Below are positions 1-64,000 of a stretch of DNA of 64,000 nt, piece by piece (the first letter of the stretch is position 1; every line of letters begins with the position of its first letter). This stretch comes from Terriglobia bacterium. Its GTDB lineage: Bacteria > Acidobacteriota > Terriglobia > Acidiferrales > UBA7541. The translations under genes were made by a program, and so were the position numbers. The stretch covers positions 186,001 to 250,000 of the forward strand of contig JAIQGG010000003.1 in the NCBI GenBank assembly GCA_020072785.1. Direction: 5' to 3'. Below the pieces are notes generated by a model, which saw only the letters and a program-made list of their open reading frames with translations, ran no database searches and was not told the DNA's origin.

Positions 1-961
1 CGTTGCGCGTGAGCGTGCCCGTTTTGTCCGTGCAGATAAACGTGGTCGAGCCCAGCGTTTCGACGGATTCCAGCCGGCGCACCAGCGCGCCGCGCGCGGC
101 CATGCGCTGCGCGCCCATGGCCAGCGAGAGCGTCACCGTGGGCAGCAGCCCTTCGGGAACGAGCGCCACGGTCACGCCCAGGGCGAACAAAAAGCCATCG
201 CTGAGCCGGATGCCGACGAGCAGCGCGATGAGCAAAAACACGGAGCCCACCGCAACCGCCACGAGCGCGATGATGCGCACCACGCGCTCCAGTTCCAGCG
301 CCAGCGGGCTGGGCGGGCGGCGGCCCGCCGCGGTCATCTGCGCGATCTCTGCGAGGCGCGTAGCCTTCCCGGTGGCGGTGACGGTGCCGCGGGCTTCGCC
401 TTCCACCGCGAAGGTGCCGGCAAACAGCATCCCCCCAATCTGCGGAGTCGCCGGGACGCTTTCTCCGGTGAGCGTGGAAGTGTCCACGGAAAGGCCGTGC
501 ACTTCCTCCAGGCGCAGATCCGCGCAGATGCGGTCGCCCGCACTAAGAAGAACGACATCTCCGGGGACCAGCTCCGCGGCGTCTATCTCTTCGCGTCTTC
601 CTTCGCGCAGCACCGTGGCCCGCCGCGGCAGCAGGTCGCGCAGCCGCTCGCCGGCCTTCTCCGCACGGTACTCCTGGAAAAACGCGAAGAGGCCATTGAG
701 CACGATGACCACGAAGATGGCCAAGCCGAGCTGCGGCATGCCCGCCAGAATGGCCAGGCCTCCGGCGATCCACAGCATGACCGCGAAAAAATGGACGAGT
801 TGCGCGAGGAGATGGCGCCACACCGGCAACGGCCGCGGGCGCGGCAGAAGATTGAATCCGTAGCGGATGCGGCGCAGCACAACTTCTTGCGCCGTCAAAC
901 CCGCGGATTCCGCTGGGCGCGCTTGGACGCCGATGCTCTCGCTAGTTTGCTCCGCAGACAC
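1..961 (-). CDS. P2-type cation-transporting ATPase, N-terminal part (cut by window edge)
   Basis: The first 320 codons of a membrane cation pump read on the minus strand and run off the window start. Residues 21-50 match the N-terminal cation-ATPase domain (GLTAQE...YGFN). TGES of the actuator domain is at 165-168, the fourth-helix PEGLLPT is at 269-275, and the phosphorylation motif DKTGT is at 312-316, four residues from the edge. Hydrophobic helices lie near 50-70, 76-95, 227-250 and 257-280. PEGLL followed by TVTLSLAMGAQRMA is closer to the Na/K and H/K type (P2C) than to heavy-metal pumps, which carry CPx. The start is uncertain: GTG at 961 is used here, and TTG at 898 is the alternative; an in-frame stop lies at 1009-1007. 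The frame on the opposite strand is only its shadow. Ion specificity cannot be told without the C-terminal half. Confidence 0.88.
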   Translation of the reverse strand, partial: MSAEQTSESIGVQARPAESAGLTAQEVVLRRIRYGFNLLPRPRPLPVWRHLLAQLVHFFAVMLWIAGGLAILAGMPQLGLAIFVVIVLNGLFAFFQEYRAEKAGERLRDLLPRRATVLREGRREEIDAAELVPGDVVLLSAGDRICADLRLEEVHGLSVDTSTLTGESVPATPQIGGMLFAGTFAVEGEARGTVTATGKATRLAEIAQMTAAGRRPPSPLALELERVVRIIALVAVAVGSVFLLIALLVGIRLSDGFLFALGVTVALVPEGLLPTVTLSLAMGAQRMAARGALVRRLESVETLGSTTFICTDKTGTLTRN

Positions 962-1369
962 CGCTCCAGCCTCTTGCCCGATCGCCCTGGCTAGCGCTGC
1001 GATGGATCATACTCCGAAGATCAGATGGAATGCCACGCGCGGCCCGCAGACCCTTCCGACCCACAAAGCCCTTATAACGCATTGCGCAAGCAAGAGTTAG
1101 CCACAGCTCGTTCATTCCGGTTGTGGCACCCACGGCACCCTGTGTACTAAGAAGTTCCCCCCGCCCCCCGGGGAGTGGGTGCTAGGACGCAGAAAGAGCT
1201 GCATTCTGAGGCAAATCGCGCAAGAGCCCTGATTTACGGTTCTAAAACAACTCTAAGTCCTTTGTTTACAGCATATAAGCCTGACCGCCAGACTCCCTAC
1301 GTGGTATAGCGCGTGCTTCTTCATATCACTGCATGAAGTCGGTACCCGCGCTATAGGAAAGGCTTTAGC
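962..1369. other. Intergenic region between divergent ATPase and ferredoxin genes
   Basis: About 400 bases without a convincing gene. It holds a C/G run at about 1157-1173 and, nearer the ferredoxin gene, an A+T-richer stretch (about 1230-1330) that is the probable promoter zone. No RNA gene or repeat array was recognised. Confidence 0.5.
1281..1310 (+). promoter_or_regulatory. Candidate promoter of the oxidoreductase operon
   Basis: CTGACC (1281-1286) and TATAGC (1305-1310) are separated by 18 bases, 60 bases before the ferredoxin start. A ribosome binding site AGGAAAGG (1355-1362) follows. Match to the sigma-70 consensus is partial (4 of 6 in each box), so this is a weak call. Confidence 0.3.
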
Positions 1370-1651
1370 ATGGCCAACGAACCTCGCGGAAAAGTGACCA
1401 TCGACATTCAGGAATGCAAGGGATGTGGTTTGTGCGTGGATGCCTGTCCCCCGAAGTGCCTGGAGCTGGCCCCCGAGTTGACCACCTATGGCGTGCATCC
1501 CGGGCGCTACCTCGGTAGCGGTTGTACCGGCTGCGGGATCTGCTTCTACGCCTGCCCGGAGCCCGGCGCCATCACTGTCTATCGCATGATGCCGCCCCCG
1601 AAATCGGCGACCACCCTGTCTCAGGAGGCCAACCGTGCGGCAACTCTCTAA
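1370..1651 (+). CDS. 2x[4Fe-4S] ferredoxin, delta subunit of 2-oxoacid:ferredoxin oxidoreductase
   Basis: A 93-residue protein with two cysteine clusters: [15 protein letters not shown] starting at residue 16 and [15 protein letters not shown] starting at residue 52. It should bind two [4Fe-4S] clusters and pass electrons from the oxidoreductase to soluble ferredoxin. AGGAAAGG lies 7 bases before the ATG. The 3' end overlaps the alpha-subunit start by 17 bases, which supports co-expression. The order ferredoxin, alpha, beta is the usual one for KOR/VOR enzymes. The family is clear; the true 2-oxoacid substrate (2-oxoglutarate, branched-chain 2-oxoacid or other) is not shown by this subunit. 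Confidence 0.93.
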
Positions 1652-2699
1652 AGGCAATGTCGCGGTGGTGAAGGGCGCGCTGCTCGCCGGCTGCCGCGCG
1701 TACTACGGATACCCCATCACTCCCGCCAGCGAAATTGCCGAAGCGGCCGCGGAGTTTTTCCCGCAGGTCGGCGGCACCTTCCTGCAGGCGGAAAGCGAAG
1801 TCGCGGCCATCAATATGGTTTACGGCGCGGCGGCGGCGGGCATGCGCGTGATGACGGCCTCCTCCGGCCCTGGCATCAGCTTGATGCAGGAGGGCATCTC
1901 CTACCTTGCCGGCGCCGAGCTGCCCTGCGTGATCGTGGACGTCGGGCGCGGCGGGCCGGGTCTGGGCAACATCGCCCCGGAGCAAGGCGACTACTTCGCG
2001 CTGGTGAAAGGCGGCGGCCACGGCAACTACCGCAATCTGGTGCTCGCGCCGGCCTCCGTGCAGGAGATGGCCGACTTGACGATGCTGGCCTTCGACCTTG
2101 CCGATCGCTACCGCAACCCCGCGGTGGTGCTGACCGACGGCTACATCGGCCAGATGATGGAGCCGCTCGAGCTGCGCGCGCACAGCGTGCCGCAGCCGGA
2201 AAAACCCTGGGCTGTTTGCGGCACGCCCGAGACGCGCAAGAATCTGATCACCTCCATCTATATGGAGCCGGACGTCCTCGAAGCGCACGTGCGCAAGCTG
2301 GAAGCAAAATACCGGCAAGCCGCGGAGGCCGAAGCACGCTACGAGCTGTACTGCGCCGAAGAGCCCGAGGTGCTGCTGGTGGGCTACGGCATCGTCTCGC
2401 GGGTGCTGCGCTCCGCCGTGGACCTGGCCCGCGCACAAGGAATCCGCGCCGGGCTCTTCCGCCCGATCACCCTGTGGCCCTTCCCGTCGCAGGCCCTGGC
2501 GCGCGCCGCGCGCCGCTGCCAGTCCGTCTTCGTCGTGGAGATGAGCACGGGACAGATGGTCGAGGACGTGCGCCTGGCTCTGGACGGGCGGGTCGACGTG
2601 GAGTTTTTCGGGCGCGTCGGCGGCAACGTGCCGCTCGCCGAAGAGGTCTGCCAGGAACTGCTGGTACGCATGGGCATGACCGTGGACTGGGGAGTGTAA
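1635..2699 (+). CDS. vorB: 2-oxoacid:ferredoxin oxidoreductase alpha subunit (VorB/KorA-like)
   Basis: A 354-residue alpha subunit of a thiamine-diphosphate 2-oxoacid:ferredoxin oxidoreductase, which makes an acyl-CoA, CO2 and reduced ferredoxin. The N-terminal pyrimidine-binding domain shows [16 protein letters not shown] (about 19-34), the [10 protein letters not shown] segment (about 53-62) and [12 protein letters not shown] (about 76-87). The C-terminal transketolase-C-like domain (about 245-345) contains [12 protein letters not shown]. The start is GTG at 1635 behind AGGAGG (1623-1628), overlapping the ferredoxin gene. The YPITP form and length fit the VorB annotation group best, but KOR, VOR and related enzymes cannot be separated by eye, so substrate is inference. 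The next gene follows after 64 bases with its own AGGAG. Confidence 0.9.
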
Positions 2700-2763
2700 C
2701 GGGAGAGAGCGCTCCTTGCGGGGCAGAGGCCCGCAAAGAACACCGCGCAAATGAGGAGAAGCC

Positions 2764-4209
2764 GTGGCCGACTATCAGGTTATCGAAGCAAAATCTTCCG
2801 TTTTCTTCGATCGCTATGAACGCAAACCCGAGCTGCAGCAGCAGACCCACTACTGCCCCGGCTGCGGGCACGGCGTGGTGCACAAGCTGATCGCTGAGGC
2901 TATCGAGGACCTGGGCCTGCAGGACCGCACCATCTTCGTCAGCCCGGTGGGCTGCTCGGTCTTTGCCTACTACTACTTCAACGTGGGCAACGTGCAGGCC
3001 GCCCACGGCCGCGCCCCGGCGGTGGCCACGGCGCTGAAGCGCTCCCATCCCGAAAGCATCGTCATCGGCTACCAGGGCGACGGCGATCTCGCGGCCATCG
3101 GCATGTCCGAGATTGTGCACGCCGCCAATCGCGGCGAGAAGTTCACCATCTTCTTCATCAACAACGCCATCTACGGCATGACCGGCGGACAGATGGCGCC
3201 TACTACGCTCGTCGGGCAGATGAGCACCACCACCCCGTGGGGCCGCCGCCCCTCTAACGAAGGTTTTCCGCTGCACATGGCGGAACTTCTGGCCACCCTG
3301 GAGGCCCCGGTCTATATCGAGCGCGTGGCGCTGTGCGACAACAAGAACATCATGCGCGCGCGCAAGGCCGTGCGCAAAGCCATCGAGCTGCAACGCGACG
3401 CCGCCGGCTTCAGCTTCGTCGAGATCCTCTCGCCCTGCCCCACCATCTGGAAGATGACCCCCACCGAAGCGCGCAATTGGGTCGCGGAAAAGATGCTGCC
3501 GGTGTTTCCCCTGGGTGTCCTGCGCGACCGCAAGTTGCCGCCCGGCGGCAACGCCGCTCCGCCGCAGCACAGCGTCGCGGAACTCCTGGAACTTGCCGCA
3601 CCGGAGGAAGCGCCAGCCACCCTCCAGCCGCTGCGCGCCCCGCGCCCCAGCCTCGCCATAAACGTTGCGGGCTTCGGCGGGCAGGGCATTCTACTGTTGG
3701 GGCAGGTGCTGGCGGAGATGGGCCTGCGCGCCGGACAGGAAGTGAGCTGGCTGCCGTCCTACGGCCCGGAGATGCGCAGCGGCAGCGCGCACTGCCACGT
3801 CTGCCTGGCGAACGAACGCGTGGGCTCGCCGCTGGTGGAGCATCCGCAGGTGCTGGTCGCCATGAACGAACCGTCGCTGCGCAAATTCGCGGCGCAGGTC
3901 GCCGCGGACGGGCTGATCCTGTACAACCGCGATGCCCTGCCCGCCGGTTTTTCCGTGCCGCAGGCCCGCGTCTATTGCGTGCCCGCCTCGGAAATCGCCG
4001 ACCGCCTGGGCGCGGCCAAAGCGGCGAACATGGTCATGCTCGGGGCGCTGCTGGAGCTGACCCATGCGCTCCCGGCAGAAACCGCGCTGGCCGTCCTGCA
4101 AACCAAGGTACGCAACACCGCGCTCCTGGAAATCAACCGCCGCGCCCTCGACGCCGGCGCGGAGCACATCCGCAAGGCCATCCCGCCAGCGGTCCTGACA
4201 ACAGCTTGA
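2764..4209 (+). CDS. Fused beta-gamma subunit of 2-oxoacid:ferredoxin oxidoreductase
   Basis: A 481-residue protein that joins two subunits usually encoded separately. Residues 1-250 are the TPP-binding beta subunit: CPGCGH at 31-36, GDGD at 105-108 and the FINNAIYGMTGGQMAPTT segment at about 131-148. After a proline- and alanine-rich linker (about 255-297), residues 298-475 are the gamma subunit: VAGFGGQGILLLGQVLA, then SWLPSYGPEMRSGSAHC. The start is GTG at 2764 behind AGGAG. The fusion supplies both remaining parts of the enzyme in one chain, so the three genes from 1370 on make a complete complex. No frameshift or second start is needed at the junction. Confidence 0.92.
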   Translation: MADYQVIEAKSSVFFDRYERKPELQQQTHYCPGCGHGVVHKLIAEAIEDLGLQDRTIFVSPVGCSVFAYYYFNVGNVQAAHGRAPAVATALKRSHPESIVIGYQGDGDLAAIGMSEIVHAANRGEKFTIFFINNAIYGMTGGQMAPTTLVGQMSTTTPWGRRPSNEGFPLHMAELLATLEAPVYIERVALCDNKNIMRARKAVRKAIELQRDAAGFSFVEILSPCPTIWKMTPTEARNWVAEKMLPVFPLGVLRDRKLPPGGNAAPPQHSVAELLELAAPEEAPATLQPLRAPRPSLAINVAGFGGQGILLLGQVLAEMGLRAGQEVSWLPSYGPEMRSGSAHCHVCLANERVGSPLVEHPQVLVAMNEPSLRKFAAQVAADGLILYNRDALPAGFSVPQARVYCVPASEIADRLGAAKAANMVMLGALLELTHALPAETALAVLQTKVRNTALLEINRRALDAGAEHIRKAIPPAVLTTA

Positions 4210-4263
4210 CCGTATTTAGAAGAGGCTGGGCGCGGCCCCCGGAACACGCGTCACGCCAGATTT

Positions 4264-4965
4264 CTACACGAAACGCACGGAAAGAGTTCCGACCGGTTCC
4301 AGACGGTAAAGCCATTCTTCGCCGGGTGCCACCGGCATCGGTGGCACGATCGCGCCGGCCAGGATGATCTGCCCGGCGCACAACTTCTCGCCGAAGGCCG
4401 CCAGCGTATCGGCCACCTGCCTCACCATAGCGATCCACTCTTCCGTCTTGGACTCCAGACCGGTAACACGCGCCATCTCGACGCCATTCCTCAGCGTGTA
4501 CCCGGTGAGTCCCTCCAGCACGCACCCGGCACGGGAGCGATCCTGCACACCCACGATGATGTTCCGCTGATAGATATTGCGTGCCAGCAGAACCTCGGCG
4601 TCGTCCATCGAACCTTTGATATCCACCAGCTCGATGGCCGGGCCCACACCGGAGATCGCGGCTCGCGCCGTGTTGCGGTCCGCCCCGCCCGGCACATCGC
4701 TGCCGATATGCAGCGCAACCTCGGCCTCGGCGACCGCCTTCGTCCAATCCGCGAGAGACAGCGTCGTGCCCGACGCCACTTCCGCGGAATCCATCAGGAA
4801 GCCGGTCAGCGGCGCGGTGGTCTGCAGCCGTTCCAGGGATGCCGGCGCGTCGAAGGCCATCTTCCAGCCGCGCGGCCGCTCACCGGCGCGCACGCGTGCG
4901 CGCCACGTCTGCAGTTGCGCCGCCAGTCCGCGGGAAATGCGCGGATTCTCCAGGAAGCGGCTCAT
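4264..4965 (-). CDS. FAH-superfamily protein, 2-keto-4-pentenoate hydratase-like
   Basis: A 233-residue protein resembling the MhpD/HpcG hydratases of aromatic meta-cleavage pathways, which add water to 2-oxo-4-enoates using a divalent metal. Visible family features are GWKMAF near residue 33, the AEAEVALHIG acidic segment near 79-88 and PAIELVDIK near 108-116. The C-terminal core is GEKLCAGQIILAGAI. The ATG at 4965 overlaps the stop of the upstream cupin gene (ATGA), so translation is coupled. No other meta-cleavage gene lies nearby, so the natural substrate is open and a decarboxylase of the same fold is possible. Confidence 0.75.
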   Translation of the reverse strand: MSRFLENPRISRGLAAQLQTWRARVRAGERPRGWKMAFDAPASLERLQTTAPLTGFLMDSAEVASGTTLSLADWTKAVAEAEVALHIGSDVPGGADRNTARAAISGVGPAIELVDIKGSMDDAEVLLARNIYQRNIIVGVQDRSRAGCVLEGLTGYTLRNGVEMARVTGLESKTEEWIAMVRQVADTLAAFGEKLCAGQIILAGAIVPPMPVAPGEEWLYRLEPVGTLSVRFV

Positions 4966-5387
4966 CGCTTGCCCGATTGCGGCGGCCCGTACCCTTCGGG
5001 CGGAATTTCATAGCCCGCCGCTTCGAGCGACCCCGCTCCGCTCCAGCCCCACACAATGACCACATCCTCAGTGCCCGTGTTGTTGAAACCGTGCCAGTGC
5101 CCGCGCGGCGTGAAGATCACGTCGCCTTCCCCGGAGGGCTCGTCCTCCCCGTCGGTGTACACATATCCATGCCCCTTGAGAATCACCAGGAACTCATCCA
5201 CGTTGGGATGGCGGTGCTTGTCGTGCCGCGCGCCCGGCGGAAGCACGGTATAGCCGACCAGAAGCTTGTCCGAGCCGGCGCTCTTCTGGTCGATCAGAAA
5301 CTGGACCTGCATGTTGATCCAGCCCTCCTCGGCCTTCAGTCCGCCCTCCCGGGGGACGCTGCGCAGATTCGTGCGGTACCGTTTCAT
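4962..5387 (-). CDS. Single-domain cupin protein
   Basis: A 141-residue protein of one cupin barrel. Metal-binding motif 1 is seen as HDKHRHPNVDEFLVILKGHG (about residues 54-73) and motif 2 as the GDVIFTPRGHWHGFNN segment (about 88-103). These give the His/Glu set expected for one metal ion. Its start overlaps the dehydrogenase stop at 5384-5387, and its stop overlaps the hydratase start, so it sits in the middle of a three-gene coupled unit. Function could be an isomerase, dioxygenase or sensor of a small acid; the sequence does not decide. No signal peptide, so cytosolic. Confidence 0.8.
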   Translation of the reverse strand: MKRYRTNLRSVPREGGLKAEEGWINMQVQFLIDQKSAGSDKLLVGYTVLPPGARHDKHRHPNVDEFLVILKGHGYVYTDGEDEPSGEGDVIFTPRGHWHGFNNTGTEDVVIVWGWSGAGSLEAAGYEIPPEGYGPPQSGKR

Positions 5388-6268
5388 TTCGAAATTCCTC
5401 CCAGGCGGCGGTAAACCTCATACACAATCACAAAATCATGCTCCTCGAGTCCCAGGCCGCGGCAGGCGTTCAGCATTTCGTTCGCCGCGGCGCCCAGCGG
5501 CACCGGCACTCCCTGCTTGCGTCCCAGATCCAGCGCCAGCAGCATGTCCTTCTGCTGCAGACCCACGTCCCCGTACGTGGCCTCGGAAATTCTTCCCTCG
5601 AGAATGAGCGGCGCGCGATAGGCGAGCACCGGCGAAGCGATCACGCTCTTCAGCATGGCGTTCACCGCCACCTCGCGCGGCACGCCGCCTTTTTCCGCCA
5701 GCGCCACGGCTTCGCAGAACCCGATCACCTGAATCACCAGCGCCATATTCAGCGCCACCTTGATCTGTACGGCCTGCCCCTGCGCGCCGATGTAGGTCAC
5801 CTTTGGTCCGATAGCCAGCAGCACCGGCTGCACGCGTTCGAAGGCCGCCTTGTCGCCGCCCACCATGAGCGAAGCATTGCCCTCCGCCAGCGTCCGGGTG
5901 GTGCCGGAGACCGGCGCGTCCAGCATCGTCAATCCCGCCCGGGCAAATTCCCCCGCCACTTCCCGGCTGGTCTCCGGAGCAATCGTGCTCATGTCCAGAT
6001 ACACGGCGTCCTGGCGCAAACCGGCGATGATCCCGTTTGCTCCCAGCGCCACGAACTTGACCGCCTCGCCATCCGTGACGATCGAGAACACCACTTCCGC
6101 TTCGCGCGCCGCTTCCCGCGGCGCCTCCGCCCAGCGCATCCCCTGCTTGCACAACGACTCCGCCTTCCCCTTCGAGCGGTTCCAGCCTGTCACCGCATGC
6201 CCGGCCGCGAGCAGGCGCGGCACGATTGCCCGCCCCATGTCCCCGAGCCCCACGAACCCGATCTTCAC
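5384..6268 (-). CDS. Beta-hydroxyacid dehydrogenase family, 3-hydroxyisobutyrate dehydrogenase-like
   Basis: An NAD(P)-dependent dehydrogenase of 294 residues. The N-terminal Rossmann motif is GFVGLGDMG (about 4-12). The substrate loop is DAPVSGT (about 116-122) and the catalytic lysine segment is QIKVALN, matching the K-x3-N pattern of the family. The start chosen is GTG at 6268, because AGGAGG (6280-6275) sits 6 bases before it; the longer frame from GTG 6283 would place this site inside the gene. It is the first gene of a three-gene minus-strand unit with the cupin and hydratase. Valine-pathway 3-hydroxyisobutyrate, tartronate semialdehyde and related acids are all possible substrates. Confidence 0.85.
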   Translation of the reverse strand: MKIGFVGLGDMGRAIVPRLLAAGHAVTGWNRSKGKAESLCKQGMRWAEAPREAAREAEVVFSIVTDGEAVKFVALGANGIIAGLRQDAVYLDMSTIAPETSREVAGEFARAGLTMLDAPVSGTTRTLAEGNASLMVGGDKAAFERVQPVLLAIGPKVTYIGAQGQAVQIKVALNMALVIQVIGFCEAVALAEKGGVPREVAVNAMLKSVIASPVLAYRAPLILEGRISEATYGDVGLQQKDMLLALDLGRKQGVPVPLGAAANEMLNACRGLGLEEHDFVIVYEVYRRLGGISK

Positions 6269-6353
6269 GGCGTGCCTCCTCACCTCGCCGAAATCACTCC
6301 TTCGGCGCAGGGAGAGTCTATCTCACAGCCGCGCGTCGGGAAATTGGATTAGC

Positions 6354-6377
6354 TTGCGCTCTGTAGACAGAGCGGAA
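6354..6377. terminator. Hairpin behind the HAD gene, weak terminator candidate
   Basis: GCTCTGT (6358-6364) and ACAGAGC (6367-6373) form a perfect 7-bp stem, extended by GCTT/AAGC after a 2x2 mismatch. It lies about 40 bases after the HAD stop on the minus strand. No clean U-run follows, so termination is only suggested. Confidence 0.35.
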
Positions 6378-6411
6378 GCGCAAATCGGCAAGAGGTGAGC
6401 GGCGGCGCGGC

Positions 6412-6852
6412 TTATTCTCTGCCGCTCCAGGTGCGAAAGCGGCGGATCAGCGTAAGGTCGCGGCGCGCGTCGCCCGAGTAGGAGAAAGCGCGATCGTCCC
6501 AGTAGACATCGGCGACGGGCTTTACCCCCAGCGTGCGGTAGTCGGAGTTGCGATTGATCTCGTGGTGGGGAATGCCATGCTCCTGGAGATAGGTCCCGAT
6601 CTCCTGCGCGCCGCGGGTGGTGTGGATGACGATCTTCCAGCCTTCGCTATGGAGCTCCTGCAAAGCCTCGCATACGTCCTTGCGGGGAAGGCCGAGGACC
6701 CCGCGGCCCTTCCAGCCATCGTATTCGGCGATGACTCCGTCAAAATCGACGGCAATGGTGCGGCGAAAACCCTTGGCATTGGTGGAGGAAGAACGGGCCG
6801 CCGGAGAGGGCCGGCGCTGGCGTGGTTTCGCGGTCTTTTTTCGAGTAGCCAT
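6412..6852 (-). CDS. HAD-superfamily phosphatase-like protein
   Basis: A 146-residue protein with a basic, Ser/Ala-rich N-terminal tail (1-28) and then a compact HAD fold. AVDFDGVIAEYDGW gives the nucleophile Asp36 and acid Asp38. HTTRGA at about 77-82 is motif II, and VYWDDRA (about 116-122) carries the motif IV acids. There is no large cap domain, so it resembles small polynucleotide-phosphatase or 5'-nucleotidase type HAD proteins. It lies 70 bases after the phosphodiesterase-like gene and may be the last gene of that minus-strand operon. Substrate unknown; the basic tail could contact nucleic acid, which is inference. Confidence 0.75.
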   Translation of the reverse strand: MATRKKTAKPRQRRPSPAARSSSTNAKGFRRTIAVDFDGVIAEYDGWKGRGVLGLPRKDVCEALQELHSEGWKIVIHTTRGAQEIGTYLQEHGIPHHEINRNSDYRTLGVKPVADVYWDDRAFSYSGDARRDLTLIRRFRTWSGRE

Positions 6853-6922
6853 CTCGTGCGCAGAAAAAGTTTAGCATCGCCCGGTGCACGGCACAATCGG
6901 GCAGCGGCGGACGGATCGCCCG

Positions 6923-9070
6923 CTAGGAAGAAGTCGAAGGCGCGGTGGACCAGGCGGTGCCGTCCATGTGCGCGGGCACCTGCAGGCCAAAGAGGTCGAG
7001 GAGCGTCGGAGCGACATCCATGATGGCGTGGCGCTCTCCGGCGATCTTCCAGTTGGAAAAGAGCACACCGGGAACGAGCTCGGGATCGATGCAGTGATCG
7101 CCGCTCCAAGCTTTGGAATTGATCTCGAAGACGGCATGGGTCACCCGCCCCTGCGCGGAATCCCAGGAGGCGCGGTAGCCTTCGCCGAAACCGATGACCA
7201 CGTCCGGGGCGTTCTCGCGATAGGGCCCCGTGAAGGACTGCATGGCATCGAAGGCGCGGCGGATAGCCACGCGGGAGGTGGCGGGATCGACCAGCCCCTG
7301 CAGTTTCGCGCACAATTCCGCGCGCAATCCTGCGGCGTCCGCGCCGGGCTCCACCGTGCCGCTGCTTTCGCGGCCTTTCAGGTTCAGGTAGATGCCGTTC
7401 AAGCCCAGGGAGTAGGCGCGCGTACGGCTCCAATCCACGTCCTGAAACCAATCCCCGGATGCGACTCCCTCTTTCAGCGCCAGATAGCCTTGCTGGTGCA
7501 GCCAGCTATTCAGGTTCACACCCCACTGAAACGACTTGAAGCCGTGGTCGGAGACGATGAGCAGGAGCGAGTCGCTGGACATTTTCTCCATGGTCCGGCC
7601 GACCAGGTCGTCCATCCGCGTATACATCTCTTCGATCACGCTGGGCGGATCGCCGGGCAGCGGAGCGGCGGAAGAGTGGTCGCCGGCGAAGTGCCTCCAG
7701 AACATGTGCTGCACCCGGTCGGTGATGTCGAAGACGCAGACGCACACGCCCCGGGCGGTCTTTTCCAGGGCGTCGAAAAACATGCGCTCGCGTTCCTCGT
7801 GGATGAGGTAGCACTGCTCGAGAAACGCCTGGCCGCTGAGGTAGCCGTCGTTGAGCGCCCAGGTATCTTCGGCAAGCCCGAGCGTGGCGTACAGGCCGTT
7901 GAGCTTGGCGAGATAGATGGAGTAGGGCAGCGGATGGGAAATGGGCAGAGCCGGGCGCATGGGGTGGATGTTGACGGGCGTGGCGTAGAGCTCGAGTTCC
8001 GGCTCGACGGACTTCAGATAGAAGCGGCAGATGCCCTTGACGCTGGCCCCGAACCCGGCGCTGAACTCCAGTTCCACCCACTCCGTGTATTGGCCCACGG
8101 AAAGCGCGATGCGCTGGCCATCGAGCTGCAGCTCCACCTTGCTCTTGCCGGCCGCGGGCTTGACGCAAAAGGGCGCGCGCAGCTCCCCGGCGGAATCCGC
8201 GCGCAGGGCGTCCGGCGGGCCGGGGATGTACGAGTGGAAGAGGGCGCCGCGCTTTTCGAAGGGCACCACTACCCGGTTGCTGGCGGTTTCACGGCTGGCC
8301 GTGCGCGTGGTGTGAAACGAAAAGGTGCCCTGGGTTCCCTGAATATCCGGGACGCACATTCCGGAGAGCAGCACCCCCGAAAATTTTTCCGGCGGAAACG
8401 TGATGGGCACGCGGATCACGGAGCAGAAGACCCCGGCGTCGGCCAGATAGTGCCAGAAGGGGGTGCTGCGCCGCAGCGGCTTGATCTGCGGCCGCGAGAG
8501 CGGAATCACATAGCGGCCGATCTTCAGCACCCGTTTGGGGCCGCGGATGCGCGCGGAGGAGAGTTCCGGGAGGTAGCGGCGGCGGTCGGGCGTCAGGAAA
8601 TCGTAGATATTGTGCTTGCCGGGGTTCACCCCGGTGAGAAACGACGACCAGGCCACCGGAGAGATGGGCGGAAGCGTCGTGGCCAGCCGCCGAAACGTGC
8701 CGTTCGCCCGCAGCTTGGCCAGATTGGGCAGCTTGCCCTCCTGGATGAAGCGCTCGGTCAGCTCGGGGTCCATGCCGTCGAAGCCCAGGATGACCACCCG
8801 GCTGGTGCGCGCGCGGCGATAGGCGCGGCGGCGGCGCAGGGACCGGAAAAACTGGCGCAGCGGCCAAGTGAGGAGGGCAAAGACGGCCTGGACGGAGGCC
8901 ACGAGAATGGTCAGGAAAGAAGAAATGACGGCAAAGCCGGCGCCGGGCCCCACGTAAGCGTGCGCGGGCGGCGTCCAGAGCAAGAGCAGGAGGAGGGCCA
9001 GGATGGCGCAGCGCAGAATGCGCTGCGGGCCGCGGGAATTCCACTGCGAGCGTGGCTGCGCGAAGGTCAT
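6923..9070 (-). CDS. Exported alkaline-phosphatase-superfamily phosphodiesterase-like protein
   Basis: A 715-residue protein with a signal peptide (about 1-38), then a YVGPGAG sequence and a further hydrophobic helix ending in FRSLRRRRAYRR, so the catalytic part is probably membrane-tethered. The metal-site aspartate is in VILGFDGMDPE. The nucleophile region is PPISPVAWSSFLTG, which puts Ser at the position of Thr in NPP-type phosphodiesterases. DHGF (later metal site) and a C-terminal GDHCIDPELVPG follow. The start is ATG at 9070, overlapping the preceding stop (ATGA, 9067-9070). It is clearly paralogous to the protein at 22891-24939: both have a GICRFYLK segment and a HMFWR motif. Substrate unknown. 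Confidence 0.85.
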   Translation of the reverse strand: MTFAQPRSQWNSRGPQRILRCAILALLLLLLWTPPAHAYVGPGAGFAVISSFLTILVASVQAVFALLTWPLRQFFRSLRRRRAYRRARTSRVVILGFDGMDPELTERFIQEGKLPNLAKLRANGTFRRLATTLPPISPVAWSSFLTGVNPGKHNIYDFLTPDRRRYLPELSSARIRGPKRVLKIGRYVIPLSRPQIKPLRRSTPFWHYLADAGVFCSVIRVPITFPPEKFSGVLLSGMCVPDIQGTQGTFSFHTTRTASRETASNRVVVPFEKRGALFHSYIPGPPDALRADSAGELRAPFCVKPAAGKSKVELQLDGQRIALSVGQYTEWVELEFSAGFGASVKGICRFYLKSVEPELELYATPVNIHPMRPALPISHPLPYSIYLAKLNGLYATLGLAEDTWALNDGYLSGQAFLEQCYLIHEERERMFFDALEKTARGVCVCVFDITDRVQHMFWRHFAGDHSSAAPLPGDPPSVIEEMYTRMDDLVGRTMEKMSSDSLLLIVSDHGFKSFQWGVNLNSWLHQQGYLALKEGVASGDWFQDVDWSRTRAYSLGLNGIYLNLKGRESSGTVEPGADAAGLRAELCAKLQGLVDPATSRVAIRRAFDAMQSFTGPYRENAPDVVIGFGEGYRASWDSAQGRVTHAVFEINSKAWSGDHCIDPELVPGVLFSNWKIAGERHAIMDVAPTLLDLFGLQVPAHMDGTAWSTAPSTSS

Positions 9071-9885
9071 AGCTCCGTCCTGAGGGCGCCCTTGAGCACC
9101 AGAGCGCCGAGGAGTGTCAAAACCAGGTACGGCACCAGCCATTCCATCTTCCAGGTGCGCAAGTGGAAGAGCCGCACCGGGTATTCGATCTGGATCTGCT
9201 CGACGAGGCCCGCGCGGGGAAGCGGCGGCTCGCCCGGATTGACGATCTGCTGCCACAGCCCGCCGCGTTCCCGCGCGGAAACGATGCGCGTGAGGCTGTC
9301 GCCCACAATCACGCGCTTGGAAAACTCACTGTTCGGGAGCACTAGGCGGATGTCGTACGTGCCCGGCTGCACGGCCTTCACGCGCCAATCCACCTGGCGC
9401 TCGGGAGCAATGTGCACCGGCGGCGCCGTCAGCAGCAGTCCGGACGGCAGCCGGAGCACGGCGCCAGCCAGCGCATCCGGGCTCTCGAAGGTAGCGCTCA
9501 CGAAGAAATCCTGGCCCGGAACGAGCGGGGTGCGCCCGAGATAGGCCTCCAATTGCACGAAAAGAAGGAACAGGGGCAGGGCCAGAAAGAGCATCGGCCG
9601 GAAGGTGTGCCGCAGATACAGAAACGTATTGCCGAGCAGCGTGAGATAGGCGCGCAGGACCACGCTGAGCTGATCGGGAAACAAGCGCACCGCAAGAACG
9701 TGCGCGCCAATGCGATCTTTCACCCGGCGAATGGCCTTCTGGTCCGACGTCCAGCGGATGACCAGCAGCGCAAGGACCGCGGTCAGGACGGAAAAAAAGC
9801 CCAGCACGGCGAACAGCGGCAAGGGCCGCAGCAGGCGGAACAAGAGGTCAACGATATGGTCGAACAAAGATAGGAATGCGGTCAT
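9067..9885 (-). CDS. Three-helix membrane protein, possible Oxa1/EMC3-like topology
   Basis: A 272-residue protein of unrecognised family. Transmembrane helices are predicted by eye at about 22-43, 97-115 and 248-266. Between helices 1 and 2 lies a charged, helical cytosolic stretch (44-94) starting with SDQKAIRRVKDRIGAHVLA. Between helices 2 and 3 lies an extracytoplasmic, beta-rich domain of about 130 residues. A helix, charged helical hairpin, helix order is what EMC3/TMCO1/YidC-like insertases show; this is a topology argument only. It is translationally coupled to the phosphodiesterase-like gene (4-base overlap), so the two products probably work together, for example as anchor or assembly partner. 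Confidence 0.8.
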   Translation of the reverse strand: MTAFLSLFDHIVDLLFRLLRPLPLFAVLGFFSVLTAVLALLVIRWTSDQKAIRRVKDRIGAHVLAVRLFPDQLSVVLRAYLTLLGNTFLYLRHTFRPMLFLALPLFLLFVQLEAYLGRTPLVPGQDFFVSATFESPDALAGAVLRLPSGLLLTAPPVHIAPERQVDWRVKAVQPGTYDIRLVLPNSEFSKRVIVGDSLTRIVSARERGGLWQQIVNPGEPPLPRAGLVEQIQIEYPVRLFHLRTWKMEWLVPYLVLTLLGALVLKGALRTEL

Positions 9886-9945
9886 GGGTGTGAACCTGCC
9901 GCAGTCCTGCCCCGCGGCCCGCGGCGCAGAAAAAAGCGGACGGGG

Positions 9946-10152
9946 TTACTCGATGTAGCCAAGGCCCTGCAGGCGCTTCTTGATCTCCTCGGGAGCATCG
10001 CCGCCGTCGGAATCAGAACCCATGAGCAGCGTGATTTCCTTCTCCAGAACGTGCTGGATGAACTCCTCGGCGGAGGAATAGCCGGCCAGCTCGGCGCACT
10101 TTTTGGCTTTGGCGTAGAGCTCATCGTCAATCTTGACGCGGTTTCCGAACAC
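9946..10152 (-). CDS. Small ribbon-helix-helix-like protein with RLxxLGY tail
   Basis: A 68-residue protein. VKIDDELYAKAKKCAELAG and the following EEFIQHVLEKEI look like the strand and two helices of a CopG/ribbon-helix-helix domain. An acidic linker (GSDSDGGDAPEE) leads to a C-terminal IKKRLQGLGYIE. The same RLxxLGY pattern ends the catalytic domains of the two sulfatase-like proteins on the opposite strand and occurs twice in CysC of this window. The start is GTG at 10152 behind GGGGAGG; a longer frame to 10338 has no supporting site. It is the first gene of the minus-strand operon with the membrane protein and phosphodiesterase. Whether it binds DNA or docks to the enzymes is not known. 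Confidence 0.75.
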   Translation of the reverse strand: MFGNRVKIDDELYAKAKKCAELAGYSSAEEFIQHVLEKEITLLMGSDSDGGDAPEEIKKRLQGLGYIE

Positions 10153-10228
10153 AGCCTGCCTCCCCACTCGCTGGCGCATTGCCGTGGCGTGCATCCCGGG
10201 CCCGCCGCAAACGCCGTGAACAATGCGA

Positions 10229-10234
10229 ATTATA
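10229..10234 (-). promoter_or_regulatory. TATAAT -10 box for the minus-strand operon
   Basis: A perfect TATAAT reads on the minus strand 76 bases before the GTG at 10152. The expected -35 position is only CG-rich, so an activator would be needed or the match is chance. Confidence 0.35.
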
Positions 10235-10344
10235 GCGCATCCGCGCGCGGCCGCGCGCGCAAAAAACGCCCCGGCGGACGGCGCCGAGAACGGACACGCG
10301 GGAAAAACCCCGCCGTTTCGGGCCTTGGCGCCGGGCAAAAACGT

Positions 10345-10372
10345 TTGACGTACAATTCCGCGACACTATAGA
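10345..10372 (+). promoter_or_regulatory. Promoter of the sulfatase-like gene pair
   Basis: TTGACG (10345-10350), 16-base spacer, TATAGA (10367-10372). Transcription would start near 10379, giving a leader of about 80 bases to the ATG at 10462. Confidence 0.55.
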
Positions 10373-10461
10373 CTCGATCTGTTCAAGGGGCCGACAGAAT
10401 CATGCAAGCCTACCTGCGGGCATGCGGGACGCACAACAGCAGCGGTGTTTTCTCCCGGGAA

Positions 10462-12438
10462 ATGAAACGGCGGTGGATGCGCAGCCTGGCGCTGCTGGCC
10501 GCGCTGCTCGCGGCGCCCCTTCTGGCCCTGCCAGCGCCGCCGGCCAACGATCCGCCGAACGTCCTCCTGATCACTCTGGATACGGTGCGCGCAGATCACC
10601 TCGGCTGCTACGGCTACAAACTCATCGAAACCCCCAACCTGGACGCGCTGGCCGCCAGCGGAGTGCGCTTCGCCAATGCCTTTACCCCGGTGCCCGTCAC
10701 ACTGCCGTCGCACAGCGTAATCCTCACCGGGACCTACCCGATGCGCACGGGCATGCACGACTTCAGCGGCAACCGCCTCAACTCTTCGCAGCCCACCCTG
10801 GCCACACTGCTGCGCGCCAGGGGCTACGCCACGGGAGCCGTGCTGGGCTCGGCCGTGCTGGACTCGCGCTTCGGACTCAACCGCGGCTTTGACTTTTACT
10901 ACGACCACTTCGATTTCAGCCGCCTGGACGAGAAAAATCTTGATGCCATGCTGCGCCCCGGCAATGAGGTGGTGGACCACGCGCTGGGCTGGCTCGCAGG
11001 GCACCACCGCAAGCCCTTCCTGCTGTGGGTGCATCTCTACGACGCCCATGAGCCCTATAACCCCCCGCCGCCGTTCCGGCAAAAGTACCGCACCCGCCCC
11101 TATGACGGAGGAATCGCCTTTGTGGATGCGCAGGTGGGGCGCGTCGTGGCCTACCTGAAAGCCAAGGGCCTCTACGACCGGACGCTGATCGTCCTGGCGG
11201 CCGACCACGGCGAAGGCCTGGGCGAGCACGGCGAGAAAACGCACGGCTTCTTCATTTACAACAGCACGCTGCATGTGCCGCTGATCTTCAAGATGCCCGC
11301 CGGCGCGGGGCCGCGGAAACCCGTGGTGGACGAGGTGGTCAATCTGGCGGACCTCCTGCCGACCATTCTGGAACTGACCGGGGAGAGCCGCCCGAAAGAG
11401 CTGCAGGGCCGGAGCCTGGTCCCGGCCATGGCCGGAAAAGCGGACGGGGGTCCGGCGGAGGACTACGCGGAAACTTATTTGCCGCGGATCCACTTCAATT
11501 GGAGCGAACTGCGCGGGGTGCGCTACCGCCAGTACCAGTTCATTGACGCCCCGCGCCCGGAATTGTACGACCTTTCCAGCGATCCGCGGGAGCTGAACAA
11601 TCTGTACGCGTCGCGCCGGGCAGTGGCTAACGAGATGCGCAAGCGCCTGGAGCAACTCATCGCGCAGTACACCCCGGCCGCGGGGGAGAAGACCGCGGAA
11701 ACCACGGGGCTCGACCCGGTGCTGATGGAGCGCCTGAAATCGCTGGGCTACGTGGCCGTCGCCGGAGGCGGCGATGAGGTCCTGAGCGACCGGCGATTGC
11801 CCGACCCCAAGGACCGCATTCAAGTCTACGAACTGGTGTCGGATGCGCTGACGGATAGCCAGCGGGGCTTCTACTCGGAGTCCATCGCCAAGCTGCGCCA
11901 GGCGGAGAAGGCCGAAAAGGATTCCCTGCCGGTTCATTACCTGCTGGCCCTGAATTATTACCGCCAGAAGGACTTTACAACGGCCATCGAGGAGTTCCAG
12001 ATCGTGCTCAAGCTGAGCCCGAGCTACTCCCTGGCCACCTACTATCTCGGCCTGGCCTACACGCAGACCGGAGAGTGGGAGGAGGCGATCGCCACGCTGC
12101 GCCGCACGCTGGAACTGGATGCGACGAACTACTCGGCGGCCTACAACCTCGGCGCGGCCTACGTGAAGCAAGGGAAAGTGGACGAGGCCGAAGGAGCCCT
12201 GCGGCAGGCCCTGAAGATCAACCCGGGCTACGCGCAGGCGCAGGAGGCGCTGGGGGAGCTGCTGCTCTACCAGGGAAAACTGGACGAGGCCATCGCCGCT
12301 TTGCGCGCGACCCTGCAAATGGAGCCCGGATACACCAAGGCGCGGCAGGCTCTGGTGAAGGCCCTGCAGGCCAGGGGCCTGAACGACGAAGCGGAAGAAG
12401 AACGGCGCAAGGGTGCTGACGGAGGCTCGCAGCCCTAG
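10462..12438 (+). CDS. Exported sulfatase-fold protein with TPR repeats, Thr at nucleophile site
   Basis: A 658-residue protein: signal peptide (1-23), sulfatase/alkaline-phosphatase fold (about 31-430), then TPR repeats (about 470-645). Metal ligands are in LLITLDTVRADHLGCYG (Asp40) and the DHGEGLGEHG segment. The nucleophile motif is T80-L-P-S-H instead of C/S-x-P-S-R. It therefore cannot form the formylglycine of true sulfatases and may be a phosphoesterase or transferase with a Thr nucleophile. The catalytic domain ends in MERLKSLGYVA. The ATG at 10462 is chosen because the signal peptide begins there; an upstream ATG at 10402 would add 20 polar residues. The next gene starts at the base after its stop. 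Confidence 0.85.
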   Translation: MKRRWMRSLALLAALLAAPLLALPAPPANDPPNVLLITLDTVRADHLGCYGYKLIETPNLDALAASGVRFANAFTPVPVTLPSHSVILTGTYPMRTGMHDFSGNRLNSSQPTLATLLRARGYATGAVLGSAVLDSRFGLNRGFDFYYDHFDFSRLDEKNLDAMLRPGNEVVDHALGWLAGHHRKPFLLWVHLYDAHEPYNPPPPFRQKYRTRPYDGGIAFVDAQVGRVVAYLKAKGLYDRTLIVLAADHGEGLGEHGEKTHGFFIYNSTLHVPLIFKMPAGAGPRKPVVDEVVNLADLLPTILELTGESRPKELQGRSLVPAMAGKADGGPAEDYAETYLPRIHFNWSELRGVRYRQYQFIDAPRPELYDLSSDPRELNNLYASRRAVANEMRKRLEQLIAQYTPAAGEKTAETTGLDPVLMERLKSLGYVAVAGGGDEVLSDRRLPDPKDRIQVYELVSDALTDSQRGFYSESIAKLRQAEKAEKDSLPVHYLLALNYYRQKDFTTAIEEFQIVLKLSPSYSLATYYLGLAYTQTGEWEEAIATLRRTLELDATNYSAAYNLGAAYVKQGKVDEAEGALRQALKINPGYAQAQEALGELLLYQGKLDEAIAALRATLQMEPGYTKARQALVKALQARGLNDEAEEERRKGADGGSQP

Positions 12439-14541
12439 ATGCGTCCTTCGCTTCCATCCCGCCGCGCGGCTCTTCTCTTCCTGGGACTGGCCCTGCTCGC
12501 CGGCGGCTGCCGGCAAAGTCAGCCGCGGCCCCCGAACATCCTGATCATCACCGTGGACACCCTGCGCGCCGATCGCGTGGGGGCTTACGGCAACACCGGC
12601 GGGCTCACCCCCAACGTGGACGCCCTGGCGAAAGAGGGTATCGTCTTCGAGCGCGGCGTCTCCCAGGTGCCCCTCACCTGGCCCTCGCATGCCGCGATCT
12701 TTACCGGCACGTATCCCTTCCACAATGGCGTGCAGGATTTCACCGGACAGCCCCTGAGCGAGCGCTTTCGCACCCTGGCGGAATGTTTCCAGGCGCACGG
12801 CTACGCCACCGCCGCCGTGGTCAGCTCGTTCGTGCTGGACCGCAGCTGGGGCCTGGCCCGGGGATTTGACAGCTACGACGACTCCTTTGCCGGGCAGGAA
12901 TTTCTGGAGAAGAACCTCGGGCTGGTGGAGCGTCCCGCCGAAGAGAGCGTGAACCACGCGATCAGCTGGCTGCAGGCGCATCCCCAGAAGCCCTTTTTCC
13001 TGTGGCTGCATCTCTACGATCCGCACAGCCCGTATAACCCCCCGGAGCCTTTCCGCACGCAATACGCCAGGCAGCCCTACGACGGAGAGGTCGCCTATGC
13101 CGACAGCCAATTGGGGCGCCTCTTTGCCTGGCTCAAGCAGGCCCCCAACAACGTCTACGACAACACCCTGATCGTCTTCCTCAGCGATCACGGGGAGTCC
13201 CTGGGAGAACACGGCGAGAAGGAGCATGGCTTCTTCGTCTACGACTCGACGGTGCGCGTGCCGCTGGTGGTGAAGCCCCAGCGCAGCGCAGGGCTGGCCG
13301 TACAGCGCGTCGCCGACGCCGTGGAGACGATTCAGGTGGGGCCGACGGTGCTGGAGCTGGCCGGCGTGCAAGACCCCATCCAGAAGCAGTTTCAGGCCGC
13401 CAGCCTCGTGCCCCTGCTTTCCGGCAAGCCCCACGGGCCGGAGCGCGCCGCCTACAGCGAGACCTTCTATCCCGCCAACTCCTTTGGCTGGAGCCCCCTG
13501 CGCAGCATGCAAACCACCCGCTATCACTACATCGAAGCGCCCCGGCAGGAGCTCTACGAACACGCCAGCGACCCGGCGGAAAAAATCAATGTTGCGGAGC
13601 AGAACGCCGGTGTGGCCGCGCGCCTGCGCGAGCAGCTCGGTCAGCTCCTGGCCCGCTACCCCGCGCCGGCGGCAGCCGCGGGCGGCAACGCCGCCGGGGC
13701 CAGCCCGGAGGTCCTGGAAAAGCTGCGCTCGCTCGGCTACCTGGCCTACAAGGCCCCCGCGGCGCCTAATGCCAAACTGGCCGACCCCAAGGACAAACTG
13801 CCCGTGTTCCAGGACGTGCTGCAGGCCACGGACCTCATCCAGGCGGGCAATTACGCGGCGGCGCGCGCGCTGCTGGCCAGCGTCCAGCAGCGCGAGCCGC
13901 GCCTCTATCTCATCCCCTTTTTGCTCGGCGAAGCCGCTTCCCACGACGCGCAATGGAAAGAGGCCGAAAAGCAGTTCGGGCGGGCGGCCGCGCTCAATCC
14001 GGGCTTCGACCAGGCCCGCATGGGGCTGGCGCGCGCGCTGGGGCTGCAGGGCAAAACGGGGCCGGCGCGAGAGCTGATCGGCACCCTGCTGGCGGAAAAC
14101 CCCAAGAACTTCCGGGCGTGGTTTCTGCAGGCGCAAATTGCCGCCCCGAGCGACCCGCGCGCCAGCCGCGAAGCGCTGGAAAAGGTGATTGCCATCCAGC
14201 CCAACTTCGCTCCGGCCTACCGCGACCGCGGCATGCTCTCCATGCGCGAGGACACCTACGTGAGCGCCGCCGAGGACCTCTCCCGCGCCGTGGCCATGGG
14301 CATGCACGACGCGCTCACCTACAACAACCTGGGCATCTGCTACAGCCGCATGAACCGCCTGGAAGACGCGGCGGAAACATATCGCCGCGCGCTGGCGGCG
14401 GAGCCGGGCTACGCCCAGGCCCACCTCAACCTGGGTTTCGCCTACGAGCGCATGCAGCAGCCGGACCTGGCCAAAAAAGAATACGCCGAAGCCTGCCGCC
14501 TCGACCGCCGCATCTGCGCCCTCATCGCCAACCGCAAGTAG
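12439..14541 (+). CDS. Sulfatase-fold lipoprotein with TPR repeats, Thr at nucleophile site
   Basis: A 700-residue paralogue of the preceding protein. Residues 1-24 are a lipoprotein-like signal ending LLAGGC, so it is probably anchored to a membrane. The metal-site Asp40 lies in IITVDTLRADRVGAYG; the nucleophile motif is T80-W-P-S-H; DHGESLGEHGEKEHGFF gives the second metal site. The domain again ends with LEKLRSLGYLA. TPR repeats occupy roughly 455-690. Like its neighbour it lacks the Cys/Ser needed for formylglycine. The start immediately follows the upstream stop, so the two are co-translated. Tandem duplication with divergence is the likely origin. Substrate unknown. Confidence 0.85.
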   Translation: MRPSLPSRRAALLFLGLALLAGGCRQSQPRPPNILIITVDTLRADRVGAYGNTGGLTPNVDALAKEGIVFERGVSQVPLTWPSHAAIFTGTYPFHNGVQDFTGQPLSERFRTLAECFQAHGYATAAVVSSFVLDRSWGLARGFDSYDDSFAGQEFLEKNLGLVERPAEESVNHAISWLQAHPQKPFFLWLHLYDPHSPYNPPEPFRTQYARQPYDGEVAYADSQLGRLFAWLKQAPNNVYDNTLIVFLSDHGESLGEHGEKEHGFFVYDSTVRVPLVVKPQRSAGLAVQRVADAVETIQVGPTVLELAGVQDPIQKQFQAASLVPLLSGKPHGPERAAYSETFYPANSFGWSPLRSMQTTRYHYIEAPRQELYEHASDPAEKINVAEQNAGVAARLREQLGQLLARYPAPAAAAGGNAAGASPEVLEKLRSLGYLAYKAPAAPNAKLADPKDKLPVFQDVLQATDLIQAGNYAAARALLASVQQREPRLYLIPFLLGEAASHDAQWKEAEKQFGRAAALNPGFDQARMGLARALGLQGKTGPARELIGTLLAENPKNFRAWFLQAQIAAPSDPRASREALEKVIAIQPNFAPAYRDRGMLSMREDTYVSAAEDLSRAVAMGMHDALTYNNLGICYSRMNRLEDAAETYRRALAAEPGYAQAHLNLGFAYERMQQPDLAKKEYAEACRLDRRICALIANRK

Positions 14542-14693
14542 CGGCCTCCTCGCCAACTCCCGCCCAACGAACTGCTGGTAACTGCCCCCACACAAGCACA
14601 CATGCCCCCACCGCCCGTCATTTCGAGGCGCTGCGCCGGGAAATCTCTCTTTTTTCTTGGACTCTCGCCAAATACACTTTTTTCCCAAGCGCA

Positions 14694-15716
14694 CTATGGC
14701 GTTGAGGAATGCTTCAGCCTGGCCAGGGCGTCGCGCACCTTCGGCGCGGCGGGATCTTTCGAAAACTGCTTGAGAAAGGCTTCGAATTCGGCAGCGGCTT
14801 CGCTCTGCCGCCCGGCCTGCAAATAGAGTGCGGCGAGCGCCAGCAGCACCTGCGGCATCTTCGGGTCCAGCTCGCGCGCGGTCTTCAGCTCTTGCTCCGC
14901 GGGCTGCAACTCGCCCAGCCGGGCCAGCACCGAGCCGTGGAGGTACCGTCCCAGCGCGGAGGAAGGAGCTCTGCGCAGGCCCTCTTCCAGCGTGTGCCGG
15001 GCCTCCTCGTTGCGCCGCGTGAGGTACAGCACGTTGCCCAGATTGAAATACGCCTGCACGCTGTTGGCGTTCAGTTCCAGCACCCGCCGGAACTCCTCTT
15101 CCGCCGCCTTGGCGTCGCCCTTCTGCAGGTAGCGGATCCCCAGGTTGTTGTGCGCAGGATAGAAATCCGGAGCCAGGCGCAGCACCGCCTGGTAATGCTC
15201 GACCGCCGCCGCCGCATCCCCGCGCTCGTCGGCTTTCTTCCCCGCTTCAAACTCCTTCAGCACACCCGGCGGATATTTCTTGGCGAGATCGGCGACATCC
15301 ACGAGATCCCCGTTCGCGCCGCCAGAACCCTCAGGCGCGCCGCGCGGCCTCTCCGCGGGTTTGGGACGCAGGACCACGCGCACGAAGTTCGTTGGCATTT
15401 GCAGAGGATTCACGTTGACCGGAAGGCGAACCGGCTGATACCCCTCCGTTTCGATGACCACGTAGTAGGTATTGGGAAGCAGGCCGGAGAAGCCAAAGTG
15501 CCCTTCAGCGTCGGAGTAACCGGTGTCCACGACCGCTCCGCGGCCCTCGAGTGTGATTCGAATGGGCTGGTCCGGCCACTGCCTATTCTCCAGGTGAATC
15601 TGGCCGGCGATATTGCCCTCTTCCTGGGCGTGCAGTACTCCAGCAGAAAGAAGGAACAAAACTGCCAGCAGGAGGCCGGAGGAGGCCCTGTTTGATCGTC
15701 GCCCGTCAACCGCCAT
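14694..15716 (-). CDS. Exported TPR protein with carboxypeptidase-regulatory-like domain
   Basis: A 340-residue protein: signal peptide (about 1-31, ending VLHAQ), an Ig-like carboxypeptidase-regulatory domain (about 35-118; IAGQIHLENRQWP to FVRVVL), then at least four TPR repeats (about 155-330, for example AAVEHYQAVLRLAPDFYPAH). It is a periplasmic or cell-surface binding protein by inference. It lies downstream of the TonB-dependent receptor on the same strand, but a strong terminator stands between them, so it probably has its own promoter. The same N-terminal fold begins the receptor, a pairing common in Acidobacteriota. No enzyme motif is seen. Confidence 0.8.
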   Translation of the reverse strand: MAVDGRRSNRASSGLLLAVLFLLSAGVLHAQEEGNIAGQIHLENRQWPDQPIRITLEGRGAVVDTGYSDAEGHFGFSGLLPNTYYVVIETEGYQPVRLPVNVNPLQMPTNFVRVVLRPKPAERPRGAPEGSGGANGDLVDVADLAKKYPPGVLKEFEAGKKADERGDAAAAVEHYQAVLRLAPDFYPAHNNLGIRYLQKGDAKAAEEEFRRVLELNANSVQAYFNLGNVLYLTRRNEEARHTLEEGLRRAPSSALGRYLHGSVLARLGELQPAEQELKTARELDPKMPQVLLALAALYLQAGRQSEAAAEFEAFLKQFSKDPAAPKVRDALARLKHSSTP

Positions 15717-15782
15717 GAGCTAAAACCTGATGAGCCGAGGCTACCATAAACTCCGCCCTGGTGCGGACACTTTGGAGGAAAG

Positions 15783-15811
15783 AAAAAGGGCCCGGCGTTG
15801 CCGCCGGGCCC
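15783..15811 (-). terminator. Rho-independent terminator of the TonB-dependent receptor gene
   Basis: GGGCCCGGCG (15788-15797) and CGCCGGGCCC (15802-15811) form a perfect 10-bp stem with a 4-base loop. On the minus strand it is followed by TTTTTC. It lies 21 bases after the receptor stop. Confidence 0.85.
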
Positions 15812-15832
15812 TGAGTCCATCTTGTTAACGAA

Positions 15833-18800
15833 TTACCAGAGCAGCTTCAGCGCGAACTGCATCAACCGGGGAGTCATTTCCCCAGCCGACTGGCCGAAGT
15901 TGAAAGCGGTAATGCGGTTGGCAAAGTTCGCGCCGGTCGAGCTGCTGGGCAGCTTGAAGTTGGCGCGGTTGAGGGCGTTGAAGACCTCGAAGCGGAACTG
16001 CATGTTGAACCGCTCCGTGATCCGGATGTTCTTGAACAGGGACTGGTCGGTGTTGAAAATCCCAGGCCCCGTGAACGTGTTCCGGCCCAGGTTGCCGTCG
16101 CACGCCCTGCAGGGCGTGCCAAAGAAAGCTACCCCGCCGCTACTGCATGTTCCGTCCGCACCCTGCACGGCTCCGAGCGAATACCATCCGCAGCTGTAGG
16201 GTGACCCGGGCACGTTGAACCACCCGTTGGCCCACTGTTCCCTGCTGACGCTCATGCTGCTCCCGCCAGGTCCTACATTGGGCCGGTCGTTGCGTTCGCC
16301 GTCATAGTTGAAATCACATGCGTTGCCGGAGGCGCAATATGGAGTAAAGTGCGCACCCGACTGGAACGCCCAGATGCCCTGGTACTGCCAGCCGCCCAGG
16401 AGGTGCCCTGCGAAACCCTTCTGTTCCTTCATGTACGGAATCTCGTACACGTAGTTGAAGCTCAGCCGGTGCCGGACGTCGAACGTGGAGTTGCCCTTAT
16501 CCAGCATGGGCTTGGTCGGATCCAGGGAGTAGCCATCGCCTGCGGCCGCACCATTGGCCGATGTCGCGCCACTGTGCCAGTCCGAGCCGGTGTCAATCGA
16601 GTGGCTCCACGCGTAGTTCAGGTTAAACGCGAACCCGCGGGTCACCTGATGGCGCACCGCGACCTGCAACCCGCTGTACCACGACTTGCTGACGTTCTCC
16701 CAGACGCGCAGGCGCCCGTAGTTGGGGTTTAGGAAGCGGCTACCAAGTCCGGTGAGCGTACGGCCGAACTGGTCCACCGCAGTGGTCCCGGCAGGGAGAC
16801 GGATACCCGGCAGGCGGTTAGCCTGCTCGGCGCGGAAGAGCTTATGCCCCTGCGTGCCGACGTAGTTCACTTCCAGGGTCGTCTTGGGCAGGATTTCCCG
16901 CTGAATCCCGAAGTAATAATTCAGCACATAGGGATCCCGGATGCCCTGTGGGAAAACGATGCCCGTCAGGTTCGCGAAGTTGCTGTTCCAGGCGTTGTAC
17001 CCCTGGATGTTCCCCGCAGCCTGCGATCCTTGCCCGATGCCGGGATTGGCTCCCGCCCCGGTAAACGTCACCGGAGCTCCGCTGGGCGCGCAAGCTGTGG
17101 TCACAGGATCGCATGCCGCCACCCCGGCAATTGAGCCGGCGGGACAGAAAGCGGTGACCGTGACTCCATCACACGCCGCGGTCGGCCCGAAAACCACCGC
17201 GTTCACATCTCCGCCGAGCGCATTGTTAACCCCGTTGAAGGAATAGAACGGCGGGTTCCAGCGGGAGTTCGAGAGCGGGTTATATAACGTGCCCTCGTAC
17301 GACACTCCGAAGCCGCCGCGGAAGGCTGTCTTGCCGTTGCCCCACGGATCGTAGGCAAAGCCGGCGCGCGGCCCGAAGTTGTTGTGGTCCGCACCGCCCA
17401 GGCTGCTGGCGACCGCGAAGCCGCCCGGCCCGCAGACTCCGGCCAGAACGTTCCTGGCCAACTGCGTCGCCGTATCGCAACCCGCCTGTCCCGCCGGGAT
17501 GTTGGCGTTGGAGATCCAGTCCGCGCAGTAGCCGTTGGCGGGCGTCAAACAGCCCGGCCCCGGAATGAACGTCGTCACCTTGCCGTCTTTCTCCGTGTGC
17601 CGCGTGTAGAGGTCATAGCGGAGACCCACGTTGATGGTCAGTTTGCGGCTCACCTTCCAGTCGTCCTGGATAAAGGCGCCCATTTCCAGGTTGCGCCAGT
17701 GCCGGATGTTGCTGGCGAGTTGCGCGGGTTGGTTGGAGACAAAGCCCGGGTCCACGCCGGCGGCCATGCCATACGGCGCTTGCGCCGCAAAGTAGATCTG
17801 GTCGAAGAAGTAGTAGGACGGCCGGGCGACGTTGAATTCGCTGTTCTCGATGTTGCGCCGGAAGTCCACGCCGACCTTGATGCTGTGCTTGCCCCTCTGG
17901 AAGGACATCATATCCCCGTAGGTATAGATGTTCTCGTGGAAGAACTGCGGGTAGCCGTTGTAGGAGCCGAAGCCGGCCGTGCCGTCGTCGAAACCGATTG
18001 CCGGAACGCCCGGAGTCGCGGTTGTAAGGTCGTTGCGGCCCAGGGAATAGCCCGCGCGCGCCTCGTTGATCCAGTTCGGGCTGAAGGTATGCACCCAGCT
18101 CAACTGCAGGTTCGGGGAGTGGATGGTTTGCGGGTTCCGGAAGCCGTGAATGCTGCTGCTGGCGTTAACCGGGCCGAAGGAATCGGAGGAATGGACCCAC
18201 AGGTACTCGCCGAAGACGCGGTCGTTCTTGCGCAGCCAGTCAATGCGCGTGGACCACTCGTTGCCGTTGAAGAGATTGCCCTGGCTCTGCGACCCGAAGA
18301 GCACGACGTTGTCGTTGAGGAACGGCGTGTTGCGGTCGATCGCTCCGGCCTGTAGCGGCGGAGGAGTCCCATTATAGCCGTATGTGGAGCAATTGTCGGC
18401 ATATATAGGATTGTTGTTGATATCAACGCCAGTTTGGTGCTGCCCGGTCAGCCACGTCTGCTCGGCCGCAGTTATCCCGAACATATAGGGGAACGAGCCG
18501 GTGGGCAGATTCGTAAATCCCGCCGGGAAGTTGGCCGGGCACATCATAGGACCGAAGTTACCCACGTAGCCTGCCACTGTCGTGCTGTCTGGGCCGCCAT
18601 AATTCCCCGCACTCGTCGTCGGGAAGTTCTGATAGATCGTCGCGGCCACCGAATTCGGCAGGGCGCTGATAACCGCGGCGCGCCACTCGGGCGTCTCGGA
18701 GATTACCGGGATCGGCGCGGCGGCCGTCGTGAAACGATCACCCTGATAAGACGCGGTGAAGAAGAGGTGATCCTTCCAGATCGGTCCGGTGGCGGTAACG

Positions 18801-19672
18801 CCAAACTGGTTGTAACGCAGCTTCGACGGCTTGCCGTTCACTTCCGGATCCGGCGAGGCGTTGCGGAAGAAATCGTTGGCGTCCAGTTTGTCATTGCGTA
18901 GAAATTCGTACGCGCTGCCATGGAGATCGTTGCTGCCGGACTTGGTGACCACGTTGACGCCGGCCCCGGCGCTGTTGCCGTACTGCGCGGACATATTCAG
19001 CGTCAGTTCCTGGATCTCCTGGACCATGTCGGCGTTCGGCGTGGTGTTGACGCCGCCGCTCAAGCCCTTGTCCGAGGAGCCATTGATCATGAATCCGTTG
19101 AAGTTCGGGCGCAGCCCGTTGACCACCGTGCTGTGGCCGTTCTCGAAGGAAACGCCGGTCGCATCCACGGCGCCAGGCGCCAGGGTGATCAGGTCAAAAA
19201 CGTTGCGGCCGTTCAGGGGAAGGTTGGAAACCTGGCTCGCTCCGATCGTGGTGGACAACCGCGAGTCTTCGGTCTGCACCATCACCGCGCCGGCCTCGAC
19301 GGTAACCGTTTCCGTCTGCGCGCCGAGCTCCAGTGTGAAGTCCACGCGCGCGATGAGGCCCGCGCCGAGATACAGCCCGGACTTCGCGGATTTCTTGAAG
19401 CCCGCGGCAGACACGGTAATCTTGTACGTACCGACGGGCATTTCCGTAGCGCGGTACAGACCTTCCGCATTCGTCTTTACATCCGTCGTGGCGTTGGTGC
19501 CCACGTTGGTAATGGACACATCGGCCGACACCACTGCCGCGCCCTGTGGGTCCATGACCGTGCCCGTGAAGATGCCGTTCTGTACCTGCGCCGAGGCAGG
19601 CATGACGGCGATTGCGAATAGCGCGAAGAGCAAGCAGAAACTGGCCAGCACATTGCGGTGGAACGACTTCAT
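15833..19672 (-). CDS. TonB-dependent receptor, Oar-like, with carboxypeptidase-regulatory domain
   Basis: A 1279-residue outer-membrane protein. A signal peptide (1-28) is followed by a carboxypeptidase-regulatory-like domain (about 32-115; FTGTVMDPQGAAVVSADVSI), a TonB plug domain (about 120-240; LPLNGRNVFDLITLAPGA) and a long beta-barrel. The chain ends in LMQFALKLLW, a terminal strand with a C-terminal aromatic residue as outer-membrane assembly needs. This architecture belongs to the large Oar-type families of Acidobacteriota, thought to import or bind large oligosaccharides, peptides or similar substrates; the ligand here is unknown. A candidate promoter lies at 19768-19799 and a strong terminator follows. 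A second member is at 49825-53763. Confidence 0.93.
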   Translation of the reverse strand: MKSFHRNVLASFCLLFALFAIAVMPASAQVQNGIFTGTVMDPQGAAVVSADVSITNVGTNATTDVKTNAEGLYRATEMPVGTYKITVSAAGFKKSAKSGLYLGAGLIARVDFTLELGAQTETVTVEAGAVMVQTEDSRLSTTIGASQVSNLPLNGRNVFDLITLAPGAVDATGVSFENGHSTVVNGLRPNFNGFMINGSSDKGLSGGVNTTPNADMVQEIQELTLNMSAQYGNSAGAGVNVVTKSGSNDLHGSAYEFLRNDKLDANDFFRNASPDPEVNGKPSKLRYNQFGVTATGPIWKDHLFFTASYQGDRFTTAAAPIPVISETPEWRAAVISALPNSVAATIYQNFPTTSAGNYGGPDSTTVAGYVGNFGPMMCPANFPAGFTNLPTGSFPYMFGITAAEQTWLTGQHQTGVDINNNPIYADNCSTYGYNGTPPPLQAGAIDRNTPFLNDNVVLFGSQSQGNLFNGNEWSTRIDWLRKNDRVFGEYLWVHSSDSFGPVNASSSIHGFRNPQTIHSPNLQLSWVHTFSPNWINEARAGYSLGRNDLTTATPGVPAIGFDDGTAGFGSYNGYPQFFHENIYTYGDMMSFQRGKHSIKVGVDFRRNIENSEFNVARPSYYFFDQIYFAAQAPYGMAAGVDPGFVSNQPAQLASNIRHWRNLEMGAFIQDDWKVSRKLTINVGLRYDLYTRHTEKDGKVTTFIPGPGCLTPANGYCADWISNANIPAGQAGCDTATQLARNVLAGVCGPGGFAVASSLGGADHNNFGPRAGFAYDPWGNGKTAFRGGFGVSYEGTLYNPLSNSRWNPPFYSFNGVNNALGGDVNAVVFGPTAACDGVTVTAFCPAGSIAGVAACDPVTTACAPSGAPVTFTGAGANPGIGQGSQAAGNIQGYNAWNSNFANLTGIVFPQGIRDPYVLNYYFGIQREILPKTTLEVNYVGTQGHKLFRAEQANRLPGIRLPAGTTAVDQFGRTLTGLGSRFLNPNYGRLRVWENVSKSWYSGLQVAVRHQVTRGFAFNLNYAWSHSIDTGSDWHSGATSANGAAAGDGYSLDPTKPMLDKGNSTFDVRHRLSFNYVYEIPYMKEQKGFAGHLLGGWQYQGIWAFQSGAHFTPYCASGNACDFNYDGERNDRPNVGPGGSSMSVSREQWANGWFNVPGSPYSCGWYSLGAVQGADGTCSSGGVAFFGTPCRACDGNLGRNTFTGPGIFNTDQSLFKNIRITERFNMQFRFEVFNALNRANFKLPSSSTGANFANRITAFNFGQSAGEMTPRLMQFALKLLW

Positions 19673-19767
19673 CCTAACACCCCCATAAAATTCGTAGTGG
19701 AATCTGTAACCACACTAAACAACCTTACAGACCACAGAAACGGAATAACACCCTTTCCCGCAGTGGC

Positions 19768-19799
19768 GTTATATTCTTCGCCAGACGCTTTTCTGTCAA
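19768..19799 (-). promoter_or_regulatory. Candidate promoter of the first TonB-dependent receptor
   Basis: A perfect TTGACA reads on the minus strand (19799-19794) in an A+T-rich stretch. Possible -10 boxes are GAATAT at 17 bases or TATAAC (19773-19768) at 20 bases. The leader would be about 90 bases. A short palindrome, TAATCTTTAGATTA (19810-19823), lies just upstream and might bind a regulator. Confidence 0.45.
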
Positions 19800-19856
19800 C
19801 AACATTTTTTAATCTTTAGATTACAAAGATATAGGAAAGGTTCTAGTACCTAACGC

Positions 19857-19871
19857 GAGCCAATTTGGCTC
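19857..19871. repeat. Inverted repeat behind the CRTAC1 gene
   Basis: GAGCCAA and TTGGCTC flank a single base, 11 bases after the CRTAC1 stop. With no T-run it is not a standard terminator; it could be an operator of the receptor gene or a processing site. Confidence 0.4.
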
Positions 19872-19881
19872 AACAGTAGCG

Positions 19882-21642
19882 CTATTCCTGCTTTGGCCCG
19901 CTGGCCGCAGCTCCACCCGCACCTTCGCGGATCACCACTTCCCGATCCACCGGCAGTGTCGTCATCTTCTCCACCAGCCCGGAGGGCCAGTGGATCAGCA
20001 CCTGTTCCACGCTCGTGGCCGCGCCCAGTCCGAAGTGCAGCCGCGCGTCGCTCGCCGAAAGGAAACTGCTGTTGGCGCGCACCTCATCCATTTGCTTCAG
20101 TCCGCCGGCCAGCACTTCCACCCGCGCGCCGTACGCATCCCGGTTGGACTTCGTCCCGATCAGCTTCAGCCGCAGCCAGTGCCCCCGCGGCTTCACGGCG
20201 TTGCGCAGCAGCGTCGGCCCGGCGTCGAGATTGGAGAGCAGCGCTCCCAGCGCGCCATCATTATTAAAGTCGGCAACCGCCAGACCCCGGCTGACGCGCC
20301 GCTGCCGCAGCGCCGGCCCCGCCCGCAGCCCGATCTCCTCGAAGCGCCCCTTGCCCAAATTGTGGAACAGCAGCGGGCGCTGCGCGTAAGTGATCCCCAA
20401 AGCGTGCTCATCCACCTGCGGATTCACGTGCCCGTCGGCGACGAAAATATCTTTCCAGCCGTCGTTGTCGTAATCCAGGAAGCGCACGCCGAAGGCGAGA
20501 AACGGGATGCTCACCGCGCCAAAACCAGCCGCTCCGGCCTGGTCGTCAAACGTGCCGTCGCCATTGTTGTGATAGAGGTTGTTGGCGTCGTCGGAGAAAT
20601 TGGTCTTGACCAGGTCCGGCCAGCCGTCGTTGTCGTAGTCCCCGAAGTCCACGCCCATCCCGGCCTGCTCGCGCCCGTCGCTGCTCAGCGCCACCCCCGC
20701 CGTCAGGCCCGTCTCCGTGAACGATTTCCCTTCGTTGTTGTGGTACAGCAGGCTCGGCGAGGAATCGTTGGCCACGTATACGTCGGGCCAGCCGTCGCCG
20801 TCGTAGTCCGCCCAGATTACGCCCAGGCCGTAGTGCGACTCCTTGTCGATGCCCATCTTTTCGGTGACGTCGGTGAACGTGCCGTCGCCGTTATTGTGGT
20901 ACAGCCGGTCGCGGGAACCCGCCAGCCCGCGCGGCCCGCAGGAGACCGGGATGCCGCGGTACTGGCAAAAGGGTGTGCTCCCGAATTTCGGCAGGTTGTT
21001 CAAGTCGAGATCTACATAGTTGGCCACGTAGAGGTCCAGGAAGCCGTCGCGGTCGTAGTCGCCGAAGGCCGCGCTGGTGCCCCAGCGTCCCGCGTTGCCC
21101 ACCCCGGCCTGCGCCGTGACGTCGCGAAACGTTCCGTCGCCATTGTTTTTGTACAGGAAGGAGCCCGTGAGGCAGGTGATGTACAGGTCATCCCACCCGT
21201 CGTTGTCGTAATCCCCCACTGCCGCTCCGAAGCACCACCCGCGGTGCGCGAGGCCGGCTTTCTCCGTCACGTCCGTGAACGTACCGTCATGATTGTTGTG
21301 ATAGAGCTTGCTCGCCGGGCTCTTCCCCGTTTTCAGCTCCTCCAGCGTCGCGCCATTCACCAGGAAAATATCCGGCCACCCGTCGTTGTCGTAATCAAAG
21401 ACGGCGACGCCCCCGCACATCGAATCCATGATGTACAGCTTTTCCCGGCTGCCGCAGGTCAGGTGGAAATCGATGCCGGCGGCGCGGGTCACATCCGTGA
21501 AAATCGCCGCCGCGGGCAGGCCCCGCTGTGCCCGCACCGTGGCCACCGGCAGCAGCAACGCCAGCAGCCCGCACAACAACACCGCAGGCAGCACCCTCGA
21601 GCCCGCTGCGCCCCCGCTAGTTCGGCCGGTACGCCATTCCAC
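19882..21642 (-). CDS. CRTAC1-type FG-GAP/ASPIC-UnbV protein
   Basis: A 586-residue exported protein. A signal peptide (about 1-38) precedes a seven-bladed-type propeller of FG-GAP/VCBS repeats. At least seven copies of a DYDNDGWPD-like calcium-binding loop alternate with YHNNGDGTFTDVT-like strands (about 45-440). The C-terminal ASPIC/UnbV domain (about 500-570) contains LHFGLG and IHWPSG. The GTG start at 21642 lies behind AGGGGG (21654-21649) and overlaps the end of the upstream TPR gene by 26 bases, so the two are coupled. Such proteins are common in Acidobacteriota next to TPR proteins and receptors; a carbohydrate-binding role is assumed, not proven. Confidence 0.9.
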   Translation of the reverse strand: MEWRTGRTSGGAAGSRVLPAVLLCGLLALLLPVATVRAQRGLPAAAIFTDVTRAAGIDFHLTCGSREKLYIMDSMCGGVAVFDYDNDGWPDIFLVNGATLEELKTGKSPASKLYHNNHDGTFTDVTEKAGLAHRGWCFGAAVGDYDNDGWDDLYITCLTGSFLYKNNGDGTFRDVTAQAGVGNAGRWGTSAAFGDYDRDGFLDLYVANYVDLDLNNLPKFGSTPFCQYRGIPVSCGPRGLAGSRDRLYHNNGDGTFTDVTEKMGIDKESHYGLGVIWADYDGDGWPDVYVANDSSPSLLYHNNEGKSFTETGLTAGVALSSDGREQAGMGVDFGDYDNDGWPDLVKTNFSDDANNLYHNNGDGTFDDQAGAAGFGAVSIPFLAFGVRFLDYDNDGWKDIFVADGHVNPQVDEHALGITYAQRPLLFHNLGKGRFEEIGLRAGPALRQRRVSRGLAVADFNNDGALGALLSNLDAGPTLLRNAVKPRGHWLRLKLIGTKSNRDAYGARVEVLAGGLKQMDEVRANSSFLSASDARLHFGLGAATSVEQVLIHWPSGLVEKMTTLPVDREVVIREGAGGAAASGPKQE

Positions 21643-22738
21643 CCGTGACCCCCTGACGCTTCTTGAGTTCCGCGAACTGCTGCAGCGCCTTCGCGGCTTC
21701 TTCCCGCTTCTGCAGCTTGCCGTAGGCCCGCGCCAGCAGGAAATACGGGCGCGGGTCCTCCGGGTTCAAGGCCGCGGCCCGGCGCAGCGCTTCGATCGAC
21801 TCCTGCGTCTGTTCCAGATCCAGCAGGGCATTGCCCAGCGCAAATTGCGCATCGGCATTGTTGGGCTCCGCCCGCAGCGCCCGGCGCAGCTCCACCAGCG
21901 CCTCCTTCGCCTGCCCGGAATCCAGCAAAGCGCGTCCCAGCCGGTAGAACACTTCGCTGTTGCCCTCGTGCTGCGCCAGTTCCTTGCGAAACTCCACAAT
22001 CGCTTCCGCATTGCGGCCCAGGCTCTCGTAGGCGTAACCCAGATGGTAGTGGCCCAGCGGAATTTTCGGATCGATCGCCAGCGCCTTCTGGAATTCGCGA
22101 ATCCCCAGCAGCGTGCGATTGCTGTTCTGGTAGGCCCGCCCCAGCAGAATGCGCGGCAGCGCCAGTTCCGGCTGCAGCCGGATCACCGCTTCCAGCGCGT
22201 CGGCTGCAGGCCCGTACTGCTTCACGCTCAGATAGGCCAGCGCCAGATCCATCTGCGGCTCGTGGCGATTCGGCAGCAGCTTTGCGGCGCGCGAAAGTTC
22301 CCGGATGGCCGGCTCCGCCTGGCCTGTCTGAAAATAGAGGAAGCCCAGCAGGTGCCGCGTCTCTCCGTCCTCCGGCCAGCGCGCCGCCGCCTCCCGCGCC
22401 ACGTCCAGCGCGCGGGCCTTCTCTCCCAGACGCAGGTAGCACAGCGCCAGGCTGCCCCACGTCTCCTTCACCTCCGGCGCTTCCCGCCGCACCTCTTCGA
22501 AGCCCCGCGCCGCCGCGGCGAAGTCGCCCTGCTCCATCGCCTGCCGCGCCCCCCGCAGCGCCAGCTCCGCCGAACCGGAAGGGGCCTGCGCGGTTGAGCG
22601 CTTTGCGGTCGCCCAGAACAATGCAGGGAAGAAAGAAGCGAGCAGCAGGACGAGCGTCGGCGCGAACAACAGCCGCGCTGTCGCGTGACTCCATCCCGTG
22701 GCTGGGGAACTCGTCCGCATCGGCTCGGAGGAAATCAT
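21617..22738 (-). CDS. TPR-repeat protein coupled to the CRTAC1 protein
   Basis: A 373-residue protein with a hydrophobic N-terminal segment (about 20-40, LLFAPTLVLLLASFFPALFW) acting as signal or anchor, followed by about eight TPR repeats to residue 360. Examples are WGSLALCYLRLGEKARALDV and FYRLGRALLDSGQAKEALVE. Three in-frame ATGs are possible (22765, 22738, 22720); 22738 is used, with no strong ribosome site for any. Its last 26 bases overlap the CRTAC1 start. TPR proteins hold partner proteins together, so it is probably a scaffold for the CRTAC1 product in the envelope. Confidence 0.82.
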   Translation of the reverse strand: MISSEPMRTSSPATGWSHATARLLFAPTLVLLLASFFPALFWATAKRSTAQAPSGSAELALRGARQAMEQGDFAAAARGFEEVRREAPEVKETWGSLALCYLRLGEKARALDVAREAAARWPEDGETRHLLGFLYFQTGQAEPAIRELSRAAKLLPNRHEPQMDLALAYLSVKQYGPAADALEAVIRLQPELALPRILLGRAYQNSNRTLLGIREFQKALAIDPKIPLGHYHLGYAYESLGRNAEAIVEFRKELAQHEGNSEVFYRLGRALLDSGQAKEALVELRRALRAEPNNADAQFALGNALLDLEQTQESIEALRRAAALNPEDPRPYFLLARAYGKLQKREEAAKALQQFAELKKRQGVTGGMAYRPN

Positions 22739-22890
22739 ACAACACCCGGCCCGGCGCCGGGCCATTCACCGCGCCGGAAAGCCGCGCGGCTTCTCGCGCC
22801 CCGTTTGCTATACTCTCTGCGTTCCTAACTGAGACTGTGCAGCGGAGCGGTGCACGCGGGAACTGCGCCCAAACTCAGAGCGCCGAAAAA

Positions 22891-24939
22891 ATGAAAAGAA
22901 TTCCCAAATGGATGTTGGCTCTCGCCGCGGCCGCTCTTCTCGCCGCCGCCTTCGGCGTATCGCGCTCGCTCTCCCACAGCGCCGCGCCCCCCGCCCCGCA
23001 CAACAAGCTCATCATCCTTGGCATTGACGGCATGGACCCCCTGCTCCTCCGGCAGTTCATGGCCGCGGGGAAAATGCCCCATTTCGCGGCTCTGGCCGCG
23101 AGCGGCGGCTTCCTCCCTCTCCAGACCAGCATCCCTCCGCAAAGCCCCGTCGCCTGGGCCAACCTGATCACCGGCATGAACCCCGGCAGCCACGGCATCT
23201 TCGATTTCATTCATCGCGACCCCGCTACGCTCACCCCCTACTTCTCCACCTCGCAGGTCAAGGCCCCGGAACACAACCTGCGCCTCGGCAACTGGGTCAT
23301 CCCCATCTCCGAAGGAAAAGTAGAGTTGCTGCGCCACGGCAAAGCCTTCTGGCAATACCTCGACGAGCACAAGATTCCCCTCACCGTCTTCCGCATCCCC
23401 TCCAATTTTCCCCCCGTGCCCACCCAGGGCAAAACCTTCGCCGGCATGGGCACCCCCGATCTCCTCGGCGGCTACGGCACCTTCTCCTTCTACACCGACG
23501 ATCCCATCTTCACTCCCGGCCCCGTCAGTGGCGGCGTGATCTATCCCGCGCAGGTCGCCGGCGACCGCATCGAAGCGCAGCTCCACGGCCCGGTGAATTC
23601 CCTCCGCAAGGACAATCCCGAACTGATCATTCCCTTCACCGTGGACCGCGACGCCTCCGAACCCGTCGCGCGTTTCACCATCCAGGGCCAGCAGTTCATC
23701 CTGCGCGTGGGCGAATGGAGCCCTTGGATTCGCGTCACCTTCACCTTCGTCCCCGGGCTGGAAAGCATCACCGGCATCTGCCGCTTCTATCTCAAACAAG
23801 TGCGCCCGCAATTCGAGCTCTACGTTTCCCCCATCAACATCGACCCGGCCAATCCCGCGCTGCCCATCTCCACCCCGGAAACCTACGCCCGCGACCTGGC
23901 CCGCGATGTGGGCTCCTTCTACACCCAGGGCATCTCCGAAGACACCAAGGCCCTCACCAGCGGCCTCCTCAGCGACGACGAATACCTCCAGCAGGCGCAC
24001 ATCGTCTTCGACGAACAGCGCCGCCTCTTTCTGCACGAGCTGGCCCGCTTCCGCGCCGGCCTCTTCTTCTACTATTTCTCCAGCCTCGATCAGAATAGCC
24101 ACATGTTCTGGCGCGCCAATGACCAGAAATTTCCGGCCTACGATGCGCAGCTCGCCGCCCGGCACGGCCACGTCCTCGAAGACTATTACGGCGAGATGGA
24201 CGCCATGCTCGGCGCAGCGCTGCAGGCCGCGGACGCAGAGACCACCGTGCTCGTTGTCTCCGATCACGGCTTCGCTCCCTTCCATCGCTCCTTCAGCCTC
24301 AACACCTGGCTCGTCGAGAACGGCTACCTGGTCCTGCGCGCCGGCGCGCAGCCCGGGCCCGGCCGCGACATCTTCAAGGATGCCGACTGGTCGAAGACTC
24401 GCGCCTACGGCCTCGGCCTCAACGGTCTGTATGTAAATTTGCGCGGCCGGGAAAAGAACGGCATCGTGAATCCCGGCGCGGAATCCGATGCGCTGCAGCT
24501 GGAGATCGCCGCCAAACTGGAAGCCGTGCGCGATCCCAACGACAAGCAGCAGGTCATCACCCGCGTGGACCGCGCCTCCGAGGCCTACTCCGGCCCGGCC
24601 GCCGCGCAGGCCCCGGACATCATCGTCGGCTACAATCGCGGCTTTCGCGTCGGCTGGGACAGCGTCCTCGGCGGCATCCCCGCGAAAGTGCTGGAAGACA
24701 ACACCGAGCCCTGGAGCGGCGACCACTGCATGGACTACACCAAAGTTCCCGGCGTGGTCCTCAGCAATCGCAAAATAGAGGCCACTCAGCCCGCGCTCAC
24801 CGATATCGCCCCCACGATCCTCGCCGAATTCGGCATCGCCCGTCCCGCCGCGATGCATGGGCACAGCATCTTCGCGCCCTCCGCGCAGAATGCGCAGCGC
24901 GCCGCGAAATCGCCCGCCGCCCAAGGAACGCGCCGGTGA
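22891..24939 (+). CDS. Exported alkaline-phosphatase-superfamily phosphodiesterase-like protein (second copy)
   Basis: A 682-residue paralogue of the protein at 6923-9070. Signal or anchor residues 5-26 precede the catalytic domain. The metal-site Asp is in ILGIDGMDPL, the nucleophile region is PPQSPVAWANLITGMNPG (Ser at the nucleophile position), and later sites are VVSDHGFAPF and GDHCMDYTKVPG. Shared segments with the paralogue include GICRFYLK and NSHMFWR. Unlike that copy it lacks the helix and poly-Arg region after the signal, so it is probably periplasmic. The ATG at 22891 is chosen because the signal begins there; the frame is open far upstream. A TATACT stands at 22809-22814. The stop overlaps the TauE-like start (GTGA). 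Confidence 0.85.
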   Translation: MKRIPKWMLALAAAALLAAAFGVSRSLSHSAAPPAPHNKLIILGIDGMDPLLLRQFMAAGKMPHFAALAASGGFLPLQTSIPPQSPVAWANLITGMNPGSHGIFDFIHRDPATLTPYFSTSQVKAPEHNLRLGNWVIPISEGKVELLRHGKAFWQYLDEHKIPLTVFRIPSNFPPVPTQGKTFAGMGTPDLLGGYGTFSFYTDDPIFTPGPVSGGVIYPAQVAGDRIEAQLHGPVNSLRKDNPELIIPFTVDRDASEPVARFTIQGQQFILRVGEWSPWIRVTFTFVPGLESITGICRFYLKQVRPQFELYVSPINIDPANPALPISTPETYARDLARDVGSFYTQGISEDTKALTSGLLSDDEYLQQAHIVFDEQRRLFLHELARFRAGLFFYYFSSLDQNSHMFWRANDQKFPAYDAQLAARHGHVLEDYYGEMDAMLGAALQAADAETTVLVVSDHGFAPFHRSFSLNTWLVENGYLVLRAGAQPGPGRDIFKDADWSKTRAYGLGLNGLYVNLRGREKNGIVNPGAESDALQLEIAAKLEAVRDPNDKQQVITRVDRASEAYSGPAAAQAPDIIVGYNRGFRVGWDSVLGGIPAKVLEDNTEPWSGDHCMDYTKVPGVVLSNRKIEATQPALTDIAPTILAEFGIARPAAMHGHSIFAPSAQNAQRAAKSPAAQGTRR

Positions 24940-25721
24940 GCCTTGTTCTCCTCATCGGCGTCGGGCTGGGCGTGGGGCTGCTCCTCGGCCTCACCGGAGT
25001 CGGCAGCGGCTCCGTGCTCACTCCCCTGCTCATTCTCGCGGTCGGCTTTTCCCCCGCCAAAGCCGTTGGCACCAGCCTGGCCTTTGCCTTCGCCACCAAA
25101 ATCGTCGCCAGCGCCAGCTTCTACCGCCGCGGCCTCGTCGATTTCCCCATCCTCCGCAAACTGCTGCCCGGCGCCGGCGCCGGCCTGCTGACCGTTTTCT
25201 CCCTGCTCAAAGGCCTGGGCTATCAGTCCCCACTGAAGACCAACCTCTTTCTGCAGCGCTCCATCGGCGTGGCCCTGCTGGCCGTCTTTGTGCTGATGCT
25301 CGTGCAACTTTTCCCTGGCGCCGCCGGAGAAGCCTTCACCGAGCGCCGCCTGCGCTTCACCCAGAAGCACGAGCTCCCGCTCACACTTGCCGTCGGCTAT
25401 ATCGTCGGCGTAAGCGTCAGCCTCACATCCATCGGCGGCGGCGCCGCCCTTGTTCCCATGCTTTATCTTCTCTACCGCCTTGATCCCGGGCGTCTCGTCG
25501 GCACCAGCATCCTTTTCAGCACCCTGCTCAGCGCGGCCGCCGGCTTGCTCCACGCCAGCGGCGGCCATATCGACCTCCTCGCCGTCGCCGCTCTCCTCCT
25601 CGGCTCCCTCCCCGCCATCTGGCTGGCCAGCCACCTGCACGCCCGGCTCCCCCGCCTGGCCTCCGAATCCATCATCGCCGCAGTCATGCTCCTCCTCGGC
25701 CTCCGCCTCGCTTTCCTCTAA
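24936..25721 (+). CDS. TauE/SafE (TSUP) family sulfite or organosulfonate exporter-like permease
   Basis: A 261-residue inner-membrane protein with about seven to eight hydrophobic helices. The two inverted halves of the family show as GLTGVGSGSVLTPLL (about 18-32) and SLTSIGGGAALVPML (about 163-177). Known members move sulfite, sulfoacetate, sulfolactate or thiosulfate. The GTG start overlaps the stop of the phosphodiesterase-like gene by four bases, so a shared substrate or product is likely. With sat-cysC 7 kb away this hints at a sulfur theme, but other anions are possible. Confidence 0.87.
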   Translation: MSLVLLIGVGLGVGLLLGLTGVGSGSVLTPLLILAVGFSPAKAVGTSLAFAFATKIVASASFYRRGLVDFPILRKLLPGAGAGLLTVFSLLKGLGYQSPLKTNLFLQRSIGVALLAVFVLMLVQLFPGAAGEAFTERRLRFTQKHELPLTLAVGYIVGVSVSLTSIGGGAALVPMLYLLYRLDPGRLVGTSILFSTLLSAAAGLLHASGGHIDLLAVAALLLGSLPAIWLASHLHARLPRLASESIIAAVMLLLGLRLAFL

Positions 25722-25766
25722 AAAGGAAAGCCGCATCCTTTCCCGTCCTGCGGAAAAGATGCGGCA
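25721..25766 (-). terminator. Terminator of the VWFA gene between convergent genes
   Basis: A 14-bp stem with one mismatch (25731-25744 with 25753-25766, outer arms GCCGCATC/GATGCGGC) and an 8-base loop. On the minus strand it is followed by TTTCCTTTTT. It lies 48 bases after the VWFA stop and just after the TauE-like stop, so it could also slow plus-strand transcription. Confidence 0.7.
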
Positions 25767-25813
25767 CCCACACCCTCCGAACTTGTCAGGAATTGGCGCG
25801 TTCCGGGAGTCCG

Positions 25814-27607
25814 CTATTTGGGGCCTTCGAGCAGCAGGGGCAGGTCTGCCGTGCCGATGAACCCGCTGCGCGAGTCCACAACCCCGAGTCGCAGCATGTA
25901 GCGCCCCGGCGGCAATTCCAAATCCACGTGGTAAGCAAGTCCCTGTTGCTGGATCGCGGCGAAGTTGGCCGCTTTCAGTGTGGCTTTCGTCGCGACGTCC
26001 CGTTGTCCCGCAACCTTTCCATCTTCTTGATACGCCACGGCGTGAAACTCCAGGGCAAGCCGCTTGCTGCCACCCCCCGCATCTTCCACCGTGAGCGTGG
26101 TGGGATCTACGAGAAAGTCGGCCCCTACCTTCATTTTGGCGGCGGGCGCCGGCGGCACCACGCGCGCGTCAAACGTGACGCCGGTCGCCACCGGCGACGA
26201 CGCCCGCATCGCCATCCCCACTTCGGCTTCGTGTTGTTTCGAGGCCTTGGCTTCCTCGCCAAAGGGGTATGCGTAGTAGCCGTGCCGCGCGCGCACCGTC
26301 ACTCCGGGACGATTCACTTTCACCGCGATCTTGTGGAATTTTCCGTCGGCTTTCCCCTCGGGGGTATATCCCAGCAAATAGTACGAGGCGCCGTCCTGGG
26401 CGCTGAGGGCCACGGAATTATCCAGGTCGTTCCGATTTGTGAATACCTTGCCCCCTGTGTCGGCTGCGACCTGCTGCATGGTGGCCTGCGTCTCCTGCAG
26501 CGAGCGGCTGGCGAGCTGGACGTCCTGCGCATATTCCGCGCCGGCCTTCAGTTGACCCCCTGCGTTGAGACCTTGATCCTCCGCGCCGCCAAGCAATTGC
26601 CCGATCAGCCCCCGGGCATCCACCGGGTACACAGCCACCTGGGCGTCATTCAGGAGAGAAGCTGTTTCGCGTATCATGTCCTCGTAATCGTGCTCGATGC
26701 GCACGGCGTTCGGGTCGTTCACTGCATTCTCGCTGTATTGGATGATTCGCGAATAGGTGGCCAGCGGGAACGAACCCGTTACCCACACCAGATTCTTTCT
26801 CCCCGGCAGGCCAGCCACGGCCTGCGCAATGTACCGAAACGCCGTCAGCGTCGTCCCTACGCGCGCATCGGTCACCACGTTTGCTTGCTCCTCATAGAAA
26901 AGCTGCATCCGCGAAAGAGCCCTCTCAAGCTCCAGATCCACTCCTCCCCCGTGCAGTGACTCCGGTCTTGCCCCCGACCTCCGGCCCACTCGGGCATTGA
27001 TATCGGCGACTTGCATGGCCATCGATTCGTTTGGCCGGAAGCCTTGGATGGCGGCTTTGAGCAGCGCCGGGTCATCCGTGAAGTCCTGCAGGATCCGCAA
27101 CGAGGTAGACAGCGTGTAGACGGCGACCTGCTGCCCGGGTTGCAGCTGGGTGTCGAGGTATTTCAACAACTCCATCCGCGCCCGCGATTGGTCCTGGCTT
27201 CGCGTATTCAGCGCATCCAGCACCACGATCACCATCGGACCTGCCGGCACGCGGTATGCCGGACGATTGGTGGTGACGTTCGGCGGCAAGCTCGCACGCT
27301 GGCTGCGCAGCGCTCGCGCCACCTCCGCAGCCTGTTCGAACGAAACCGTGGTCACTTTCTGGGGTTTCCCGTCCTCCAGCACGGTGAAGTCCGGCGCACC
27401 GAGGCCCGTCACCATCTTCCCGTCCTTGTCCGTCACCAGGGCATCCACCAGAACCAGGCGCACAAAGGCCCGCACCGCCGGCGCAGGCGTTTCCGCTTTC
27501 TGTTCCTGTGCCCAAACCATGGCGCTCTGCGCCAGTGTCGCTCCCGCCAGAGCCATCGCCGCGACCAGCACCCGGATGCTTCCCCGCCATGCGTTTGCGT
27601 TTTTCAT
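25814..27607 (-). CDS. VWFA-related protein of the acidobacterial type
   Basis: A 597-residue exported protein with a signal peptide (about 1-34, ending VWAQ). An N-terminal beta domain contains DALVTDKDGKMVTGLGAPDF (about 55-74). A von Willebrand A domain follows (about 110-330), with VIVVLDALNTRSQDQSRAR in place of the classical DxSxS metal site. The C-terminal part has SYYLLGYTPEGKADGKFHKI (about 410-429) and VRARHGYYAY, hallmarks of the VWFA-related acidobacterial family. Function is not established; protein-protein contacts at the cell surface are assumed. The MIDAS residues look incomplete (D-x-L-N-T), which may mean loss of metal binding. A terminator follows. Confidence 0.88.
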   Translation of the reverse strand: MKNANAWRGSIRVLVAAMALAGATLAQSAMVWAQEQKAETPAPAVRAFVRLVLVDALVTDKDGKMVTGLGAPDFTVLEDGKPQKVTTVSFEQAAEVARALRSQRASLPPNVTTNRPAYRVPAGPMVIVVLDALNTRSQDQSRARMELLKYLDTQLQPGQQVAVYTLSTSLRILQDFTDDPALLKAAIQGFRPNESMAMQVADINARVGRRSGARPESLHGGGVDLELERALSRMQLFYEEQANVVTDARVGTTLTAFRYIAQAVAGLPGRKNLVWVTGSFPLATYSRIIQYSENAVNDPNAVRIEHDYEDMIRETASLLNDAQVAVYPVDARGLIGQLLGGAEDQGLNAGGQLKAGAEYAQDVQLASRSLQETQATMQQVAADTGGKVFTNRNDLDNSVALSAQDGASYYLLGYTPEGKADGKFHKIAVKVNRPGVTVRARHGYYAYPFGEEAKASKQHEAEVGMAMRASSPVATGVTFDARVVPPAPAAKMKVGADFLVDPTTLTVEDAGGGSKRLALEFHAVAYQEDGKVAGQRDVATKATLKAANFAAIQQQGLAYHVDLELPPGRYMLRLGVVDSRSGFIGTADLPLLLEGPK

Positions 27608-27702
27608 CTCACACCCCCGAAGTCATTTCTCTCTGCCTTACCGCAATAACACAACAAGCTATCTCCTAAAGGACTGGCCACTTACCGAACACCGTCATCC
27701 GC

Positions 27703-27719
27703 GGGTGGCACATCCAATT
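27703..27719 (+). repeat. Direct repeat copy 1 (GGGTGGCACATCCAATT)
   Basis: A 17-base sequence identical to 29307-29323. The two copies flank the TolB-like gene in the same orientation. Origin unknown; see findings. Confidence 0.7.
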
Positions 27720-27821
27720 GCCAGATTTTCCTTTTGACAGCACGCCCCGGCGAGAGGATATCACTCTTGCAATTCATTTCGGCGTACAAATACGGGAGTG
27801 CCTTTCTCGCGATTTTGTAGC

Positions 27822-27839
27822 GCCGGGCTTCAGCCCGGC
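27822..27839. repeat. REP-like palindrome
   Basis: GCCGGGCT and AGCCCGGC with a 2-base loop, preceded by TTGTAGC. The 14 bases TTGTAGCGCCGGGC recur at 60512-60525, and a similar palindrome is at 56623-56642, so this looks like a dispersed element. Confidence 0.6.
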
Positions 27840-27963
27840 ATCTTCCTCCTGCGCGGGCCGCCGCAAAAGCATCCGCCACGCACGGCCGCAACCATAGGCC
27901 CGCAGCAACCCGCCTTCGATTCCTCGCATCTTTGCGGCTAAGGAAAAAGGCGGCGAGAAACCC

Positions 27964-29301
27964 ATGCCTTCAGATAATTCAAGTTGGTTCATGCGGTGGG
28001 TGCTTGCAGTGGCCGGAGTCACTCTTTGCTGCGCGCTGCCTTTGAGCATGCCGGCGCAAGTGAATTCACCGAATGTCGCGCCCAGCCAAGTTTTCCGTAT
28101 TGTTTACGACAGAATGAGAAATGTCCCGCTGGCAATGGACGCACCCCTGTTCAAGAATATCTATGCAATAAACAGCGACGGCAGCGGCGAAGAGCAACTC
28201 ACGGAAGACAATCACAGCTTCAATCCTGTCCTGTCTCCCGACGGAACGAAAATCGCCTACATTCACATCAAACCAGAAACCTGCGAAGGCTGTCTATTGC
28301 CCGCAGAGTACGAGATCTATGTAATGAATGCGGATGGAACAGGTCCGCATGTTGTGGCTGGCATGGTGGGGCCTGACGCGAAGATATGCTGGTCGCCAGA
28401 CGAAAAAACATTGTCCTACACAGGATTTCCGGTTGAATCCAATCAAAATGTCCCCTTCGCGCCAGAATCTCCACTTTATCTCGTGCAACTGGGCAGCACA
28501 GCATCACCACGGCTGCTGAGTCACGAGATTGGGGACACTTTCGAGTGGTCTCCAGACGGCAAGTGGATCGCGCACGGTTGCCCCGCTCCGCAAAAAGATT
28601 CCCGGTCGCGCATCCGCCTCTGCCTTTCGGAAACGGGCAAGGGAGAACACTTCAAAGTTTTGCCTGAGGGGGCGTTTCCCTATGGCTTTTCGTGGTCGCC
28701 GGATGGCACTCGGTTAGCCTATGTCGTCGCGGGCAAGAATACTTCCGCACTTTTCGTTGCGGGAACTGATGGTTCCCCGCCAAAATCGCTGACGGAGGTG
28801 AACTCCGTCATCATTGCCCCGCAATGGTCCCCTGACGGGAAGCAGATCGTTTTCTCGGATTCGGGGCATGGCAAGAGGGCGGTTTATGTAATGAACGCAG
28901 ATGGCGCGGCCCGTCAGCGACTCACCGACCCAAAACTCAGAGCAGCGAGCCCGATGTGGTCACCCGACGGAAAGCAGATCGTATTTACCGGGGTTGTTCA
29001 TGACAGGCCTCAGACCTATTTGGTGAATGCCGATGGATCCGAACTACGCATAGTCACGCATGACGAGAAGATGGGGTGCAGGAACATCGCGTGGCTCAGG
29101 GATAGCAGGCTCCTCTTGCTCCGCTGTGGATACCCACAACCATCTCCGACCTTTCCGATGGCCGCTTCAAATGAAAACCTCTACGTCGTAGCGGTTGACC
29201 CTGCCGGCCAGCCGCGTCAATTGACGAAAGACGGCATCGGCGCCATTTCCTTCGCGCCGGTCAATCCCGGTCCAAGGCGTGCAGGCCCAACAAGTCCATA
29301 A
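27964..29301 (+). CDS. TolB-like beta-propeller protein (PD40 repeats)
   Basis: A 445-residue exported protein with a signal peptide (about 1-32, ending SMPAQ). It carries at least five WD40-like PD40 repeats, each with a WSPDGKQIVF-like core (for example about residues 108-117, 193-202, 237-246, 281-290, 327-336) alternating with YVMNADGT-like strands. The fold is the propeller seen in TolB, which binds proteins in the periplasm. It lacks the N-terminal domain of true TolB, so a separate role is likely. Base composition is clearly lower in G+C than its neighbours (29 of 60 in the line at 28081 against 41 of 60 at 23041), and it sits between two direct repeats. Confidence 0.85.
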   Translation: MPSDNSSWFMRWVLAVAGVTLCCALPLSMPAQVNSPNVAPSQVFRIVYDRMRNVPLAMDAPLFKNIYAINSDGSGEEQLTEDNHSFNPVLSPDGTKIAYIHIKPETCEGCLLPAEYEIYVMNADGTGPHVVAGMVGPDAKICWSPDEKTLSYTGFPVESNQNVPFAPESPLYLVQLGSTASPRLLSHEIGDTFEWSPDGKWIAHGCPAPQKDSRSRIRLCLSETGKGEHFKVLPEGAFPYGFSWSPDGTRLAYVVAGKNTSALFVAGTDGSPPKSLTEVNSVIIAPQWSPDGKQIVFSDSGHGKRAVYVMNADGAARQRLTDPKLRAASPMWSPDGKQIVFTGVVHDRPQTYLVNADGSELRIVTHDEKMGCRNIAWLRDSRLLLLRCGYPQPSPTFPMAASNENLYVVAVDPAGQPRQLTKDGIGAISFAPVNPGPRRAGPTSP

Positions 29302-29306
29302 AAGGT

Positions 29307-29323
29307 GGGTGGCACATCCAATT
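29307..29323 (+). repeat. Direct repeat copy 2 (GGGTGGCACATCCAATT)
   Basis: Identical to 27703-27719. It begins 6 bases after the TolB-like stop codon. Confidence 0.7.
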
Positions 29324-29447
29324 CCGTGATTTCTTGGCCACACGACTCGGCAAGACGCACCCTCGCCTCCGCACGTCTCCATAAATGGAATAAGTGCTAT
29401 CTTCTCATCGTGCTTTTTCACCAAGAACTAACTGGGAGGTAGTTCAG

Positions 29448-30404
29448 TTGGCCACTTGCTTCGCACGTTCTATTCGCTTTCTTGTCGTGGCACTGATGCT
29501 GCTGGGCTTCGAGGTCCCCGCTGGCGCGGCACCCGACCTTGAACAGGAGCTCGCCCAGATGTTCGTCGGGCACTCTCTCACACTCCGCAATTTCTACCAG
29601 GGCAGGGACCTCCGCTACGGAAGCGACGGGCGGCTGCTGGGCAAAGCCGAACCCGGATACTGGTCCCGGGATGGCATGGTCGAAATCTTTTCCGTGAAGC
29701 TTTTAAAGAACAATGAGTTGATCATGCAGGGGAAGCGCAGCTGTGTGCTCTTTGATCCGGCAAAGGGCGAGTTGGCCGACGTCTGGACTGGTGACCGGGT
29801 TCAAATTACGGTGGAGCTCAAACCCGAGCAGCTTACTTTGCAGGCGGTCATTCCCATACTGCAAAGAGTTCTTCTGACGAGCCAAGACAGACTCGAGGAT
29901 CTTGTTCCGCAATACTGGACAAACTGCCTCCGGCGAAAAGTGAATCGGCCCGACAAACATTCTCCGTGGGAGTGCGTGGCCCTGGACAAGCAACAAGTGC
30001 CTGATTTTGCCGGCAAAGAGATCGCCTGGGAAACGCGGCCGCCCGATACGACTCTTCACAACGGGATGCAACTTTACGCCCTCAATTACCGCGTGGGTTA
30101 CCTGGCGGAAAAGGGGATGACCGTGCCCCAACTCCTGGCTGGCCCTGTCCCGATCTTTCAGTGGCAGCAAAGGCGAACGAAATTCGTCGCTGTAACCCTG
30201 GTGCTTTCTCTCACCGTGGGAGAGGACGGCAAGCCAGGCGACATTTTTATTGTCAGCCCGGCGGGTATGGGGGTAGACGATGAGGCAGCGGAAGCGGTGG
30301 CAAAATGGAAGTTCAGTCCGGCCACCTGCCAGGGCCAGCCCTGTGCTGTGCATGCGCGCGTGTTTTTCGAGTTCTCCGATCCGACGAGCCCGTTCCTGCG
30401 GTAG
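29448..30404 (+). CDS. Exported protein with TonB C-terminal-like domain
   Basis: A 318-residue protein. TTG at 29448 is chosen as start because GGGAGG (29434-29439) lies 8 bases before it and a signal peptide (1-25, ending PAGAA) begins there. The middle (30-230) matches no family I recognise. The last 75 residues resemble a TonB C-terminal domain: VTLVLSLTVGEDGKPGDIFI, then GVDDEAAEAVAKWKFSPA and a final VFFEF strand. There is no N-terminal membrane anchor with proline spacer as in a true energy transducer, so it may only borrow the fold. It follows the TolB-like gene by 146 bases and shares its lower G+C. Confidence 0.8.
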   Translation: MATCFARSIRFLVVALMLLGFEVPAGAAPDLEQELAQMFVGHSLTLRNFYQGRDLRYGSDGRLLGKAEPGYWSRDGMVEIFSVKLLKNNELIMQGKRSCVLFDPAKGELADVWTGDRVQITVELKPEQLTLQAVIPILQRVLLTSQDRLEDLVPQYWTNCLRRKVNRPDKHSPWECVALDKQQVPDFAGKEIAWETRPPDTTLHNGMQLYALNYRVGYLAEKGMTVPQLLAGPVPIFQWQQRRTKFVAVTLVLSLTVGEDGKPGDIFIVSPAGMGVDDEAAEAVAKWKFSPATCQGQPCAVHARVFFEFSDPTSPFLR

Positions 30405-30431
30405 AAATCCTCGTGGGTTGGTATCCTTTGT

Positions 30432-30458
30432 CATGCGGCAAGGCTTGGGTGCCGCATG
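30432..30458. repeat. Inverted repeat between convergent genes
   Basis: CATGCGGCA (30432-30440) and TGCCGCATG (30450-30458) form a 9-bp stem with a 9-base loop between the TonB-like gene and the convergent phosphatase-superfamily gene. It shares the GGGTGCCGCAT core with the terminator hairpin at 25731-25770. No T-run on either side. Confidence 0.5.
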
Positions 30459-30538
30459 GCTTGACGAAGTCAAAGCGTGCGGGTTTTGAGTTTTCGGACG
30501 ACAAGAGAAAAACAATCTCCGCAGTTTTGTCGCGGCCG

Positions 30539-31936
30539 CTACGCGCGGGAGCGGAGGGAGCGGCCCTGCATGGCGGAGGGGATGTCGTAGCCGGCAAGGT
30601 CGAGGAGCGTCGGCGAGACGTCCAGGAGGTGCGCGCCCTGGAATTCGCCGCGCAACTCCGAGCCGGGGGCGTAGAGGATGAAGGTACCGAACTGGGCGTG
30701 GTTGCAGGCGTCCGGGCCGGTGTCGTTTTCCTCGACATGGATGCGGCCGTGGCCCACGCTGCCGATGGAGCGCCAGTAGAGCCCGCCGAAATGCACGATG
30801 AGGTCGGGAGCGACGTTGCGCACTTTGCGGTAGATCTCCTCGGGCTTGAAGACCAGGGAGTTGAGCGGCTTCCCGGCCGGATCCGTCAGGGCTTCCAGCT
30901 TGTGCTTCATCTCGTCGCGAAACGCTTCGTATTGCGCGGCGGGAATGACGCCGCGCGGCTCGCGGCCGGCGACGTTGAAGAAGACGCGCGCGTAGTAGCC
31001 GCCCTCGCTCCACACCCTGGTCTTGGCCCAGTTCACTTTGATCTTGGCGAAGGGCGTGACTTCCTTGGGCATTTCGTCCACCACCAGCAGGCCCTCGCGA
31101 ATCAGCCATTCGTTCACGGCAAAGCCGCCGTCCAGGCGCTGCGCGCCGTGGTCGGAAACCACCAGCACCACGGCCTTCCCCTCGAGCATTTCCAGCACCG
31201 CGCCGATCTGCTCGTCCAGCCACAGATAGTAATCGGGGATGACGCTTTCGTAGGGGTTGCCGGGCTTGTAGTGGATGTGCTTGGGGTCGAAGGAATCCCA
31301 GAAGCCGTGGTGCACGCGGTCGAGGCCGATGTCCACGTAGTGGAAGTAGTCCCACTCCTTCTCCGCGAGCAGCCAGCGCACCACTTTCCAGTGCTTGCGG
31401 CTCATGGCGAAGATCTGCTCGCGCAGCCAGGCCTTGTCGTCGGTGCGGAAACCCGGCACATCCACGGCGTACTCGCCCACCAGCGCGCGGATCTCCTGGC
31501 CGATCTCCGCCGGGTAGGTGAATTCGTTCTTCATCGGGTCGGGATTGAGGAAGCAGCCGATGCGGATGCCTTGGAGCGGCTTCGGCGGGTAGCCCGGCGG
31601 CAGACCCATAACGATGGAGCGCTTGCCGTGGCTCGCGAGGTGATCCCAGATGGCCGGCTCGGTGATCGACCGCGAATCCACAAAGCCCAGGCCGCCATAC
31701 ATGCGATTGGCGCGGTTGCGGAAGCCGTACACGCCGAGCGAGCCGGGGTCCTGGCTGGTGGCCATGCACATCCACGCCGGCACGGTGATCGGCGGAATGA
31801 CGCTCTCGAGGCGGCCCCACGTGCCCAGGCCCATCAGCTGGCGCAGATTCTTCAGCCGGGCGTCGCCGAAGACGATCTCCGGCGCGGCGCAATCGAGCCC
31901 CAGAACGCAGATTTTCGGATGCGCAGCGTTGGCCAT
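30539..31936 (-). CDS. Cytosolic alkaline-phosphatase-superfamily phosphodiesterase-like enzyme
   Basis: A 465-residue protein without a signal peptide. The metal-site Asp is in KICVLGLDCAAPE (residues 9-21). The nucleophile region is IPPITVPAWMCMATSQDPG, giving Thr at the catalytic position. VVSDHGAQRLDGGFAVNEW gives the second metal site, and a C-terminal GRIHVEENDTGPDA segment and the closing DVSPTLLDLAGYDIP are typical of the family. It is divergent from sat-cysC, with only 153 bases between, and being cytosolic could act on a nucleotide such as APS, PAPS or PAP; this is inference from place only. It differs from the exported paralogues elsewhere in the window in lacking the GICRFYLK segment. 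Confidence 0.83.
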   Translation of the reverse strand: MANAAHPKICVLGLDCAAPEIVFGDARLKNLRQLMGLGTWGRLESVIPPITVPAWMCMATSQDPGSLGVYGFRNRANRMYGGLGFVDSRSITEPAIWDHLASHGKRSIVMGLPPGYPPKPLQGIRIGCFLNPDPMKNEFTYPAEIGQEIRALVGEYAVDVPGFRTDDKAWLREQIFAMSRKHWKVVRWLLAEKEWDYFHYVDIGLDRVHHGFWDSFDPKHIHYKPGNPYESVIPDYYLWLDEQIGAVLEMLEGKAVVLVVSDHGAQRLDGGFAVNEWLIREGLLVVDEMPKEVTPFAKIKVNWAKTRVWSEGGYYARVFFNVAGREPRGVIPAAQYEAFRDEMKHKLEALTDPAGKPLNSLVFKPEEIYRKVRNVAPDLIVHFGGLYWRSIGSVGHGRIHVEENDTGPDACNHAQFGTFILYAPGSELRGEFQGAHLLDVSPTLLDLAGYDIPSAMQGRSLRSRA

Positions 31937-31985
31937 GTGGACCGTCCCTTTCGTCTATGCGCTGGAAGAGCCGCCGCGAGCTTCG

Positions 31986-32014
31986 TTGACCGCCTCGCGG
32001 GGGTGTATTATAAA
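31986..32014 (+). promoter_or_regulatory. Promoter of sat-cysC
   Basis: TTGACC (31986-31991), 17-base spacer, TATAAA (32009-32014): a near-consensus sigma-70 promoter. Transcription would begin near 32021, about 70 bases before the sat ATG. Confidence 0.7.
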
Positions 32015-32089
32015 CGTAAGGTTGAGATTCGCGACGAAGTTTGCGTGCCCGAGCGCACGCCGGCAGGAACGGAGCACGACCCCGACTTC

Positions 32090-33247
32090 ATGATCCCCAA
32101 TCGCCCGCACGGCGGCAGACTCATTAACCGCATACCCGAAGGAAAAGCCCGCGAAGAGTGGCTCGCGCGCGCCGCCAAGCTGCCCCGGGTGCGCCTGAAT
32201 TCGCGCCAGCTCTCCGACGCCGAGTTGATCGCCGTCGGGGCCTTCTCTCCGCTCGAAGGCTTTCTGGGCAGCCGCGACTACGCGCGCGTCCTCGCCGAAG
32301 AGCGTCTGGCCGATGACACCGTGTGGACCATTCCCGTGACCCTGGCGGTCAGCGAAGAGACACAACGCGCTGTCGCCACGGCCGAAACCGTGGCCCTCAC
32401 CGACGACAATGACCGCGTCGTCGCTGTGATGGAGCTGCAGGAAATCTTCCACTACGACCGCGAGCGCGAAGCCCAGTGCGTCCTGCGCACCACCGACGCT
32501 GCGCACCCCGGCGTGCGCTACCTGCAAAGCACCGGCGAATACTGCCTGGCCGGGCCCATCCATCTGCTGGAGCGGCGCCAGGACAAGCTTACCGAGAACT
32601 ACCGCCTGGACCCCAAGGAGACACGCTACCTGTTTGCACAGCGCGGCTGGAAGACCATCGTGGCGTTTCAGACGCGCAACCCGGTGCACCGCGCCCACGA
32701 ATACATCCTGAAGTGCGCGCTGGAAACCGTAGACGGCCTGCTGCTGCATCCGCTTGTCGGGGACACCCGCGACGAGGACATTCCCGCCGACGTCCGCATC
32801 CAGTGCTACCTGGCGCTGCTGGGCAATACCCTGCCCGCCACGCGCACGGTCTTCAGCGTCTATCCCGCGGCGATGCGCTATGCCGGACCGCGCGAGGCCA
32901 TCTTCCACGCCATCGCCCGCAAAAATTACGGCTGCACGCACTTCATCGTGGGGCGCGATCACGCCGGCGTCGGCAACTTCTACGGGCCCTTCGACGCCCA
33001 GAAGAAATTCTTCGATTTCGCCCCGGAGGAGCTGGGCATCACGCCCTTCTGCTTCGACGCCACCTTCTACTGCAGGAAGTGCGCCCAGGTGGCTTCGGAA
33101 AAGACCTGCTCGCACGGGCCGGAGCACCGCCTGGTCCTCAGCGGCACCAAGGTGCGCGAAATGCTGCGCAACGGCGAGGGCTTGCCGGTGGAGTTCACGC
33201 GCCCGGAAGTGGCCGCGATCCTGGAAAAGGCGTACCGCGAGAAATGA
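32090..33247 (+). CDS. sat: Sulfate adenylyltransferase (ATP sulfurylase)
   Basis: A 385-residue single-chain ATP sulfurylase, which makes adenosine 5'-phosphosulfate from ATP and sulfate. The N-terminal PUA-like domain starts PHGGRLINR and has [11 protein letters not shown]. The catalytic motifs are [12 protein letters not shown] (HxxH), GRDHAGVG and the late [12 protein letters not shown]-x2-C...C-x-H cluster (FYCRKC to TCSHG) near residues 327-343 matches the zinc site of thermophile-type enzymes. ATG at 32090 matches the usual family start; an in-frame GTG at 32045 would add 15 residues. The stop overlaps the cysC start. No reductase genes for APS or sulfite are in the window, so use for assimilation or for sulfation cannot be told apart. 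Confidence 0.95.
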
Positions 33248-33861
33248 CAAAAGCAACGAAGGGCTTCACGGTGTGGTTCACGGGCTTGCCCTCGGCGGGC
33301 AAGTCCACGCTGGCGGAATTGCTGGCTCCCGAGCTGCGCCGGCGCGGCCACGGCGTGGAAGTGCTGGACGGCGACGTGGTGCGCACGCACCTGTGCAAGG
33401 GCCTGGGCTTCAGCAAAGAGGATCGCGACGAAAATATCCGGCGCATCGGCTTCGTCTGCGCCATGGTCACCCGGCACGGCGGCGCGGCCATCGCCGCCGC
33501 CATTTCTCCTTACCGCGCCATCCGCGACGAAGTGCGCGCCACGGTCGGCAATTTCGTGGAAATCTACGTGCAAACGGCGGTGGAAACCTGCATCCAGCGG
33601 GACGTCAAGGGCCTCTACAAGAAAGCGCTGGCCGGCGAGATCAAGGGCTTTACCGGCGTGGACGACCCCTACGAGGCTCCCGTGAATCCCGAGCTGACCA
33701 TCGCGACCGAATCGGAGAGCCCGCAGCAATCCGCCGCGCGCATTCTCCGCAAGCTCGAAGAACTGGGTTACGTCGCGCCGCTGCCCGGCTCCGCCCACGC
33801 TCCCGAGGAAGAAGCGCGCATCCGCGCCCGCCTGGTGCGCCTCGGCTACCTCGCTTCCTGA
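33244..33861 (+). CDS. cysC: Adenylyl-sulfate kinase
   Basis: A 205-residue APS kinase producing PAPS. The P-loop is GLPSAGKST (about 14-22), followed by [20 protein letters not shown] and the substrate segment [12 protein letters not shown]. The ATG overlaps the sat stop by four bases, so both activation steps are co-translated. After the normal domain end there is an extra tail of about 35 residues. It contains the pattern [11 protein letters not shown] and, at the very end, [12 protein letters not shown], like the end of the sulfatase-like domains and the small protein at 9946. Many bacteria assimilate sulfate straight from APS, so a PAPS maker may point to sulfotransferases elsewhere. Confidence 0.95.
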
Positions 33862-33937
33862 CGGCGTCCCGCTTCCGCCCCAGCCACCCACCGTAGCAGA
33901 AATGCCGGACCGCGAGCATTGTTCTCACTTCTTTTTG

Positions 33938-34165
33938 TCATCCGTTCGCGGTTTCCTTAAGGGGCGCCATGCAGTAGCCGCATCGCGGGTCTTGCTGGCC
34001 GGGCCTGTAGAAGAGGGGACTGTAGCACTGGTGACAATAAAGAATCACCTTCGACTTGCATTTCGGACAGAACAGGGAAGGAATTTTGAAATGGCTGTCT
34101 TTGTCTGCTTGCATATCGAAAGTATAGATACACGATTCTTTCGAGCAAATCGCAAAGGGCGGCAT
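33938..34165 (-). CDS. Small zinc-ribbon protein
   Basis: A 75-residue protein with four cysteine pairs or near-pairs: CSKESC (7-12), CPKC (33-36), CHQC (44-47) and CGYC (62-65). The last three fit a double zinc-ribbon. GGAGGGAG lies 7 bases before the ATG, supporting it as a real gene. It is the last of five closely spaced minus-strand genes (STAS, FNR-like, two receiver-like, this). Such proteins often bind a partner protein or nucleic acid; the sequence gives no more. Confidence 0.7.
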   Translation of the reverse strand: MPPFAICSKESCIYTFDMQADKDSHFKIPSLFCPKCKSKVILYCHQCYSPLFYRPGQQDPRCGYCMAPLKETANG

Positions 34166-34213
34166 TCCGAGGCTCCCTCCCGGATGTTTTATACATGTGT
34201 GGACATTACACGC

Positions 34214-34612
34214 TCATGAATGCGCCAGTTCTCGGGAATCACCCGCGGCCTTGAGCTTGTCCACCAACTGATCGAGAATCTTGGCGAATTCGCCCGGTTG
34301 CAGCGCGAGCGCCCCCGGGCATTCTTGGCCGTGCAATACGGCCGGCAGCCATAAGCAGCCGTTCTCCACGCGGTGCGAACGGAACAGGCTTGCGGACGAG
34401 CCGATCGTGGAAGCGACGAGCGGGCCGATGCCTTCCCGGCTGTCGCAGCAGAGGACCAGATCGAAGGCCAGCTCGCGAACGAGCCGGGCGCCGTCCGCAT
34501 TCGAGGTGGCGATCCGGCACTCGCACCCGCGTTTCTCCAAACGCTGGGATAGAAACGAATACCCAGTGGGACGCTCCCCCACCAGGAGAACCTTTACCGG
34601 CTCCGAAGCCAT
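34214..34612 (-). CDS. Degenerate receiver-domain-like protein 1
   Basis: A 132-residue stand-alone protein with CheY-like alternation. VKVLLVGERPTGYSFL is strand 1, DLVLCCDS is strand 3 with an Asp at the phosphorylation position, and LDQLVDKLKAAG is the last helix. The paired acids after strand 1 are replaced (GERP) and the conserved Lys of strand 5 is missing, so normal phosphorylation is doubtful. ATG at 34612 lies behind GGGAGC and is preferred to the longer frame. It follows a second receiver-like gene by 25 bases. Function may be as an unphosphorylated partner or adaptor. Confidence 0.65.
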   Translation of the reverse strand: MASEPVKVLLVGERPTGYSFLSQRLEKRGCECRIATSNADGARLVRELAFDLVLCCDSREGIGPLVASTIGSSASLFRSHRVENGCLWLPAVLHGQECPGALALQPGEFAKILDQLVDKLKAAGDSRELAHS

Positions 34613-34637
34613 GTGCTCCCTTCCTGCGAATGCCTGC

Positions 34638-35042
34638 TCACAGTACCGCCTCAAGCCCGTGTTTCTTCCGGGATGCTTCCAGAAGAGCGGACTGCAGAAC
34701 TCGCTCGGTCTCTGCGGAATCCGGCGGGCAGGCGATGGAATCAAAGGCCCCGGCCCGGAGCGCCCCCAGATAGGCATCCCAGTCCGCGCGCCGCGAGAGC
34801 AGGACCAGAGGGGCGGAGCGGCCGATTCTGGAGGCCACTCGCGTCACGTCACGAAAATTGCCGTCGGGCAGCAGATCACTGCAGAAGACCACACTGAAAT
34901 TCTCCCGGGCGAGCAAGCTGCGTGCATCCCGCAGGCTAAAACAACATACGGGACGCAGATTGCGCTTCACGATGGCGCGCGCGATTTGGTCCCGGGTCTC
35001 CTGCTCTTCACAAACCACCAACACGGGATGGAAAGGAATCAT
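34638..35042 (-). CDS. Degenerate receiver-domain-like protein 2
   Basis: A 134-residue receiver-like protein. Strand 1 reads PVLVVCEEQET (EE in place of DD), strand 3 reads SVVFCSDLLPDG with a possible phospho-Asp, and strand 4 ends LVLLS with the Ser/Thr switch position kept. The following ALRAGAFDSI is typical. At strand 5 the expected K-P is CPP, so the key Lys is lost. ATG at 35042 is chosen because AGGAGGG lies 8 bases before it; GTG at 35048 is too close to that site. It stands 64 bases after the FNR-like gene. With its neighbour it forms a pair of unusual stand-alone receivers. Confidence 0.75.
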   Translation of the reverse strand: MIPFHPVLVVCEEQETRDQIARAIVKRNLRPVCCFSLRDARSLLARENFSVVFCSDLLPDGNFRDVTRVASRIGRSAPLVLLSRRADWDAYLGALRAGAFDSIACPPDSAETERVLQSALLEASRKKHGLEAVL

Positions 35043-35106
35043 GTCCACCGCCCTCCTGCCACGCTACAGAAAGGGATGACGCGCCCGCCGGGCGGCGCCG
35101 CCATCC

Positions 35107-35823
35107 TTACAGGCTCACGAAACTCGCGAGTGCCGCCCGGTCGGGAATATTCAGGGTCGAGCCCTGCAACGCGACCAGGTGCCGCGTTCGGAAATCGCTG
35201 AGCGTTCGCGTGACCGTTTCCCGCGTCGTGCCGATGAATTCAGCGATCTCCTCGTGGGTCAGCGGCAGCTTGATCTGGGTGCCCTCTCGCGTTTTCTGGC
35301 CTTCGGCGGACCAATGCAACAGCAGCTTGGCCAGCCTCTCCGGCGCAGACGCGGAAAGGCCGAGAGTCCGCAACTGTTCGCAGGCGGCCTGGTAGTAGGA
35401 CCCCATTTCCCGCACCACGTTGTGATTGGCCTCCGGATGTTTTTCAATAAATCTCAGGAAGTCTTCCCGGCGGATAAAAGCCACCTGACAGGGATGCAGG
35501 GTTTCGGCGGTTACCTCGTGGGGGATCTTCAACAGGGCCGGCAGAAGGCCCAGGATTTCTCCCGGCCGGGCGATCCTCAAGATGAGCGTTTTTCCCTCGC
35601 TCGAACTGATGGATAGTTTTGCCTGGCCTGCGCAAAGAACGTAAATCCCCCGCGCCTCCTGCTTTTCCAGAAAGAGAACTGCGTCCTCCGGATACACGGA
35701 CAAGGATTTGATAGCGTCAAAATCATCGAGGGCCGCGACAGACAACTGGCAAAAGAACCCGCATCCTCTGAGCTTGCAGGTTCGGCAATGTTCATTCAGT
35801 TCCAAACCGTAAGGACAGCGCAT
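35107..35823 (-). CDS. Crp/Fnr-family regulator with Fe-S-type cysteines
   Basis: A 238-residue transcription factor. N-terminal cysteines at 3, 13, 16, 21 and 25, plus Cys112 in the beta-roll (LHPCQVAF), recall the four ligands of the oxygen-sensing [4Fe-4S] cluster in FNR. A cyclic-nucleotide-like domain (about 30-145) and a dimer helix (150-170) lead to a winged HTH (about 188-235). Its recognition helix TTRETVTR carries E202, T205 and R206, close to the ExxSR of FNR. ATG at 35823 is used; GTG at 35832 is possible. It sits 13 bases after the STAS gene in a five-gene operon. Oxygen or NO sensing is likely but not certain. Confidence 0.88.
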   Translation of the reverse strand: MRCPYGLELNEHCRTCKLRGCGFFCQLSVAALDDFDAIKSLSVYPEDAVLFLEKQEARGIYVLCAGQAKLSISSSEGKTLILRIARPGEILGLLPALLKIPHEVTAETLHPCQVAFIRREDFLRFIEKHPEANHNVVREMGSYYQAACEQLRTLGLSASAPERLAKLLLHWSAEGQKTREGTQIKLPLTHEEIAEFIGTTRETVTRTLSDFRTRHLVALQGSTLNIPDRAALASFVSL

Positions 35824-35836
35824 TGCAGTCACCTTT

Positions 35837-36124
35837 CTACCCGGCTGTCTCTGTCCGCTGCATCGCTTCCTCGGCGAAATACTTGGTCAGCGGGGAATCT
35901 GTCAGAAACTCAGCATGTGTCGTCTCGTAAATTTCCTTGAGAAGTTGCACTCCGTCCGGGTTCACATAGGTCACGCCGCTTAAGTCCAACGACAACTTCC
36001 TGATTCCCAGGGAAGGTGCCAGGGACTGCCACGCCTGGCTAACCTCGGACACCCAGGGTCCAGCGATCCGACCTTCCAGCTTCATGGTCAGAGCTCTTGG
36101 ATTTTCTTTAATCGTGATTCGCAA
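35837..36124 (-). CDS. STAS-domain protein lacking the usual phosphoserine
   Basis: A 95-residue single STAS domain of the anti-sigma-antagonist type. LRITIKENPRALTMKLEGRI begins the sheet, and KLSLDLSGVTYVNPDGVQLL is the conserved loop. In SpoIIAA-type proteins this loop has DSSG with the phosphorylated Ser; here it reads NPDG, so regulation by a serine kinase is not possible at that site. Start uncertain: TTG at 36124, with AAAGGA 11 bases before, gives the exact domain; ATG at 36172 or 36217 would add unrelated residues. It is the first gene of the FNR/receiver/zinc-ribbon operon. Confidence 0.72.
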   Translation of the reverse strand: MRITIKENPRALTMKLEGRIAGPWVSEVSQAWQSLAPSLGIRKLSLDLSGVTYVNPDGVQLLKEIYETTHAEFLTDSPLTKYFAEEAMQRTETAG

Positions 36125-36284
36125 CGTAAGCGTGATCCTTTCTTGATCATAAAATATTAGACGCACGAACATGGCCATTGCTGTGTCGGCCAAAGACGAT
36201 AAAAGAAGCCATAGCAAAGCAAGGGGATAGGAATAAAAGAGCAGGCAATTGGGACGATTTTACAGGGTCGGCGACGACATGCAG

Positions 36285-36300
36285 TGACGAAGTATCGTCA
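36285..36300. terminator. Short hairpin after the sigma-54 activator gene
   Basis: TGACGA and TCGTCA with loop AGTA, 8 bases after the activator stop on the minus strand. No T-run follows, so termination would be weak; an operator role is equally possible. Confidence 0.3.
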
Positions 36301-36307
36301 GGAGCGA

Positions 36308-38986
<2,679 letters not shown>

Positions 38987-39470
38987 GGTCTTACAATCCC
39001 CAAATGAATAATATCTCAACACACCCAGCAAACGGTATATTCCTCTCAAAGACTCCGGGGAGGGAAAGAATCAGGGCGGGAACCGTGATCAAACGCACAT
39101 CCGGTAACTGACCTGACGGTATTAGGGGGGTATTTGAGGGGGCTGTTCTCAGGTTGTTCTCAACTGCACCGACTGCACCCCGCGAATGAGACAGCTTTCG
39201 ACAGGCCTACGACTGTGATGCAGTAGATCTCGTACAAAAACTCGGTCTGGTCAATCCTCGGGCAGGGATATAGATTTCGCCTCACATCAGGCTGTTGATT
39301 TGCATGCTCTCGTTTTTTTTCGGTCGGCCCCATCGAGGAGATGTTCGAAAGCCACGGCAAATTATCGGAGAGAATTCGTATGGATAAGATCCGGGAGAGA
39401 ACCAGACGTATCTAAACGCGGTTTTCTGCTCTTCCGGAGCGCGGAATCTTTCTCGTGACCGGAGCTTCTC
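38987..39470. other. Long intergenic region upstream of the sigma-54 activator
   Basis: About 480 bases of lower G+C. Two direct repeats TGTTCTCA (39144-39151 and 39155-39162) lie one helical turn apart and could be a regulator site. Open frames here are short and lack ribosome sites. No RNA gene was recognised. Confidence 0.45.
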
Positions 39471-41087
39471 CTACTTCTGCGCTAGTTGCTTCCGGGCATA
39501 GATGAGCTCGGGGCGGTCGGAATGGCCGGCTCCCTCGCAATTCTGCACCAACTGCGCGTAATACTCCTTGGCCTTCGCAGGCTGATGGGAAAGTTCAGCC
39601 GCCCATGCGGCTCCATATAGGCTGTTGAATCGGCCGGGAGCCTCTTTCAGAGACGCTTCGTACTCCGCCAGCGCCTCCTGCGGACGTTCCAATTCCAGCA
39701 GCATGTCGGCGAGCATCTCCCTGGCGGGTACTTCGACTTCCTCGAGGCCCCGTGCGCTCTGCTTGTCCGCCGCAGCGCGGAATTGGCGCAAGGCCTGCTC
39801 CTGCTCTTTTCCGGCGAATGCTACCCAGGCTTCCAACACCTCTGCGGGAATGTCCATTTCCTCGGCCACATACGCCTGATCGGACTTCTTAATCTCCTCG
39901 ATCACGGCGCGGAACTCTTCGAGCGCCTTGCGGGCCGCAGCCGCATCTCCGCTGCGCGCGGCTCCAATCCCTCGCGCATAGATCGTGATGCTTCTCACCT
40001 CCGCGTCGGCCTGCGCAGGTGCAATGAGGCTGGCGGCTTCGGCCCATTCGTGCCGCTCCAGCGCGTAGTGCGCCGCAAATTGCGCGCGGCCAAACGGCAG
40101 CATCTGATGGTCGGTCATGCTGTGCGCGTGATCCTGCAGCTCCTTCATTGTGTTGACTTCGTCCAGGATCGCTTTGGCCTGGGCATCCTCGCCCATCTGC
40201 ATATAGGCATACTGCAGGAAATCCATGGCATGAAACTGGTGCCCGGCACCGCCCAGGTGCATGGCCGACGCTTTGTGCGTTGCCGCAATTGAGGCCAAGT
40301 TGGACTTGACCGCCTCCGGCCACAGGCCCAGGCGAATGAAAATGTGCGACGGCATGTGCACCGCGTGCGGCGCGGCCGGAGCAATCTTCGCGTAGCGCCG
40401 CGCGGCCTCCAGACCCATCGCCGCCAGTTGCGGCTTGTCGCTGCTGTGGATCAGATAGTGGGCCACTCCGGGATGATTGGGATTTTCCCGGAAGAGATGA
40501 TTCAGGATAGGGATGGCTTTCTTGCGGTTCTCGAAGCTCGTGTCGTTGGGCGGCTCGGAAGCCAACAGCGAAAGCGCGTAGAAGGCCGCGGCTTCCTGAT
40601 CTCCGGGATTCTCCCGGTAGACTTTTTCCATAGCCTGCGAGTAGGCGGCCGCGCGGGTCTGGTGGTCCTTCTTGTCGGTGTCGGCGTAATATGCGGCGGC
40701 GGCAGCGAGGTACCCGCGCTCGCGGTCGGTCTTCACTCCCAGGGCCTGTGCCTTCTGCATCTCTTCCCAGCCCTTCTTCAGGTCCGCGGCGTCCGGCCGG
40801 GTCCACAGCTGGTGGTAGAGGCTCATCGCCACGCCCCAGTGCGCCAGGGCGCAGGAGGGATCCTTCTCGGCAACAGCCTGGAACTGCTTTTCGGCCTCTT
40901 CATACCAGAAGGAATGCAGCAAGGCTACCCCGCGTTCGAAGGGCTTCTGAACCTCGGCGGAACACGAAGTCGGGAACCTGACCGTTCCCAGTTCTTCGCC
41001 TTCCGAAGGATGCTTACCGTCACCCGCCCTTGCGGACGACAGGGCGGCGAACAAAACCAGGCTCAACGCTGCGCGGCGCACTTTCAT
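39471..41087 (-). CDS. Exported TPR-type protein of unknown function
   Basis: A 538-residue protein with a signal peptide (about 1-21, ending SARAG) and helical repeats throughout. FERGVALLHSFWYEEAEKQF (about 50-69), a central HAVHMPSHIFIRLGLWPEA (about 241-259) and further TPR units to the end (QEALAEYEASLKEAPGRFNS) are visible. The HMPSHIF sequence is well conserved in a widespread group of TPR proteins without assigned function; its three His/Met residues might bind metal or heme, which is inference. The gene stands alone: long spacers lie on both sides and the tRNA is upstream. Length is normal for the group. Confidence 0.82.
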   Translation of the reverse strand: MKVRRAALSLVLFAALSSARAGDGKHPSEGEELGTVRFPTSCSAEVQKPFERGVALLHSFWYEEAEKQFQAVAEKDPSCALAHWGVAMSLYHQLWTRPDAADLKKGWEEMQKAQALGVKTDRERGYLAAAAAYYADTDKKDHQTRAAAYSQAMEKVYRENPGDQEAAAFYALSLLASEPPNDTSFENRKKAIPILNHLFRENPNHPGVAHYLIHSSDKPQLAAMGLEAARRYAKIAPAAPHAVHMPSHIFIRLGLWPEAVKSNLASIAATHKASAMHLGGAGHQFHAMDFLQYAYMQMGEDAQAKAILDEVNTMKELQDHAHSMTDHQMLPFGRAQFAAHYALERHEWAEAASLIAPAQADAEVRSITIYARGIGAARSGDAAAARKALEEFRAVIEEIKKSDQAYVAEEMDIPAEVLEAWVAFAGKEQEQALRQFRAAADKQSARGLEEVEVPAREMLADMLLELERPQEALAEYEASLKEAPGRFNSLYGAAWAAELSHQPAKAKEYYAQLVQNCEGAGHSDRPELIYARKQLAQK

Positions 41088-41279
41088 CGGTTTCCTCCAC
41101 GAAGCACAGGGGAATTTAGCAGATATCTCGGCTCTGTTGACATCCCTTCGGGAGCGAAGTATGCGTCAACCCATAGAGCTTGTAAGCCTGAATTTGCGAT
41201 TCTTAGTTCCTGGCCAAAACCCATTTCACCACTCGTCCAGAAAATCAACTGATTGTGAGAGCAGGACTTACAAAACAGT

Positions 41280-41355
41280 TGGTGGGCCCGCCTGGATTTG
41301 AACCAGGGACCAACGGATTATGAGTCCGCTGCTCTGACCGCTGAGCTACGGGCCC
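41280..41355 (-). tRNA. tRNA with anticodon CAT (tRNA-Ile2 or elongator tRNA-Met)
   Basis: A 76-base cloverleaf. The acceptor stem is GGGCCCG with CGGGCCC, discriminator A, and the 3' CCA is encoded. The D-arm is GCTCAGCGGTCAGAGC, the anticodon stem GCGGA/TCCGT with loop reading CTCATAA, and the T-arm CCTGG/CCAGG with TTCAAAT. The anticodon arm and T-arm look more like lysidine-type tRNA-Ile2 than elongator Met, but this is not certain. Confidence 0.93.
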
Positions 41356-41395
41356 GGCAATGGCTCGTCCATCGCGGAAGGCGATCTGCTTTTCG

Positions 41396-41424
41396 AGTGT
41401 AGTGCAATCGGCGGGGACCGGCAA
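41396..41424 (-). promoter_or_regulatory. tRNA promoter
   Basis: On the minus strand TTGCCG (41424-41419), 17-base spacer, TACACT (41401-41396), about 40 bases before the mature tRNA 5' end. Confidence 0.5.
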
Positions 41425-41564
41425 TCGCTTTTGCCCGGCGCACCGCTTGCGCGCTCTTGACCGGAAAAACAGGCTCCTCCCTCCCGTTACCGCTTGCACA
41501 ACATGCCCCCTGCGCTGACGCACCCTGCGATATGCTGAAGACGCACACGGACTGGAGGCATGCC

Positions 41565-42272
41565 ATGGCCCTCGAAAGACGGCCTGCGGAACTGCAGCCC
41601 CCCGGCGAGGGGCGCCGGCGAAGCCGCCGCTTTCCCGTATTCGTTCCCGTCCAGGTCCGCTGGACGGCCTCCGGTAACGAACCCCTCATCACCGATGTGC
41701 AGGCCAAAGAGGTCAACATCCACGGCGGCTTGCTGCACTTCCCGGACAACAGCGCCTCTCCTCAGGTGGGCACCGAGATGAACTTGAAGAACTTGTTCAC
41801 CGGAGAGGAAGCCCGCGCGCGGGCCACGGCCCTGCGCCGCGCCACGGACGGTGCGCTCCTCGGGGTTGCCGTGGAACTGCTGCCCCCCAGCGAAACTTTC
41901 TGGGGCTTGACCTTCCGGTTGAAGAAAACAACCTCGGAATTACTGCAGCTGGATCAGGCCATCACCCAGGGCAACATCGACGCACGCGTGCTGCGCGAGT
42001 TCCGTGACGCCGTGGATTATGTTCGCAAGACCGCCTGGGCCGTCCAGGAATGGCAGGAGCGCCAGGAACAGCAGCGCGACACCGCCACAGTCCTGCCGCT
42101 GCTCTTCATGGAGCGCGTCCGCCGCGGCACGCAATTGTGCGCCGCGGTGAGTTCAGACATGAAGGCCCACGACGTCACTCCGGATACCGCCGGCCTGGAA
42201 GCCCTCTACCGCGCCATTCAGAAGCTTTTCCGGGAACTGCAGGGCCTGTTCGAAGACGGCAAAGTAAAGTAG
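41565..42272 (+). CDS. PilZ-domain protein
   Basis: A 235-residue cytosolic protein. The N-terminal half (about 15-115) is a PilZ domain: RRRSRRFPVFVPVQVRW carries the RxxxR c-di-GMP motif and VNIHGGLLHF stands for the usual D/NxSxxG, with His in place of Ser. The C-terminal half (about 130-235) is helical, with QEWQERQEQQRDT, and matches no family I know. ATG at 41565 has GGAGG 6 bases before it and is preferred to upstream ATGs. Binding of c-di-GMP is likely though the changed motif leaves doubt. No motility or cellulose genes are adjacent. Confidence 0.8.
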   Translation: MALERRPAELQPPGEGRRRSRRFPVFVPVQVRWTASGNEPLITDVQAKEVNIHGGLLHFPDNSASPQVGTEMNLKNLFTGEEARARATALRRATDGALLGVAVELLPPSETFWGLTFRLKKTTSELLQLDQAITQGNIDARVLREFRDAVDYVRKTAWAVQEWQERQEQQRDTATVLPLLFMERVRRGTQLCAAVSSDMKAHDVTPDTAGLEALYRAIQKLFRELQGLFEDGKVK

Positions 42273-42341
42273 CTCCCGCCCCGTTTTGACAGCCATTCCG
42301 CTCAGGCAAATCTCGGAAGCCCTTGCGCCACTCTCGCGTGC

Positions 42342-42414
42342 AAAAAAACTGCGGACCGGCGTGCTGTGGACTCCCTCCTGGTTGCGGAGAAGAAATCACG
42401 GCGCGCCGGTCCGC
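42342..42414 (-). terminator. Terminator of the sedolisin gene with long loop
   Basis: CGCCGGTCCGC (42404-42414) and GCGGACCGGCG (42351-42361) form a perfect 11-bp stem closing a 42-base loop. On the minus strand AG and seven Ts (42348-42342) follow. It begins 18 bases after the protease stop. The loop is unusually large. Confidence 0.6.
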
Positions 42415-42431
42415 GCAAAGCTGTAACACCC

Positions 42432-43631
42432 TCAGTAGTTGGCGAGGGCGTTGATGACGTTGTAGGCTTGCGGGCTGCCCAAGCCGGTAACGTAATCGTA
42501 ACCGGTCGTGGCCGTGCAAAGTGTGCCGCAGGTGCCGTTGGTGCCGCTGCTGATGTCGTGGTAGTTCGTGCTGTAATTCGCCTTGGCCACGCTGTAAACA
42601 GCGGTGTCTGTGCCATTGAGCGTGGCCTTGCTCGCGGCCACCCGCATCGAGTTGACAATGGCGAGCAGGGCCGCCCACTGTGGCGCCCCGGCGCTCGTGC
42701 CGCCTACCTGGAACCAGCCGGACTGCCCGTTGTACTTCACCGTGTCGTAAACGGAAAAGCCCGAACTGGGATTCGCGTCGTAGGCCACATCCGGAACACC
42801 GCGCTGGCCATTGGGATCGTTCGGAATGGGATAGGTCGCCTGGAAGAGCGGCTCGGCTTCATAGGCGCTCTGTCCGCCGCCGCTGCCGCTCCAGGCGGCT
42901 TCGCTGGCATAGTTGCCGCTCGAATCGATAGTCAGCGTGGTGCCGCCGACGGCCAGGACACCGGGCGAGGCCGCGGGGTATTCCACGCCGTTACCGCTGT
43001 CGCCGGAAGAAGCCGTGAAGGTGACGCCATTGACCGAAAAATGGGAATCGTTGCTCGTCTCGCTGGAGAATTCAGAACCTCCGAAACTCATCGAAACGAC
43101 GCTGGCGCCGTGCTGCACGGCAACGTCCACGGCGGTCAGCAAATTCGCGAAGCTATTCGTGGCCGCTTCGACAAGGATGATTTTGGCCTGCGGCGCGACG
43201 GCGTGCGCCCATTCTACATCCAGCGAAATCTCCAGCGCCCACCCGGAATTTGTCCTGGGTTTTGATCCTGCGGCATAGATCTTCTGGAAACAGCCGTTGC
43301 CGCTGGTGCACGCGGGCAGGCCGAACTGCGCATCGAAGACCCCCAGGTCCGCTTCGATGTTCGGATCGTCGTAGGCATCCACAATGCCGATCGTCTGTCC
43401 CGCTCCCTGGCTGGCCACCAGATCAAAACCATAAGCATGCCGCGTTTGCGCGGGAGAGAGTCCGGTCGGGGCCGTTGTTGCATTGCCCTTTATGTGAAAC
43501 GGCGGCCGCGCATAGCCGGCGGGAGGCCGCTCGGCCCAGGTGCCTTGGATCACGAGGGGTTGAAAAACCAATACACCGACTGCCAGCACGATCAGGAAAA
43601 GACGCGACCATCCGCAAGAATTTTGGGCCAT
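42432..43631 (-). CDS. S53 family (sedolisin) serine-carboxyl peptidase
   Basis: A 399-residue exported protease active at acid pH by family. After a signal peptide (about 1-33) the mature domain starts almost at once, without the pro-kumamolisin domain usual in the family. Catalytic residues are visible: Glu134 and Asp138 in ALEISLDVEWAHA, oxyanion Asp211 in ASSGDSG, and Ser313 in GGTSAGAPQWAA. The C-terminal calcium site is present (HDISSGTNG, then GYDYVTGLGSP). ATG at 43631 is chosen as AAGGAG lies about 10 bases before it; the ATG at 43640 touches that site. A terminator follows and a candidate promoter lies at 43719-43748. Confidence 0.9.
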   Translation of the reverse strand: MAQNSCGWSRLFLIVLAVGVLVFQPLVIQGTWAERPPAGYARPPFHIKGNATTAPTGLSPAQTRHAYGFDLVASQGAGQTIGIVDAYDDPNIEADLGVFDAQFGLPACTSGNGCFQKIYAAGSKPRTNSGWALEISLDVEWAHAVAPQAKIILVEAATNSFANLLTAVDVAVQHGASVVSMSFGGSEFSSETSNDSHFSVNGVTFTASSGDSGNGVEYPAASPGVLAVGGTTLTIDSSGNYASEAAWSGSGGGQSAYEAEPLFQATYPIPNDPNGQRGVPDVAYDANPSSGFSVYDTVKYNGQSGWFQVGGTSAGAPQWAALLAIVNSMRVAASKATLNGTDTAVYSVAKANYSTNYHDISSGTNGTCGTLCTATTGYDYVTGLGSPQAYNVINALANY

Positions 43632-43718
43632 TTGCAGCATTCTCCTTCTCTGGAAGCACTCGGATTATCTGGGGACTCTCCGGCCTTTGCCGGATTATTT
43701 CCGCGTGCTTGGGCGGGA

Positions 43719-43748
43719 GGTATAACACAATAAACATATGCGATGCAA
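43719..43748 (-). promoter_or_regulatory. Candidate promoter and operator of the sedolisin gene
   Basis: On the minus strand TTGCAT (43748-43743), 18-base spacer, TATACC (43724-43719). An inverted repeat GCGATGC (43740-43746) / GCATCGC (43758-43764) overlaps the -35 box and could be a repressor site. Confidence 0.4.
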
Positions 43749-43848
43749 GGAATGATCGCATCGCAACTCCCCGAGCGCCGGCCATGGCCACAGTTCTTCG
43801 CTCGTATCTGCAGAACAGATATTCCTGCCGGACCTCTTCTTCTAGGCA

Positions 43849-43864
43849 TTGCGATTCGTCGCAA
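43849..43864. other. Hairpin after the GabT-like gene
   Basis: TTGCGA and TCGCAA with loop TTCG, 21 bases after the GabT-like stop. No T-run, so a weak terminator or RNA-stability element. Confidence 0.3.
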
Positions 43865-43885
43865 CAGGCGGAAATGCTTGTCCTG

Positions 43886-45247
43886 CTAGGCGCGGGAGAG
43901 AGCGGCGCTCTTGCGCTCGGCTACGGCGGCCAGCGCGGCTTCGAGCACCCCGAGGCCTTCGTCGAGCTGCGCGTCGCTGACCACCAGCGGCACGAGGATG
44001 CGCATCACGTTGCTGTAGCTCCCGGCGGTGATGGTGATCAGGCCGTGCTCGTAGCAATACTGCGCGACTTCCTTGGTCTCCGCATCGGCCGGCTCGCGCG
44101 TCTCCGCGTTGCGCACCAGCTCGATGGCGCACATCCCGCCGAGCCCGCGCACGTCGCCCACCAGCGGCCACTTCTTCTGCCAGCCGCGGGCGCGTTCTTC
44201 GAAACGCTTGCCGATGGCCTGCGAGCGTTGCAGCAGCCCTTCGTTCTCGAGGATCTCCATGCTCGCCAGCGCCGCCGCGCAAGCCAGCGAATTGCCGGAG
44301 AACGTCCCGCCCAGCCCGCCCACGCCCGGAGCGTCCATGATCTCCGCGCGCCCCGTGACCCCGCCGATCGGCAGCCCGCCGCCCAGCGACTTCGCGCTCA
44401 CCAGCAGGTCCGGCTCGATGCCCAACTGTTCGCTGGCGAAGAACGTGCCCGTGCGCCCGAAGCCCGACTGCACTTCGTCGGCGATAAAAACGATTCCGTG
44501 CTTCCGGCAGATCTCCTGTAGCACCCGGAAGAACTCCCTGGGCGGCGCGATGAAGCCCCCTTCGCCGAGCACCGGCTCGACGATGACCGCGGCCACCGAT
44601 TCCGCCGCCACCACGCGCTTGAAGGTGTCCTCCAGGTGCTGCGCGCAGGCCGCCGCGCATCCGGGATATTTCAAGCCATAGGAGCAGCGGTAGCAGTAGG
44701 CGTAGGGAATCCGGTAGATGTCGCTGGCGAACGGCTCGAACCCCGCCTTGTACGGATGCGTCTTGCTGGTCAGCGACATGGTCAGCAGCGTCCGCCCGTG
44801 AAAGGCGTCCTCGAAGCAGATCACCGCGGGCCGTTTGGTGTGCGCACGGGCGATCTTGACGGCGTTCTCGACGCCCTCCGCGCCGCTGTTCACCAGGAAC
44901 GTCTTCTTCGCGAACTTGCCCGGCGTCCGCGCGTTCAGCTTCTCGGCGAGTTCGATGTAGCTCTCGTACGGCGTCACGCTGAAGCACACGTGCAGAAATT
45001 TTTCCATCTGCTCGCGCAGCGCCGCCAGCACCCGCGGCGCGCGGTGCCCCATGTTCAGGCAGCCGATGCCGCCGGCGAAATCCAGAAAGCGGTTGCCGTC
45101 CACGTCCTCGAGCACCGCGCCTTCCGCGCGCGCCACGAAGACTGGCGTGGCGTGAAACGCCCCGCGCGGCACCGCCGCGGTGCGCCGCTCCATCAGGGCG
45201 CGCGAGCGCGGCCCGGGAATTTCCGTGCGTAGCTGTATGGTGCTCAT
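43886..45247 (-). CDS. gabT: Class III aminotransferase, 4-aminobutyrate aminotransferase-like
   Basis: A 453-residue PLP enzyme. LVNSGAEGVENAVKIAR (118-134) binds the cofactor phosphate, IADEVQSGFGRTG (255-267) holds the Asp257 that contacts the pyridine nitrogen, and Lys286 in SAKSLGGGLPIGG forms the Schiff base. This set is typical of GABA and other omega-amino-acid aminotransferases. An insertion with YCYRCSYGLKYPGCAAAC (about 185-201) has four Cys and is found in several GabT-type enzymes. The ATG overlaps the aldehyde dehydrogenase stop by one base (TGATG). GABA is the best guess; related omega-amines are possible. Confidence 0.87.
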   Translation of the reverse strand: MSTIQLRTEIPGPRSRALMERRTAAVPRGAFHATPVFVARAEGAVLEDVDGNRFLDFAGGIGCLNMGHRAPRVLAALREQMEKFLHVCFSVTPYESYIELAEKLNARTPGKFAKKTFLVNSGAEGVENAVKIARAHTKRPAVICFEDAFHGRTLLTMSLTSKTHPYKAGFEPFASDIYRIPYAYCYRCSYGLKYPGCAAACAQHLEDTFKRVVAAESVAAVIVEPVLGEGGFIAPPREFFRVLQEICRKHGIVFIADEVQSGFGRTGTFFASEQLGIEPDLLVSAKSLGGGLPIGGVTGRAEIMDAPGVGGLGGTFSGNSLACAAALASMEILENEGLLQRSQAIGKRFEERARGWQKKWPLVGDVRGLGGMCAIELVRNAETREPADAETKEVAQYCYEHGLITITAGSYSNVMRILVPLVVSDAQLDEGLGVLEAALAAVAERKSAALSRA

Positions 45248-46728
45248 CAGTACCACCCGATCGGTGTCTCGTCCAGATTGACGAACACCTGCTTGGTTTC
45301 CAGGTATTCTTCCATGCCCCAGGGACCCAGTTCGCGGCCGAAGCCGGACTGCTTGTAGCCGCCCCACGGCGCTTCCACGTAAGTCGGCTGCATGTGGTTG
45401 ACCCACACGATGCCCGCGCGCACCGCCTTCACCACCCGGAAGGCCTTATAGATGTCCCGCGTCCACACCGCCGCGGCCAACCCGTAAGGCGTGTCGTTGG
45501 CGATGCGGATGGCGTCCGTCTCGCCGTCGAACGGGATCACCGTGGCCACCGGCCCGAAAATCTCTTCGCGGGCGATCCGGGCGTTGTTGTTCACGTCGCA
45601 GAAAATCGTCGGCTCCACGTAGTAGCCCTTGCCGAACTGCTTGGCCCGCCCTCCCCCGATGGCCACCCGGGCTTCCTTCTTGCCGATCTCCAGGTAGGAG
45701 CTGACGCGGTCGTACTGCTCCTGGCTGACCAGCGGGCCCATCTTGGTGTCCCGCTCCAGCGGCGCGCCCAGCTTGATGCGCTTGGCCTTCTCCACCATGG
45801 CCTCGACGAACTGCGCATAGATCTTCTTCTCCACCAGGATGCGGCTGCCCGCGGAGCACACCTCGCCCTGGTTGATGAATACCCCGAACAGCGCGCCGTC
45901 CACCGCCGCTTCCCAGTCGGCGTCGGTGAAGAAAATGTTCGGCGACTTCCCGCCCAGTTCCAGCGTCACCCGCTTCAGCGTGTCCGCCGCGCTCTTGACG
46001 ATGAGCTTGCCCACCGCCGCGCTCCCCGTGAAGGCGATCTTGTCCACCCCCGGATGCGCCACCAGCGCCGCCCCGGTCGTCTCCCCCATCCCGTTGATAA
46101 TATTCACCACGCCCGGCGGCAGCCCGATCTCCTCGAACCACCCGGCCATTTCCATCGCCGTAATCGGCGTCTGCTCCGCGGGCTTCAGCACGCAGGTGCA
46201 GCCCGCGGCCAGCGCCGGCGCCAGCTTCCACGCCGCCATCATCAGCGGGTAGTTCCACGGAATGATCTGCCCGGCGACGCCCACCGGCTCCTTCATCGTG
46301 AAGCTCAGCGCGTTCGCCGGAACCGGCAGCACCTGGCCCATGATCTTGTTGGCCAGCCCGCCGTAATACTCGAAACAAGTGGCCGTGTCGGCGATGTCAT
46401 ATTCCGCTTCGACGATCGGCTTGCCGGTGTTGCGCGCCTCCAGCTCCGCGAGCAGGGCCGCGTTCTGCCGGATCTTGTCGGCCAGCTTGAAGAGCAGCCG
46501 CCCGCGGTCCTGCGGCGTGGTCTGCGGCCAGGGGCCGGTCTCGAACGCGGTGCGCGCCGCGTTCACCGCACGGTCCACGCTCGCGCTGCTGGCCACAGCC
46601 ACCCGCGCGATCACCTCTTCGGTCGACGGGTCATAGACCGGAAAGGTCTCGTCCGCGGTGCCGCCCACCCACTGTCCATTGATGAAGTTCCGGTAGCTGC
46701 GAACATCGTTCTTGCCGCTTCCTGCCAT
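45247..46728 (-). CDS. NAD(P)-dependent aldehyde dehydrogenase
   Basis: A 493-residue aldehyde dehydrogenase. Asn159 in IIPWNYPL, Glu257 in LELGGKSPN and catalytic Cys291 in NQGEVCSAGSR are all present. The C-terminal WVNHMQPTYVEAPWGGYKQSG is like betaine-aldehyde and aminobutyraldehyde dehydrogenases, so oxidation of an aminoaldehyde to an amino acid such as GABA is plausible. It lies 39 bases after the permease gene and directly before the GabT-like gene in one operon. A step from putrescine-derived aldehyde to GABA and on to succinate semialdehyde would fit the order, as inference. Confidence 0.92.
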   Translation of the reverse strand: MAGSGKNDVRSYRNFINGQWVGGTADETFPVYDPSTEEVIARVAVASSASVDRAVNAARTAFETGPWPQTTPQDRGRLLFKLADKIRQNAALLAELEARNTGKPIVEAEYDIADTATCFEYYGGLANKIMGQVLPVPANALSFTMKEPVGVAGQIIPWNYPLMMAAWKLAPALAAGCTCVLKPAEQTPITAMEMAGWFEEIGLPPGVVNIINGMGETTGAALVAHPGVDKIAFTGSAAVGKLIVKSAADTLKRVTLELGGKSPNIFFTDADWEAAVDGALFGVFINQGEVCSAGSRILVEKKIYAQFVEAMVEKAKRIKLGAPLERDTKMGPLVSQEQYDRVSSYLEIGKKEARVAIGGGRAKQFGKGYYVEPTIFCDVNNNARIAREEIFGPVATVIPFDGETDAIRIANDTPYGLAAAVWTRDIYKAFRVVKAVRAGIVWVNHMQPTYVEAPWGGYKQSGFGRELGPWGMEEYLETKQVFVNLDETPIGWY

Positions 46729-46767
46729 GACATCCTCCCGAAATCTGAATCTCCGTGCAGCTCCGCG

Positions 46768-48204
46768 CTAGCCCGCCGGCCAAGAAGCCGCGGCCTTGGC
46801 CGCCTTGCGCCGCCCGTACACAAAAAAGAAAAAGGCCGCCAAGCCGATAAAAAAGAGGGTTCCGCCGGCCATCCACACCTCGTAGGAGACGATGGAGGTG
46901 ATCTGTGCGGCGGGAAAGAATACCAGCACGATTCCCAGAGTGGTGGTGAGCAGCCCGCTCGCTCCCGCCAGAAACAGCGTCGTGCGGCTGTAATACCCCG
47001 TGGCCACGGGCTCGCGCCAGGCGATCTTCAACAGGGCCCCGAACATGTACAGAAACGGAATCAGCTGCAGCACCACCGCCAGAGACAGCAGCCGCTGAAA
47101 CGATTCCTGCACGCTCGAGCCCGCCAGCACGAAATTCAGCACCACCAGAATCAGCGACACCGCCGCGTGCACGATTAGCGCCGCATACGGCGTGCCGTAC
47201 TTCGCATGCACTTTCCCCAGCCACGCGGGCATGTAGGAATCGAGCCCCGCGACAAACGGAATCCGCGCCGAGCCCCCCAGCCACGCCGAGCCGATTCCCG
47301 CGATGGAAATGCTCAGCATCAGCGCAAATGGCGCCACGATCCAGCTTACCCCGACGCGGTAGGCCATGTGGCTCACCGCCTGCACGATCCCCTGCAGCAC
47401 GCTGATCTCGTCGCGGCTCACCGCCACCAGCAGCGTCAGCGTCGCCCCGATGTACAGAATCCCCGAGAGCACGCCGCCCCAGGCCACCGCTCCCGGCAGC
47501 GTGCGCCGGGGATCCTCGATCTCATCGCCCATCACCGAAGCCAGCTCCAGCCCCACCAGCCCGAAGCAGATCACTCCGAAGGAATTCAACACGAAGCGCG
47601 GGTTGTCCGGAATGCGGAAGTCCGCGGCGGAAATATGCACGCCGAATTTCAGGCAGACGATGATGCCCAGCCCGATCAGCAGGCCGGCCGCTATCGTCGA
47701 CCCAATCCCGCCCAGGTTGTTGATCCACTTCCCCACTCCCAGGCCCACGATATTCAGCACCACCAGGACCGCCAGCAACGCCACCGACGCGCCCAGCGCA
47801 AACGCCTTGTTGTCCGCCAGCCCCTGATGCCCGCTGCCGAATACGAAGACCGATACTCCGACGAAGTACAGCATCACCGTCGGCACGTACATCATGTTGT
47901 TCGTCCAGTAGCACCACCCGGAAAGAAATCCGTGGAAATCGCCGAAGACCTCCTTGGCCCACAGGTAGACGCCGCCTTCCCCGGGATACCGGTGCCCCAG
48001 CTCGATCACCGCAATGCCTTGCGGCCAGAAGAAAAGCAACAGCGAAATGATCCACAGCCAGACCGTGACTCCGCCGTTGGCGGCAATCGAAGGCAGGACG
48101 TTCAGGTTGAAGACGGCGACCACGAAAAGCAGAACCAGGTCACCCCGTCCGAGCACGCGCCGCAGATGCGGCTGTGACTCTGCCGATGTGACCTCGTTTG
48201 CCAT
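46768..48204 (-). CDS. APC-family amino acid/amine permease
   Basis: A 478-residue inner-membrane permease with about twelve helices. The first helices show NLNVLPSIAANGG and the YPGEGGVYLWAKEVFG loop typical of the amino acid-polyamine-organocation superfamily; FGLVGLELASVMGDEIEDPR (about 215-234) is the conserved segment of helix 6 and the following loop. ATG at 48204 is chosen with GGGAG six bases before it. It is second in the four-gene operon between a HemL-like aminotransferase and the aldehyde dehydrogenase, so it probably imports their substrate, such as an amino acid or amine. Specificity cannot be read from sequence. Confidence 0.9.
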   Translation of the reverse strand: MANEVTSAESQPHLRRVLGRGDLVLLFVVAVFNLNVLPSIAANGGVTVWLWIISLLLFFWPQGIAVIELGHRYPGEGGVYLWAKEVFGDFHGFLSGWCYWTNNMMYVPTVMLYFVGVSVFVFGSGHQGLADNKAFALGASVALLAVLVVLNIVGLGVGKWINNLGGIGSTIAAGLLIGLGIIVCLKFGVHISAADFRIPDNPRFVLNSFGVICFGLVGLELASVMGDEIEDPRRTLPGAVAWGGVLSGILYIGATLTLLVAVSRDEISVLQGIVQAVSHMAYRVGVSWIVAPFALMLSISIAGIGSAWLGGSARIPFVAGLDSYMPAWLGKVHAKYGTPYAALIVHAAVSLILVVLNFVLAGSSVQESFQRLLSLAVVLQLIPFLYMFGALLKIAWREPVATGYYSRTTLFLAGASGLLTTTLGIVLVFFPAAQITSIVSYEVWMAGGTLFFIGLAAFFFFVYGRRKAAKAAASWPAG

Positions 48205-48229
48205 GTGGATCTCCCGTTGGGGCCGCTGC

Positions 48230-49609
<1,380 letters not shown>

Positions 49610-49767
49610 TTCAATGCTCCGAGTTCGCAGGTCTCTTCCCTGCAGTCAGTGTCTGCTCGAAAAACCTGGTGCGGGTTGCGTCTCCTGGCAGTTTGCGCCG
49701 TTCCGCTTACGCTCTAATGAAGCCAGGGCGAAGGGCGGGAATTACCGGGACCAGCGTTTCAGGCGCG

Positions 49768-49792
49768 AAAGCGCGGCCCTTGCGGACCGCGC
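49768..49792 (-). terminator. Terminator of the second TonB-dependent receptor
   Basis: GCGCGGCCC (49771-49779) and GGACCGCGC (49784-49792) form a 9-bp stem with one G-U pair and a GCAA loop on the minus strand, followed by TTT. It lies about 33 bases after the receptor stop. Confidence 0.55.
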
Positions 49793-49824
49793 CTTGCACC
49801 GTTTCTGGTTCTCTTCCGGCCGCG

Positions 49825-52800
49825 TTAGAAGTACAGCTTCAGCGCGAACTGCACCAGCCGCGGTTCACGTGCGCGCTTCACACGGCCGAAATCTCCTCCA
49901 TCGGTAATGTTGCCGTCCGGCTGGAAGAACTGCGTGTGATTGAATACGTTCATGAAGTCGCCGCGGAATTCGAACCGCACGCGCTCATTTACCGGGATTT
50001 GCTTCTGGAATCCCAGGTCGGTGTTGAAGGCGCTCGGCCCGCAGCAAATCGTCCGCGGAGCGTTGCCGATGGTGCCAAGGGCCACGGTGCCATTGGTGAA
50101 GGTATTGGGGTCGAACCCATAACCAGGAAGTATTTGACAAGGATCACTGGTGCCGGAGTACGGTCCCGTGCCCAGCGCGCAAGCGCCGGTGCGCGGGTCC
50201 GTAGCCTTGAACGTGGCTCCCGCAGCATAGTTCGGCTGGCCCGGCATTTCGAAGTCGAAGCTCCCCTGCAACTCCTGATCATCCTGCGACGTGATGCGGA
50301 TGGGGAATCCCGACTGCACCGTCGTGATGCCGGAAAGCGACCAGCCGTTCAGCATCTTGCCGGTAAACCCCTGGTATTTGGGCACAGGGAGATCCCAGTA
50401 AAAGCTGAAGATGAAGCGGTGCCGCGCATCGAAGATCGAAAGCGAGCGGTTGCGCTTCATATTGTAGGGATCCACCAGGCTTTCGAACGTGGACGCGTAG
50501 TCCATCGATTTTCCAAAGGTGTACGACGCCTGGAACTGCACCCCGTGCGAGAATCGCTTTTCCAGGCTGGCCTGCAGCGAGTTGTACGAAGAGTTCGCAA
50601 TTGTGTCCTGCGAGAAAATACTGCTGATCACCGGAACATTGTCAATCGGGCAGCCCCCGCCGCTCAGCGGGTCGCAGTTCGGCGAAGAGTACGGCCGTAG
50701 CCCTACGAGCGTGATCGGAGTACCGAGTGCCGCACCGGTCACCGTACACGCAGCCGGAGCGTTCACGAGGGGGCAGGGAATGTTCGGGCCTCCCGGCGTC
50801 GAACCCCCCACATAGGGCAGGTGGAAAACCGAGCCGCTCGGGAGAGTGAACGAATAGGAGCTGTCGGCGTAGAATTGCCCGCAAGAGAGATCCGCGTTCC
50901 CCGTCGAATCTGCGAGGCTCTGCAGGTCCAGGCAGGTTTGCGCGTTGCCGGGATTCAGGTCCCGCGTCGCCAGTTGCCGGTGGCCCTGCCGTCCGACGTA
51001 GCCGATCTGGAAGACCAGATCCTTCGCGATCTCCCGCTGGATCGTCAGGTTGTACTGCTCGGCATACTGCGCCTTCATGTTCGCCGGCCACTGCCCATAG
51101 AAAAGCATGGGCCGGAAAACGGACCAATCCACGGGCGTGCCGCGAGCCGGATTGAGGATGCCGTTGAAGGGGTTGGGAGCGCTCGTGCCATCCTGATACT
51201 GAAACGGCAGGCTGAGCATGGTGTTATAAATGCTCGAACTGCCGCCGAACGGCGGCTCGGCGCTGAACTGTTCAAGAACGAGCTGTTCGATCGGGTTATA
51301 GAACATGCCGAAACCAGCGCGCACGCTGGTCTTGCCCGGTCCGCCAAAGAGCTTGCCCAGCACGCCTTCTCTTGCTTCCGGGCTCCAGGCCAGTCCGATG
51401 CGCGGCGCGAAGGCATGGTAGTAGGTATTCGTCAGTCCGTCCGGAACGCCCGTATCTCCTGGGACAACCACTCCGGTCGGAAGAACGCCTGCCGTTCCGC
51501 AGTCGGAGCTGTTCCCATTTAGGGCATAGAGCGGATTGTCCACGCCAATCGAGCAGGGATAGATCGTGGTGCTCTGTCCGGGGTGGAAGGTCTGCACCTT
51601 TTTGCCTTTATCCGTTAGCGGGGTATTCAGTTCCCAGCGTACCCCGTAGTTCAAGGTCAGACTGTTCGTGATCTTCCAGCTGTCCTGCGCAAAGAGGTAA
51701 GCCGCTTTGCTGCGCACCAGTTCGTCCTGCGCGGAACCCTGAATGTAGTTGTCGTTGAGCCCCAGCAGGAAGTTCGGGAAAAGGTTCTGATACATCGGGT
51801 CGTTCGGACCGCCTCCATAGATATAGAAGGCGCCGTTGATGTCAAAATAGAGGCGCTGATCGAACTGCTGAATGCGGAAATCGCCGCCGAACTTCAGGCT
51901 GTGCTTGCCGAGCTCCTTGCTGTAGCTCTCGGTGAACTGGTAGGTGTTGCCCTTTTGCGGGAGCTCGCCTTCGAAGTTGTTGCCCATGGAGAATCCGCCG
52001 GAAATGGAAACAAAGGGCAGACCTTCATGAGTGGCGCCGAGATTGGGATAGACGCCCAGGCCCGTATTGTTGGTGTTGTTCGGATTGTTCGGGTCGATAA
52101 AGCAATTGGAAGCGACGATCCCCGGGCAGGAATTCCCGACAAGACTGGTGTTCTGCGGATGCAAGTAGGTTCCCTGTCCTTCCCGCATGAACGTAAACTT
52201 CAGCTCGTTGACCGCGGTGCTCCCCAGCCGCCAGCTGTGCTTGACCACGATCTGCTGGGTACGCTCATCCGTCAGGTCTCCGAAGCCGGGAAGGTTCGAA
52301 CCGCCGGCCTGGAACCTGGCGAAGGGTTTTGCCAGGTAGTGCTGGGTGAAGTAGTAATAACCCATCAGGTCTTGGGTCTTTGTCAAGGTATGGTCAAATT
52401 TTAGAGTGAACTGATTGCTGCGCTCGTGCCCCAGCGGCACGCCCTGCCAGGTGCCGTCTGGACGGTTGGCGGAGGGTACCAAGGTCATCAGATCCTGGGC
52501 CAGCGGGTCCATGCAAGACACGGGAATGATGTTGTCCCGGCCGCCTGGCGTTACTGTATCGGTGAACAGACCCGGCGTCAGCAAAGCATTGGTAATCGGA
52601 TCGTACGTCCCGGCATAGTTCACCCCGGCCACGATGGGGAACGAGCCGCCATGTTGCGTATTGATGTCCGCCTGACAGGTTGACCTTCCAGCCAGCACAG
52701 TTGCAAGATTCGCGTCGGTCAGCACACCGGCAAACGGGGAGCCCGCGGAAAAATTACCGGCGCGCTCGTCAGCCGTTGGCACTGTCACCGTGTCGGAGGA

Positions 52801-53763
52801 AGTGCCCTTGCGTAGGCGGTTGCCTTCATAACTCGCGAAGAAGAACGACCGGTCTTTCTTCACGGGCCCGCCAAAGGTGGCCCCGAATTGATTCTGGAGA
52901 TAGTCCAGCTTGCTGGAGTCGAAGAATCCTTTGGCGTTCAGGTTCTGGTTGCGGAAGTAGTCGTACACGTTGCCGTGCCAGTCGTTCGTGCCGGACTTGG
53001 TCACCACGTTGATCACCGCACCGGAGTTGCGCCCGTATTCGGCGTCAAACGTGTTGGTGAGCACGCGGAATTCACCGATGGCGTCCGGAGAAGGCTGAAT
53101 GGCGGGCAGGTTGGCGAACTGGTCGTTGCCGTCTCCGCCGTTCACCATGAAGTTGTTGTCCCGTCCGCGGCCGCCGTTGACGCTCACCACGCCGGCTTTG
53201 TCGCTGCCAAAAACGTTGTCCACGCCCAGCTGTGACTGCACGCCCGGCTGCAGCGACAGCAATTGATAGGTGTCGCGCTGCGCCAGCGGGAGCTGGCTCA
53301 CCGAGCGCTCATTCACGACCGCGCCCAGTTGCGTCGACGTCGTATCCACTAGCGGGGGCGCGCCGGTCACTTCGACCGTTTCCGCCGCCGCGCCCACCTG
53401 CAGGGTGATGTCCAGCGTAAGCACTTCGTTCAACTGCAGCACGATGCCCTTGCGCAGATACTTCTTGAAGCCCGCCATCTGCACTTCCACCTGGTAGCTG
53501 CCCACCGGCACTTCCAGGAACATGTACTCGCCCGTGCCGCTGCTCTGCGCGTCGCGCTTCGCCCCCGTCGCCTCATTGGTCAGAATAACCGTGGCTGCGG
53601 TGACCGAACCGCCGCTGGAGTCCAGCACCGTGCCGCGGATGCGCCCGCCCGTGCCCTGCGCGTGCGCCAGCGACGGCGCCAGCAGCGCAACCAATAACAG
53701 AAAAATGGGCGCGGACGCAGCCCGCCGCGCAGCGTGACCAAAAATTTTGTTCAGTGAACTCAT
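49825..53763 (-). CDS. TonB-dependent receptor, Oar-like (second copy)
   Basis: A 1312-residue outer-membrane receptor with the same plan as the one at 15833-19672. Signal peptide (about 1-36), carboxypeptidase-regulatory-like domain (about 40-125; RIRGTVLDSSGGSVTAATVI), plug domain (about 130-245; LPLAQRDTYQLLSLQPGV) and beta-barrel ending VQFALKLYF. ATG at 53763 has GGGAGGGG 8 bases before it; a frame starting at 53781 lies inside that site. It is divergent from the MerR-XRE-cupin regulator, with 88 bases between, so the regulator may control both. Its ligand may be the compound used by the nearby ABC transporter and amidohydrolases, by inference. Confidence 0.93.
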   Translation of the reverse strand: MSSLNKIFGHAARRAASAPIFLLLVALLAPSLAHAQGTGGRIRGTVLDSSGGSVTAATVILTNEATGAKRDAQSSGTGEYMFLEVPVGSYQVEVQMAGFKKYLRKGIVLQLNEVLTLDITLQVGAAAETVEVTGAPPLVDTTSTQLGAVVNERSVSQLPLAQRDTYQLLSLQPGVQSQLGVDNVFGSDKAGVVSVNGGRGRDNNFMVNGGDGNDQFANLPAIQPSPDAIGEFRVLTNTFDAEYGRNSGAVINVVTKSGTNDWHGNVYDYFRNQNLNAKGFFDSSKLDYLQNQFGATFGGPVKKDRSFFFASYEGNRLRKGTSSDTVTVPTADERAGNFSAGSPFAGVLTDANLATVLAGRSTCQADINTQHGGSFPIVAGVNYAGTYDPITNALLTPGLFTDTVTPGGRDNIIPVSCMDPLAQDLMTLVPSANRPDGTWQGVPLGHERSNQFTLKFDHTLTKTQDLMGYYYFTQHYLAKPFARFQAGGSNLPGFGDLTDERTQQIVVKHSWRLGSTAVNELKFTFMREGQGTYLHPQNTSLVGNSCPGIVASNCFIDPNNPNNTNNTGLGVYPNLGATHEGLPFVSISGGFSMGNNFEGELPQKGNTYQFTESYSKELGKHSLKFGGDFRIQQFDQRLYFDINGAFYIYGGGPNDPMYQNLFPNFLLGLNDNYIQGSAQDELVRSKAAYLFAQDSWKITNSLTLNYGVRWELNTPLTDKGKKVQTFHPGQSTTIYPCSIGVDNPLYALNGNSSDCGTAGVLPTGVVVPGDTGVPDGLTNTYYHAFAPRIGLAWSPEAREGVLGKLFGGPGKTSVRAGFGMFYNPIEQLVLEQFSAEPPFGGSSSIYNTMLSLPFQYQDGTSAPNPFNGILNPARGTPVDWSVFRPMLFYGQWPANMKAQYAEQYNLTIQREIAKDLVFQIGYVGRQGHRQLATRDLNPGNAQTCLDLQSLADSTGNADLSCGQFYADSSYSFTLPSGSVFHLPYVGGSTPGGPNIPCPLVNAPAACTVTGAALGTPITLVGLRPYSSPNCDPLSGGGCPIDNVPVISSIFSQDTIANSSYNSLQASLEKRFSHGVQFQASYTFGKSMDYASTFESLVDPYNMKRNRSLSIFDARHRFIFSFYWDLPVPKYQGFTGKMLNGWSLSGITTVQSGFPIRITSQDDQELQGSFDFEMPGQPNYAAGATFKATDPRTGACALGTGPYSGTSDPCQILPGYGFDPNTFTNGTVALGTIGNAPRTICCGPSAFNTDLGFQKQIPVNERVRFEFRGDFMNVFNHTQFFQPDGNITDGGDFGRVKRAREPRLVQFALKLYF

Positions 53764-53800
53764 GGACGTGACCCCTCCCAAAAAACATTGGAAATCGTGG

Positions 53801-53829
53801 TTGCTGCACCCCTGAAACCTTACTATAAT
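53801..53829 (+). promoter_or_regulatory. Promoter of the MerR-XRE-cupin regulator gene
   Basis: TTGCTG (53801-53806), 17-base spacer, perfect TATAAT (53824-53829). Transcription would start near 53836, only about 16 bases before the ATG at 53852. Confidence 0.7.
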
Positions 53830-53840
53830 CCAGCAAGGTT
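53816..53840. promoter_or_regulatory. Candidate operator overlapping the regulator promoter
   Basis: AACCTT (53816-53821) and AAGGTT (53835-53840) form a dyad with a 13-base centre that holds the whole -10 box. A bound dimer would block this promoter and could also act on the divergent receptor gene, so autoregulation is likely. Confidence 0.5.
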
Positions 53841-53851
53841 AGAGAAAGCCC

Positions 53852-54688
53852 ATGCCGCTGTCAAGCACAAAGAATTCGCGGAACCCCAAGCGCGCCGCCG
53901 CCCACGGAAAGCCTCTGCGCATCAGCGCCGTCGCCAAACGTGTGGGCATTTCCTCTTCCGCCCTGCGCGCCTGGGAAGCCCTGGGCCTCATCGCTCCGCG
54001 GCGCACCCGGAGCAAGTACCGCCTCTACTCCGAGCGCGACGTGCGCCTCCTGCAGCGCGCCATCTTTCTCCGCCGCGCTCGCGGCCTCAACCCCGCCGCC
54101 ATCGTCCACGTCCTCAAGCGCCAGGGCGTGGTCACCGCCCCCGCCGGCAGCGCCGCCCTTCCCGGCCCGCGCTTCCGCCGCCTGCGCACCCGCCGCGGCC
54201 TCTCCCTGGCCCAGGTGGCCCGCGCCACCGGAGTTTCCGCGGGCTTTCTCAGCGCCCTCGAACGCGGCCAGATGCGCGCCTCGGTTTCCACCCTGCGCCG
54301 CATCGCCCGCTTCTACCGCACCAACATCCTTTCCCTCTTCGAGCCCGTTGGCGACAATCCCCGCCTGGTGCGCCCCGCGCAGCGCAAAGTTCTGGAGACC
54401 GCTCCCGGCGTGCGCATGGAGCTTCTCGCCTGGGGCAACACCGCCATGGAGCCGCACCTCTTCCGCCTTAAGCCCGGCGGCGGCAGCGGCGAATCCTATG
54501 CCCACGAAGGCGAAGAGTTCTTGCACATTCTCAAGGGCCAACTGGAAATCTGGCTCAACGAGCACGAGCACTACCGCCTGCGGCCCGGCGACAGCCTCTA
54601 TTTCGAGAGCGCCACGCCGCACCGCTGGAAAAATCCCGGCAAGCGCGAGACCATGCTGCTCTGGATCAATACGCCGCCCACGTTCTGA
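53852..54688 (+). CDS. Transcriptional regulator fusing MerR, XRE and cupin domains
   Basis: A 278-residue protein with three parts. Residues 21-92 are a MerR HTH and linker: RISAVAKRVGISSSALRAWE, then LGLIAPRRT and YRLYSERDV. Residues 104-163 are an XRE-type HTH: FRRLRTRRGLSLAQVARATG, then FLSALERGQ. Residues 189-278 are a cupin: YAHEGEEFLHILKGQLEIWL and a late ATPHRW, with H218, E222 and H257 likely metal or ligand contacts. XRE-cupin is the PuuR plan (putrescine-responsive repressor); an extra MerR domain in front is unusual. It faces a TonB-dependent receptor gene and precedes an amidohydrolase and a PotABCD-like transporter. The cupin probably senses the imported compound or a breakdown product. 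Confidence 0.9.
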   Translation: MPLSSTKNSRNPKRAAAHGKPLRISAVAKRVGISSSALRAWEALGLIAPRRTRSKYRLYSERDVRLLQRAIFLRRARGLNPAAIVHVLKRQGVVTAPAGSAALPGPRFRRLRTRRGLSLAQVARATGVSAGFLSALERGQMRASVSTLRRIARFYRTNILSLFEPVGDNPRLVRPAQRKVLETAPGVRMELLAWGNTAMEPHLFRLKPGGGSGESYAHEGEEFLHILKGQLEIWLNEHEHYRLRPGDSLYFESATPHRWKNPGKRETMLLWINTPPTF

Positions 54689-54690
54689 AA

Positions 54691-54773
54691 ATGCGTTGAC
54701 CGCTTTGCGGTCACGCATGAAGTTGACCGCTTTGCGGTCACGCATGGATTTGGCCGCTTCGCGGTCACAGATA
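54691..54773. repeat. Three tandem 27-bp repeats, each a hairpin
   Basis: Three copies with a 27-base period begin TTGACCGC at 54696 and 54723 and TTGGCCGC at 54750. In the first two the core is TGACCGCTTTGCGGTCA, a 7-bp stem with a TTT loop, followed by CGCATG. The third has compensating and single changes. They begin just after the regulator stop (54688) and end about 60 bases before the amidohydrolase start. Confidence 0.85.
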
Positions 54774-54832
54774 TCTATGACCCCTGGTTCGTGACCCGGA
54801 AATCGTGATACAAGCTCAACCCTGAGGTGCCC

Positions 54833-56542
54833 GTGAAGACCACGCGTTTCTTTTCCGCCATCCTGGTTCTGGCTTCCTTCTTTAGCTTCTCCTCCACCGC
54901 GCGCGCGCAATCCGCAAAAATTCCGGTAGCGGACACCGTCGTCGTGCACGGCCGTGTCTATACCCTCAACGCCGGGCAGCCGTGGGCCGAGGCCGTGGCC
55001 ATCCGCGGCGCCAAGATCGTCGCCGTCGGCTCCGACGCGGAAGTCGGCAAGCTCCGTGGCGCGGGCACCAAAATCATCGACGCCCAGGGCCGCCTTGTCC
55101 TCCCCGGCTTCGTGGACTCGCACATCCACTTCCTAGACGGCTCCTTCAGCCTCGGCCGCGTCAACCTCGAAGGCGCGAAAGACCCCGCGGACATCCAGCA
55201 GCGCCTCCGCGCATACGCCGCCCAGCATCCCGGCACTGGCTGGGTCCTCGGCCGCGGCTGGAACTACGCCATGTTCGGCGCCGTGGCCCTCCCGCACAAA
55301 AAATATCTCGACGAAATCTTCCCTGACCGCCCGGTCTTCCTCGAAGGCTACGACGGCCACACCTACTGGGCCAATTCCAAGGCTCTGGCCCTCGCCGGCA
55401 TCACCCGCGAAACCCCCGACCCGCCCAACGGCATCATCGTCCGCGACCCGCAAACCGGCGAAGCCACCGGCGCGCTGAAGGAAGAAGCGCAGGCGTTAGT
55501 CGCCAGGATGGTGCCCAAGCCCACGCGCGCCGAAAAACTGGCCGCCCTGCGCGCCGGCATCCGCTGGGCCAACCAGCACGGTCTCACCAGGGTGCACAGC
55601 TGCGGCGGCGATTTCCCCGAACTCGACCTCTACGACGAGCTGCGCCGCCACGGCGATCTCACCCTGCGCTTCACCATCGCCTATTTCCTCGATCCCCCGG
55701 AGCTCCGCCCCCGGGACCTCGAGGCCATCGAAGCCGCGCGCAAGAAATTCCACGACGAGTGGATCGACACCGATGCCGTGAAGTTCATGCTCGACGGCGT
55801 GGTCGAAGCCCACACCGCGGCCATGCTCACTCCCTACAGCGACGACCCCTCCGTGCAGGGCAAGCTCTTCTGGGATCCCGCCAAGTACGGCGCCGCCGTC
55901 GCCGAACTCGACAAGCGCGGCCTGCAGCTCTTCACCCACTCCATCGGCGAGCTCGCCGTGCGCACCGCGCTCGACGCCTACGAGAACGCCGCCAAACTCA
56001 ACCGCACCCGCGACCGCCGCCCGCGCATCGAGCACATCGAAACCGTCGCCGCCGCGGACATCCCGCGCTTCGGCAAGCTCGGCGTCATCGCCAGCATGCA
56101 GCCTCTGCACTCCTATCCCGACGACAACCTCAATAACGTCTGGGCCCGCAACGCCGGACCGGACCGTTCCTCGCGCGCCTGGTCGTGGCGCAGCATCGCC
56201 CAGGCCGGCGGCCGCTACACTTTCGGCAGCGACTGGCCGGTGGTCACCCTGGATCCCTGGATCGGCGTGCAGACCGCGGTCACCCGGCAGACCACCGAAG
56301 GCGCTCCCCCGCCAGGTTTCGTCCCCGAGCAAAGGCTTTCCGTCGCCGAAACCATCCGCGGCTACACCCTCGATGCCGCCTTCGCCGGCCGCCGCGAAAA
56401 AACCGAAGGCTCGCTCGAACCGGGCAAACTTGCCGATCTCATCATCTTGTCGCAAAACGTTTTCGAGATCGACGCGCACAAAATTGCCGAAACCAAGGTG
56501 CGGACCACCATCGTCGCCGGCCAGGTCGTCTATCAGCAGTAG
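54833..56542 (+). CDS. Exported amidohydrolase of the YtcJ/AepA type
   Basis: A 569-residue metal-dependent hydrolase with a signal peptide (about 1-26, ending TARAQ). VDSHIHF (His97, His99) is the metal-binding HxH, preceded by the usual TLNAGQPWAEAVAIRGAKIV-type sheet. Later motifs are GYDGHTYWANSKAL, a DAVKFMLDGVVEAHTAAML segment, HSIGELAVR, RIEHIET and FGSDWPV. The family hydrolyses amide or ester bonds of varied compounds. GTG at 54833 is chosen since GAGG lies 5 bases before it; the GTG at 54827 overlaps that site. It starts the plus-strand series that continues with the ABC transporter, so it may release an amine or amino acid for uptake. Confidence 0.88.
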   Translation: MKTTRFFSAILVLASFFSFSSTARAQSAKIPVADTVVVHGRVYTLNAGQPWAEAVAIRGAKIVAVGSDAEVGKLRGAGTKIIDAQGRLVLPGFVDSHIHFLDGSFSLGRVNLEGAKDPADIQQRLRAYAAQHPGTGWVLGRGWNYAMFGAVALPHKKYLDEIFPDRPVFLEGYDGHTYWANSKALALAGITRETPDPPNGIIVRDPQTGEATGALKEEAQALVARMVPKPTRAEKLAALRAGIRWANQHGLTRVHSCGGDFPELDLYDELRRHGDLTLRFTIAYFLDPPELRPRDLEAIEAARKKFHDEWIDTDAVKFMLDGVVEAHTAAMLTPYSDDPSVQGKLFWDPAKYGAAVAELDKRGLQLFTHSIGELAVRTALDAYENAAKLNRTRDRRPRIEHIETVAAADIPRFGKLGVIASMQPLHSYPDDNLNNVWARNAGPDRSSRAWSWRSIAQAGGRYTFGSDWPVVTLDPWIGVQTAVTRQTTEGAPPPGFVPEQRLSVAETIRGYTLDAAFAGRREKTEGSLEPGKLADLIILSQNVFEIDAHKIAETKVRTTIVAGQVVYQQ

Positions 56543-56622
56543 CGCATTGGCACGGAGGGAATTTATCCTGAAGCACTCTGCGGTCTGTGTTCTTCCGTTT
56601 TTTCCGCCGGCTGGAAGCAAGC

Positions 56623-56642
56623 GCACAGGCTGAAGCCTGTGC
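56623..56642. repeat. REP-like palindrome before the binding-protein gene
   Basis: GCACAGGCT and AGCCTGTGC with a GA loop, a 9-bp stem, 18 bases before the PotD-like ATG. It resembles the palindrome at 27822-27839 in its central GGCT-xx-AGCC. Confidence 0.6.
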
Positions 56643-56659
56643 GGCTGGAGCTGGACACC

Positions 56660-57721
56660 ATGAAGCGTCGCGCATTCTTCCTGACTCTGTTGGCGCTGGC
56701 ACTTGCTTGCGCCTCCTGCAAGAAAAAAGAGGAAACCCTCAGCCTCCTCGTCTGGGAAGGCTACGCCGACCCCGCTTTCGTCCGCGCCTTCGAAGAGGCC
56801 CACCACTGCAAAGTCGTCGCCTCCTACATGGGCTCCAGTGACGAGCTGGTCGCCAAGCTGCGCGGCGGCAGCGCCTCAAATTACGACGTCATCTCCCCTT
56901 CCAGCGACGTCGCCGGAATGATTGCCAGCACCGGCCTCGCCGCGCCGCTCGATCTCGCCAAGCTTCCCGCCTACTCCCAGCTCTCCGCGAAGCTCCGCGC
57001 CCTGCCCCTCGTCAAAGCGAATGGCCGCACCTACGGCGTTCCCTTCATGTGGGGCCCCAACCCGCTCCTCTATGACACCACCGCGTTTCCCCAGCCTCCC
57101 GGCTCCTGGGCTGTCTTCTGGGACCCCCAACACAAGGGCAAAGTCTCCGTGTGGGACGATCTTTCCACTGTGTACATGGCCGCGCAGATCCTCGGCTACG
57201 ACAAACCCGATCCCGCGCAGCTCTACAATTTGAATGACGCGCAGCTCGCCGAAGTCAAAAAGAAACTCCTGGCCCTCAAGCCCAACGTCCGCAAGATGTG
57301 GACCTCCGGCGGTGAGCTCACCAATCTTTTTCAGAACCACGAAGTCGCCGCGGCCATGGGCTGGCCGCTCATGACCAACCAGCTCCGCAAACTGAACTTC
57401 CCCATCGGCGAAACGATTCCCAAGGAAAACACCACCGGCTGGATCGACCACCTCATGATCACCGCCGCTAGCGAGCGCAAGGAACTGGCCCACGCCTTCC
57501 TCGCCTATATGATCGAGGCCCGGACGCAGAAAAAAGTCACGGACGTTACCGGATACGTTCCCGCGAATCCCGCCGCGGCGCAGTTCATGACCGCCGGGGA
57601 AAAAAAGAGCCTGCACCTCGACGATCCCGACGCCTACATGCAGCGCATCTACTTCTGGCAGGACGTGCCGCGCCGCGCCCGGTACAACGAACTCTGGAAC
57701 GAGGTCAAAGCCGCGCAGTGA
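56660..57721 (+). CDS. potD: PotD-like periplasmic binding (lipo)protein of ABC transporter
   Basis: A 353-residue extracytoplasmic solute-binding protein of the spermidine/putrescine type. The N-terminal signal ends LALACASC, suggesting a lipoprotein though the box is not typical. [20 protein letters not shown], then [11 protein letters not shown] and a C-terminal [13 protein letters not shown] are hallmarks of the PotD/PotF group. ATG at 56660 has GGAG 9 bases before it. Its stop overlaps the ATPase start. The acidic ligand-binding residues of PotD were not checked one by one, so polyamine is a family-level guess; related systems take up other amines or small organic compounds. Confidence 0.85.
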
Positions 57722-58818
57722 GCAGCGCACCCGCACCCGCGATTCCGCAAAGCGCCGCGCCCCTTCTAGAGGTGCGCGGGATCGCCAAGCGCTTCGGCGC
57801 GCACGAAGTTCTCAAGCGCATCTCCCTGGACATCGCCCAGGGCGAATTCCTCACCCTGCTCGGGGAAAGCGGCTCCGGCAAGACCACCCTCCTGCGCCTC
57901 ATCGCCGGCTTCGAACAGCCCACCTCCGGCGAAATCTGGATGGGCGGCGAACGCCTCGACACCCTGCCTCCCTACCGCCGCCGCGTGAACACCGTCTTCC
58001 AGAACTACGCGCTCTTTCCGCACCTCAGCGTGCGCGACAACGTGGCCTACGGTCTGCGCGTCACCCGCGTGCCCAGCCACGAAATCGCCGCCCGCGTCGA
58101 GGAAGCCCTGCGCATGGTCAAGATGCAGGAGTTCGCCGGCGCCCGCCCCTCCCGCCTCAGCGGCGGCCAGCAGCAGCGCGTGGCGCTGGCCCGCGCCCTC
58201 GTCAACCGCCCGCAGCTCCTGCTCCTCGACGAGCCGCTCTCCGCGCTGGACGCCAATCTGCGCAAGGAGATGCAGTCCGAACTCAAAGCCCTGCAGCGCG
58301 AAATCGGCATCACCTTCCTCTTCGTCACCCACGATCAGGAAGAGGCCATGGCCCTCTCCGACCGCATCGCGCTCCTGCGCGACGGCGCCCTCGAACAGGT
58401 CGCCTCGCCTCGCGAAATCTACGCCCATCCCGCCACCGCCTACACCGCGCGCTTCATCGGCCACACCAATCTCCTGCGCGCCGAAATCCGCAACGAAATC
58501 GCCACCTGCGGCGCTCTTCGCTGGCCCGTCGTCGAATCAGCCGCAGAAGCCGCCCCGCTGGCCATCGGCCCGGCCGTCTTCTCCCTCCGGCCCGAAGTCA
58601 TCCGCCTCGCGGCCGCCGGCAGCGCCGCTCCCGCCGGTGCCGTAAAATTTTGCGCCACCATCCGGCAGCAGATCTTCAGCGGCGCCAGCGAAATCCTGGA
58701 ACTCGCCTGCAGCGGCGGCTTGGAACTCCGCGCGCGCATCCCCGCGCAGGGCCCCCTTGCCGGCCCACACGAATTTTTCTTTTCCGCAGCGGACGCCATC
58801 CGCGTCCGGGGGTCGTGA
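57718..58818 (+). CDS. potA: PotA-like ABC transporter ATPase
   Basis: A 366-residue ATP-binding subunit. Walker A GESGSGKT is at 49-56, Q-loop [12 protein letters not shown] at about 94-105, signature LSGGQQQR at 147-154, Walker B LLLLDEP at 167-173 and the H-loop in [11 protein letters not shown]-terminal TOBE domain (about 275-360) matches polyamine- and Fe-type importers. GTG at 57718 overlaps the binding-protein stop (GTGA), and the stop in turn overlaps the next GTG. It energises the two permeases that follow. Confidence 0.93.
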
Positions 58819-59702
58819 CCACCGCCCGCGGACCACTTTCTCCCATGTACTCGCGCCTCTACAAAGCGATCATCTCGGTGCCGCCCCTCTTCTGGGTGGG
58901 GCTCTTCCTGCTGCTCCCCTATGCCCTCATGTTCGCGCACAGCTTCTGGGCCGTCCGCGAAGGTTTCCTCGTCCACCAGTGGAATCTCCACAACTACCAG
59001 ACCCTCGCCGGCAATCCCGTCTATGCCGAGGTTCTCTTCCGCACCATGCGCATCGCCGCCTCCGTCACCCTCTGCTCCCTGCTCCTCGGCTATCCCCTCG
59101 CCTACTACCTTTCCTTCCACGCCGGGCCGCGCAAGGAACTTCTCTATCAACTGGTCATCGTCCCCCTATGGGTCAGCTATCTCGTCCGCGGCTACGCCTG
59201 GAAAACCATCCTTGGCAGCGACGGCGTGCTCAACGGCTTCCTGCAGTATTTCCATTTCACCAGCGAGCCCGCCGGCTTCCTCCTCTATAGCCCCTTCGCC
59301 GTCGTCCTCATGCTCACCCACATCTACACTCCCTTCGTCTTCCTCCCCATTTACGCCGCTCTCGAGCACATCCCCCGCCCGCTCGTCGAAGCCTCGCAGG
59401 ATCTCGGCGCCGGTCCGCGCGCTACCTTCTTCCGCGTCATTCTGCCCCTCTCGCTTCCCGGCCTCCTCGCCGGGGCCACCTTCGCCTTTCTTCTTTCCCT
59501 CGGCGACTTCCTCGCCCCGCTGCTCGTCGGCGGCCCCTCCGGCACCATGATCGCCAACATCGTGCAGAGCCTCTTCGGCGCCGCCTACGACTGGCCCCTT
59601 GGCGCGGCCCTCTCCGTCTGCATCCTGCTGCTCACCGTCTCCCTGCTCTTCCTGACCGAGCGCCTCGAAAAGCGCTGGTCCTACAAAGGAGCGGCCCAGT
59701 GA
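58815..59702 (+). CDS. potB: PotB-like ABC transporter permease
   Basis: A 295-residue inner-membrane permease with about six helices. The ATPase-contact loop reads [27 protein letters not shown] (about residues 188-214), the EAA motif of the family. GTG at 58815, which overlaps the ATPase stop as GTGA, is chosen because the genes on both sides use the same overlap; ATG at 58845 would make a 285-residue protein starting MYSRLYK and is also possible. It pairs with the following PotC-like permease. Confidence 0.9.
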
Positions 59703-60517
59703 ACGCGCGCGCCAGTACCTCGCCCGCGCGCCGCGCCCCGCTGCTCACTGCTTACGCGCTGCTCGTTTTCGCCTTCCTCTATCTGCCCATCGCCGTGCTC
59801 ATCGTCTATTCCCTCAACCGCGACGGCGTCGGCGGCTTTCCTCCGCAGCATTTCACGCTCGCCTGGTACCGTCAGCTCTTCGCCGACAACGCCATCTGGG
59901 ACGCGGTTCTCAACAGCGTGTTCGTCGCCGTGGCCAGTGTTCTGCTCTCTCTGACCCTCGGCCTCCTCGCCGCTCTCGCTCTCGAGCGCGCCACCTTTCC
60001 CGGCAAGCCGCTCTTCCGCCGACTCGTCCTTCTCCCCCTCATCCTCCCCGGCATCATCACCGGCCTCTCCCTGCTCATGTTCGCCGTTTTCGCCGGCGTC
60101 AAGCTTAGCCTCCTCACCGTCTTTCTCGGCCACGGCACCGCGCTGATCTCCGTGGCTACCACCGAACTCTTCGCCGGCCTCCAGAAAATGGACCGCGCCC
60201 AGGAAGAAGCCTCGCTCGATCTCGGCGCCAGCCAATGGCAGACCTTCTGGCGCGTCACCCTGCCCAACCTGAAATTGCCGCTCATCGCCGCCGCCCTGCT
60301 GATCTTTACGCTCTCCATGGACGAAATCGCCGTCACCTTTTTCCTCATCGGGCGCGACAATACCCTGCCCCTGGAGATCTGGGGCCGCCTGCGCCGCGGC
60401 ATCACCCCGGAGATCAACGCCATCTCCACCATCATCTTTGCCGCTTCAGTCGTGCTCATCGTTATCTGGTACCGCCTGCGCGCCCGTACGGAGCGCGCCG
60501 AGCGCCTGCTCTTGTAG
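59699..60517 (+). CDS. potC: PotC-like ABC transporter permease
   Basis: A 272-residue permease with about six helices and the EAA loop EEASLDLGASQWQTFWRVTLPN (about 164-185). FTLSMDEIAVTFFLIG near 202-217 is typical of PotC and relatives. GTG at 59699 overlaps the upstream stop (GTGA). It completes a binding protein, ATPase, permease, permease operon with every junction overlapping by four bases. The final stop lies inside a REP-like repeat. Confidence 0.92.
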   Translation: MNARASTSPARRAPLLTAYALLVFAFLYLPIAVLIVYSLNRDGVGGFPPQHFTLAWYRQLFADNAIWDAVLNSVFVAVASVLLSLTLGLLAALALERATFPGKPLFRRLVLLPLILPGIITGLSLLMFAVFAGVKLSLLTVFLGHGTALISVATTELFAGLQKMDRAQEEASLDLGASQWQTFWRVTLPNLKLPLIAAALLIFTLSMDEIAVTFFLIGRDNTLPLEIWGRLRRGITPEINAISTIIFAASVVLIVIWYRLRARTERAERLLL

Positions 60518-60540
60518 CGCCGGGCGGAATTTATTCCGGC
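60512..60540. repeat. REP-like element at the end of potC
   Basis: TTGTAGCGCCGGGC (60512-60525) is identical to 27815-27828. The following GGAAT/ATTCC and outer GCC/GGC can form an imperfect hairpin. The potC stop TAG is part of the repeat. Confidence 0.5.
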
Positions 60541-60567
60541 TTGCCCCCGCAGAAGAGGTACGCAACA

Positions 60568-62112
60568 ATGACTTGCGCAATTCACACAGGTGGCCCCATG
60601 ACGCGATTCCTTGCACGCTCGTTTGCCGCAGCCTTCCTCCTTCTCGCTGGCGCCGGAATGTTTCTCCGCTCCCAGGAAAAACCGCCATCCTTCGTCATTG
60701 CCGGCGCGCAGCTCGCCGACGGCACCGGCGCGCCGCTGCGCGCCGCCAGCGTGCGCGTCGCCGGCGGCAAGATCGTGCAGATCGGCAAGTTTGCTGCGGC
60801 CCAGGGCGAGCGCGTCATCGACGGCACGGGCCTGGTCCTGGCCCCCGGCTTCATCGACATGCACAACCACTCCGCGGAGGGCATCGCCGAGGATCCGCTG
60901 GCCGAATCGCAGATCGCCCAGGGCATCACCACCGTGATTCTCGGCCCGGATGGCGATTCTCCCTGGCCGGTCGGAGCCTGGCTCGAAGCGCGCCGCAAGA
61001 ATCCCGCCGCGTTGAACCTGGCCACCCTGGTCGGCCACGAACCGGTGCGCCGCGCCGTCATGGGGCAGGACTACAAGCGCGTAGCCACTCCGGAAGAGAT
61101 TGCGAAAATGGCCGCGCTCGTCGAGCAGGGCATGCGCGAAGGCGCCATCGGATTTTCGAGCGGTCTCGAATACGAGGTCGGCAGCTACAGCTCCACCGGC
61201 GAGGTCGTGGCCCTGGCCCAGGCCGCCGCAAAACACGGCGGCTTCTATGAAACGCACATCCGCGACGAAGCCGACAAAGCCTTCGACGCCCTCCGGGAAG
61301 AGATCGCCATCGGCGAGCGCGCGCACATCCCCGTCGAGCACTCGCACATCAAGCTCGGCACCGTAGCCGTGTGGGGGAAAGCTCCCGGATACATCCGCCT
61401 GATTGAAGAAGCGCGCCAGCGCGGCGTCGATTTCCTCGCCGACTGTTATCCCTATGACGCCTGGCACTCCACAATCAAGGTGCTGGTTCCGGACAAGCAG
61501 TACGAAAATCCGCAAAGCGTGGAGAAGGCGCTGGCCGATGTGGGCGGCGCAAACCACGTGACCATCACCGGCTTCCCGCCGAATCCGGCCTACGAGAACC
61601 GCACCATCGCGGAGCTCGCCGGCGCTCGCGGCATCTCCCCCGTCGCGATGTTCATCCGCATCATCCGCGAGGGCGACGCGGCCAACTCCGATGCCGCCGT
61701 GATCGGCCAGTCCATGGTCGAAAGCGACATCCAGGCCTTCTACCAGCAGCCCTGGGTCATGGTGGCCAGCGACGGCGGCATCGGCATGCACCACCCGCGC
61801 GGCGCGGGCACCTTCCCCCGCGTCCTCGGCCTCTTCGTCCGCGAGAAGCACTGGCTCACGCTGCCCGAAGCCGTGCGCAAGATGACTGCGCTCCCCGCCC
61901 AGCGTCTCGGCTGGAAGGACCGCGGCGTCCTGCGCGAAGGCGCCGCCGCCGACCTCGTGCTCTTCAATCCCGGCACGGTCATCGACCGCGCAACCTTCGC
62001 CAAACCTTTCGAGCTGCCTGCGGGCATCGAAAAAGTTTTCGTCGCCGGCGAACTCGTCTGGGACGCCGGCAAGCCCACCGGCGCGCGCCCCGGCCGGGTC
62101 CTGCCGAATTAG
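60568..62112 (+). CDS. N-acyl-D-amino-acid deacylase-like amidohydrolase
   Basis: A 514-residue metal hydrolase with a signal or anchor (residues 12-34). FIDMHNHSAEG gives metal-binding His99 and His101. ETHIRDEADKAFDALRE, the following EHSHIKLG and SDGGIGMHHPRGAGTF match the D-aminoacylase branch, which removes acyl groups from N-acyl amino acids. ATG at 60568 has AGAGG 9 bases before it; ATG at 60598, with a closer AGGTGG, is an alternative. It follows the PotC-like gene by about 50 bases. With the amidohydrolase at 54833 it brackets the transporter, suggesting that acylated amines or amino acids are opened outside and taken in. Confidence 0.87.
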   Translation: MTCAIHTGGPMTRFLARSFAAAFLLLAGAGMFLRSQEKPPSFVIAGAQLADGTGAPLRAASVRVAGGKIVQIGKFAAAQGERVIDGTGLVLAPGFIDMHNHSAEGIAEDPLAESQIAQGITTVILGPDGDSPWPVGAWLEARRKNPAALNLATLVGHEPVRRAVMGQDYKRVATPEEIAKMAALVEQGMREGAIGFSSGLEYEVGSYSSTGEVVALAQAAAKHGGFYETHIRDEADKAFDALREEIAIGERAHIPVEHSHIKLGTVAVWGKAPGYIRLIEEARQRGVDFLADCYPYDAWHSTIKVLVPDKQYENPQSVEKALADVGGANHVTITGFPPNPAYENRTIAELAGARGISPVAMFIRIIREGDAANSDAAVIGQSMVESDIQAFYQQPWVMVASDGGIGMHHPRGAGTFPRVLGLFVREKHWLTLPEAVRKMTALPAQRLGWKDRGVLREGAAADLVLFNPGTVIDRATFAKPFELPAGIEKVFVAGELVWDAGKPTGARPGRVLPN

Positions 62113-62179
62113 CCGCACGGGCCTGCGCCGCCGATTTTGGTACATAATAGGCCCCGCGCCCGGACTCCTCGGAGGAAAC

Positions 62180-62530
62180 ATGGCCGATCGCCTCGACGAT
62201 TTTCAGAAATTCCGCGCCGACCTCAACGAAGAGATCCTCGGCTGCGGCCATCTGGGCATCAAGCGCTTCTTCGCGCTGGACCACCAGGCCTACGAGCCGG
62301 GCGCTTTGCCAACCAAGACCAAGGAACTCCTCGGCCTCACCGCTTCCATGGTCCTGCGCTGTGACGACTGCATCACCTATCACCTGGTGCGCTGCGGCGA
62401 AGTGGGCTGGACGCGCGACGAAATTATCGACGCCCTCAACGTCGCGCTCATCGTCGGCGGCTCCATCACCATCCCGCACGTGCGCCGCGCCTTTGCGCGC
62501 ATGCGCGACATCGCAGGCCTGAAACCCTGA
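62180..62530 (+). CDS. Carboxymuconolactone decarboxylase/AhpD-like protein
   Basis: A 116-residue helical protein of the CMD/AhpD superfamily. The redox motif C61-D-D-C64 with H68 (CxxCxxxH) is present, followed by GWTRDEIIDALNVALIVGGS. AhpD-like members reduce partner proteins or peroxides; true decarboxylases lack the CxxC. It lies 67 bases after the deacylase-like gene behind CGGAGGAAAC, a good ribosome site, and may be co-transcribed. Role in the amine pathway is unknown. Confidence 0.85.
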   Translation: MADRLDDFQKFRADLNEEILGCGHLGIKRFFALDHQAYEPGALPTKTKELLGLTASMVLRCDDCITYHLVRCGEVGWTRDEIIDALNVALIVGGSITIPHVRRAFARMRDIAGLKP

Positions 62531-62543
62531 GCAGCGCAAACGC

Positions 62544-63215
62544 ATGAACGAAAAACCAGCAACGGAAAAGGCCGGGCCCCGATTCCTCGCCACGCTGCAG
62601 CGGCTCGCCGTAGGCGCGCTTTTCGCCCTCGTGCTGCTCGTGCCCAGGCTGCTGCGCCTCCGCCGCGATCCGCGCTCCTGGCTCGCCCTCCGCGTGGCCC
62701 TGGGCGTTTTCGGCGCCGCGCTCGTCGTCGTGCCCCTCGGCCTATGGAACAGCTGGGTGCTCTCGGTCACCGGCCTGTTCCTGTTTTTGGCTGCCGTGCT
62801 CCTGCCTCCCGCGCGGCAAGACCTTTCGCTCGACGAAAAGGCCCGCGAGCTGGGCGCTCTGGCGGTGGTGAACGGCGGCGACTACCAGCCGGGCAATGCG
62901 CTCCCCGCTCCGGTGCACCTGTTCGTGGGCGCGGAGCGCATCTGGGCGCTCGACCGCGCCCTGCGCCCGCTGCTGGTCATTCCTTCCGCGGAGATCCGCG
63001 CGGTCCGCGTGCTGGCCGCAGAGCATGCGGCGCGCCTGCGCATCGAATGGCTGGAGCACGCCGCCGAATTTTCCTACCGCGGTTTTTTCGCCGCGCACCT
63101 CGCCGAGGTTGCGGCCGCCACCATCCGCGGCGTGCTGCGCTCTCCGCTTCCCGTCCTCCGGCCAGCCCCGGACAATCCGGCGGCGCCGCCGCGGGGCCGC
63201 GCCGCCGGCGCCTAG
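62544..63215 (+). CDS. Small membrane protein of unknown function
   Basis: A 223-residue protein with hydrophobic helices at about 20-37, 47-67 and 68-87, then a soluble C-terminal part (90-205). That part begins DLSLDEKARELGALAVVNGG and contains VHLFVGAERIWALDRALRP. The end is proline- and arginine-rich. No family was recognised. It starts 13 bases after the AhpD-like stop, so the two are probably co-transcribed. Confidence 0.7.
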   Translation: MNEKPATEKAGPRFLATLQRLAVGALFALVLLVPRLLRLRRDPRSWLALRVALGVFGAALVVVPLGLWNSWVLSVTGLFLFLAAVLLPPARQDLSLDEKARELGALAVVNGGDYQPGNALPAPVHLFVGAERIWALDRALRPLLVIPSAEIRAVRVLAAEHAARLRIEWLEHAAEFSYRGFFAAHLAEVAAATIRGVLRSPLPVLRPAPDNPAAPPRGRAAGA

Positions 63216-63298
63216 GGAACCTTTCTTTCACGTCTCTGCACTGTCACCCCGCCGCAGGTTTATGCCCCGGCGAGGGCAAACTGTGTCAAAATGTGTGT

Positions 63299-63544
63299 AT
63301 GGCTCGAGGCTGGGAAAGCAAGTCCGTAGAAGAACAGATCGAATCCTCCAAGGCGAAGGAAGTACCCTCCGGCGAAGCTGCCCGGGCTGAGGCGCAACTC
63401 CAGCTGCAGCGCGAACAGGGAGTCCTGGAACTCTCCCGCAAGAGAGTCCAGAAGGACCTTGAAACCGCCACCAATCCGCGCTACCGCAAGACCCTCGAAG
63501 CCGCTCTCGAACACCTCAATAAAAAAATCGCCGAACTGAAATAG
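63299..63544 (+). CDS. Small coiled-coil protein
   Basis: An 81-residue, highly charged, helical protein (EEQIESSKAKEV; AQLQLQREQGVLELSRKRVQ; EHLNKKIAEL) without Cys or membrane parts. The ATG has no clear ribosome site (GTCAAAATGTGTGT precedes), so start and expression are less sure. It stands 83 bases after the membrane protein gene and is convergent with the radical-SAM gene. Similar short coiled-coil proteins are often found in Acidobacteriota without assigned role. Confidence 0.6.
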   Translation: MARGWESKSVEEQIESSKAKEVPSGEAARAEAQLQLQREQGVLELSRKRVQKDLETATNPRYRKTLEAALEHLNKKIAELK

Positions 63545-63547
63545 CCC

Positions 63548-64000
63548 TCAACGGATAAAATCTCCGGCCAGCCCCCAGAAATCGTTCACGTAGTAGTGCG
63601 AGAGCACATTCCCGAACAGGTAGCAAATCCCCCGGCAGGGCGGGATCCCGCCGTAGAGCTTGCGGCCGCGCGCGAAAATTTTGCGTAGCGAGCCGTCGCG
63701 CAGCAGGTTGCCGGCAATCAGGTGCAGCGGCTCGCAGGGATAGAAGACGTCGCCGTTGGGATAGACCCGCGGGAACATCGTCGGAAAACACTGAAAGTCG
63801 CCGAAACGCAGCAGCGTCTCGATGCTGCGCGGCGTGCCGTTGATGGGCTGCGCCCCGGCGCGGCGCCGCGCGAGGATTTTTTCGACCAGGGCCAGGTAGC
63901 GCGCGCTGCGGATCAGCGTCAAGTTCGGCATCTTCCCGTTCTGCGCCGATTGCGCGGCGAAGACAAAGCCTTCCTCCCGGCACCAGTCCAGCAGCCGCTC
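63548..64000 (-). CDS. Radical SAM protein, C-terminal part (cut by window edge)
   Basis: The last 150 codons of a protein that enters from beyond the window end. The frame stays open across the edge, and the residues before the internal Met at 63931 (DWCREEGFVFAAQSAQNGK) read as normal coding. VYPNGDVFYPCEPLHLIAGN and the following SLRKIF resemble the C-terminal, SPASM-like or twitch end of radical-SAM enzymes, where cysteines bind an extra Fe-S cluster; later cysteines are in PPCRGICYLFG. The catalytic CxxxCxxC motif would lie outside the window, so the class is inferred from the C-terminus only. Confidence 0.7.
   Translation of the reverse strand, partial: ERLLDWCREEGFVFAAQSAQNGKMPNLTLIRSARYLALVEKILARRRAGAQPINGTPRSIETLLRFGDFQCFPTMFPRVYPNGDVFYPCEPLHLIAGNLLRDGSLRKIFARGRKLYGGIPPCRGICYLFGNVLSHYYVNDFWGLAGDFIR

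Follow-up and report, generated by a model that had tools for sequence, protein, structure and literature searches.

Activators of the classic MerR type bind operators that lie between −35 and −10 elements set 19–20 bp apart. Repressors of the PuuR/PauR type, described in E. coli and Pseudomonas, carry an XRE helix-turn-helix (HTH) followed by a single C-terminal cupin and adjoin genes for the uptake and catabolism of amines and amino acids. The characterised XRE-cupins are local repressors of adjacent metabolic genes that bind palindromes as dimers (PMC7901475). The regulator considered here, encoded in a 64,000-nucleotide stretch of Terriglobia bacterium DNA (the window), shares with PuuR/PauR both this domain plan and this kind of neighbourhood. 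It differs from them in having an added N-terminal MerR winged HTH and a candidate operator of 25 bp with N9 spacing. Palindrome and synteny are conserved at the locus, and local control by repression is predicted. We think it probable that the protein is a PuuR-type XRE-cupin with an extra MerR HTH at its N terminus, and that it represses both divergent operons locally and, with them, its own expression.

53852–54688, forward strand: MerR-XRE-cupin transcriptional regulator, 278 aa (open reading frame, Pfam, relatives, AlphaFold2 model)
53918–54121, forward strand: MerR_1 winged-HTH domain, aa 23–90 (Pfam, AlphaFold2 model)
54176–54328, forward strand: HTH_3/XRE domain, aa 109–159 (Pfam, AlphaFold2 model)
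54458–54667, forward strand: Cupin_2 domain, aa 203–272 (Pfam, alignment of relatives)

All three domains exceed their Pfam cut-offs (MerR_1, 59.5 bits against 21.6; HTH_3, 55.1 against 23; Cupin_2, 72.2 against 27.2), and the modules follow one another in order in the AlphaFold2 model, as the first-pass annotation had supposed in reading MerR, XRE and cupin in one chain. Its view that a MerR HTH precedes an XRE-cupin built on the PuuR plan is likewise borne out by Pfam and by the PuuR model NF007408, which aligns almost full length to aa 104–278; since the score is 67.4 bits and the cut-off 211, the protein is PuuR-like rather than PuuR itself. Among solved structures the XRE-cupin 1Y9Q ranks first as a relative, both in sequence and in fold. 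A second look (VIA) took in little beyond the cupin part and so carries no information on the two HTHs. The N-terminal MerR_1 domain is held in common with the MerR family (HspR, CarH, GlnR/TnrA, CueR), the best matches of this type being the equivalog HspR and the solved structures GlnR and CarH.

The AlphaFold2 model was built from 42 relatives and has a mean pLDDT of 79 and a pTM of 0.55, at which the arrangement of the domains is not reliable. Its N terminus is a MerR-type winged HTH (helices 24–31, 35–43, 61–77 and 81–90), separated by a low-confidence linker from a five-helix XRE fold (105–162), and its C-terminal part is a beta-barrel (180–273). In contrast to the MerR family, where the dimerisation helix comes after the MerR domain, XRE and cupin modules follow here; because this single model of moderate confidence places no long helix in residues 90–105, the usual dimerisation element seems to be absent. 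In the cupin, H218, E221, E222 and H257 are invariant in the alignment of 42 relatives, and a metal site is therefore allowed. The same invariant H-x3-E...H pattern, together with the ranking of chains of the XRE-cupin epoxidase HppE directly after 1Y9Q in the fold search, would suit a cupin enzyme akin to HppE in place of a regulator. We judge this very improbable, since two DNA-binding domains, a conserved candidate operator at the gene's own promoter and relatives placed beside varied catabolic operons all fit a regulator.

A profile search, the check that the first-pass annotation had put forward, finds MerR_1, HTH_3 and Cupin_2 in that order, and when 56 relatives from Acidobacteriota, Pseudomonadota and Actinomycetota were scanned singly, all 56 had all three. 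Among plasmid records, at least 121 show alignments that span 80% or more of the segment holding the two HTHs. Patterns from the cupin part recover at least 558 relatives in species genomes; the best 80 of the 558 are almost all labelled Acidobacteriota, and the other 478 may include XRE-cupins that lack MerR. Proteins of this plan are frequently annotated in public records as "MerR family transcriptional regulator"; the rhizobial and actinobacterial ones share the three-domain plan at about 33–43% identity but have other neighbours and a motif just loosely similar. The 56 three-domain relatives, the plasmid records and the three phyla rule out a rare architecture. The first-pass annotation would have given up its reading had either HTH fallen below threshold or had the architecture proved both common and already characterised: common it is, while both HTHs lie above threshold and our literature search for the MerR-XRE-cupin architecture or a characterised member found none. 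In a tree of the XRE-cupin part the fusions cluster, with two label changes; because the branches are long, we make no claim of a single origin.

Several of these relatives have neighbourhoods of their own. Rhizobial ones often diverge from a GABA aminotransferase gene (gabT) with succinate-semialdehyde dehydrogenase (gabD) behind it, or in one case from gabT alone, and further relatives adjoin folate/ETF genes. S. meliloti 1021 has a homologue on pSymB, at about 936.8–937.6 kb. The gabT-regulator gaps of L153, L062, L159 and L163 share TTGCATTTTTTCTGCAA-like motifs, which in some genomes occur twice, about 30 bp apart; in the rhizobial branch this motif is likely to serve as the operator. L156 and L157 represent a plasmid-borne subgroup with the same plan whose neighbours are purU, folD and genes for electron-transfer flavoprotein, which suggests other amine substrates.

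The genes that surround the regulator in the window are as follows.

46768–48213, reverse strand: APC-type amino acid permease
48230–49609, reverse strand: class-III aminotransferase, glutamate-1-semialdehyde aminomutase type
49825–53781, reverse strand: divergent outer-membrane TonB-type receptor (CarboxypepD_reg and OMP_b-brl_4)
54827–56542, forward strand: Amidohydro_3 metal-dependent hydrolase
56639–60517, forward strand: PotD-, PotA-, PotB- and PotC-like ABC transporter
60565–62112, forward strand: amidohydrolase like D-aminoacylase/N-acyl-D-amino acid deacylase (start approximate)

The divergent TonB-type receptor and the PotABCD-like operon named by the first-pass annotation are thus both present, with an amidohydrolase gene between the regulator and the latter. 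The block permease-aminotransferase-receptor, diverging from regulator-(optional amidohydrolase)-PotD-A-B-C, recurs in the majority of some 78 Terriglobia loci, judged where the contig was long enough. The aminotransferase is closest to glutamate-1-semialdehyde aminomutases, with a further likeness to the aminotransferases of D-phenylglycine and of beta-amino acids; for the last amidohydrolase the closest match is D-aminoacylase. The PotD-like binding protein can be aligned to polyamine binders of the PotD type, and a W-x-D and a DD position are kept in the alignment. These likenesses point to an amine or an (N-acyl) amino acid as the probable substrate of the module. Between the regulator and the first amidohydrolase (54695–54775) a hairpin-like 27-bp repeat, GTTGACCGCTTTGCGGTCACGCATGAA, stands in three tandem copies, and its 24-bp core has 55 copies in the genome at up to 2 mismatches and 0 in the control, in the manner of a REP-like interspersed family.

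The gap of about 70 nt between receptor and regulator contains a single clear candidate operator, not two half-site systems, and elements of two predicted divergent promoters lie in and around it.

53801–53806, forward strand: weak −35, TTGCTG (sequence; 17-bp spacer to the −10)
53816–53840: 25-bp palindromic candidate operator, AACCTTACTATAATCCAGCAAGGTT (conservation, genome copy number, co-occurrence with the regulator)
53824–53829, forward strand: −10, TATAAT, within the palindrome (sequence and conservation)
53836–53841, reverse strand: proposed −10, TAACCT, overlapping the right arm of the palindrome (inferred)
53859–53864, reverse strand: proposed −35, TTGACA (TGTCAA on the forward strand), 17-bp spacer (sequence and conservation)

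The palindrome has the nearly invariant form AACCTTRC-N9-GCAAGGTT, and when upstream regions were compared, CCTTRCTATAAT was found inside it in 75 of 77 loci, the exceptions being L142 and L145, which are more distant and differently placed. Its arms pair at 8 of 8 positions in 46 loci and at 7 of 8 in the window; in the Acidiferrum group a right arm that frequently reads AAACTT makes the palindrome imperfect. We found no second palindrome, and the entire conserved block spans only about 50 bp.

By pattern search the window's genome holds one perfect copy, in the receptor-regulator intergenic region, and two sites with one mismatch, no more than a reversed-pattern control gives. A global regulon is rejected for this genome on these counts. 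The "master switch of the module" imagined by the first-pass annotation is supported locally, where synteny is conserved and the operator is unique to the intergenic region. Within the genus sample, 22 genomes contain the extended element, every one of them with the regulator; it was not found in G005 and G017, where the regulator gene is absent, or in G021, where a contig end truncates the regulator. Across 297 genomes of the phylum a 26-bp element appears in four, exactly those with a relative of 61–100% identity, as one copy each directly upstream of the regulator gene, and it is absent from the more distant fusion-bearing genomes of that set. A search of viral contigs did not find the element. 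A half-site shared across phyla, YTTRC-N9-GYAAR, is at most suggestive, being clear in two Shinella loci and weak or absent in many others. To our knowledge the 25-bp candidate operator has not been reported before.

Two genomes of the genus sample, G016 (L179:1445) and G018 (L180:251), have a second operator-like element with TGTCAAG at a similar distance, and both also carry a second regulator, 44% identical, 9–15 kb away; the element in L179 precedes another receptor gene.

Both the forward and the reverse promoter fell below the threshold of a generic promoter scan, because each combines one perfect with one weak hexamer; both are therefore inferred from conservation. TGTCAA stands 18 or 19 nt after the right arm in 72 of 75 loci, and we propose that TTGACA-N17/18-TAACCT on the reverse strand is the receptor promoter. 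In the Acidiferrum group (window 53852–53875; L067–L081) the coding start overlaps the conserved TGTCAAG box, and in Sulfotelmatobacter-type loci the likely start codon comes after the box; DNA constraint may have shaped the regulator's N-terminal leader.

The spacers of these predicted promoters are ordinary, about 16–18 bp, and the palindrome lies on the −10. Such geometry would not fit classic MerR activation. A MerR-style activator, bound to the palindrome and using its ligand to switch on the forward promoter or that of the receptor, could draw on the intact MerR domain, the weak forward −35 and a half-site, ACCTT...AAGGT, that resembles known MerR-family operators. We nonetheless regard it as unlikely: the centre of the palindrome falls on the −10 rather than between −35 and −10, the spacer is about 16–17 bp and not 19–20, and the coiled-coil helix is absent from the AlphaFold2 model. 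Quite unlikely, too, is a two-site regulator whose MerR HTH holds the palindrome while its XRE HTH holds a different element, such as a second site or the TGTCAAG box, so that the two promoters are bridged. The retention of TGTCAAG at 18–19 nt, the conservation of both recognition helices inside the core group and the paired motif copies of some rhizobial gabT-regulator gaps speak for it; against it, the more convincing reading of TGTCAA is as the divergent promoter's TTGACA, and the conserved block takes up no more than about 50 bp, with no second palindrome found. The first-pass annotation had envisaged two kinds of half-site or the bridging of two promoters, and the single compact palindrome does not bear this out. 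Since the forward −10 lies within that palindrome and the proposed reverse promoter adjoins it, simple occlusion suffices.

We therefore favour local repression, and suggest that it would work as follows. A dimer of the regulator would sit on the palindrome, held together through its XRE/cupin part because the MerR module appears to lack its usual dimerisation helix. It would cover the TATAAT of the regulator-amidohydrolase-PotDABC operon and also the edge of the receptor-aminotransferase-permease promoter, shutting both operons. With the forward −10 occluded, and the reverse promoter covered at its downstream edge, one site would set the output of both operons and the level of the regulator. 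A metabolite of the pathway, which from the neighbouring genes we guess to be an amine, an amino acid or an N-acyl amino acid, would bind the cupin and cause release, the cupin acting as a ligand gate, probably with a metal in the H218/E222/H257 site. The second HTH would add contacts or affinity on this one operator; it would not join distant promoters.

Our attempt to assign the operator to a single HTH by comparing recognition helices does not decide the matter: between groups the MerR helix is the better conserved, within the core group the XRE helix. It is conceivable, if doubtful, that each protomer uses both HTHs on a composite 25-bp operator, with one HTH, MerR or XRE, on the outer AACC and the other on the inner TTGC. 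We know of no description of such a reading mode in the MerR or the XRE-cupin family; were it true, a cupin-gated dimer with four major-groove contacts would lock two overlapping divergent promoters at once.

The regulator is a variant within the XRE-cupin kind, and its architecture is common in databases. A widespread and apparently unstudied class of regulators, found in Acidobacteriota, Pseudomonadota and Actinomycetota, thereby acquires a conserved module as well as an operator and a regulon that are both predicted; together they make the function of the class directly testable. In a larger context, the locus raises the question of why a second HTH was fused to an already complete XRE-cupin repressor.
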